From positions 1-29,842 of the IMG/VR virus record IMGVR_UViG_3300006076_000016: 29,842 nt of DNA; one strand, given 5' to 3'. Each line of letters opens with the position of its first letter. Within the stretch, counting starts at the first letter, position 1. Of the stretch, positions 1-29,842 are shown one piece after another. The position numbers and the translations under genes are program-made. The notes beneath the pieces were generated by a model. That model searched no databases. It was not told the origin of the DNA and saw nothing but the letters and a program-made list of their open reading frames with translations. This DNA comes from a virus.

Positions 1-90
1 AACGATTAAAAGGCTTGCAGTTGCCCATGTACCCAATACAACTTTTCCAAATTGAAAAGCTGAATTGCTTTGAATTGTGTTTTGTTCCAT
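1..90 (-). CDS. Small phage protein, cut by the left window edge
   Basis: A minus-strand reading frame opens with ATG at 90-88 and runs 30 codons to the window edge without a stop. It begins MEQNTIQSNSAFQFGK, and its visible end (VVLGTWATASLLIV) is hydrophobic, so a membrane segment may start there. A GAGG ribosome site lies 6-7 bases before the start. Upstream on the same strand are a 9-bp hairpin (113-149) and a good promoter (168-196) that overlaps a repressor operator, so the gene is probably controlled by the phage repressor. I do not recognise the function. The frame is judged real from its start signal and promoter, since its full length is not visible. Confidence 0.6.
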   Translation of the reverse strand, partial: MEQNTIQSNSAFQFGKVVLGTWATASLLIV

Positions 91-112
91 AATCAACCTC
101 ATGTGTAGTGAG

Positions 113-149
113 AAGCCCTGATCGCCGTAGGAAGTTGTCAGGGCTTTTT
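113..149 (+). terminator. Hairpin with T-run; also the 5' leader hairpin of the leftward gene
   Basis: AAGCCCTGA (113-121) pairs with TCAGGGCTT (138-146) around a 16-base loop, and five T follow on the plus strand. Read on the minus strand it sits between the promoter at 168-196 and the leftward start codon at 90, so it is part of that gene's untranslated leader. Confidence 0.55.
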
Positions 150-167
150 GCTGTCTTGTTGAAATTT

Positions 168-196
168 AGTTTAGTAAACTAAACGGAATCGGTCAA
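168..196 (-). promoter_or_regulatory. Leftward sigma70-type promoter
   Basis: On the minus strand TTGACC (196-191) is followed after exactly 17 bases by TAAACT (173-168). It faces the gene cut by the left edge. The spacer and -10 overlap the operator at 169-184, which suggests repression in a lysogen. Confidence 0.6.
169..184. promoter_or_regulatory. Probable phage repressor operator (remote site)
   Basis: GTTTAGTAAACTAAAC is an inverted repeat of GTTTAG and CTAAAC around four bases. The site at 1541-1556 between the repressor and the Cro-like gene has the same 16-base form with one half-site change. It lies between the -35 and the downstream end of the -10 of the leftward promoter. A looser copy (TTTAG...CTAA, wider spacing) lies at 205-222. 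Confidence 0.6.
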
Positions 197-265
197 TACT
201 TTTGTTTAGAAAAATAAACTAATTTTAATTAAGTTTATTTTTTTATGTTTTAATAGATAAAAGAA

Positions 266-286
266 AACCCACCGCTGGGGTGGGTT
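266..286 (-). terminator. Hairpin ahead of the 304 gene; terminator-like on the minus strand
   Basis: AACCCACC (266-273) pairs with GGTGGGTT (279-286) around five bases. On the minus strand it is followed by TTTTCTTTT, so it could end leftward transcripts from the repressor operon. On the plus strand it lies just ahead of the ribosome site for the gene at 304. Confidence 0.5.
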
Positions 287-303
287 GGATGGAGTTTATT
301 GGG

Positions 304-513
304 ATGAAAATCGTACAGAATCGTAAAGAATGGCGAAGCAACACTATCCGCCATCTAGTTGAAAATGGTCATGACGCTTTAGGGGCTATTAATGGAACAA
401 AGAAAATCGAGGAATATTTGTTTGATTCTGAAAAAGAAGTGATTGTTCGGGTTGAAAATGATAAGCAAAGAGAAGCCCTCAAATTGTTTATTGAGAGCTT
501 ACAGCCAACTTAA
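304..513 (+). CDS. Small hypothetical protein, 69 residues
   Basis: I do not recognise this protein. It is charged and soluble (starts MKIVQNRKEWRSNTIRHLVE), with no membrane segment or cysteine motif. The ATG at 304 is chosen because GGAG lies nine bases before it; in-frame GTG 280 and ATG 289 fall in or directly behind the hairpin at 266-286 and have no ribosome site. Its last four bases overlap the end of the minus-strand gene at 510-734, so the two genes converge tail to tail. No promoter of its own is obvious in the AT-rich stretch 200-260. Confidence 0.6.
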   Translation: MKIVQNRKEWRSNTIRHLVENGHDALGAINGTKKIEEYLFDSEKEVIVRVENDKQREALKLFIESLQPT

Positions 514-734
514 TCTTGTAAAAGTTTATCGATGTCCTGATTTCTATTGTAAACGGTTTTATGGCATTGATTGTATAACTTAAGGTAGTACTCTCTTGGA
601 TTGACTTCCTTAGACTTAGCTTTGCCGTAATAAGTTTCCTCATTAGAAATTAAAAGCATTAAATCAAAGGCAACCCTTTCAATAGAACAATCTTTTATCT
701 CAATAGGGTTGCTAATTTCTGTTTTATCTACCAC
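510..734 (-). CDS. Hypothetical protein downstream of the repressor, 74 residues
   Basis: The frame starts with GTG at 734-732, preceded on the minus strand by a strong AGGAG about six bases away, which decides the start. The protein is acidic and soluble with no motif I recognise; it ends NQDIDKLLQD. It lies 54 bases downstream of the repressor stop on the same strand, so it is probably co-transcribed with the repressor and expressed in the lysogen. That position is often used for immunity or superinfection functions, but nothing in the sequence shows this. Confidence 0.6.
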   Translation of the reverse strand: MVDKTEISNPIEIKDCSIERVAFDLMLLISNEETYYGKAKSKEVNPREYYLKLYNQCHKTVYNRNQDIDKLLQD

Positions 735-788
735 TTACATCTCCTCCCGATCTATTAAAAATACTGTGTCGGGTTCACAGTTTTAAAT

Positions 789-1520
789 TTATCTTCTTAT
801 TCGTTTAACAACTTGTTTCCACCAATATTGACCCACGACAAAAATACCCTCAGCCTCAATACGTTCAGGGGAGTAGTATTCATCTGGGTATTGGTTTTTA
901 TCAGTATTTGCGGATACCGCTTTAAACCCACCTTTGCCTTGATCATTCCAGTTGTATAGATACTTAATCTTTGTATCATCGCCAACTTGAAACGCGTAAA
1001 TTTCACCATCAAAAATTGTTTTTGCTGACATATCAATGGAAATCGCTTGGCCATCTTTTAACTTAGGAAACATACTTTCACCACGAACATGGATTACCTT
1101 TGTGGTATCAGGCTTAACATTACACTCCCTAACTAAATCAACAGGGAAAAGCATTTTTTTATTACTAGGTTTTTCTAAGTTCAAATAACCACTGCCAGCA
1201 CTAACATAAACTTCATCATAATAATCTATAGCGACATAACCATCAGGAATTGGATCGCCATCTTCATAAACTTCAATTTTGATATTACTTATGGTCGCAT
1301 TCGATTTTTCAGCGTTAGATTCAGTTCCAGAAAGCAGCCATTCAGATGATGTATTTAAGGCCTGTGCCAATTGAACCAACCTGTTTCCAGTTGGGTTGTT
1401 TACTCCGCTAATCCAATTTGTGACTGTCCCTTTGCTCGCGCCAGTTGCAGCAACTAAATCCTTGTGCTGTAGACCTAGTTCTTTCATGCGTAAAGCAATT
1501 CGATCAGATGTGGTTTGCAT
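789..1520 (-). CDS. Phage repressor, HTH plus S24 autopeptidase (LexA/CI type)
   Basis: This 243-residue protein is the master lysogeny repressor. Residues about 5-60 form an XRE-type helix-turn-helix (HKDLVAATGASKGTVTNWIS). The C-terminal half is an S24 peptidase domain: the serine nucleophile is S149 in GESMFP, and the lysine partner is probably K186 in IKYLY, 37 residues later as in LexA and UmuD. A likely self-cleavage bond is A108-G109 in VSAGSG. Such repressors are cleaved when RecA filaments form after DNA damage, which induces the phage. It is transcribed away from the Cro-like gene at 1623, and the shared intergenic region carries GTTTAR/CTAAAC operators. All catalytic elements are present, so it looks functional. 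The same operator form recurs at 169-184. Confidence 0.93.
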   Translation of the reverse strand: MQTTSDRIALRMKELGLQHKDLVAATGASKGTVTNWISGVNNPTGNRLVQLAQALNTSSEWLLSGTESNAEKSNATISNIKIEVYEDGDPIPDGYVAIDYYDEVYVSAGSGYLNLEKPSNKKMLFPVDLVRECNVKPDTTKVIHVRGESMFPKLKDGQAISIDMSAKTIFDGEIYAFQVGDDTKIKYLYNWNDQGKGGFKAVSANTDKNQYPDEYYSPERIEAEGIFVVGQYWWKQVVKRIRR

Positions 1521-1540
1521 AATAAATAGACCTTTTATTT

Positions 1541-1601
1541 GTTTAAAATACTAAACAAAAAAATTGACATAATCCTAAACTTATAGTTCAATTAACTAAA
1601 C
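1541..1601. promoter_or_regulatory. Repressor/Cro operator region
   Basis: Three CTAAAC half-sites lie in the same orientation at 1551-1556, 1575-1580 and 1596-1601, about two helical turns apart. The first is a near-perfect 16-base site, GTTTAAAATACTAAAC (1541-1556); the third reads GTTCAATTAACTAAAC (1586-1601); the middle one has a poor left half. TTGACA at 1564-1569 lies among them and could be the -35 of the rightward early promoter, with a weak TTCAAT 17 bases on. A convincing promoter for the repressor was not found. Confidence 0.6.
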
Positions 1602-1622
1602 AATTAGTTTTGGAAAATAAAC

Positions 1623-1829
1623 ATGACTGTTGATGATCTTAGAAGTCATTTTCAAGCAAAAAGTGATGCAGAGCTTGCCAGAATCTTAAACCGAGACCGA
1701 TCAGTAATTAATTATTGGCGGAAAACATTCCCATTAAAAACTCAAGCTACCTTTGAAGTTGCAACAAATGGAAAGTTAAAAGCTGACCGCCAAGCTCTAA
1801 TTGATCAAGGGCAAGCTTATGAGTCTTGA
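1623..1829 (+). CDS. Cro-like small DNA-binding protein
   Basis: This 68-residue protein is the first gene of the rightward early operon and lies divergent to the repressor. Residues about 5-35 (DLRSHFQAKSDAELARILN then RDRSVINYWRK) fit a helix-turn-helix of the kind in small Cro-like and phage CI-type proteins. By position and size it is probably the Cro counterpart, binding the same operators and shutting off the repressor during lytic growth. The assignment is from context and fold impression; the recognition helix would be around residues 26-35. The start has only a weak ribosome site (GGAAA), common for first genes behind such operators. Its end overlaps the next gene by 11 bases. Confidence 0.65.
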   Translation: MTVDDLRSHFQAKSDAELARILNRDRSVINYWRKTFPLKTQATFEVATNGKLKADRQALIDQGQAYES

Positions 1830-2082
1830 AAAAGAAGATCTTCGTTTGAAGATGCTCCCAGACATGATGGAGCGATTGCGACTTATCGCAGATGTTCGCG
1901 GTAAAGATTATGCACATCAAGCAATTATCCTTTTAGAAAAAGCAATCATGGGGGATTACCACGAGGTTAGCTTAATGCTTGAAAGGGCTAATAAAAATAG
2001 GAAGAAAAGGGAGAGTTTGGGATTAGTTGGGCGTGTAGGGGTAAACCCCGAATCACAAATTTTAGAAATTAAAAAAGCCTGA
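1819..2082 (+). CDS. Small Arc-like / ribbon-helix-helix type protein
   Basis: An 87-residue protein that overlaps the end of the Cro-like gene. The ATG at 1819 is preferred because AAGG lies eight bases before it. The sequence LRLKMLPDMMERLRLIADVRGKD resembles an Arc-type ribbon-helix-helix unit: a short strand with alternating residues, then two helices. It would therefore be a DNA-binding regulator of early genes, though the match is only by eye. The C-terminal part is basic (NRKKRE). A hairpin begins at its stop codon. Confidence 0.5.
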   Translation: MSLEKEDLRLKMLPDMMERLRLIADVRGKDYAHQAIILLEKAIMGDYHEVSLMLERANKNRKKRESLGLVGRVGVNPESQILEIKKA

Positions 2083-2099
2083 TGTGCAGTGTCAGGCTT
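2071..2099 (-). terminator. Hairpin between early genes
   Basis: AAGCCTGA (2075-2082) pairs with TCAGGCTT (2092-2099). Six A precede it on the plus strand, so the T-run is on the minus strand. On the plus strand it lies 30 bases ahead of the next start codon and has no T-run, so early transcription should pass. Confidence 0.45.
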
Positions 2100-2129
2100 A
2101 GTGTTCATAAATATTAGGAAATCTAGAAC

Positions 2130-2549
2130 ATGACCAATATATCAAAACACCCATGCGCTAACAAGTGCAGTGAATTTAAAGCAGAGCAGTGCAAGCATTG
2201 TTTGATTTCTACAGATTTCGAACTATCAACTGATGCTGATTATGTAGTGGGAGACACAGTGGTATTTAAAGATAGTGATATGCATGACTCTTTAATGGCA
2301 GTGTCTCAAGTTAATGAACATAGCGTGTTTTTGGATGGCGGGGAAAAGTTCGTTCTAAAGCATCTATTGAGACATGCATCAATCACAGAGCTTAAAGCTA
2401 AGCGCAGGTTATCAAAAGAAAACCGCACAACTTGTATGGGTGACGACTCATATCTCGAAAACAACATTTCACCACTTTGCAAAAGCTATTCAAATGATGA
2501 GCAGATTCATTTGAGTAAAGCTTTAGATGCACAAAAGGAGGTTTCATGA
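2130..2549 (+). CDS. Early protein with N-terminal cysteine cluster and SH3-like core
   Basis: A 139-residue protein I cannot assign to a named family. The N-terminus holds a possible zinc site: C9, C13, C21 and C24 (KHPCANKC...EQCKHC). The middle (YVVGDTVVFKDSD to EKFVLKHLLRHASITEL) looks like a small SH3-like beta domain. Near the end is MGDDSYLENNISPLCK. A protein 3 kb downstream (5383-5946) has the same order of parts, including VGQDVVLK, FRHATEQE and MGDDSHIENHVSPLCK, so the two are related. The ribosome site is AGGAAA nine bases before the ATG. The stop overlaps the next start as ATGA. Confidence 0.7.
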   Translation: MTNISKHPCANKCSEFKAEQCKHCLISTDFELSTDADYVVGDTVVFKDSDMHDSLMAVSQVNEHSVFLDGGEKFVLKHLLRHASITELKAKRRLSKENRTTCMGDDSYLENNISPLCKSYSNDEQIHLSKALDAQKEVS

Positions 2550-2842
2550 ACTCCAAATTTCAAAAACAACCAGAGTTTAAGCAAGATCAGCAGGTTCAAT
2601 CATTTTATGAGCCTGCACTGCGATTGCTTGATCTTATGTTTGAAAGAAAGAAACAAAACTTAAGATCAAAAGGTTATGACGAAAATAATGCCGCAGTTAC
2701 CAAAGTTGAATTTTCAGAAACTATGGCGCGCCAATTTCGAATAACACAATGGCTATCTCAGCAGGTTGTCAGCAGCCTCATAAAAGCTGATCAGGTGCAT
2801 TCATTTGGAGGTTACATAAAACCTAAGGCTGGTGAGTCATGA
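2546..2842 (+). CDS. Hypothetical early protein, possible winged helix
   Basis: A 98-residue protein with a very strong ribosome site (AGGAGG, 2537-2542) and an ATGA overlap with the gene before. Residues about 52-92 (KVEFSETMARQFRITQWLSQ, then a strand-like FGGYIKPK) could be a helix-turn-helix with a wing; this is an impression from the pattern of residues. It overlaps the next start by four bases, so the three genes 2130-3195 form one translational unit just before the replication genes. Confidence 0.6.
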   Translation: MNSKFQKQPEFKQDQQVQSFYEPALRLLDLMFERKKQNLRSKGYDENNAAVTKVEFSETMARQFRITQWLSQQVVSSLIKADQVHSFGGYIKPKAGES

Positions 2843-3195
2843 GATATGCAGCAAAGAGAAAGCAGGAAATATCTGTTTCTAAATCACCTGTTGAAAATGT
2901 GATTCCGTTGGAGCAGCCAGTGAAAATCTACACAGCAATAGAACTAGCTGCAATGCCTTTGTCAAAAATGAACGCAGCAATAGAAGCTCAAGAAAGATTT
3001 TACATGCTTGAAGAAAATACTCATATGGGGGGGCAAGCCATAGCGGTTCGCCGTCTTATGGAGGATGGACACTTGTTAATTCAAGTGAAAGAAAAGTCAC
3101 GTACGCGATACAAGATCAACAACGAGTTTATTCCACCAAGGATTATTCGTCAGTTGGAAAAGCGCGGGTTAGTGAAATTAAAGGCGGTAAAGTAA
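2839..3195 (+). CDS. Hypothetical early protein, basic C-terminus
   Basis: A 118-residue protein of unknown function, coupled to the gene before it by an ATGA overlap. The N-terminal 30 residues are likely disordered (KRKQEISVSKSPVENV). The C-terminal part from about residue 60 (GGQAIAVRRLMEDGHLLIQV, then FIPPRIIRQLEKRGLVKLK) has a helix, strand, helix order that resembles a winged helix and could bind DNA. It ends one base before the start of the replication protein. Confidence 0.55.
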   Translation: MRYAAKRKQEISVSKSPVENVIPLEQPVKIYTAIELAAMPLSKMNAAIEAQERFYMLEENTHMGGQAIAVRRLMEDGHLLIQVKEKSRTRYKINNEFIPPRIIRQLEKRGLVKLKAVK

Positions 3196-4044
3196 ATGTA
3201 TAAATACCTTCATCACATAAGTGATTTCATGGTCGATACTGCACACTTAACTCCATTGGAGGAGTGTTTTTATCGCCGCGCAATCGACTTTTATTATTTA
3301 AATGAAAAGCCATTACCCAAAGAAACCCAGTCGGTTTTTCGTCGGTTACGCGCAATAACCCAAGAAGAAAGAGATGCTGTAATAAATGTGCTTAATGATT
3401 TCTTTGTTGAGCAAGATGATGGTTTTCACAATAAACGATGTGACTCTGAAATCGCTGAATATCACCAAAATGCAATCAAAAACCGTGAAAACGGCAAAAA
3501 GGGTGGTCGCCCACGTAAAAATAAACCCAGCGAAAACCAAAGTGAAACCGAATTAGATAATTCGGAAAACCCACAAGAAACCCAGTCGGATATTTTAGGT
3601 TGTGAAAACGAAACCCAAAAAAACCTTAACCGTAAACCGTTAACCGATAACCGTGAACCAAGTATAAATACACACACACTGGGCGAGACCAAAAACTCAG
3701 CTCAGGAAAATTCTTGGACTCCAAATCCTGAAATTTTGCTAAACGTGATTCGACAAAGCATGGGCATTCAGGCTGAACAAGTCATCGCTATGCCTGATTA
3801 CGATTTCCACCTGGGTAACTTCAATGCCCACTGGGAAAACAAAACAGATCTCACTGAAAACCAGCGAACGAGAAAGTTTGCTCAGTGGTTGATTCTTGAG
3901 TTCAAAAAAATCAAACCATCTGGACAACAGAAACCATCAAGCAAAACAAATACCGCTGTGAGCAGAAATGTGAATGATGCATGGGGCGAACCAGAGGATT
4001 ACGCGCCTGCTGTCGATGATATTGATTTGGAGGGTATGCTGTGA
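3196..4044 (+). CDS. Replication protein, DUF1376 (YdaU) plus DnaT-like C-terminus
   Basis: A 282-residue protein that should direct phage DNA replication. Residues about 1-100 are a DUF1376/YdaU-type domain (YLHHISDFMVDTAHLTPLEE, then FYRRAIDFYY). Residues about 100-165 are a low-complexity linker (KKGGRPRKNKP..., NRKPLTDNREPS). Residues about 175-240 resemble the DnaT DNA-binding domain (DYDFHLGNFNAHWENK...RKFAQWLILEFKK). With the DnaC-like loader that overlaps its end by four bases, it probably binds the phage origin and brings in the host DnaB helicase, as lambda O and P do. The linker-coding DNA contains five 7-bp tandem repeats (3626-3660) and a 14-bp direct repeat, a good place for the origin. 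Confidence 0.8.
   Translation: MYKYLHHISDFMVDTAHLTPLEECFYRRAIDFYYLNEKPLPKETQSVFRRLRAITQEERDAVINVLNDFFVEQDDGFHNKRCDSEIAEYHQNAIKNRENGKKGGRPRKNKPSENQSETELDNSENPQETQSDILGCENETQKNLNRKPLTDNREPSINTHTLGETKNSAQENSWTPNPEILLNVIRQSMGIQAEQVIAMPDYDFHLGNFNAHWENKTDLTENQRTRKFAQWLILEFKKIKPSGQQKPSSKTNTAVSRNVNDAWGEPEDYAPAVDDIDLEGML
3321..3589 (+). repeat. 14-bp direct repeat inside the replication gene
   Basis: AGAAACCCAGTCGG occurs exactly at 3321-3334 and again at 3576-3589; both copies encode KETQS. Looser AAACCCA copies lie between and after them. They may belong to the same origin as the iterons at 3626-3660. Confidence 0.5.
3626..3660 (+). repeat. Five tandem 7-bp iterons, candidate replication origin
   Basis: The heptamers TTAACCG, TAAACCG, TTAACCG, ATAACCG and TGAACCA follow each other without gaps. 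Since 7 is not a multiple of 3 the repeat cannot come from a repeated peptide; the encoded peptide is LNRKPLTDNREP. Origins made of iterons inside the initiator gene are known from lambda O. Confidence 0.6.
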
Positions 4045-4811
4045 ACGCACTAGCAAAAGAACTCACTAAAAAAATCACAGAAACCAATCGGTTTTGTGAA
4101 AAACACAAAGAGCGGATGATCAGTGTTGGTGGTCGAGATTTCTGCAAAACATGTGCTTTAAAATCAGTTGAGCAGGCGCAAATTGATCACCATCAAGCTG
4201 TGAATCAGATGGTTCGTGAAAAACACTTTGCAGGCGCAATGCTTCCAGATCGGCATCTTGAGAGTGGTTTTAAAAATTACATTGTTCAAAACCAAGGTCA
4301 GAAAAATGCTAAAGCACAGTGTCAGTCATTTGCTAAAGACTTCAATGCTGGTGTTAAGCGCAATCTAATCATGGTTGGGCGAACTGGCACAGGTAAAACC
4401 CATTTGTCATGTGCGATAGCTCGCAATGTTTTGGATCAGCGCAGCTATGTTCGCTATGTGACTTCTGAAGACATGGCAAACGAGATAGCCAATGCTTGGA
4501 CTAAAACCGATGACAGCGAAGCAAGCGCCGTGTGGCGTTTCACTGATTATGATCTTTTAATTATTGATGAATATGGCTTGCATGATCAACACGAAAGCCG
4601 ATTGCAACTTGTGCACAAAGTTCTTTATTCGCGTTATGACGCAAAAAAACCAACGGTCTTAATTTCAAATTTATCACTTCATTCGACTGAAAATTCACAA
4701 GGCTTGAAAGACAACTTGGGTGACCGATTGTGGTCTCGTTTCCAACATGACGGATTAACTTTGGTTGAGTGTAACTGGGCAGATTCACGTATTGGTGGCA
4801 ATCATGGCTAA
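4041..4811 (+). CDS. DnaC-like helicase loader ATPase
   Basis: A 256-residue AAA+ ATPase of the DnaC/IstB type. Walker A is GRTGTGKTH (residues 113-121), Walker B is DLLIIDE (171-177), and GDRLWSRF near residue 228 fits the sensor/arginine region. The N-terminus has a cysteine cluster (C19EKH, C35KTC38) such as is seen in phage DnaC-like proteins. Its job would be to load host DnaB at the phage origin together with the protein encoded just upstream, with which it shares a GTG/ATG-TGA overlap at 4041-4044. It is about the usual length for this family and looks complete. Confidence 0.88.
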   Translation: MNALAKELTKKITETNRFCEKHKERMISVGGRDFCKTCALKSVEQAQIDHHQAVNQMVREKHFAGAMLPDRHLESGFKNYIVQNQGQKNAKAQCQSFAKDFNAGVKRNLIMVGRTGTGKTHLSCAIARNVLDQRSYVRYVTSEDMANEIANAWTKTDDSEASAVWRFTDYDLLIIDEYGLHDQHESRLQLVHKVLYSRYDAKKPTVLISNLSLHSTENSQGLKDNLGDRLWSRFQHDGLTLVECNWADSRIGGNHG

Positions 4812-5220
4812 TCTTAAAAAAGGCGATCGAGTGAAAGTTGATTTCACAAACAATCAAGAAACGATTCATGCAGGCTTACGATTCACTGGTTACGGTGTTT
4901 TGGATCGAGTTGAGGATGGACGAGTGTTTGGAAGATTGGATGATGGACAGACGTTTATGTGTCTTGAGGGTGATGTGGAGGTAAGACAACACAAATATGA
5001 CTGGTCCGTTATTCCTGATCATGTTGCATACATGGCTACAGATGCAGATGGAGTTGCATGTGGTTGGTTAGTTGAGCCAAAAATCATGGGTGATGCATGG
5101 AGAAATCAGTCGCATCTATCAGCCTTTTTTTACATTCAGTCGAGAGAAAACTATAAAAAACATTTTCGTGGAGATTGGAAATTTTCACTTGAGAAACGTC
5201 CTGAGGAGCAAAGCCAATGA
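4804..5220 (+). CDS. Hypothetical early protein with SH3-like N-terminus
   Basis: A 138-residue protein that starts inside the end of the helicase loader gene. ATG 4804 (MANLKKGDRVKVDF) is favoured over an upstream start at 4765, which would overlap far more. The first 65 residues (KKGDRVKVDF, GYGVLDRVEDGRVFGRLDDG) look like a small beta barrel of SH3 or KOW type. The rest (YDWSVIPDHVAYMATDADGV) is a pattern seen in many small phage early proteins without known role. Its stop overlaps the next start. Confidence 0.6.
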   Translation: MANLKKGDRVKVDFTNNQETIHAGLRFTGYGVLDRVEDGRVFGRLDDGQTFMCLEGDVEVRQHKYDWSVIPDHVAYMATDADGVACGWLVEPKIMGDAWRNQSHLSAFFYIQSRENYKKHFRGDWKFSLEKRPEEQSQ

Positions 5221-5390
5221 ATGCGATCCAATTCATAAAAGAGCACGGTGTTGAGAAAGCAAGGGAGGTTGTTGAGGGTGCGCCTGATGGTGCTACTCAT
5301 TATTTTAATGGCGATTATGGATTAACAGATTTAGAGGATTTAGAACAAGCCATCGAAGACTACGAGGCAATTGGAGGTGAGCATGTTTAA
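5217..5390 (+). CDS. Small acidic phage protein, 57 residues
   Basis: A short gene starting with ATG 5217 that overlaps the preceding stop (ATGA) and runs into the start of the next gene. It begins MNAIQFIKEHGVEKAREVVE and ends EAIGGEHV. It is acidic and mostly helical, with no cysteines or membrane segment. Tight coupling on both sides and protein-like composition support it as real. I recognise it only as the type of small protein common in this part of such phages; its function is unknown. Confidence 0.7.
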   Translation: MNAIQFIKEHGVEKAREVVEGAPDGATHYFNGDYGLTDLEDLEQAIEDYEAIGGEHV

Positions 5391-5946
5391 GGTCGGGCAA
5401 GATGTGGTTTTAAAGAATAGCAGTCAAAACAAGGTCATGAAGATTCAAGCCTACAACGAAGAATTTATTAGAGCTTATTGGAGCAAAAAAGAATACTCGT
5501 TTGCACATGAGTCAAACTTTAGACATGCAACAGAACAAGAAGTCGCAGCAGGTCATCGCATTGATGATAAATCAGGCGTAACAGTTATAACACCAAGCGG
5601 AACTAGCAGAGTTAAAGGCGGGCTGACTGCATTTGTTGACATGGGCGACGACTCGCACATTGAGAACCATGTAAGTCCGCTTTGCAAAGTTGAAGCGATT
5701 GGGATGAGTGATTTTGAGAAATATTGGGAAGAGAATGCGTCTAAAGATTCATGGGTCAATAAGGCTGTGGCTTGGAATATTTGGAAAGAAAAACAATCCA
5801 AAATTGATGAGCTGCAAAAGCGGCTGGATGCAGCACTTAAATTAATCCCAAGCCTCAAATCTGAAAATGACTTATGGGGATGCGAACAAGTAGAGCGTCA
5901 AATTGAATTGTTAGAGCAAGCGCTCAAGGGTGGTGGGGATGAGTGA
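5383..5946 (+). CDS. Early protein with SH3-like domain and coiled coil
   Basis: A 187-residue protein; ATG 5383 has GGAGGTG directly before it. Residues about 1-60 form an SH3-like domain (MFKVGQDVVLKNSSQNKVMK), and residues about 85-105 contain MGDDSHIENHVSPLCK. Both parts, in the same order, occur in the 2130-2549 protein. Residues about 140-185 are a predicted coiled coil (KIDELQKRLDAALKL, VERQIELLEQALKGG). The function is not known. Duplication of the SH3-plus-motif module within one early operon is notable. The end overlaps the next start. Confidence 0.7.
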   Translation: MFKVGQDVVLKNSSQNKVMKIQAYNEEFIRAYWSKKEYSFAHESNFRHATEQEVAAGHRIDDKSGVTVITPSGTSRVKGGLTAFVDMGDDSHIENHVSPLCKVEAIGMSDFEKYWEENASKDSWVNKAVAWNIWKEKQSKIDELQKRLDAALKLIPSLKSENDLWGCEQVERQIELLEQALKGGGDE

Positions 5947-6163
5947 CTACATGAACATGACACTTGAGCAGCTTCAGCAAGAACATGCTGAGTTGCTTCT
6001 ATTTAATGATGAGTTGGATCGTAATTGCAAGGCTCACAAGGCAAAGGCTAATAAATATCAAACGAAATGCTGGCACATACAAACTCTTTTGATGAATCCA
6101 GTTGATAAAGACATGACATTGAAAGCAATCAAGACTGTGATTGAAAGGGTTGGTGAATTTTAA
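5939..6163 (+). CDS. Small helical hypothetical protein
   Basis: A 74-residue protein, MSDYMNMTLEQLQQEHAELL and on, helical and possibly coiled coil in its first half. The ATG at 5939 lies next to a GGTGGTGGGG ribosome site; ATG 5951 is an alternative. It overlaps the previous gene by eight bases and the next start by one base (TAATG). The function is unknown. Confidence 0.65.
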   Translation: MSDYMNMTLEQLQQEHAELLLFNDELDRNCKAHKAKANKYQTKCWHIQTLLMNPVDKDMTLKAIKTVIERVGEF

Positions 6164-6576
6164 TGACATCAATGAGCGTCGAACAGTACCGCCGTGAAAT
6201 TTTAAAGCAAAGTGATAAGCCTAAGGTTGCTAAACGTAACAAGTTCAATGCTCAGAAAGTTGAATTAGATGGAATGACATTCGATAGCAAGAAAGAACAC
6301 AAGCGGTACATCGAGCTTAAAGCAATGCAGCAACGTGGGGAGATCTTCGGTTTAGAGCATCACACTAAATTTGAACTTGCACCAAAGACTAAGTTAGAGG
6401 GAGAGAAAAGGGCAAAGCCAGCACTGCGTTATTTTGCTGATTTCACATATTACATCAGCTCAGGTGAATACATTGTTGAAGATGTTAAATCGGAGGCTAC
6501 TAGAAAGCTTCCAAGTTATCGCACTAAAAAACACTTAATGAAAACGGTTCACGGCATTGATATTACAGAGGTATGA
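6163..6576 (+). CDS. DUF1064-family phage nuclease
   Basis: A 137-residue protein of the DUF1064 family, thought to be PD-(D/E)XK-type phage nucleases, possibly junction resolvases used in phage recombination. Typical features are NKFNAQKVELDGMTFDSKKE at residues 26-45, YIELKAMQQRGEI at 49-61, FADFTYY with D93, and YIVEDVKS with E106, D107 and K109, the last giving the ExK-like part of the catalytic site. Length and motif order are normal. The place in the early operon just before the Q-like gene matches where lambdoid phages keep ninG/rusA-type resolvases. The biochemical role is inferred from the family. Confidence 0.8.
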   Translation: MTSMSVEQYRREILKQSDKPKVAKRNKFNAQKVELDGMTFDSKKEHKRYIELKAMQQRGEIFGLEHHTKFELAPKTKLEGEKRAKPALRYFADFTYYISSGEYIVEDVKSEATRKLPSYRTKKHLMKTVHGIDITEV

Positions 6577-6578
6577 GC

Positions 6579-7130
6579 ATGGATACAGTAGCAGCTAAGT
6601 TTGAACAATTTGAATGGTTGACTCATGGTCTTACTGCGAGTTCACCAAATCTTGAACCAAGCGTACGCGGAACAGGAGAAAGACCTTTGAATTATCAAGA
6701 CCGCTTGGGTGCTATTGCTTCAATGGATACTCAATTAGCAAAGTCAGTAACAGCGTTGATTGTGTTTGAGGGTAAATCTCAAAGTGATTATGAGTATGTT
6801 CGCCAACACTTGGCTAATATCTTAATCAAGAATGCAGTGAATGATAAGAAGCGAGAGCCTGAGGGTATCGCAATGTATCACCTAGGATGGCTAGTAGCGA
6901 AAATGGTTTTAGATTTCGCCTTAGACCCTGATTTAGAGGATAACTACACTGCAAAAGGGCGGTTAGCTTATGTAGGCATTAGGTCAAATCAAATGAGTGT
7001 TGATTGTTATAGAAAGACATGGAAGGGTTATGAAAACCTTATGACAATGTCAATTGAGTCAGCAATTGATGAAGCAGCTAAAGCAGTGGAGAAATATAGA
7101 AAAAATACTTACAAAGATATGAAAGCATAG
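6579..7130 (+). CDS. Probable Q-type late antitermination protein
   Basis: A 183-residue protein, last gene of the early operon. ATG 6579 is seven bases after GAGG, while in-frame ATG 6573 nearly touches it. The stretch RLAYVGIRSNQMSVDCYRKTW (about residues 128-148) reads as a helix-turn-helix of the sort in phage antiterminator Q proteins (a recognition helix followed by W and a long helix). Position supports this: it is followed by 440 non-coding bases carrying intrinsic terminators and then by late genes, as Q is followed by the pR'-tR' region in lambda. The call depends on context more than on a clear domain match. Confidence 0.55.
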   Translation: MDTVAAKFEQFEWLTHGLTASSPNLEPSVRGTGERPLNYQDRLGAIASMDTQLAKSVTALIVFEGKSQSDYEYVRQHLANILIKNAVNDKKREPEGIAMYHLGWLVAKMVLDFALDPDLEDNYTAKGRLAYVGIRSNQMSVDCYRKTWKGYENLMTMSIESAIDEAAKAVEKYRKNTYKDMKA

Positions 7131-7206
7131 GGATTCCATTATTTCGGAAACTAGCGTATAGTTTTAATACACTGGTCGTACTACACAGTAATGTGACCAA
7201 CAGACA

Positions 7207-7232
7207 AAAGCTCATCGAAAGGTGGGCTTTTT
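7207..7232 (+). terminator. Intrinsic terminator in the late leader
   Basis: AAAGCTCA (7207-7214) pairs with TGGGCTTT (7223-7230), including one G-T pair, and the T-run extends to 7232. It lies about 45 bases after the possible late promoter, as tR' lies after pR' in lambda. Confidence 0.7.
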
Positions 7233-7538
7233 GCATTTCAGGGGAAATGTTATGAAAGAACGTTAGCCAGTTTAGGCAACTTGGATTTGTGACGCTTTCT
7301 CAAATAGAGTGAGCTAGAAGCGCAAACGGTGGGATGCAGAAACCAGCCGTATAAATCGGTTTGAATCCAGTGTGACCTCATCAAGCACTGAGTTAGCCAC
7401 AGAGCCGTCAATTGGGGTGATTCCCCGAATATGATAGTTTGAAAGACACAGAACAAATCAATAGCTAACTTTGAAATGTTTGTAGTGTTGAGTAGCGGTA
7501 GACCAGTAGCCGAGCTGGTCAATATCGTAATCTAAGGC

Positions 7539-7569
7539 AAGGGTGTGGCAATTTGCCATGCCCTTTTTT
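7539..7569 (+). terminator. Strong intrinsic terminator just before tRNA-Trp
   Basis: A 12-bp stem, AAGGGTGTGGCA with TGCCATGCCCTT (two wobble pairs), closes a three-base loop and is followed by six T. The tRNA starts three bases after it, so the tRNA must come from readthrough transcripts. Confidence 0.8.
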
Positions 7570-7572
7570 ATT

Positions 7573-7647
7573 GCGTCATTAGCTCAACTGGTAGAGCATC
7601 GGTCTCCAAAATCGATGGTGTGGGTTCGAGTCCTGCATGGCGTGCCA
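7573..7647 (+). tRNA. tRNA-Trp (anticodon CCA)
   Basis: All parts of a cloverleaf can be assigned: acceptor GCGTCAT with ATGGCGT (two wobble pairs), D-stem GCTC/GAGC, anticodon stem TCGGT/ATCGA around CTCCAAA with anticodon CCA, variable loop TGGT, T-stem GTGGG/CCTGC around TTCGAGT, discriminator G as in bacterial tRNA-Trp, and an encoded 3' CCA. It would read UGG. It lies inside the phage between two terminators, not at an attachment site. Confidence 0.93.
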
Positions 7648-7727
7648 TATTCCGATGAACGGTATATATTTTGGTTAAACAGTGTCATACACTCTAGTTA
7701 GAACTTTCCTGTAGTTCATAGTTTTAT

Positions 7728-7756
7728 CCCGCATTTCCCCAAATGCGGGTTTTTTT
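7728..7756 (+). terminator. Intrinsic terminator after tRNA-Trp
   Basis: CCCGCATTT (7728-7736) pairs perfectly with AAATGCGGG (7741-7749) around CCCC, followed by seven T. The next start codon is 16 bases on. The 80 bases between the tRNA and this hairpin hold nothing I can name. Confidence 0.85.
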
Positions 7757-7771
7757 ATGCGTGGAGAAAAC

Positions 7772-7879
7772 ATGCTCCAATTCTTAAAACGATTGTTCTG
7801 CATTCATGCTTATGAATTCGATTACGACACTAAGCGCGGATACACGTATGAGTGTCGCAAATGTGGTAAAGACTACTAA
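7772..7879 (+). CDS. 35-residue protein with a CxxC motif
   Basis: A very short gene, MLQFLKRLFCIHAYEFDYDT and on, ending TYECRKCGKDY. C10 and H12 with C28 and C31 could bind one zinc ion (C-x-H and C-x2-C). ATG 7772 follows GGAG at the right distance; in-frame ATG 7757 falls directly after the terminator hairpin. The zinc-ribbon-like arrangement and good ribosome site support a real gene. The function is unknown. A terminator lies on each side of it. Confidence 0.65.
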   Translation: MLQFLKRLFCIHAYEFDYDTKRGYTYECRKCGKDY

Positions 7880-7910
7880 TTTCTCTATAGTCGAACGGAT
7901 TACGGCACAT

Positions 7911-7948
7911 AAAGCCCTGTCAACATACTAGTTATTGCGGGGCTTTTT
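7911..7948 (+). terminator. Intrinsic terminator, long loop
   Basis: AAAGCCC (7911-7917) pairs with GGGCTTT (7940-7946), with T continuing to 7948. The loop of about 22 bases is long, so it is weaker than its neighbours. Confidence 0.6.
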
Positions 7949-7970
7949 ATTTTCTTGTTTGGAGTCGCTT

Positions 7971-8192
7971 ATGTATATGCCAGAAATTGATCCAGCCGAG
8001 CATTTTAAAATTAAGGAAAAGTTGATGATGGAAGGATTGAGGCGACTAGATCAAATAATTGATGCTGAGTTGGATCGCCATTTTAGTGCTGAGATCAAAC
8101 CATTAACACCAAGAGACGAAATTAAGCCATGTAGTTTTAAAACAATTAAAAATAGACAAAAGCGCTTACGGAAAATGAATAAAAAGAAATGA
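7971..8192 (+). CDS. Hypothetical small basic protein
   Basis: A 73-residue protein starting at ATG 7971 with GGAG eight bases before it; an in-frame TTG or GTG-type start at 7935 would lie inside the terminator and is rejected. It begins MYMPEIDPAEHFKIKEKLMM, is helical, and ends in a very basic tail (KNRQKRLRKMNKKK) that might bind nucleic acid. The function is unknown. Confidence 0.6.
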   Translation: MYMPEIDPAEHFKIKEKLMMEGLRRLDQIIDAELDRHFSAEIKPLTPRDEIKPCSFKTIKNRQKRLRKMNKKK

Positions 8193-8199
8193 GGTGTTT

Positions 8200-8439
8200 A
8201 TGCATCACAATATTGATAATGAGATACGGGAAACCGAACAAGAATTAAAGCATCTGGGCAGTTGCACAACAAAAGGCCGTACACAAGAACAGATCGCTCA
8301 ACAAGATGAGCGATTTTTTTTGGCAATTGCAAAATTAAAGTGGTTGAAAGGTCGCCGTGATGTGAGGGTATTTGAATGGAAGCTGATAAATATCTACAAC
8401 TCACGAGAAAACGTCAGCCCAAACAAAGCCAAGAAATAA
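8200..8439 (+). CDS. Hypothetical small helical protein
   Basis: A 79-residue protein starting at ATG 8200, with GAGG from the overlap with the previous stop as its ribosome site. The sequence HHNIDNEIRETEQELKHLGS and QIAQQDERFFLAIAKLKWLK suggests a helical hairpin or coiled coil. The DNA at 8293-8321 inside this gene is a perfect intrinsic terminator. Its last 64 bases overlap the start of the nuclease gene at 8376 in another frame. The function is unknown. Confidence 0.6.
   Translation: MHHNIDNEIRETEQELKHLGSCTTKGRTQEQIAQQDERFFLAIAKLKWLKGRRDVRVFEWKLINIYNSRENVSPNKAKK
8293..8321 (+). terminator. Intrinsic terminator inside a reading frame
   Basis: ATCGCTCA (8293-8300) pairs perfectly with TGAGCGAT (8307-8314) around six bases, followed by a run of eight T. 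It is wholly within the gene at 8200-8439 and encodes QIAQQDERFF. By form it is one of the best terminators in the window. Confidence 0.7.
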
Positions 8440-8788
8440 ACCACTGCCGAAAGCAAAACAAAACTATTTAGAAGCTTTTGAAAATTTTGAACATTCACTT
8501 CAAGTTTTTGAAATTAAGTATGAAAAGTTATTTCAGTTTGATTCTACAAAACACTGGCGTTTTGATTTCTATTTGATTGAGTATCGAATCTTGATGGAAA
8601 TTGCTGGTGGACCTTGGTCAGCAGGTAGAAAAAGAAAATGTTTTTCTCATGATGCTGATCGTGAATGTCTTGCATATAAAATGGGATTTACTATCGTTCG
8701 TTTAGAGTCGGCCGCAAGATTTAAAATTAATGAAGCGGGGCATTACAGATCCAAGCTAGCTTTGCACAACAATGGCTTAAAAATTTAA
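8376..8788 (+). pseudogene. Frameshifted DUF559/VSR-like nuclease gene
   Basis: ATG 8376, behind GAGGG, opens MEADKYLQLTRKRQPKQSQE and then stops early at about 8471. From about 8445 the next frame continues the protein: KPLPKAKQNYLEAFENFEHS and on through KHWRFDFYLIEYRILMEIAG to the stop at 8788. The C-terminal part (WRFDFYLIEYRILMEIAGG, then a K/R-rich turn and GFTIVRLES) is the pattern of small phage endonuclease-like proteins related to DUF559/VSR folds. Adding one A in ATAAACC (8437-8443) restores a 137-residue frame. It is either a real one-base deletion or a base-calling error in an A-run. No start codon for the downstream frame alone is found before 8573. Confidence 0.7.
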
Positions 8789-8803
8789 AGAGGCATACAT
8801 TTA

Positions 8804-9445
8804 ATGAGCCAAATAAGACCATTTCCACCGACTGAATTGATTGATCAAGCTGAGGAAGAGGAAGCGATTCGATTAGCGCCTGCACCAGATTTAAAAGAAT
8901 GGGTGATAGCTAATTACCTCACTGTAGATGCTGAACTCTACAATCCTGACCATGGCCATATTGCTGAGCTTCTACACGATAATGAAGAATTTCTAGCGTT
9001 TGCTTGGGCTTCACAAGCTTGTACTGTCAAAAAGCAAATGGTGCTTGGTCAGTGTGAAAAAGTCATGTTTAACGTTGGTGGATGGCGTAAAGCAAGACAA
9101 GAGCAACAAATGCGTGATTGGTTTGGATTTGTACCTGTTTATTTGATCACAATCGATGCAAGCTTTTGCGAACAAACTTCAGATCGTGAGTTTTGCGCTT
9201 TGATTGAGCATGAGCTATATCACATCGGTGTTGAGCGTGACGGTGAGGGCGAGATTATCTACAGCGACAATACTGGACTGCCAAAACACTATTTGGCTGG
9301 TCACGATGTTGAGGAATTTATAGGCGTGGTCAAACGACACGGCGCAAGTGAGAATGTTAAGCGACTTGTCGAAGTCGCGAAGCAAGCGCCGTTTGTATCA
9401 GATCTAAGCATCACTCGATGTTGTGGAACATGCGTTATCAGTTGA
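8804..9445 (+). CDS. Putative phage zinc metallopeptidase
   Basis: A 213-residue protein with the zincin motif HELYH at residues 136-140 (CALIEHELYHIGVERD), a family labelled putative phage metallopeptidase. The region before it (VMFNVGGWRKARQEQQMRDWF, then FVPVYLITIDASFC) is typical of that family. The third zinc ligand may be H163 or H167 (KHYLAGHD). It contains several cysteines, including an RCCGTC end. Its target is unknown; position just before the terminase genes is usual. The start has GAGG nine bases upstream. A terminator begins at the stop codon. Confidence 0.75.
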   Translation: MSQIRPFPPTELIDQAEEEEAIRLAPAPDLKEWVIANYLTVDAELYNPDHGHIAELLHDNEEFLAFAWASQACTVKKQMVLGQCEKVMFNVGGWRKARQEQQMRDWFGFVPVYLITIDASFCEQTSDREFCALIEHELYHIGVERDGEGEIIYSDNTGLPKHYLAGHDVEEFIGVVKRHGASENVKRLVEVAKQAPFVSDLSITRCCGTCVIS

Positions 9446-9466
9446 GCCGATTGGCTCATTTTTTTT
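9442..9466 (+). terminator. Intrinsic terminator before the packaging genes
   Basis: TGAGCC (9443-9448) pairs with GGCTCA (9453-9458) around GATT, followed by eight T. The TGA of the metallopeptidase gene is part of the stem. Confidence 0.85.
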
Positions 9467-9473
9467 GCCTATT

Positions 9474-9493
9474 TAGGTGGACGTAGGTGGACG
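9474..9493 (+). repeat. Two tandem TAGGTGGACG decamers upstream of terS
   Basis: TAGGTGGACG at 9474-9483 is repeated without a gap at 9484-9493, and a partial GATGG follows. The repeat ends 11 bases before the small terminase start and may be a terminase binding site. Confidence 0.6.
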
Positions 9494-9504
9494 GATGGTA
9501 GTTT

Positions 9505-9981
9505 ATGGCAGCTCTAAAAAAAGAGATAAAACTCTATATAGTTCGGTCGCTTGCTATCTTTAACACACCATCAGAAACAGTGGAACTTGTCCACCAAGAA
9601 TATGGGGTGAAAGTTACTAAGCAGCAGTGTGAAAAATACGACCCAACAAAGCGATCAGGCGAGAACCTTAGTGAAGAGTTGAGAATTGATTTTGAAAAAA
9701 CTCGTGAAATGTTTTTGGGCAAGCCTGAGGCAATTCCAATTGCGAATTTGGCAGTGCGTCTACAGCGATATGAAAGCCAATATCAAAAGCATAGTAAAAA
9801 TCGTGTGGCAGCGCTAAGTATTCTCAAACAAGCTGCAGAAGATATGGGCGGAAAATATACCAATAAGACTGAGTTTACTGGTGCAGATGGCCAACCCTTA
9901 AACCCTGAGCATGTTACACATGTTGTAGCAACGCCTGAACAGATAAGGCAGGCTATGGATGAACTCGAAAGTAAATACTAG
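9505..9981 (+). CDS. terS: Small terminase subunit (DUF2280 family)
   Basis: A 158-residue protein of the DUF2280 family, which I take as the DNA-recognition subunit of the packaging motor. The N-terminus (KKEIKLYIVRSLAIFNTPSE, VELVHQEYGVKVTKQQCEKY) fits the usual helix-turn-helix domain. A central helical part follows (NLAVRLQRYESQYQKHSKNR). It is followed directly by the large terminase, whose start lies 23 bases inside this gene. TerS would select phage DNA at pac or cos; the tandem decamers just upstream are candidate targets. Length is normal for the family. Confidence 0.83.
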   Translation: MAALKKEIKLYIVRSLAIFNTPSETVELVHQEYGVKVTKQQCEKYDPTKRSGENLSEELRIDFEKTREMFLGKPEAIPIANLAVRLQRYESQYQKHSKNRVAALSILKQAAEDMGGKYTNKTEFTGADGQPLNPEHVTHVVATPEQIRQAMDELESKY

Positions 9982-11485
9982 CTTTCTTGATATGCAGTTA
10001 GAGAAAGAACGCTGTGAGAAAGAGCACTTATTCTTTACACGGCGTTTTTTCTTGCCTCGAATGGGCTTTAAGTTTTCAGTCAATTGGCATCATGAATACA
10101 TTGCTGACAAGATAGATCAGGTCATATCAGGAAAGGTTAAAAACCTTGTCATTAACGTTCCACCCGGATCGGGTAAAACTGAATTACTGACTAACTTAAT
10201 TGCCCGTGGTTTAGCGAGAAATGCTCGATCACGGTTTTTGTATTTATCGTTTTCTCAGTCATTGGTTGAGGACGTATCTGCAACGGCGCGAAACATTGTT
10301 AAATCAGTAGATTTTCAAAGTCTGTGGCCAGTCAAAATATCAACCAGTACAGATGCTAAATCTAGTTGGAAAACTACCGTTGATGGTTACGATGCTGGGC
10401 ATGTTTATTCTGCTTCAATGGGTGGGCAAGTCACAGGCCGCCGTGCAGGTACATTGGCAAATGAGGGCTTTACAGGCGCAATCATTCTGGATGACCCATT
10501 AAAGCCAGAGGACGCTTTTAGTAAATCGGCACGTAAGAAAGCCAATCGTAAGATACTGAACACCGTCAACTCACGTAAAGCCAAGTCAGATACACCTATT
10601 ATTTTGATCATGCAACGTTTGCACGTTGAAGATCCGACTAATTTTGTGATGACTGGAAACGTACCGGGTGAGTGGGAACAGATCAGCATTCCTGCTTTGA
10701 TTGATGATGAGTACATCAATCAATTACCAGAGCATATTCAAGCCAAGGTTCCGAGAGATGTAGAACGAGATCAGCATGGCCGCCAAAGCTATTGGCCACT
10801 AAAAGAATCACTTCAATCGTTACTGCAGTTAGAAAAAGGTGGTGAGGATAAAGACGGCGCGACTGTCTCACGCTATACGTTTGCCAGTCAGTACATGCAG
10901 AACCCTAAAAAGTTAGGCGGTGATTTAGTTAAGTCTGAATGGTTTGGGCGTTACTTAGAGTTGCCATTGCTTAAATGGCGAGCAATCTTTGCCGATACGG
11001 CGCAAAAGATTAAAGAGCATAACGATTTCTCAGTTTTCTTATGTGCTGGTCTAGGGTACGACAACAAGCTCTATATCATCGATGTGCATCGGGGGAAGTG
11101 GGAAGCACCAGAGCTTATAAAAGAAGGTAAGAAGTTCATCAATAAACATAAAGCGGGTGATACCAAAATCGGGAATCTACGCTATATGGCAGTTGAGGAT
11201 AAAGCCAGTGGTACAACTTTAATTCAAACCATTTCAAGAGAAACAACTATCCCTATTCGGGCAATCCAACGAGATACAGACAAACTCGTTAGGACTATGG
11301 ATGTTGTTTTCTATGTGGAAGATGGTTTGGTGATGTTACCTGCTAAAGCGCCGTGGTTATTAAATTACATCGAAGAAATCGAGGGGCTAACAGCGGATAT
11401 GACACATGACCACGATGACCAATGGGACCCAACAATTGATGCGATCGAAAATATGGTTGTGAATCCTTACGACCTTTTAGATTAA
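9959..11485 (+). CDS. terL: Large terminase subunit
   Basis: A 508-residue packaging motor with ATPase and nuclease domains. Walker A is VPPGSGKTE (residues 67-75), Walker B is AIILDD (174-179), and the coupling motif region is PIILIMQRLH near 213-222. The C-terminal nuclease begins about residue 320; likely metal-binding acids are D346 (FADTAQK), D356 (NDFSV) and an acidic residue in MAVEDKASG. The pattern is that of the Terminase_6 family. It pumps DNA into the procapsid while docked on the portal, which is encoded next. It is full length with no break. Confidence 0.95.
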   Translation: MNSKVNTSFLDMQLEKERCEKEHLFFTRRFFLPRMGFKFSVNWHHEYIADKIDQVISGKVKNLVINVPPGSGKTELLTNLIARGLARNARSRFLYLSFSQSLVEDVSATARNIVKSVDFQSLWPVKISTSTDAKSSWKTTVDGYDAGHVYSASMGGQVTGRRAGTLANEGFTGAIILDDPLKPEDAFSKSARKKANRKILNTVNSRKAKSDTPIILIMQRLHVEDPTNFVMTGNVPGEWEQISIPALIDDEYINQLPEHIQAKVPRDVERDQHGRQSYWPLKESLQSLLQLEKGGEDKDGATVSRYTFASQYMQNPKKLGGDLVKSEWFGRYLELPLLKWRAIFADTAQKIKEHNDFSVFLCAGLGYDNKLYIIDVHRGKWEAPELIKEGKKFINKHKAGDTKIGNLRYMAVEDKASGTTLIQTISRETTIPIRAIQRDTDKLVRTMDVVFYVEDGLVMLPAKAPWLLNYIEEIEGLTADMTHDHDDQWDPTIDAIENMVVNPYDLLD

Positions 11486-11495
11486 GGAGAATATC

Positions 11496-12797
11496 TTGGA
11501 AGAGCGCAATCAAACACAAGCGCCAGTCATTGTGAATGATGGTGCTTATGTCAACTTTGTATCGAATCTCAATACAAGCCGTGATAAGTCATCGCATGGC
11601 CATTTTGCGAAAGAAACCAACCTTACTGATTATGATTTCGAAGCGGTTTATCAAGACTGGCTTGCTAAGAAAATTGTTAATCGTCCTGTGTTGGATATGC
11701 TTCGGGCTGGCTGGTATTTCAATGGTTTAGAGGATGGTCAAATACTCAAGATCACTGATGAAATTAAGCGTTTACGTTTAGTCGAGCGTTTGGCAAAGCT
11801 GCTGATCTGGTCTCGTTTGTATGGTCGAGCGTATTTGGTATTTGGATTAGCAGATGGTTTGCAATTGGATCAGCCTTTTGAGATTGAAAAGTTAAGACAA
11901 GGTGGGCTTCAATTTTTCACAGTTCTAAAGAAATCCAAAGTACAGCCTTTAAATCAGGAATATGTACCTTTAGAGCTGAGCGCAGGTGAACCAGAACAAC
12001 CAATGTATTACCAAATTAGTAATGGCAATGGCACTCAAAGCAAAATACATTATTCTCGAATCATGTGTGTGAAACACGGCGATGAGGGAGAGTCGCTTTT
12101 GTTGGCCATTTACTACACTTTGCGAAATTACATCGCAACCAATGCGGGCGCAGCGAGTTTAGTACATGAAGCAAAGATAGATGTGATTCGTACACCGGAT
12201 CTAATGATGAAAATCATTGATCGTACTAAAGACATGATGGAGCGATTTGGTGCAGCAGCTTTGCTTAAAAGTATCAATGGCATGCTTGTCATTGATAAAG
12301 ATGAAGAGTACGAGTCCAAGTCATATACTTTTGGCGGCTTACCAGATTTGATGCGAGAGTTTGGCCAACAAACGTCGGGTGCGGCGGATATGCCTTATAC
12401 ATTGCTATTTGGTCAAACCACATCTGGCTTAAACAATAGCGGTGAGTTCGATTTGCGAAGTTACTACGATCGAGTCAACACAGAACAAAACTGGACCTTG
12501 CGACCCATACTAGAACGGATATTTCCCGTGATTTTTAAAAGCCTGTTTGGAGCGATACCAACAGGCTTTAATTTTGTGTTCTATCCGCTCTGGCAGCTAG
12601 ATGTAAAAACCCGATCTGAAGTAGAGAAGAACAACACTGAGCGTGACATCAAATATTTAGAAAAAGGGATTATCACTGAGGCAATGATTGCAAAGCAGCT
12701 TCAGCAAGATGGTACATACGACTTTATAGATGATGCTCATATCCAAGCGCTCGATGATTTGGCGGGGCAAATAGATGACAATTCTCAGCAACCTTAA
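11496..12797 (+). CDS. Portal protein (DUF1073 type)
   Basis: A 433-residue portal protein forming the ring at the capsid vertex through which DNA passes. Features typical of the DUF1073 portal family are KIVNRPVLDMLRAGWYF near residue 58, LIWSRLYGRAYLVFGL near 102, and the conserved DMPYTLLFGQTTSGLNNSGE near 300. The start is TTG at 11496, five bases after AAGGAG; no ATG with a comparable site exists nearby. Some databases name part of this family after the anti-CBASS protein Acb1, but I see no paired H-x-T motifs, so a structural role is the reading here. It overlaps the MuF-like gene by 23 bases. Confidence 0.9.
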   Translation: MEERNQTQAPVIVNDGAYVNFVSNLNTSRDKSSHGHFAKETNLTDYDFEAVYQDWLAKKIVNRPVLDMLRAGWYFNGLEDGQILKITDEIKRLRLVERLAKLLIWSRLYGRAYLVFGLADGLQLDQPFEIEKLRQGGLQFFTVLKKSKVQPLNQEYVPLELSAGEPEQPMYYQISNGNGTQSKIHYSRIMCVKHGDEGESLLLAIYYTLRNYIATNAGAASLVHEAKIDVIRTPDLMMKIIDRTKDMMERFGAAALLKSINGMLVIDKDEEYESKSYTFGGLPDLMREFGQQTSGAADMPYTLLFGQTTSGLNNSGEFDLRSYYDRVNTEQNWTLRPILERIFPVIFKSLFGAIPTGFNFVFYPLWQLDVKTRSEVEKNNTERDIKYLEKGIITEAMIAKQLQQDGTYDFIDDAHIQALDDLAGQIDDNSQQP

Positions 12798-13653
12798 GCC
12801 GCTAATTCAGCAAGCTCATAAAACTAAGTTAGGACGTAAGGCCAAACCACAGCCAATATTCATATCCAAGAAAACAGAGGTTGAATATTACAAGGCACTC
12901 TTATCGATTAGTCATTTATGTCAAAAGGGTGTGAAAGATGATATTGAGCCGATCTTGGCTTTCAATATGGGTGATTCAATTCAGATCCATATCGGAGATG
13001 GCATATTTTCCAGTGTTAAAAACGCACTGGGTAATCTAAAACAGAAGATCACGAATAGTATCGATTTGATAGCTGCACAACTGGCCACGCAAATCGTTTT
13101 GAAGCAGAAAAAAGCAAGTGATAAGCAAATAGCTGAAATGCTGCAAAAGTCTACTGGTTTGGATTTTACTGGCTTGATGCGAGATGAGGATCTACAAGAT
13201 GCGGTTGATAGCGCTATTGCTGCAAACGTATCACTGATCCAGTCAATACCTAAGCAATACTTAGATAAAGTCGAAGCTGCTGTATTGGATGGCATACAGA
13301 CTGGTAAGCGTTCCGATGAGATTAAAAAATCTATTTTGGATATTGGCCATTCCACAGATTCACGCGCTAAGTTAATTGCAGTTGATCAGCTTGGAAAAAT
13401 CAACGGGCGACTCGCTCAGATTCGTCAGCAAAAGTTAGGTATTACTCATTACACATGGTCAACCAGTCATGATGAGCGTGTAAGACATTCGCACCGTTTG
13501 CGCGATGGTTTGATATTCGCATGGAATAATCCGCCGTCAGACGGACATCCTGGTATTCCAATTCGATGCCGATGTGTGCCAATCCCCTACACGGCGCATT
13601 TATTTGATAAGGATGCAAAGTCGCCCGAACAGGCAATGGCAGCGCAAAGTTGA
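12775..13653 (+). CDS. MuF / SPP1 gp7-like head morphogenesis protein
   Basis: A 292-residue minor head protein. The C-terminal motif of the Phage_Mu_F family is clear: HYTWSTSHDERVRHSHRLRD, followed by F-x-W, PPSDGHPGIPIRCRC with the paired cysteines. MuF-type proteins enter the capsid in few copies and are needed for infectious heads. The gene follows the portal with a 23-base overlap, the usual order. The C-terminus is short after the CRC motif, so there is no fused toxin domain as in some MuF proteins. Confidence 0.9.
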   Translation: MTILSNLKPLIQQAHKTKLGRKAKPQPIFISKKTEVEYYKALLSISHLCQKGVKDDIEPILAFNMGDSIQIHIGDGIFSSVKNALGNLKQKITNSIDLIAAQLATQIVLKQKKASDKQIAEMLQKSTGLDFTGLMRDEDLQDAVDSAIAANVSLIQSIPKQYLDKVEAAVLDGIQTGKRSDEIKKSILDIGHSTDSRAKLIAVDQLGKINGRLAQIRQQKLGITHYTWSTSHDERVRHSHRLRDGLIFAWNNPPSDGHPGIPIRCRCVPIPYTAHLFDKDAKSPEQAMAAQS

Positions 13654-13691
13654 TTCTGGCAACCCAGTACAGTAAACAATAACGAGCAACT

Positions 13692-13719
13692 AAACCCACT
13701 CAATCGAAGTGGGTTTTTT
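13692..13719 (+). terminator. Intrinsic terminator between MuF and protease genes
   Basis: AAACCCACT (13692-13700) pairs perfectly with AGTGGGTTT (13708-13716) around seven bases, and T continues to 13719. The following start codon is 20 bases on. Confidence 0.85.
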
Positions 13720-13738
13720 ATTGCCTATAGGAAAGCCA

Positions 13739-14965
13739 ATGAAACGTTATTTACTTCACTTAAAGTTAGGTGACTTTGCACCTGCGCAATCCACAAGAAC
13801 CCTCACTCCCGAGGGTTTTTTATTGTGCAAAGATGCTCGACTCGGCAAAGCGCCACAGGTACGCCAATACTATGCTGCTGAATTTAATGGCATAGAGGGC
13901 TATACACCTGATCAAGTCATTAATGTCTTTAGTTCAGCCGATGAGCTATTTCGACCTGAAACAATTCAGAGCTATCAGGGTGTGGATGTCACAGACAATC
14001 ACCCACCAGGTAATTCTATCAATGCAGCGACATGGAAAACCCATTCAATCGGGACGTTATTCAATGTTCGCCGTGATGGGGATTATCTAATTGGTGATTT
14101 GCTGATTAAAGACAGTGATGTGATTCAGCAGATTCAAAGCCAGGAGCGTTTGGAGTTGTCTTTAGGTTACGGCGCTGAACTTCATCTTATCAGTGGAACA
14201 GCTGCGGACGGTACGCCGTATCAAGCTGAATTCAAAAACTTCTATGGCGATCATGTTGCCTTAGTCAAATATGGTCGATGTGGTGGCGATTGCCGTATTG
14301 GCGATCAAAACCCAAACATTCATAAACCAAAATCATTGGAGAAAACAATGAAAATTACTGCAAACGGTATCCCTTTTGATGTAGCAGACAATGAGCCATT
14401 AGGCGTTGCGATCAAGAAAGATCAAGACCTATTGGCAAGCCTACAAAATACAGTGAATACCAAAATCAAGATTGGCGATCAGGAATTTTCAATTTCTGAG
14501 GTGGCTGCAATTCAGGTTGTGATTGACAAGATTGTGGCAGATGCCAAGGCCAATGCTGACAAGTTGGTGGAACTGGAAGCAAATCAGGTTACACCAGAGA
14601 AGCTGGAAGCCTTAGCCAATGAGCGTGCTGCGGTCATTACCGATGCCAAAAAGTTAAATGCCAATGTCAAAACCGAGGGGTGTTCCTGTGAGCAGATTAA
14701 GCGTGAGGCTATTACTGCCAAAGCTGGCGATGCGGTTGTTGGTGCAATCCTTGGAACAGTTGCAATTAGCGATGCAAAACCTGAGCAGGTTGACATGGTG
14801 TTCCGTGCGCTTGTTGCAACCAGTGGCACTCAAACCCCGTCAAGCCCAATTAATAGTTTCTTTACGGGTGATAGCCAAACTACCCCACCAGCAGGAGGGA
14901 ATGGTTCGACACCTGCACAAGAACAGGGCTATGACAAAACAACAGCTTGGAAAAAAGATATTTAA
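13739..14965 (+). CDS. Prohead protease, DUF2213 family, with fused scaffold region
   Basis: A 408-residue protein. Residues about 1-190 are a DUF2213 domain, which I take as the capsid maturation protease: DNHPP (H88), ELSLGYG (S141) and GDHVALVKYGR (H172) give a His/Ser set like other phage prohead proteases. Residues about 204-408 look like scaffold: long helices (IVADAKANADKLVELEANQ, PEKLEALANERAAVITDAKK) and a disordered Gly/Pro/Gln tail. ATG 13739 follows AGGAAA; an in-frame GTG at 13709 lies within the terminator hairpin and is rejected. A second start with a strong ribosome site lies in frame at 14348. Another terminator-like hairpin is inside the gene at 13798-13821. Confidence 0.85.
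   Translation: MKRYLLHLKLGDFAPAQSTRTLTPEGFLLCKDARLGKAPQVRQYYAAEFNGIEGYTPDQVINVFSSADELFRPETIQSYQGVDVTDNHPPGNSINAATWKTHSIGTLFNVRRDGDYLIGDLLIKDSDVIQQIQSQERLELSLGYGAELHLISGTAADGTPYQAEFKNFYGDHVALVKYGRCGGDCRIGDQNPNIHKPKSLEKTMKITANGIPFDVADNEPLGVAIKKDQDLLASLQNTVNTKIKIGDQEFSISEVAAIQVVIDKIVADAKANADKLVELEANQVTPEKLEALANERAAVITDAKKLNANVKTEGCSCEQIKREAITAKAGDAVVGAILGTVAISDAKPEQVDMVFRALVATSGTQTPSSPINSFFTGDSQTTPPAGGNGSTPAQEQGYDKTTAWKKDI
13798..13821 (+). terminator. Terminator-like hairpin inside the protease gene
   Basis: AACCCTC (13798-13804) pairs with GAGGGTT (13811-13817) around six bases, and T runs to 13821. It starts 60 bases after the protease start codon and encodes RTLTPEGFLL. Confidence 0.6.
14348..14965 (+). 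CDS. Possible separate scaffold protein from an internal start
   Basis: Within the protease gene, ATG 14348 is in frame and has GGAG at 14338-14341, six bases before it, the best ribosome site inside this gene. Translation from here gives a 205-residue protein, MKITANGIPFDVADNEPLGV and on, made of the helical scaffold-like half only. Lambda makes its scaffold Nu3 in the same way from inside the protease gene C. The arrangement is seen in the sequence; its use is inference. Confidence 0.45.
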   Translation: MKITANGIPFDVADNEPLGVAIKKDQDLLASLQNTVNTKIKIGDQEFSISEVAAIQVVIDKIVADAKANADKLVELEANQVTPEKLEALANERAAVITDAKKLNANVKTEGCSCEQIKREAITAKAGDAVVGAILGTVAISDAKPEQVDMVFRALVATSGTQTPSSPINSFFTGDSQTTPPAGGNGSTPAQEQGYDKTTAWKKDI

Positions 14966-14976
14966 GGAGCTAATAA

Positions 14977-15444
14977 ATGCAGCTTAATTCAAAAGTGGCG
15001 GTAGTCGGGCAACGCCTTAAAAGTACGCCTGAAGATGTGCGTTCTATGCCAATGGCAGGCACAGGCACATTAAATGATGGTCAGGTCGCTTGTGATGCAG
15101 GTGACGGCGTTCGTTGTGCTGCTGTAGATGGTGTGCTGCGACCAGTAGGCATCGTTGTGCACCAACACATTGGAAAGAACGGAACTGATGCGACTGGTAA
15201 AGAGGCATACAAGCAATTTGATGTGCCGCCGATCATGCGAGTCGGTCGAATCTGGGTAAAACCCGCCGTTCCAATTACGGCTACAGGTGGCAAGGTTTAT
15301 GTTCGCACAGCGAATGCAACCACTAACAACCCATTGGGTTCATATCAAACAAGTGCAACAGATGGAACTGAATTAGTTGGCGCTACTTGGGACAGCATTT
15401 CAAGTGCTGATGGCATGGCTATTGTTCAATTACGCGGGGCTTAA
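14977..15444 (+). CDS. Capsid decoration / structural cement protein (Gp24-like)
   Basis: A 155-residue protein between the protease/scaffold and the major capsid gene. The sequence is rich in Gly, Ala, Val and Thr with alternating beta pattern (GQVACDAGDGVRCAAVDGVL, VGRIWVKPAVPITATGGKVY), like the structural cement proteins of the Gp24-like family that stiffen the capsid. It has an ideal ribosome site (AAGGAG seven bases before ATG), as needed for a protein made in hundreds of copies. The gene order protease, cement, major capsid supports the call. Confidence 0.8.
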   Translation: MQLNSKVAVVGQRLKSTPEDVRSMPMAGTGTLNDGQVACDAGDGVRCAAVDGVLRPVGIVVHQHIGKNGTDATGKEAYKQFDVPPIMRVGRIWVKPAVPITATGGKVYVRTANATTNNPLGSYQTSATDGTELVGATWDSISSADGMAIVQLRGA

Positions 15445-15447
15445 TAC

Positions 15448-16443
15448 ATGAATCGTGAACAACTTATTAATCGAAAGCTCGCCCTGTTTGGTGGTGTAGC
15501 GCCATTACTACAAGCGCATGTAGGGGATGCTTTCAACCTTAAAAACTTGGTTTCGTTATTGGTAAAACTTGAAACCGATAATGAAATGACACCGCAAATG
15601 GCAGAGGCAACCGAATATGCTTCTTACATCCCTGTTAAGACAAATTTCCCTGCGGTGATTGGGACAAAGCACTCATTGCAGCGTAAGAATGGCGTGGGTG
15701 AGGGGCAGGATTATAGTGGCACGGGTATGGATTTCCCGCTTGCTGAAGTGTTATATGACAGTGTTGATTTAGGGGTTCGTGCAGGTGTTATTGGCTATCA
15801 ATATTCAATGCTGGAATTAGCTACCGCATCACAAACAGGCATTACCTTGGAAGCGGATAAGATTCAGGCTGCACGTCTGGCATATGAAAAACATATGTCA
15901 CGAATCGCATGGCTTGGCGAGCCAAGTGCTGGATTAAAAGGTTTCTGGAATCAGACTGGTGTGAATGTTCAAACGGCTTTAAAAGACTGGGAATCTGCAA
16001 CGGCTGACGAGATTCTTGCAGATTTTAATGACATTCTTTCTGATGCGATCGATGCCAGTGAGTTCAATCCATCAGTTAGGCCAGATACGGTGATTCTGCC
16101 AGTAAGTTTAATGCGTATCCTTACCCAGCGCCGTATTGCTGATAATTTAGAAACCACTTTGTTTGAATGGATTTCTAAAAACAACCTTCTGGCGCTTGAG
16201 GGTAAACCACCAACTATTCGCTCATCTAGTCGTAGTGAAAATATTGGGGTAGGTGGAACACGCCGTATTGCTGTATATCGCCGTGATCCAGCGTGTATCG
16301 AGATGCGTATTCCGCAGGATGTCCAATTCTTAGCACCACAACCGCAAGGCTTGGATTTGTTTACACCAGGTCACTACCTGTATCAGGGCGTGTGGTTAAA
16401 ACGTGTGGACAGTCTACGTTACCTAGACGTACCTAAACCTTAA
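15448..16443 (+). CDS. Major capsid protein (DUF2184 family)
   Basis: A 331-residue protein of the DUF2184 type, an HK97-fold major capsid family found with DUF2213 proteases and Gp24-like cement proteins. It begins MNREQLINRKLALFGGVAPL. Recognisable parts are YIPVKTNFPAVIGTKHSLQR near residue 60, YDSVDLGVRAGVIGYQYSM, the long helix LEADKIQAARLAYEKHMSR, and the C-terminal FTPGHYLYQGVWLKRVDSLR. There is no obvious cleaved delta domain at the N-terminus. A strong terminator follows. Confidence 0.88.
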   Translation: MNREQLINRKLALFGGVAPLLQAHVGDAFNLKNLVSLLVKLETDNEMTPQMAEATEYASYIPVKTNFPAVIGTKHSLQRKNGVGEGQDYSGTGMDFPLAEVLYDSVDLGVRAGVIGYQYSMLELATASQTGITLEADKIQAARLAYEKHMSRIAWLGEPSAGLKGFWNQTGVNVQTALKDWESATADEILADFNDILSDAIDASEFNPSVRPDTVILPVSLMRILTQRRIADNLETTLFEWISKNNLLALEGKPPTIRSSSRSENIGVGGTRRIAVYRRDPACIEMRIPQDVQFLAPQPQGLDLFTPGHYLYQGVWLKRVDSLRYLDVPKP

Positions 16444-16462
16444 CCAATTCAATTTAACGATC

Positions 16463-16503
16463 AATGACTAAATAGCCGCAATTACGCGGCTTTAGTCATT
16501 TTT
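16463..16503 (+). terminator. Intrinsic terminator after the major capsid gene
   Basis: AATGACTAAA (16463-16472) and GCCGC pair with GCGGC and TTTAGTCATT (16491-16500), with a two-base bulge, giving a 15-bp stem followed by T. It may balance the high capsid expression against the genes downstream. Confidence 0.8.
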
Positions 16504-16509
16504 GGAGCA

Positions 16510-16857
16510 ATGAAAATGCCGAAATATACATATCAGGGTGAACACGGTCGCCTATCAGCACGTACCAAATTCGGTGCGGTTGTATTGCCGAAAGGCGTAG
16601 AAGTAGAACTTACAGATGATCAGCATGAGGCCTTGGCAAGTCATCCTGTGTTCACAGCATTGGAAAAATCAGGTGAATTGATCATATCTGAAGTTAAGAA
16701 AACCAAGCCTAACAGTAAAGCAGATACAGCAGCAGCTAAGGCAAAACGTGAAGCTGAATTGGTGGAAGTAAAATCCAAATTGACCGGGCTTAATATCGAA
16801 TTTAGTGATGATGAATCACTTGAAGATCTGCAAGCAAAGTTAGCAGCTGCTAAGTAA
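16510..16857 (+). CDS. Hypothetical head-tail region protein with HeH/LEM-like end
   Basis: A 115-residue protein. The N-terminal half (YTYQGEHGRLSARTKFGAVV, LPKGVEVELTDDQHEALASH) is a small beta-rich region of a kind often found after the capsid gene. A Lys/Ala-rich linker follows. The last 30 residues (LTGLNIEFSDDESLEDLQAK) resemble a HeH/LEM domain, a short helix-extended-helix unit found at the ends of phage proteins. GGAG precedes ATG 16510 by three or four bases. The exact role in the head or connector is unknown. Confidence 0.65.
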   Translation: MKMPKYTYQGEHGRLSARTKFGAVVLPKGVEVELTDDQHEALASHPVFTALEKSGELIISEVKKTKPNSKADTAAAKAKREAELVEVKSKLTGLNIEFSDDESLEDLQAKLAAAK

Positions 16858-16873
16858 TAAAGGCTAGGTGGCC

Positions 16874-17338
16874 ATGTTCAAAGTCAAAGTTGAAATGTCA
16901 GAAAATCCAAGTTGGATTCTAAAACAATTCCAAAAGCAGGCGAATAAGTTTCTGGGCAAGGTTGAGATTGGCGCTTTTGGGATGCATAGCGGTAAACGTT
17001 CAATCACGATGCCAGATCTCGCAGCAATTCATGAATATGGTGCACCTAGCCGCAAAATTCCAGAACGATCGTTTCTACGTGCATCAATCACACTGAACCA
17101 AGGTAAATATGGCAAATATTTGTTGGGAGAGGTAAAGGACTTACTTTTACTTAGAACCACTCCTACAAAGATTAAGCAGGTATTAGGGATGCAAGCTGCG
17201 GCAGATGTGCAGATGTACATGGTGAATGGCAAATTTACGCCGTTGAAAGCTCAAACAATCAAGCGTAAAGGCAGCAGTAAGCCATTAATAGACACTGGCC
17301 AATTGAGACAATCAATAACATATAGAGTGGTGGATTAA
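16874..17338 (+). CDS. Head-tail or tail completion protein (HK97 gp10-like)
   Basis: A 154-residue protein from ATG 16874 (156 residues from the in-frame GTG 16868; ribosome signals fit either). Motifs typical of minor tail/completion proteins are LAAIHEYGAPSRKIPERSFL near residue 55 (the HEYG...IPxRxFL signature) and KPLIDTGQLRQSITYRV at the end. Such proteins finish the tail end or the connector in siphoviruses. The gene ends directly before the DUF1320 connector gene. Confidence 0.8.
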   Translation: MFKVKVEMSENPSWILKQFQKQANKFLGKVEIGAFGMHSGKRSITMPDLAAIHEYGAPSRKIPERSFLRASITLNQGKYGKYLLGEVKDLLLLRTTPTKIKQVLGMQAAADVQMYMVNGKFTPLKAQTIKRKGSSKPLIDTGQLRQSITYRVVD

Positions 17339-17725
17339 ATGTCTTACTTAACACGGGATGAGCTTATTGGTCGTTTTGGTGAAACTGAAATTGTCCGACT
17401 TGAACGTAATATTGCCAAAACAGATGGAGCTAACCCACCTACATCCGAACAAGCCATTTCGGATGCTGTTGAAATGGTGAACGGTTATATAGCTGTTCAA
17501 TATCCATTGCCTTTGCCTGTTACAACTGAACCCGTTAAGCGTGCAGTTGCGGTAGTTGCACGATATTACTTGTACAAGGATAAGCCTACGGAAATTGTTC
17601 GGCTTGATTACGAAGATGTGATGAGTTGGCTTAAAAACATTGCAACTGGCAAAGCTGTTTTGAATTTTCCTGTGCAGGATGACCAACCAACACACCTATT
17701 TGGGACTGGAATATTTGTGGTGTAA
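17339..17725 (+). CDS. DUF1320 head-tail connector protein (gp36-like)
   Basis: A 128-residue DUF1320 protein: MSYLTRDELIGRFGETEIVR at the start, DAVEMVNGYIAVQYPLPLP in the middle and a helix around VARYYLYKD. DUF1320 proteins, like Mu gp36, are helical connector subunits between portal and tail. The start codon follows the preceding stop without a gap, and the stop lies two bases before the next gene, so the three genes are translated as a block. Confidence 0.85.
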   Translation: MSYLTRDELIGRFGETEIVRLERNIAKTDGANPPTSEQAISDAVEMVNGYIAVQYPLPLPVTTEPVKRAVAVVARYYLYKDKPTEIVRLDYEDVMSWLKNIATGKAVLNFPVQDDQPTHLFGTGIFVV

Positions 17726-17727
17726 CT

Positions 17728-18171
17728 ATGACGATAATTCAAGATTACTTCGCAGTTGAGCCTGTTTTGGTCGATCGAATTCAAACAGATATGCCTGAAC
17801 TTGTAGAAGTTAATACGCCATTTACGATAGAGGCAATGCTTGAAGGTTCAAATAATGCACCCTCAGTCAGCGTGATTTATTTTGATGATCGTGTTAGTGA
17901 AAGTGTGGGCAATGGAAGTTCCGCAACTATATTTCAGCAATGGCTGGTAGTGCTATGTATTCGTGACGCAGGGGCTCAACTGCAAAATACAAACTCACTT
18001 CGGAAAGAAGCAGATCCATTCATTCGAAAGTTATTGGATACATTGCAAGGGTTTAATCCTCAAATAGCAGGCTATCGAATGTTTAAGCGAGCAAACTCAC
18101 CTGTGCGGATCGGAAGCTCGCCAGGCTTTGCATATTTTCCATTTATGTTTGAAATACAAGTTTTTACATGA
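17728..18171 (+). CDS. Tail terminator-like protein (Gp37 family)
   Basis: A 147-residue protein with alpha/beta pattern of the Mu Gp37-like / tail terminator group. Visible features are the N-terminal helix (IIQDYFAVEPVLVDRIQ), strands around APSVSVIYFDD and QQWLVVLCIRD, the helix LRKEADPFIRKLLDTLQGFN and a last strand FPFMFEIQVFT. It would cap the tail tube at its head end. It sits directly after the DUF1320 gene, the usual order. Confidence 0.75.
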   Translation: MTIIQDYFAVEPVLVDRIQTDMPELVEVNTPFTIEAMLEGSNNAPSVSVIYFDDRVSESVGNGSSATIFQQWLVVLCIRDAGAQLQNTNSLRKEADPFIRKLLDTLQGFNPQIAGYRMFKRANSPVRIGSSPGFAYFPFMFEIQVFT

Positions 18172-18178
18172 GGTATTT

Positions 18179-18343
18179 ATGACCAAGCGATATAAAGCAT
18201 TAAAACCAGTTGGCCCGTGGTCAAAGGGCGACACAATCGGGGATTTGCCGCAAGTGCAGATCGAAAAACTATTAAGCGATGGTTTGATTATTGAAGTCAA
18301 AACAGAACCAAAATTAACAAAAGAGGTAAAAGCCAATGGCTAA
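18179..18343 (+). CDS. Small hypothetical protein before the tail tube
   Basis: A 54-residue protein starting at ATG 18179 with GAGG before it; the previous TGA overlaps that site. MTKRYKALKPVGPWSKGDTI, then DLPQVQIEKLLSDGLIIEV, is a small beta-plus-helix unit common between tail terminator and tail tube genes. Its end overlaps the start of the tail tube gene by eight bases. The function is unknown; it may be a structural accessory. Confidence 0.7.
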   Translation: MTKRYKALKPVGPWSKGDTIGDLPQVQIEKLLSDGLIIEVKTEPKLTKEVKANG

Positions 18344-19088
18344 ACAGTATATTTCGTTGCAAGGTAAATTGTACTTATCGCCGATTGTTGCAGGTGTTGC
18401 TGGGGCAGCTCGTCATGTGGGGAATGCGCCAGATTTCGAGATCGAGTTAGATGGCGATGTGATCGAACATCAAGAGTCTACAACGGGTCAACGCACCACT
18501 GATTTTATGATGACAAGAACTCGTAGCGTAAATTTTAAAGGTACTTTGGAAGAAGCAAGCAAAGAAAATATTGCTTATATTCTTAATGGCCAGGCAACAA
18601 CTATTGCAGGCGGAACGGTGACAGCTAAGAATCTTGGCACGGTTGCCGTAGGTCAAGAAGTTGCTTTGGGTGGCTACAATGTATCGAATGTGGTTATCAA
18701 AGATTCAACTGGAACGCCAGTTGTTGTTGATGCATCAAAATACACTGTAGATGCTGCATTTGGAACGATTACATTTAACGATGTGACTGGTCTTACAATG
18801 CCTTTGACTGCTGACTTTACCGCAGGCACAGCTTCAGTTACTACAATCAATGATCAGGACAGTAAAGAATACGAGCTTACGTTCCGTGGTATCAACACAG
18901 TAGACAATAGCAAAGTCGAAGTGAAGTTGTGGCGTACTAAAAAAGATGCTTCTGCTACATTCCCATTGATTCATGAAGAACTTGGTTCTTATGAAATCAG
19001 CGGCATGGCGTTATCTGATGCAGAGAAAGGCAGTGACTCAAGTCTTGGCTTGTTTGGTCGTGTCGTGCAGATTGCAGCACCAGTTTAA
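18336..19088 (+). CDS. Major tail tube protein
   Basis: A 250-residue beta-rich protein and the likely main tail tube subunit. It starts MAKQYISLQGKLYLSPIVAG. The part VIEHQESTTGQRTTDFMMTR, then VNFKGTLEEAS, is characteristic of siphovirus tail tube proteins. Residues about 85-170 form an added domain containing FGTITFNDVTG, a motif also present four times in the large tail protein at 27570-29531. The C-terminus (YELTFRGINTVDNSKVEVKL, LWRTKKDASA) completes the tube fold. A terminator follows, and the next gene has features of a tail chaperone. Confidence 0.85.
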   Translation: MAKQYISLQGKLYLSPIVAGVAGAARHVGNAPDFEIELDGDVIEHQESTTGQRTTDFMMTRTRSVNFKGTLEEASKENIAYILNGQATTIAGGTVTAKNLGTVAVGQEVALGGYNVSNVVIKDSTGTPVVVDASKYTVDAAFGTITFNDVTGLTMPLTADFTAGTASVTTINDQDSKEYELTFRGINTVDNSKVEVKLWRTKKDASATFPLIHEELGSYEISGMALSDAEKGSDSSLGLFGRVVQIAAPV

Positions 19089-19097
19089 GCAATACTT

Positions 19098-19143
19098 ACA
19101 GGCACAGGGGCGCATTAGCGTCTTTTTTCGTGCCTGTATTTTT
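19098..19143 (+). terminator. Intrinsic terminator after the tail tube gene
   Basis: ACAGGCAC (19098-19105) pairs perfectly with GTGCCTGT (19130-19137), followed by ATTTTT. A second, smaller hairpin (GGCGC/GCGTC) with a six-T run lies inside its loop, so two terminators are nested. Confidence 0.75.
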
Positions 19144-19154
19144 GGATTTTTTCT

Positions 19155-19709
19155 ATGAATGACTTTTTTCTTTTAAACAATGAATCATTGCCACATGTAT
19201 TTATTGGTCAGAATATTGAGATTAAGCAGATACAGATTAAGAATCTAAACCAGTTTGCTCAATTTGCAGATCCAATTAAAAAGCTAGAAAGTTATTCAAT
19301 AGAAACAATCACACCTTTAATTGAGCCTCAGATGCTTAATATCATGGGTATGTGCTCATTGGTTACAACCATAAGCCCTGAATCATTTAATGAGAATGCA
19401 GGGCAATCTAGAATGATTGTTGAGCTTGTTTTAAAGATCATTGAAGTAAACGAGGCATTCTTTAAGAAAGATGAAAAAGAAACTGATAGTAAAGATTCAA
19501 GTTGGTTCGAGGCTTTTGCATATCTTGTGAAGATGGGGCATAGACACAACGACATTTTGGATTTGAGCTATGGTGCATTTCTGCAATATTTAAAAGAAGG
19601 TCATGCTGTCGAAAGGCAGCAAGTGAAGTCTTATGCAATTGCTCAGAGAATGGCATCTGGAGCAAACAAGAGAGATTGGGAAAAATACTTGAAGCAGTTG
19701 GATGGTTAA
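19155..19709 (+). CDS. Probable tail assembly chaperone
   Basis: A 184-residue helical protein in the tail chaperone position, after the tail tube and before the tape measure (which here is 4 kb further on because of an inserted island). No enzyme motif is seen. The C-terminal half (WFEAFAYLVKMGHRHNDILD, LSYGAFLQYLKEGHAV) resembles G/GT-type chaperone regions that bind the tape measure. Many phages use a -1 frameshift to extend this protein; here the frame is already continuous through both parts. The call rests on position and general sequence type. Confidence 0.55.
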   Translation: MNDFFLLNNESLPHVFIGQNIEIKQIQIKNLNQFAQFADPIKKLESYSIETITPLIEPQMLNIMGMCSLVTTISPESFNENAGQSRMIVELVLKIIEVNEAFFKKDEKETDSKDSSWFEAFAYLVKMGHRHNDILDLSYGAFLQYLKEGHAVERQQVKSYAIAQRMASGANKRDWEKYLKQLDG

Positions 19710-19718
19710 TCTAGCTTA

Positions 19719-19745
19719 ACACTAATTGAGTGTGTATAATTACAC
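19719..19745 (+). promoter_or_regulatory. hicAB promoter with two inverted-repeat operators
   Basis: TATAAT at 19735-19740 is a consensus -10; the -35 region is poor. Two inverted repeats overlap it: ACACT-N5-AGTGT (19719-19733) and GTGTA-TAAT-TACAC (19732-19745), the second centred on the -10. They are likely sites for the HicB ribbon-helix-helix domain. The ATG of hicA is two bases after the second repeat, so the leader is very short. Confidence 0.65.
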
Positions 19746-19746
19746 A

Positions 19747-19935
19747 ATGAATAGCAAAGACATTATCAAGCGCTTGGAACAGGAAGGCTGGGTCAAGGTG
19801 GGTGGTAAAGGTGATCATGAAAAGTTCAAACACCCTGAGAAATCAGGTCATGTCGTGGTGCCGCATCCTCGTAAAGATATGCCTATTGGAACGTTGCGTA
19901 ATATATACAAACAAGCTGGCTGGGAATGGAGGTAA
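19747..19935 (+). CDS. hicA: HicA toxin (mRNA interferase)
   Basis: A 62-residue HicA toxin. HicA folds like a double-stranded RNA-binding domain and cleaves mRNA and tmRNA when free of its antitoxin. The signature is complete: SKDIIKRLEQEGWVKVGGKG, DHEKFKHP with the catalytic histidine H24, HVVVPHPRKDMPIGTLRNI. ATG 19747 gives the standard length. The gene has its own promoter and is followed by hicB two bases later. It should act in superinfection exclusion, prophage maintenance or both; which cannot be read from sequence. Confidence 0.95.
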   Translation: MNSKDIIKRLEQEGWVKVGGKGDHEKFKHPEKSGHVVVPHPRKDMPIGTLRNIYKQAGWEWR

Positions 19936-19937
19936 AT

Positions 19938-20321
19938 ATGTTGTATCCAGTATATGTTCATAAAGACCAAGATTCTGCTTATGGATTAACTTTTCCTGAT
20001 TTTGAGGGGTGCTTTAGCGCCGCTGATGATATGCAGGATGTTGCACGCATGGCTCAAGAAGCTGTGGAGGTGTATTTTGATGGTGAGGATTTAGAATTAC
20101 CCGAACCATCAAGTCCTGAGCAGTGGGCTAATGATGATCGTTTTGTAAATGGTTACTGGTTGTTGGTTGATATCGATACTTCAAAGATTAATAGTAAGTC
20201 CGTACGTATCAATATTAGTATGCCTGAAGCATTGGTTAAGCGCATTGATGCAGTGGCAAAGAAACAACATTTGAGCCGATCTGCATTTTTGGCTAAGAGT
20301 GCGGAAATGGCGCTGCATTAA
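19938..20321 (+). CDS. hicB: HicB antitoxin with ribbon-helix-helix domain
   Basis: A 127-residue antitoxin. The N-terminal HicB domain (YPVYVHKDQDSAYGLTFPDF, EGCFSAADDMQDVARMAQEA) binds and blocks HicA. The C-terminal ribbon-helix-helix (SVRINISMPEALVKRIDAVA, then RSAFLAKSAEMAL) binds DNA and represses the operon, probably at the inverted repeats at 19719-19745. ATG 19938 follows GGAGG at the best distance; ATG 19926 inside hicA is the alternative. A two-way terminator lies just after the stop. Confidence 0.93.
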   Translation: MLYPVYVHKDQDSAYGLTFPDFEGCFSAADDMQDVARMAQEAVEVYFDGEDLELPEPSSPEQWANDDRFVNGYWLLVDIDTSKINSKSVRINISMPEALVKRIDAVAKKQHLSRSAFLAKSAEMALH

Positions 20322-20342
20322 TCGTAGAAATTAAGACGAAAG

Positions 20343-20367
20343 AAAAGCCCCATAAGGGGCTTTTTTT
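20343..20367. terminator. Bidirectional terminator between hicB and the antirepressor
   Basis: AAAAGCCCC (20343-20351) pairs perfectly with GGGGCTTTT (20356-20364) around ATAA, with T on the right and A on the left. It serves rightward hicAB and the leftward gene ending at 20370. Confidence 0.88.
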
Positions 20368-20369
20368 AT

Positions 20370-21209
20370 TTAAGAACGGATGTATTGTCTACGCTCGCTA
20401 GGTGGTAAGAGCCATTCATAATCCTTTACTGCTTCCCGTAAAGAGTTACGTTTACTTTTATCTATATAACGCCAAGCAAGTGACCCACCGTCCGCAAAGT
20501 GACTATGAACTGAGCTTGCCATAATTGGACTCATCATGCGAATAGCATCACCAAATGTTCGCCACCATTCCGTTACCCAGATCATGTGTGATGCGAGTGC
20601 ATGAATGTTTTGCAGATCGGCGCTGGTGAGTACTTGTTTATCAGCGTTGCTATACAAAGCAATCAAATGATGAACATACTCAACAGCCACGGGAATCTGA
20701 TCATAAGGGATTTCATCAATATGGTTTGCATTGAATCGCTGTTTAATTATTTTCCATGCTTCGCTCACATTTAAATGCTTTGTTTTGGTTACAAGCAAGG
20801 CGTGCGCTTCATGGAGCGCGGTGCGTTCAGACTTATGAGTTTTAGCTAGAATCTCCTTACGGACAAAATAGCAATCCTCAAGTTGTTCGAATACTTCCCA
20901 CGCTTGATCAGTGTCGAGCATCTTAGCGTGACGGGCTGCGCCTCGTTCCGTCCAGAGGGTTAAATTGCGCGAATTTCTACTGACTGTCTTTGAGTCAGTC
21001 AGTTGCTTAAACTCTTTTAACTCAGTACCCTCAAGTTTAAAGAAGTGTTTACCTTGAACAAAGCGATCCGTATTGCGGATATAGTTTTGTTGAATATTGT
21101 TTACATCTGTTCCATAAAAGTCAGCCAACATTGCTGTTGTGATTACTGGAACGGATTTGAAATTAATGATGGATACTTGCGTATCGTTGATTTGTGCTAA
21201 ACTAGCCAT
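20370..21209 (-). CDS. ORF6N-domain phage antirepressor
   Basis: A 279-residue minus-strand protein, the only reversed gene in the late region. Residues about 10-105 are an ORF6N domain (VPVITTAMLADFYGTDVNNI, FVQGKHFFKLEG, LTLWTERGAARHAKMLDTDQ), a DNA-binding unit found in phage antirepressors and KilA-N relatives. The C-terminal region (VHHLIALYSNADKQVLTSAD, MIWVTEWWRTFGDAIRMMS) is of the type that follows ORF6N in P22-like antirepressors. ATG at 21209 has AAGGAA eight bases before it; the longer frame to 21260 runs through a leader hairpin. Promoter and two operators lie at 21285-21339, face to face with the Arc-like gene. It probably counteracts a repressor during induction. Confidence 0.85.
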   Translation of the reverse strand: MASLAQINDTQVSIINFKSVPVITTAMLADFYGTDVNNIQQNYIRNTDRFVQGKHFFKLEGTELKEFKQLTDSKTVSRNSRNLTLWTERGAARHAKMLDTDQAWEVFEQLEDCYFVRKEILAKTHKSERTALHEAHALLVTKTKHLNVSEAWKIIKQRFNANHIDEIPYDQIPVAVEYVHHLIALYSNADKQVLTSADLQNIHALASHMIWVTEWWRTFGDAIRMMSPIMASSVHSHFADGGSLAWRYIDKSKRNSLREAVKDYEWLLPPSERRQYIRS

Positions 21210-21237
21210 GTCGATTTTCCTTGATTGAAGATTGATA

Positions 21238-21279
21238 CAAAACCCCTCACAGACTGCCAAGAATGTTCGAGGGGTTTTG
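21238..21279 (-). promoter_or_regulatory. Leader hairpin of the antirepressor mRNA
   Basis: CAAAACCCCTC (21238-21248) pairs perfectly over 11 bp with GAGGGGTTTTG (21269-21279) around a 20-base loop. It lies between the leftward start site (about 21304) and the ATG at 21209. Read leftward it ends in TTTTG, so it may act as an attenuator of the antirepressor. Confidence 0.6.
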
Positions 21280-21284
21280 TTTTT

Positions 21285-21339
21285 GGCATAATTATTATGC
21301 CGTTGACAAAACTATAAAACGGCATAATAATTGTGTCAA
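21285..21339. promoter_or_regulatory. Overlapping divergent promoters with two operators
   Basis: Leftward: TTGACA (21339-21334), 17 bases, TATAGT (21316-21311). Rightward: TTGACA (21303-21308), 17 bases, AATAAT (21326-21331). The two promoters overlap. GGCATAATTATTATGCC (21285-21301) is a perfect 17-bp palindrome, and GGCATAATAATTGTGTC (21321-21337) is a half-perfect copy 36 bases on. The Arc-like protein encoded at 21361 is the likely ligand. Confidence 0.75.
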
Positions 21340-21360
21340 TAGTTTTTTCTGAGATTAAAA

Positions 21361-21819
21361 ATGAAACGAGCGATTACTCAAGACGATTGGAAGCGTAGTC
21401 AGATTCGAATGCCTCAAGACAAGTATGACGAAATAATGGGGTATGCAAAGAACAATAACTTATCCTTTAACTCAGCCGTCTTGGAGCTACTAGATAAAGC
21501 TCTTAATTCGGAATCTCAAAAAAGAGGGGGATTAAATTTAATTGAAGAAAAAGATGATCGCTTATATAGAAAAGAAATTTACAATCAAATAAAAGAATTG
21601 GACTTTATAAAAGAGTTGGAGAAGGAGTATGAAGAAAAGCTCGATGTTAGAAAAATGAGAGTTGAGTATTTAGATGTTTTTGGGCAGTGCCATGTTTATT
21701 TGGATTTTGAAGATCATTTTGCAATGCGAAATGCTAGTGGAGAGTGGAGACATGCAAATGCTTTCGAGTGTTGTGATATGACAAATGGAATATTAGACGG
21801 AATGCAAACACTAGATTGA
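21361..21819 (+). CDS. Arc-like ribbon-helix-helix repressor
   Basis: A 152-residue protein with an Arc/Mnt-type N-terminus (SQIRMPQDKYDEIMGYAKNN, NLSFNSAVLELLDKAL), a strand followed by two helices. The rest is a charged coiled segment (EELEKEYEEKL-like, residues about 70-95) and a small domain with two neighbouring cysteines (AFECCDMTNG). In P22, Arc represses the antirepressor gene ant; the same pairing is suggested here by the face-to-face antirepressor and the GGCATAAT operators. The rightward promoter starts about 20 bases before the ATG, and the ribosome site (GAG) is weak. A terminator follows. Confidence 0.8.
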   Translation: MKRAITQDDWKRSQIRMPQDKYDEIMGYAKNNNLSFNSAVLELLDKALNSESQKRGGLNLIEEKDDRLYRKEIYNQIKELDFIKELEKEYEEKLDVRKMRVEYLDVFGQCHVYLDFEDHFAMRNASGEWRHANAFECCDMTNGILDGMQTLD

Positions 21820-21832
21820 TATTCATAAAAAC

Positions 21833-21857
21833 AAACACCTCATTCGAGGTGTTTTTT
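21833..21857 (+). terminator. Intrinsic terminator after the Arc-like gene
   Basis: AAACACCTC (21833-21841) pairs perfectly with GAGGTGTTT (21846-21854) around ATTC, with T to 21857. Confidence 0.85.
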
Positions 21858-21919
21858 ATTGCCACATTTTTCGCCGTTTGTTAAATTATGTGAGATTAAT
21901 AACAATTGGTTAACATTAT

Positions 21920-22204
21920 ATGAATAAGTTTTTATTATTAGGGGTGGCAACACTTTTATTATCTTCAAGTATTTTCGCGCGTGAAACAAACTCAATGCGC
22001 TCATCGTTTGAACTCGTTAGTGTTGGTGATAGTGAGGCGAGCTTATTGCAAAAAATGGGTAAACCAAAACCAAGATTTTTTGTATATCAAGATGGACGCT
22101 TTTCTTGTGCTGCTACCGAATATAAGTACGACATTGATATGCAGACCTATACTGTTTGGGTGTGTAAAGGCGAGATTTTCAAAATTGATGTAGTGAATAA
22201 GTGA
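21920..22204 (+). CDS. Exported small protein, BamE/OmlA-like core
   Basis: A 94-residue protein with a clear signal peptide (MNKFLLLGVATLLLSSSIFA, likely cleaved after about residue 20). The mature part has FELVSVGDSEASLLQKMGKP, close in pattern to the helix-turn of SmpA/BamE/DUF2845-type periplasmic domains, and two cysteines (FSCAAT, VWVCKG) that could form a disulfide. No lipobox is seen. As an exported product of a gene in the middle of tail genes it is probably a moron acting on the lysogen's envelope. It stands alone behind a terminator, with a possible weak promoter in 21870-21919. Confidence 0.65.
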   Translation: MNKFLLLGVATLLLSSSIFARETNSMRSSFELVSVGDSEASLLQKMGKPKPRFFVYQDGRFSCAATEYKYDIDMQTYTVWVCKGEIFKIDVVNK

Positions 22205-22211
22205 GAAGAAG

Positions 22212-22646
22212 ATGAAAAAAATATTAATTGTTTTTTCTTTGATCTTGTTTTCTGCTACTTCTAATGCTCAAGTTTATCAATGCAAAGTTAATGGCAGCTT
22301 GGTATTTCAAGATAAACCCTGCGCTGGAAGTAAAGAGCAAATTAAGCAAATACGAGATAAGCAAAAAGAGTATAAAGATGCTATAGCAGCCAGAGAAAAA
22401 GCTCAGAAAGAATATGAAGATAGGTTAAAAGTTAAGTCCACTTCAACCAACATGAGTTTTACCGAGTGTAAGAAAATGGCCTTATCTTCTCAATTGGCAG
22501 TAGCAGGTAATTATAAAACATCAGTTATAATCAATACACCCAAAGAATATATGGCAAGAATCTGCACTAATGATGGTAGTGTGTTACTAACATGTAGTGC
22601 AAGGGATGGAAAGCTAGTCACAACAACATCGCCTTATTGCCCGTAA
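22212..22646 (+). CDS. Exported DUF4124-type protein
   Basis: A 144-residue protein with signal peptide MKKILIVFSLILFSATSNA. Directly after it comes the short DUF4124-like unit QVYQCKVNGSLVFQDKPCAG, then a charged helix (KQIRDKQKEYKDAIAAREKA) and a C-terminal part with four cysteines (FTECKKM, ARICTND, LTCSARD, SPYCP) that fit two disulfides. It lies seven bases after the preceding exported protein, so the two form an operon. It would act in the periplasm; the function is unknown, and a role in superinfection or envelope change is only a guess. Confidence 0.7.
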   Translation: MKKILIVFSLILFSATSNAQVYQCKVNGSLVFQDKPCAGSKEQIKQIRDKQKEYKDAIAAREKAQKEYEDRLKVKSTSTNMSFTECKKMALSSQLAVAGNYKTSVIINTPKEYMARICTNDGSVLLTCSARDGKLVTTTSPYCP

Positions 22647-22663
22647 GTAATATTAATTTTATG

Positions 22664-22687
22664 AAACCCGCCAAGTGCGGGTTTTTT
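22664..22687 (+). terminator. Intrinsic terminator after the exported pair
   Basis: AAACCCGC (22664-22671) pairs perfectly with GCGGGTTT (22677-22684) around five bases, with T to 22687. Confidence 0.85.
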
Positions 22688-22728
22688 AATACCTAATTTA
22701 CCCAACAAACCGTAATACGTTTTAACCG

Positions 22729-22754
22729 AACCTGTCCTAGTGGCAGGTTTTTTT
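22729..22754 (+). terminator. Second terminator-like hairpin ahead of rha
   Basis: AACCTG (22729-22734) pairs with CAGGTT (22744-22749), with two further C-G pairs inside, followed by seven T in total. It lies 42 bases after the previous terminator, so a short RNA could start between them or the two act in series. Confidence 0.65.
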
Positions 22755-22774
22755 ATGCCTGTAAAAAGGCAACC

Positions 22775-22842
22775 ACTGGCTAGGCTGATCCCCGAAAAGC
22801 ATACTTTTCATGTTCAGTGTGCCTGCCAGTTCTTTTTCTTTG
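22775..22842 (+). ncRNA. Structured leader RNA upstream of rha, possibly C4-like
   Basis: ACTGGC-T-AGGC (22775-22785) pairs with GCCTGCCAGT (22821-22830), a 10-bp stem with one bulge, and is followed by the U-rich TCTTTTTCTTT. Inside it GAAAA (22794-22798) pairs with TTTTC (22805-22809). TCATGTTCA (22808-22816) is complementary to TGAACATGA at 22841-22849 and again at 22870-22878 over the rha start codon. C4 of phages P1/P7 is an antisense leader RNA that controls an antirepressor in a similar place; whether this is the same family is not known. Confidence 0.5.
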
Positions 22843-22868
22843 AACATGAGCAAATAAGAGGAAATCTT

Positions 22869-23401
22869 ATGAACATGATGACAACTATTAACTTTCGGTC
22901 ATTTGTATCAAGCGAAAGTGGCGAACCAAGAACAACCAGTTATGCTATTGCACAAGCATTCAAAAAGCGGCCTCAGATGTATTGAGGGCTATTAAAAATA
23001 TGAAATGCTCAATGAAATTCCGTGAGCGCAATTTTGCGTTTACCTTAGAAAACAAACAGATAGGTAATACGAAAAGAAATACAGGCTTTTATCAAATGAC
23101 AGAACGTGGCTTCATGTTTCTTGTCATGGGTTTTAGTGGTGAAAAAGCCGATGCTATCAAAGAATCATTTATTGATGCATTTGAGTGGATGTCAAACCAA
23201 ATAACTCAAACCTTCCAATCTAAATTGGCTAGATATAATCATATTGTCGGTTATCGCGAAAATCGCAAACAGCAAGTTAGTTGCTCAGCTAGAGACATGA
23301 ACGCGTGGAAACATGAAAAGCATCCACTTGATCATGAAATAGCGCAATTAGAAAGAGAATTACAACCATCGTTACCATTTGCTAGTGAGGTCTTGTCATG
23401 A
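22869..23401 (+). pseudogene. rha: rha-family regulator with a one-base frameshift
   Basis: The gene starts at ATG 22869 (MNMMTTINFRSFVSSESGEP) but stops after AFKKRPQMY at 22984. The neighbouring frame continues the family pattern at once: VLRAIKNMKCSMKFRERNFA, then TGFYQMTERGFMFLVMGFSG and KADAIKESFIDAFEWM, ending at 23401. One extra G after 22976 (CAG-GAT-GTA) restores 177 codons with QDVLRAI at the joint, the normal Rha sequence. Rha proteins are phage regulators whose expression affects lytic growth. The loss may be real or a base-calling error. The leader upstream is structured. The end overlaps the next gene as ATGA. Confidence 0.8.
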
Positions 23402-23760
23402 ATCCAATTACAGACAACGCATACCTCATTTTTGCGTGCAAGCAGGTAGGCGATGGCGATGTAGAGGCTGATTTCATTATTGACGGCATTGTGTATGTTG
23501 TCGTGGCAGCATCTAAGGCCAATATGCTTAACCTTGCTGAAAAGCAGGGAGAAATAGAGGTTAAATTCCCAGAACATAAAATCATCATCACACAGCGACC
23601 ATTGTTCAACTTAATTGAAACGCTGGATCAGCTTGAGCAATTGGAAGCCGCAATGATTGCAGATGGCGATCTGATTGATAGCAAGCCTACTGGCCGAATC
23701 GTTGATGCCTTTGATTGGAATAAAAAGCATGACGGAGCAAGACAGCGCGGACGCTGCTAA
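23398..23760 (+). CDS. Hypothetical protein coupled to rha
   Basis: A 120-residue acidic protein overlapping the rha stop by four bases. The N-terminal half is beta-rich with a hydrophobic core (EADFIIDGIVYVVVAASKAN), the middle is helical (LFNLIETLDQLEQLEAAMIA), and the end is basic (DGARQRGRC). I do not recognise a family. The last gene of the accessory island, it is followed by a terminator and then the tape measure gene. Confidence 0.6.
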   Translation: MNPITDNAYLIFACKQVGDGDVEADFIIDGIVYVVVAASKANMLNLAEKQGEIEVKFPEHKIIITQRPLFNLIETLDQLEQLEAAMIADGDLIDSKPTGRIVDAFDWNKKHDGARQRGRC

Positions 23761-23780
23761 AGAGAAATCTAAAATCCAAC

Positions 23781-23801
23781 GCCACCTACGGGTGGCTTTT
23801 T
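23781..23801 (+). terminator. Intrinsic terminator before the tape measure gene
   Basis: GCCACC (23781-23786) pairs with GGTGGC (23791-23796) around TACG, a stable tetraloop, with five T. The tape measure start is 21 bases on. Confidence 0.8.
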
Positions 23802-23821
23802 CATATCTGTAGGAAAATAAG

Positions 23822-26800
23822 ATGGCTTCAAACAGTTTAGATTTCTTATTGAACTTACAAGCCAATACTTCAGGCTTTGACCAAGGTATCAACGGGGCAA
23901 AGTTTGCGGTAAATGCGCTTGTAGGTGCTATGGCTGCGCTTGGAATGGGGTTAGGTGTCAAAGAGCTTGCAGCAGCAGCAGACAGCTATGCAATGCTATC
24001 AGCCAAGATTCAGCAATCAACTAAAGATAGCGGAAACTTTGAGCAAGCGATGTCGGGCGTGCATCAAATCGCACTGCAAACAAACTCAACGCTTGATAAC
24101 ACTGGGGCACTGTTCACTCGCTTAAACACTGTCGCAAAAGACATGGGGAAATCCCAGCAATTTGCACTTGATATGACCAGTACCGTCACTAAAGCAATTC
24201 AGTTAGGCGGTAGCAGCACGCAAGAAGCAGAGGCGGCAGTTACCCAGTTTATTCAAGCCATGCAGGGCGGTGTACTTCGTGGTGAAGAATTTAACTCAAT
24301 CATGGAGGGTGGTTACGGTTTAGCAGAAGCCTTAGCAAAAGGCTTAGGCGTGACCACTGGTGAACTACGCAAAATGGCTGAAGCAGGTGAGCTATCGGCA
24401 GAACGTGTACTAACAGCACTTGAAAAGCAAAAGGCTGGCGTGGATGCACAATATGCTGAAATGCCTTTAACTATCAGCAATGCACTTCAAAAAATCGCTA
24501 CATCTTGGCAAATCTTAATTGGTGAGATGGATCAAGCCAATGGTGCAAGTGCAACGGTGGCTCAATGGTTGTCGGTACTTGCTGATAATTTAAATATTGT
24601 TGAAGCTCTTTTAAACGATATTGGTAACGGATTTGTATGGTTTGGCGATCAACTTAAAAAGATTGATCCGCAAACTATCGAAGCACTCAAGACAGCATTA
24701 TTGTCTGCGTATGATGCGATTAAATCACTAGGCTCTACAATTGGAACAGTATTTGAAACTACAGTTGACGTAATTAATACGACTCTTGGGCAAATATTTA
24801 ATTTCTCTAGTGGAATTGATTCTGCAACTGATAAAACCAGTGGTTTTACTAAAGCACTTCAAGCTGTAAATGTGGTTTTTGGATTTATTAGTGATGGATT
24901 CAAAGCTTTAAACATTGGTATCAATTTAATCATTGGTGCTGCTTATGATGCGGCGGGTGCATTTAGTTACTGGAAATCAAAAATAACTTTTGGTGATACA
25001 TCAGCTCAAGCTGTAAAAGATTTTGAAGTAATGAGTGCGAAAGCACAGGAGTATTACAAAAAATCATCCGATGCAGCGGTGGAGTTTAAATCTGCTGGTG
25101 TTGAAGCAATTCGTCAGATTGGTTTAACTCAAGATCAGAAAAACGCCGAACGTATTACCAACAACCAAAAGACACTCACTGATCTAAAAGCGCAAGAAGC
25201 TCAACATGTTTCTGACTATAAGGCCATTAGTGATGAGCGTATCAAGCTGCAACAGCAATTGGTTGATGCTCGAAAATCAGGTGACCAATCAGCGATTGAT
25301 GCGGCGGTTGCAGGGCTTGCTGAACTTGATAAGAAAGAGAAAGCTTATCAGGCTGAAAGTAAGAAAATCAGTGATGAAAAAATCAAGGCTGCACAGGATT
25401 GGGTAAATGCTCAACTTACAGCAATGGATGGAACTGTTAAAGCTGCTGATGCTGCAACACAAAAAACATTGCAAACAGCTATAGCTGCTCAAGGTTTAGC
25501 AGTTGAGTTTGATAAAACTGGCAAAGCGATTGTCAAAGCGATTGAGCAAGATGCAGGCGGTGCGGTTGTTAGTTTAGAGACACGACTAGGACAAGGTCGT
25601 AAAGCTGCTGCTGTGTTTGGAATTGATCTTGATACTGCGCTAAACAAAGTATCTGATGGGTTTACAGCAAAGAAATCTTCGCTTGATGATTTTGCTAAAA
25701 ATCTTGAGTCACTCGGTGCAACAGGTCAACAAGCCGCAGATTTGACATACAAAGCATGGCAAAAGTGGCTAAGTGAAGCCAAAAGCCCAGCCGAAGTGGA
25801 TGCAGCGATTGCAAAACTAAAAGAGTTGGCTGCACAAGGTAAAATTACGGGCGAGCAATTAAAGGTAGGTATTGATCTAGCAAAAGCATCAGCTAAAGAC
25901 TTATCTCCTGAATTGGATGCTGCACGAGAAGCAGGCAAGGCTTTAGGCATTGATATTGATAAAACTGCAAATATCATGTCGCAAGGCTTTGGTCAGGGTA
26001 GCGCAAATCTTGATACTTTAAAGCAAAAGCTTGAAGAGGCAGGAATCACTGGTCAGGAAGCATCAAACACCCTTTATCAAGGTTGGCAAGCGTGGCTAGA
26101 AAAAGCGGATAGTCAGGTAGAAATTGATGCAGCCAAAGCCAAGTTAATTGAGTTTGAAAAACAAGGTGTTTTATCTGCTAAGCAAGTAGAAATGGGTATG
26201 CGTTACCTTGATGAAGTGAATGGGAAATTACCCCAAAATATTTCAGAAGTGGAAAAAGCGTACAAATTACTTGGTATTACATCAAGAGAAGAAGCTAATA
26301 AAATGGCTGATTCTCAAGTGAAAGCATTTAATGTAATGATGAATAGTGGGACGGCATCAGCAGAAAACATCAAACAAGCATTGATTAATATGGCTGATAA
26401 GATATATGCGTCTGGTGATGCTGCAAAAATTGCATGGTATGAAGCTAAACTTTCAGCAAATGGACTTCAATCATCAGTTGATAGTTTGGGCAAAGCCTCT
26501 GTTAAATCAATGGACGAACTGAATGATTCAGTAGATCGTGTTGGGCGGACTGCAAGCGGATCAGCAGCGCAAGGATTCCGTCAACTTGGACGTGTTGCCA
26601 AGCAAGAGGCAGAAGAAGTTGCCGAGACTTGGGAGCAGGCGATGGCTCGGATTGACAAGCAACGAAAGGCACAGGCAGCAGAAACAGCCAAAGGTCTAGG
26701 TCAGATGGCTGATGGTCAAGCTCAAATGGCGCAAGACTTCTATAATCAATTGATTGCTGGTGGTATGGAGCAAGGGCGAGCCGAGGCATTGAAAAGAGAA

Positions 26801-27160
26801 GCTATGGTTAAGATGGGTAATCAGTTGCGTGATGCTCTAAGTGGCGGAACAGCTCAGGGTCGGATTGATGCACTAACTGGGCGAAATTCATCAAAAGACT
26901 GGATGGATAATATTCTCAAGTTACAGAGTAAATCTGGTTCTGTGTCTGCGAGTGCGCCTAAAACACCATCTACACCCAACATTCAGCCGCCTGAGACTTC
27001 ACAGATCAAGATGCCAAATATTGATGTAGAGCCAAAATCATTAGCAACCTACAAGTTTGAATTTGGCGGTAAACAGTTTGAATTACAAGGTGATTCTTCT
27101 CAGCAAAATGTGATTGATGAGTTTTTCCGAGAAATGGAACAAGCTAAAAAACGGTGGTAA
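23822..27160 (+). CDS. Tape measure protein
   Basis: A 1112-residue tail length ruler. Residues about 55-240 form the tape-measure N-terminal domain of lambda-like phages (FEQAMSGVHQIALQTNSTLD, GALFTRLNTVAKDMGKSQQ, GGVLRGEEFNSIMEGGYGLA, ISNALQKIATSWQILIGEMD). Hydrophobic stretches near 28-52 and 345-385 fit segments that could enter the host membrane. Residues about 435-530 are a coiled coil. Residues about 593-890 hold three related units of roughly 108, 108 and 80 residues. The C-terminal 130 residues are disordered and Pro/Ser-rich before FEFGGKQFELQGDS. It is full length with a good ribosome site (AGGA). Confidence 0.93.
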   Translation: MASNSLDFLLNLQANTSGFDQGINGAKFAVNALVGAMAALGMGLGVKELAAAADSYAMLSAKIQQSTKDSGNFEQAMSGVHQIALQTNSTLDNTGALFTRLNTVAKDMGKSQQFALDMTSTVTKAIQLGGSSTQEAEAAVTQFIQAMQGGVLRGEEFNSIMEGGYGLAEALAKGLGVTTGELRKMAEAGELSAERVLTALEKQKAGVDAQYAEMPLTISNALQKIATSWQILIGEMDQANGASATVAQWLSVLADNLNIVEALLNDIGNGFVWFGDQLKKIDPQTIEALKTALLSAYDAIKSLGSTIGTVFETTVDVINTTLGQIFNFSSGIDSATDKTSGFTKALQAVNVVFGFISDGFKALNIGINLIIGAAYDAAGAFSYWKSKITFGDTSAQAVKDFEVMSAKAQEYYKKSSDAAVEFKSAGVEAIRQIGLTQDQKNAERITNNQKTLTDLKAQEAQHVSDYKAISDERIKLQQQLVDARKSGDQSAIDAAVAGLAELDKKEKAYQAESKKISDEKIKAAQDWVNAQLTAMDGTVKAADAATQKTLQTAIAAQGLAVEFDKTGKAIVKAIEQDAGGAVVSLETRLGQGRKAAAVFGIDLDTALNKVSDGFTAKKSSLDDFAKNLESLGATGQQAADLTYKAWQKWLSEAKSPAEVDAAIAKLKELAAQGKITGEQLKVGIDLAKASAKDLSPELDAAREAGKALGIDIDKTANIMSQGFGQGSANLDTLKQKLEEAGITGQEASNTLYQGWQAWLEKADSQVEIDAAKAKLIEFEKQGVLSAKQVEMGMRYLDEVNGKLPQNISEVEKAYKLLGITSREEANKMADSQVKAFNVMMNSGTASAENIKQALINMADKIYASGDAAKIAWYEAKLSANGLQSSVDSLGKASVKSMDELNDSVDRVGRTASGSAAQGFRQLGRVAKQEAEEVAETWEQAMARIDKQRKAQAAETAKGLGQMADGQAQMAQDFYNQLIAGGMEQGRAEALKREAMVKMGNQLRDALSGGTAQGRIDALTGRNSSKDWMDNILKLQSKSGSVSASAPKTPSTPNIQPPETSQIKMPNIDVEPKSLATYKFEFGGKQFELQGDSSQQNVIDEFFREMEQAKKRW

Positions 27161-27163
27161 ATC

Positions 27164-27580
27164 ATGCGATTAATACGAAAAGCAACATCCCAAACCGTCC
27201 CACTTGAGGACGGTTTTTTATGGTCTGACGAATTTGATTGGAAGCCGATTGAGCAAAATCAAGAGCGTGCAATTGATGGTGCGCTGATTGTTCAAGAGGG
27301 TAAGAAGAAGTCTGGACGACCAATTACGCTATCACCTAGTGACGGGCAGGGCTGGATCAAACGTTCTGATCTATCAGTCATTCAAGACTGGTCGGCACTG
27401 CAAGATGAGCAATTCACACTGATTTTTGAATATCCACACGATACACGTCAATTCAATGTGATTTTTAATCATAGCGATGGTGCGATTAATGCCAAGCCAG
27501 TAATGGGATTTCCAACAGTGTCAGATGGTGACTATTACGAAGTCACATTGAAATTTTTAGAGGTCGAAGATGCCGATTGA
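27164..27580 (+). CDS. Small tail protein after the tape measure
   Basis: A 138-residue protein directly after the tape measure gene, in the place where siphoviruses encode the distal tail or tail-tip adaptor. It begins MRLIRKATSQTVPLEDGFLW, with WSDEFDWKPIEQ and IVQEGKKKSGRPITLSPSDG following; the GRPI-T-L-S part is typical of small phage tail proteins of this position. The C-terminus (DGDYYEVTLKFLEVE) is beta. Its first 56 coding bases contain a terminator-like hairpin. It overlaps the next gene by 11 bases. Confidence 0.65.
   Translation: MRLIRKATSQTVPLEDGFLWSDEFDWKPIEQNQERAIDGALIVQEGKKKSGRPITLSPSDGQGWIKRSDLSVIQDWSALQDEQFTLIFEYPHDTRQFNVIFNHSDGAINAKPVMGFPTVSDGDYYEVTLKFLEVEDAD
27193..27219 (+). 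terminator. Terminator-like hairpin inside the small tail gene
   Basis: AACCGTCC (27193-27200) pairs perfectly with GGACGGTT (27208-27215) around seven bases, followed by T to 27219. It starts 30 bases after the start codon and encodes TVPLEDGFL. Confidence 0.65.
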
Positions 27581-29531
27581 AACCAATAATCTAGTTTTAT
27601 ATAAATCTGAGCGTTTGACTGATACCAGTGATGGCGGTGGCAAATATAGCGGTCAAGTTGTCATTGACGGGGAAAGCAATAATCTTTTCCCTGATGTTTC
27701 GGAACTTGATAGAACAATGGGCCGTGTATCAATGCGAAAGATTTTCGCAGGCGTGACCAGTGATGATACAGATGCACTCATGGGTTCAACTGTATTCATT
27801 TCAAAGAATCCAGATGATCCGAACGTTTCAGCACTTTTATTTAGCACTAAAAGCCATACTGATACCCGTGACGCTGCACAGAATCGCTTGGAAAACTATC
27901 TCGCAAAAGGTGCGCAGGCAGTAGGTTCTCTACTTGATACCGCATATTCTGGAATGAAATCATTTCAGGTGGCGATGGGTAAGAATGAAACTGAGAATAG
28001 TATTGGTGATACGATTGTGCTTGTGGTGGATGAGGGGACAGTCAACGAGTTTGCTCAGTATGTGCGTATCACTAGCGTTGAAACCCGTACAGCAACTCTG
28101 CGTGTGAACAACAATGATGTTGAGTACAAGATCGCAACATATTCGTTTCAAGACCCATTGTCCCGTGATTTTGTTGGTGTTACTGCATCTCAGTGGTACA
28201 ACAATGTCAAGCCAGCCACCACGTTACGCGATTCAATCGTGGCTGATGCTGGGGTTTATAACGCAAGTGTTGCGCTGGCGGATGATGTTGCTGTGGGGGG
28301 GTTCACGGTTCAAGCTAAGTCTGTTTTTTCTCAGTTGATTCCATCCTCTCAAACAGAAACACCACTGCTTGATCTAAATGCAGTCAGTGAAAATCCTGCT
28401 TTAATTGCAGGGAATAGCGGAACAATCACAACGCAATTTACAACAAACGTAAACACGGCACAGAGTTTATACATTGGTTCAAGTGTGATGCCAGCAAGTG
28501 TTGCATTTACCTTGTTTGGGCAGGCTATTACAGACAATGGCGGCACATTAAGAACAGCGACAGGTACTCAAGTTGGTACGATTGACTATCAAACAGGGCA
28601 TATTGTGTGGACCAATGCGATTGGTTCGGGCAATGCAACTATCAGTATCACATTTAAGCCTGCATCAGCACCCGTACAGCCTTTTGAGTCATACGCTTTA
28701 CCCGTAACCCAAAACAATCAGGGCACAAACTGGACGGGGGTTTTAGTTCCGATTCCTACACCTGGCGCTTTGAGTGTGTCATTCATGTCGCAAGGTAAGT
28801 TTTATACTCTGAAAGACAATGGAACTGGTCGCTTGGTCGGTGCAAATGAATCTATTGGTAGCGGTTCAATCAACTACAGCACAGGTACATGGCTTTTAAC
28901 TACAGGGGCTTTGCCCGATGTCGGAACGCCGATCTTGTTGCAATGGGGTAGTCCGATTACAACTTTTGCCCGTGCTGATTTGTCAGTGGCACCTGCTGGG
29001 GTGGATTTCCAACTATTCCATAACGGAATTGCCAGCTTAACTGCGACTTGGTTATTAGAGGGTGAAACCAAAACCGCAACTGTGAATAGTGCAGGTCAGT
29101 TCACGGGTGATGCAACTGGTTTTATGACTTTTAACACAGGCAAAGGTCGATTAATACCGAACAAGTTGCCACAGAAAAATACTGTTTTCACACTTACTTA
29201 TAATTATGGTGAGGGTAAATCGCAAACTAAGACTGCAACGCCTGATGAGAATCAAAAATTGACTTTCACGATTGGAACTGGTGTAGCAATTCAGCCAAGT
29301 TCGGTGGATCTTGAGATACCGCTGTCAATGGCGGTTGGGGGCTACCCAGTCAGCACAGTAGCATTGCATGATGTTCCAGTGGATGGGACGACTGGAAATC
29401 TTGTAAATGATTTTGGGGTTGTGATGGGCACTATCATTTATGCCACAGGGGTATGTGAAGTCACGCCAACAGCAATAACGGTGCTATATCAAACAGTTTA
29501 TACACCAGTCACTAGCTATATTTCGGGGTAA
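27570..29531 (+). CDS. Large tail-tip protein with repeated beta domains
   Basis: A 653-residue protein. The N-terminal 240 residues (VLYKSERLTDTSDGGGKYSG, MRKIFAGVTSDDTDALMGST, and VLVVDEGTVNEFAQYVRIT) look like a tail-tip or baseplate hub core. From about residue 295 the protein is a row of four beta units of 85-105 residues, each with a G-x-I/M-x-Y/F-x-TG core: GTIDYQTG (335), GSINYSTG (432), GFMTFNTG (517), GTIIYATG (620). No enzyme motif is visible. The tail tube protein has one related copy. It probably builds the tail tip or its outer ring. GAGG six bases before ATG decides the start. Confidence 0.65.
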   Translation: MPIETNNLVLYKSERLTDTSDGGGKYSGQVVIDGESNNLFPDVSELDRTMGRVSMRKIFAGVTSDDTDALMGSTVFISKNPDDPNVSALLFSTKSHTDTRDAAQNRLENYLAKGAQAVGSLLDTAYSGMKSFQVAMGKNETENSIGDTIVLVVDEGTVNEFAQYVRITSVETRTATLRVNNNDVEYKIATYSFQDPLSRDFVGVTASQWYNNVKPATTLRDSIVADAGVYNASVALADDVAVGGFTVQAKSVFSQLIPSSQTETPLLDLNAVSENPALIAGNSGTITTQFTTNVNTAQSLYIGSSVMPASVAFTLFGQAITDNGGTLRTATGTQVGTIDYQTGHIVWTNAIGSGNATISITFKPASAPVQPFESYALPVTQNNQGTNWTGVLVPIPTPGALSVSFMSQGKFYTLKDNGTGRLVGANESIGSGSINYSTGTWLLTTGALPDVGTPILLQWGSPITTFARADLSVAPAGVDFQLFHNGIASLTATWLLEGETKTATVNSAGQFTGDATGFMTFNTGKGRLIPNKLPQKNTVFTLTYNYGEGKSQTKTATPDENQKLTFTIGTGVAIQPSSVDLEIPLSMAVGGYPVSTVALHDVPVDGTTGNLVNDFGVVMGTIIYATGVCEVTPTAITVLYQTVYTPVTSYISG

Positions 29532-29533
29532 TT

Positions 29534-29842
29534 ATGGGTAATGCTATTCCAGCTCCAATTGAGTTTAAATTTCCACAGTCGTCAGAGGTAACGCGTGTCG
29601 AGCACACACTAAAAGCCTTTAATCCTACAACTATACAAGTCAAATATCGCGATAGTTCAGGTACAGGTAGCAGCTCAACAACAGTTACAGCCGACAAGCT
29701 CAAATTTGATCTAACACAGGGCTTTGATGAGCAAATCTTATCGAGTTCTGTGCGCTTTAAATTGGGTGCTGATACCTTTGTTGATCGAACTGGGCTTTTA
29801 TATCGTAATGTGGATTCAGGCACAGGATCAGGCACACAATCA
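29534..29842 (+). CDS. Tail protein, cut by the right window edge
   Basis: ATG 29534 begins two bases after the preceding stop, and the frame stays open for 103 codons to the window end. It starts MGNAIPAPIEFKFPQSSEVT and contains beta-type sequence (TIQVKYRDSSGTGSSSTTVT, LSSSVRFKLGADTFVDRTGL, LLYRNVDSGTGSG). The composition and place suggest another tail-tip component that follows on from the 653-residue protein. The ribosome site GGGG is five to eight bases before the ATG. No function can be named from the visible part. Confidence 0.65.
   Translation, partial: MGNAIPAPIEFKFPQSSEVTRVEHTLKAFNPTTIQVKYRDSSGTGSSSTTVTADKLKFDLTQGFDEQILSSSVRFKLGADTFVDRTGLLYRNVDSGTGSGTQS

Follow-up and report, generated by a model that had tools for sequence, protein, structure and literature searches.

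In the immI region of phage P22, Mnt and Arc repress transcription, the antisense RNA sar pairs with the ant mRNA, and the antirepressor Ant complexes the C2 repressor (PMC11016777). The P22 ant region is a variable moron of the late operon; in the phages CUS-3 and HS-1, an ant gene without arc has been noted, and its control was left unexplained (PMC2629481). In phages P1 and P7, the 77-nt antisense RNA c4 acts in trans on ant mRNA, and the 2025 review describing it lists sar for P22 only (PMC12197685). In the freely accessible literature searched, no report of sar outside the P22-like phages was found. The P22 record was used as a positive control. Its ant and mnt promoters lie face to face with operators, and its sar, which is 70 nt long, has the 5′ end at the ant ATG, the promoter within the first 35 nt of ant, and the terminator before ant.

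The locus described here is, judged from its sequence, very likely an immI-like antirepressor cassette that would be governed by two control layers, a DNA-binding repressor and an antisense RNA.

The Locus and Its Elements

The window, i.e., the whole stretch of 29,842 nt that was analysed, is an IMG/VR virus record; its nearest relatives among phage records are Acinetobacter phages, several of them of the genus Vieuvirus. The cassette sits within tail genes, with ant on the minus strand and the tail genes on the plus strand, and ant is thus not codirectional with the late operon. An earlier note on this DNA had compared the locus to the P22 immI logic placed inside a tail operon, a view with which both the anatomy of the P22 record and the constant place of the operators in relatives agree. 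A HicA-HicB toxin-antitoxin pair (19726–20321, plus strand) directly adjoins the cassette; other phages carry different cargo at the same site of the tail operon.

The following elements, together with their fixed geometry, their conservation, and their co-variation, are supported by the sequence and by comparison with relatives:

20343–20364: terminator hairpin following ant on the minus strand, also with TTTATTT on the plus strand after hicB
20370–21209, minus strand: ant, ORF6N-type antirepressor of 279 aa, ORF6N domain at aa 13–97
21195–21203, plus strand: Psar, extended −10 TGC-TAAACT within ant codons 2–5, hexamer at 21198–21203, weak −35
21210–21284, plus strand: predicted antisense RNA of sar type, about 75 nt long, whose sequence is the complement of the ant leader and of the ribosome-binding site
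21210–21236, plus strand: 5′ hairpin of the predicted RNA, with the anti-Shine-Dalgarno TCCTT (21218–21222) in the top of the 5′ arm and the loop
21237–21284, plus strand: terminator hairpin of the predicted RNA with U-tract, identical with the attenuator-like hairpin of the earlier note
21285–21301: putative operator 1, formed by the perfect palindrome GGCATAATTATTATGCC, directly behind the ant start site and ahead of the repressor −35
21303–21331, plus strand: repressor promoter, TTGACA-17-AATAAT
21311–21339, minus strand: ant promoter, TTGACA-17-TATAGT, start site at about 21304
21321–21337: putative operator 2, degenerate copy GGCATAATAATTGTGTC, within the ant promoter's spacer and covering the repressor −10
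21361–21819, plus strand: predicted ribbon-helix-helix repressor of 152 aa in the position of Mnt, with a C-terminal extension of unknown fold
21833–21854: bidirectional terminator after the repressor gene

The Antirepressor Gene

The leftward gene had been taken for an ORF6N antirepressor, and its product indeed matches PF10543 (ORF6N) with 74.6 bits at a cut-off of 27.8. The start of ant was taken as the ATG at 21209, where relatives begin; the ORF list gives a TTG start at 21260, since it takes the first possible start. A PDB search with the Ant alignment returned no match. Candidate targets of Ant are the S24 protein of this phage (789–1520) and, as the earlier note had it, the repressor of another prophage.

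It is possible, if unlikely, that the RNA and the operators are real and that the ORF6N protein regulates something else, or that it belongs to a selfish cassette unlinked to the phage repressor. Such a function would agree with the wide use of the ORF6N domain, with the great differences among the C-terminal ends of the Ant proteins of relatives, and with the occurrence of the cassette in either orientation among them, but the ant product is, in its C-terminal half, a homologue of P22 Ant (E 2e-15, with 36% identity over 108 aa), its PHROG matches are anti-repressor families (phrog_2127, 6e-65), and the control anatomy is the same as that of P22 ant. The N-terminal domains of the two proteins differ, being ORF6N in the window and P22_AR_N in P22. 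An antirepressor is thus the preferred assignment of the ant product.

In the alignment of ORF6N antirepressors (A1, from about residue 190 to the end), C-terminal ends of several unrelated types follow a near-invariant core. This is as expected if different target repressors were chosen by these variable ends.

The Predicted Antisense RNA

The hairpin in the ant leader, which the earlier note had called attenuator-like, is present, with 12-bp arms at 21237–21248 and 21269–21280. The attenuator reading itself did not hold: the U-tract lies on the plus strand, and an antisense extended −10 is found at a fixed place. Because of these two features, the hairpin would probably be the terminator of a sar-type antisense RNA rather than an attenuator. 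The predicted start of this RNA at 21210 adjoins the ant ATG at 21209. The −35 of Psar is poor; the combined −10/ATG pattern has a single perfect match in the window, and the −10 stands in exact register in relatives and in P22. The predicted RNA folds with −29.5 kcal/mol and z −5.9, as compared with z −5.3 for P22 sar.

Two covariance models, neither of which includes promoter or coding sequence and the E-values of which are rough, were searched against the window. R1, built without the window, has its best match here at 21210–21284 on the plus strand (40.6 bits, E 9e-6, a rough value), and the model from P22-type sar alone gives the same stretch as its top match, in exact register, albeit weakly (13.7 bits, E 0.14, likewise rough). 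Applied to 149 Acinetobacter genomes, R1 yielded 30 matches in 26 genomes, a few of which are training loci. Each of the 30 has its beginning right at an opposite-strand start codon, and the −10 is present in 29; behind two of the 30, the reading frame is broken. The proteins encoded behind the matches have N-terminal domains of three unrelated kinds, ORF6N, Bro-N, and P22_AR_N, yet they begin with MNSL, MSNI, or MASL, residues whose codons contain the sar promoter. R1 had no match in a genome whose relative of ant lacks sar. Two of the Acinetobacter genomes, L187 and L196, retain sar and its promoter before a frame-broken antirepressor gene.

Rfam sar (RF00262, gathering score 43 bits) finds nothing in the window up to an E-value of 5, and filing of the RNA under this family was therefore not adopted. 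Elsewhere, the family scored 97.8 bits in P22 and 48 bits in a Xenorhabdus locus (L146).

For comparison, 111 non-redundant ORF6N-type loci from viral and genome collections were used, which are related by descent. An antisense TGn-TAnnnT at exactly −12 occurs together with a strong antisense terminator in 29 of them; the −10 without a strong terminator was found in six, the terminator alone in none, and neither element in 76 (Fisher value of the association 4e-21, ignoring shared descent). The six loci are P22 and enterobacterial loci with sar-like hairpins and U-tracts that are weaker by the criterion applied here, and several of them match Rfam sar. Codon 4 of ant is ATA (14 loci), TTA (14), or CTA (1) in all 29 terminator-positive loci. 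Where it codes for Ile, ATA is used in 14 of 14 cases; elsewhere in the same genes, ATA makes up 15% of the Ile codons.

The antisense RNA predicted in relatives shows compensatory pair changes. In an alignment made without structure, 91.9% of the cells of the two hairpins are paired, and two-sided changes amount to 45, against 13.1 ± 4.3 in shuffles, with none of 500 shuffles reaching this number; sliding of the pairing partners destroys the covariation signal. The 5′ hairpin folds on average better than its shuffles (mean z −2.6, n = 30). Before the KilA-N and AntA antirepressors of the Moraxella phages Mcat20 and Mcat28, the same build of the leader was recognized by eye and folding.

An explanation without any antisense RNA, with the leader hairpin acting as transcription attenuator or mRNA-stabilizing stem of the ant leader, appears quite improbable. 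While the hairpin is stable on the ant strand also (z −4.6), and four U follow the ant-strand side of its core in the window, the antisense side is the one richer in T in 27 of 29 relatives (6.7 versus 4.1 T of 9), and none of the 29 has the hairpin without the antisense −10. It would also leave aside that antirepressors with unrelated N-terminal domains share the very start that encodes this −10, and that P22 has a known RNA at the same place. Because relatives have the U-tract on the opposite strand, the attenuator was rejected as a candidate, and the terminator of a sar-type RNA remains the preferred reading of the hairpin.

Signatures of similar build occur at other sites. On the minus strand of the window, at 2064–2129, a second one lies opposite the start of an ORF on the plus strand (2130–2549), with TGA-TATATT inside the first codons of this early gene (phrog_8058, function unknown), followed by a hairpin with U-tract. 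The position of −10 and hairpin is kept in nearly all of eight related loci, even though the sequences of the terminator hairpins differ. At 92–155 (plus strand), a hairpin with U-tract faces the leader of a truncated ORF on the minus strand, the start of which is at 89 (MEQNTIQSNSAFQFGKVVLGTW...); R1 scores it with 29 bits, and a good antisense −10 was not seen. In other loci (L091:2004-2078, L005:2504-2578, L179, L178, L058, L081, L093, L097, L099, L174, and L180:3973-4044), an antisense RNA of the same build opposes a peptide of 39–52 aa with one likely membrane span, often adjoining ant. Peptide and opposed RNA resemble the two parts of a type I toxin-antitoxin system in Acinetobacter and Moraxella phages; the pair is absent from the window.

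Promoters, Putative Operators, and the Divergent Repressor

Two near-consensus promoters had been described as overlapping face to face, together with a perfect 17-bp palindrome and a degenerate copy of it, and all four elements were recovered at their places. On both strands of the whole 29.8-kb window, 11 or more of the 12 consensus positions are matched by these two promoters only, with 0.85 such sites expected. Further matches to the palindrome with up to three mismatches were not found elsewhere in the window. Perfect palindromes with 8-bp arms number three in the window, with 0.58 expected. In shuffles of the intergenic region, a perfect palindrome arose in 14 of 3000, and none of the 3000 gave a palindrome accompanied by a second copy. 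Significance by base composition alone, being weak window-wide, was not used as an argument; weight was placed on the second copy and on conservation.

The earlier note had named an Arc-like protein as the repressor. Arc-like PHROG families do match the 152-aa product (to 1.6e-6), and its modelled N-terminal domain is a ribbon-helix-helix, but the PF03869 (Arc) score of 17.3 bits is below the cut-off of 20.4 and the position is that of Mnt; by position and score, filing as Arc was ruled out. Among PDB sequences, Mnt matches the 152-aa product best (E 0.11). The single-sequence structure model was useless (pLDDT 41.5); with relatives aligned, only the N-terminal domain is reliable (pLDDT 80–97 over aa 10–50). 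It superimposes on Arc (1baz) with 1.0 Å over 34 residues at a Foldseek probability of 0.90, the E-value not being significant at such length. Relatives of the C-terminal hundred residues were not found, and a search for close relatives with the 152-aa protein returned just one contig, carrying an identical copy.

Three types of control gene are found upstream of the sar-ant core. The first comprises Mnt- and Arc-like genes in the order of P22 (L004, L010, L080, L097, L100, and the enterobacterial loci), the second, present in the window and in about 15 other loci, a single divergent ribbon-helix-helix gene, and the third a divergent helix-turn-helix-like gene, so named by eye (L009, L093, and L101). 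The divergent repressors of L091, L098, L179, and others have differing DNA-binding N-termini on near-identical C-terminal tails (IPTE.LMMELASRMKGYT...KKAP), from which it follows that domain swapping accompanies operator swapping.

Where relatives have ribbon-helix-helix genes, a first putative operator directly follows the ant start, with its centre at +6 to +12 where promoters were callable, and a second one lies upstream, usually within the spacer of the ant promoter; in this survey, the ant promoter was mis-called in L094, L098, and L174. The position of both operators is constant, whereas their sequences vary with the residues of the DNA-reading strand of the repressor. The strand KRSQ goes with GGCATAA operators (the window and Moraxella phages) and, in relatives, KRTQ with GACAC/TTACTA, YNLR with GTCCAGTGGAC, and YKMR with TCCCC-GGGGA operators. 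This covariation is the best evidence for regarding the palindromes as putative operators of the neighbouring protein. Repressor and operator are exchanged jointly among relatives, with sar-ant retained.

Binding of the palindromes by another protein in place of the Arc-like one, such as the neighbouring HicB (19926–20321), which also has a ribbon-helix-helix domain, is most improbable, as both sites, the only two in the window, are located at the Arc-like gene's own promoter and the operator sequences of relatives track the DNA-reading strand of the divergent gene.

A Rha-type regulator gene further along the window (22869–23401, plus strand) is split across two frames near 22980, with the second half matching Phage_pRha from profile position 18; it represents either a pseudogene or a sequencing error or frameshift.

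Proposed Mechanism and Significance

From this anatomy, we infer transcription of the RNA, binding of the repressor, the translational block, and the target of Ant. The repressor, made from the facing promoter, would bind the two palindromic operators over both promoters, thereby shutting off ant and limiting its own synthesis. The antisense RNA, whose promoter is concealed in the initial ant codons, would start at the ant start codon, cross the ribosome-binding site backward, and end at the leader hairpin. It would pair with ant mRNA that escapes repression, and translation would be blocked. If both layers failed, for instance upon infection of a repressor-free cell, Ant would be made and would disarm the chief repressor of lysogeny, in the simplest case the S24 protein.

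On balance, we would lean towards regarding sar with its promoter as a control cap that does not depend on which antirepressor protein follows and that combines freely with different repressor-operator pairs. Its hosts are antirepressors with ORF6N, Bro-N, and P22_AR_N domains and, by eye, AntA and KilA-N proteins of Moraxella phages; the convergence of their first codons on MNSL, MSNI, or MASL would stem from the need to encode the sar promoter. The build would be reused on the ORF at 2130–2549, and regulation by cis-antisense RNAs whose promoters lie in the first codons of the opposed gene may thus be a general habit of Acinetobacter phages.

Predicted RNAs of sar anatomy that Rfam misses occur in 26 of the 149 Acinetobacter species genomes as well as in Moraxella phages and enterobacterial prophages. 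They come with built-in comparisons, namely differing antirepressors behind the same RNA, differing repressor-operator pairs with the same antirepressor, and lineages devoid of the RNA, so that it becomes testable by comparison what sar adds to a tight DNA repressor. In addition, natural operator-repressor pairs are available for the study of ribbon-helix-helix recognition.

Comparison with Known Systems

With P22 immI, the cassette shares the face-to-face promoters with operators, the divergent ribbon-helix-helix repressor, and the location in the late operon. With regard to sequence anatomy, the predicted RNA resembles P22 sar in having its promoter in the first ant codons, its 5′ end at the ATG, and its terminator in the leader; the −10 is TGC-TATACT in P22 and TGC-TAAACT in the window, at the same distance. 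The differences are as follows. The window lacks arc: its place in P22, between promoter and ant, is empty here, with no such ORF in 21209–21304. The 152-aa repressor occupies the position of Mnt, but is devoid of the Mnt C-terminal domain and has a C-terminal part of its own instead. The sar sequence is below Rfam detection. Finally, ant points along the late operon in P22 and against it in the window. The role that sar has in P22 against late read-through can, therefore, not be the reason for its presence here; late read-through would itself be antisense to ant, and the RNA would have to act mainly on mRNA from the ant promoter. Since arc is missing, the orientation is reversed, and Rfam sar is without match, the locus is a variant of immI and not a plain member.

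Acinetobacter phages with mnt-arc-sar-ant units, for example vB_AbaS_qsb1 (L004, L010, L080, L097, L100), have the same ORF6N Ant and the same sar anatomy; these units keep a codirectional arc-like gene before ant, which the window has lost or never had. The c4 RNA of P1 and P7 is alike in that a phage antisense RNA blocks antirepressor synthesis (PMC12197685), whereas the layout in the window is that of a cis-antisense RNA with its promoter inside ant. The ant morons of CUS-3 and HS-1 resemble the present cassette as putative antirepressor genes that lack arc and stand in a late-operon insertion of the same type (PMC2629481), and the arrangement described here suggests how such arc-less antirepressor genes can be held down.
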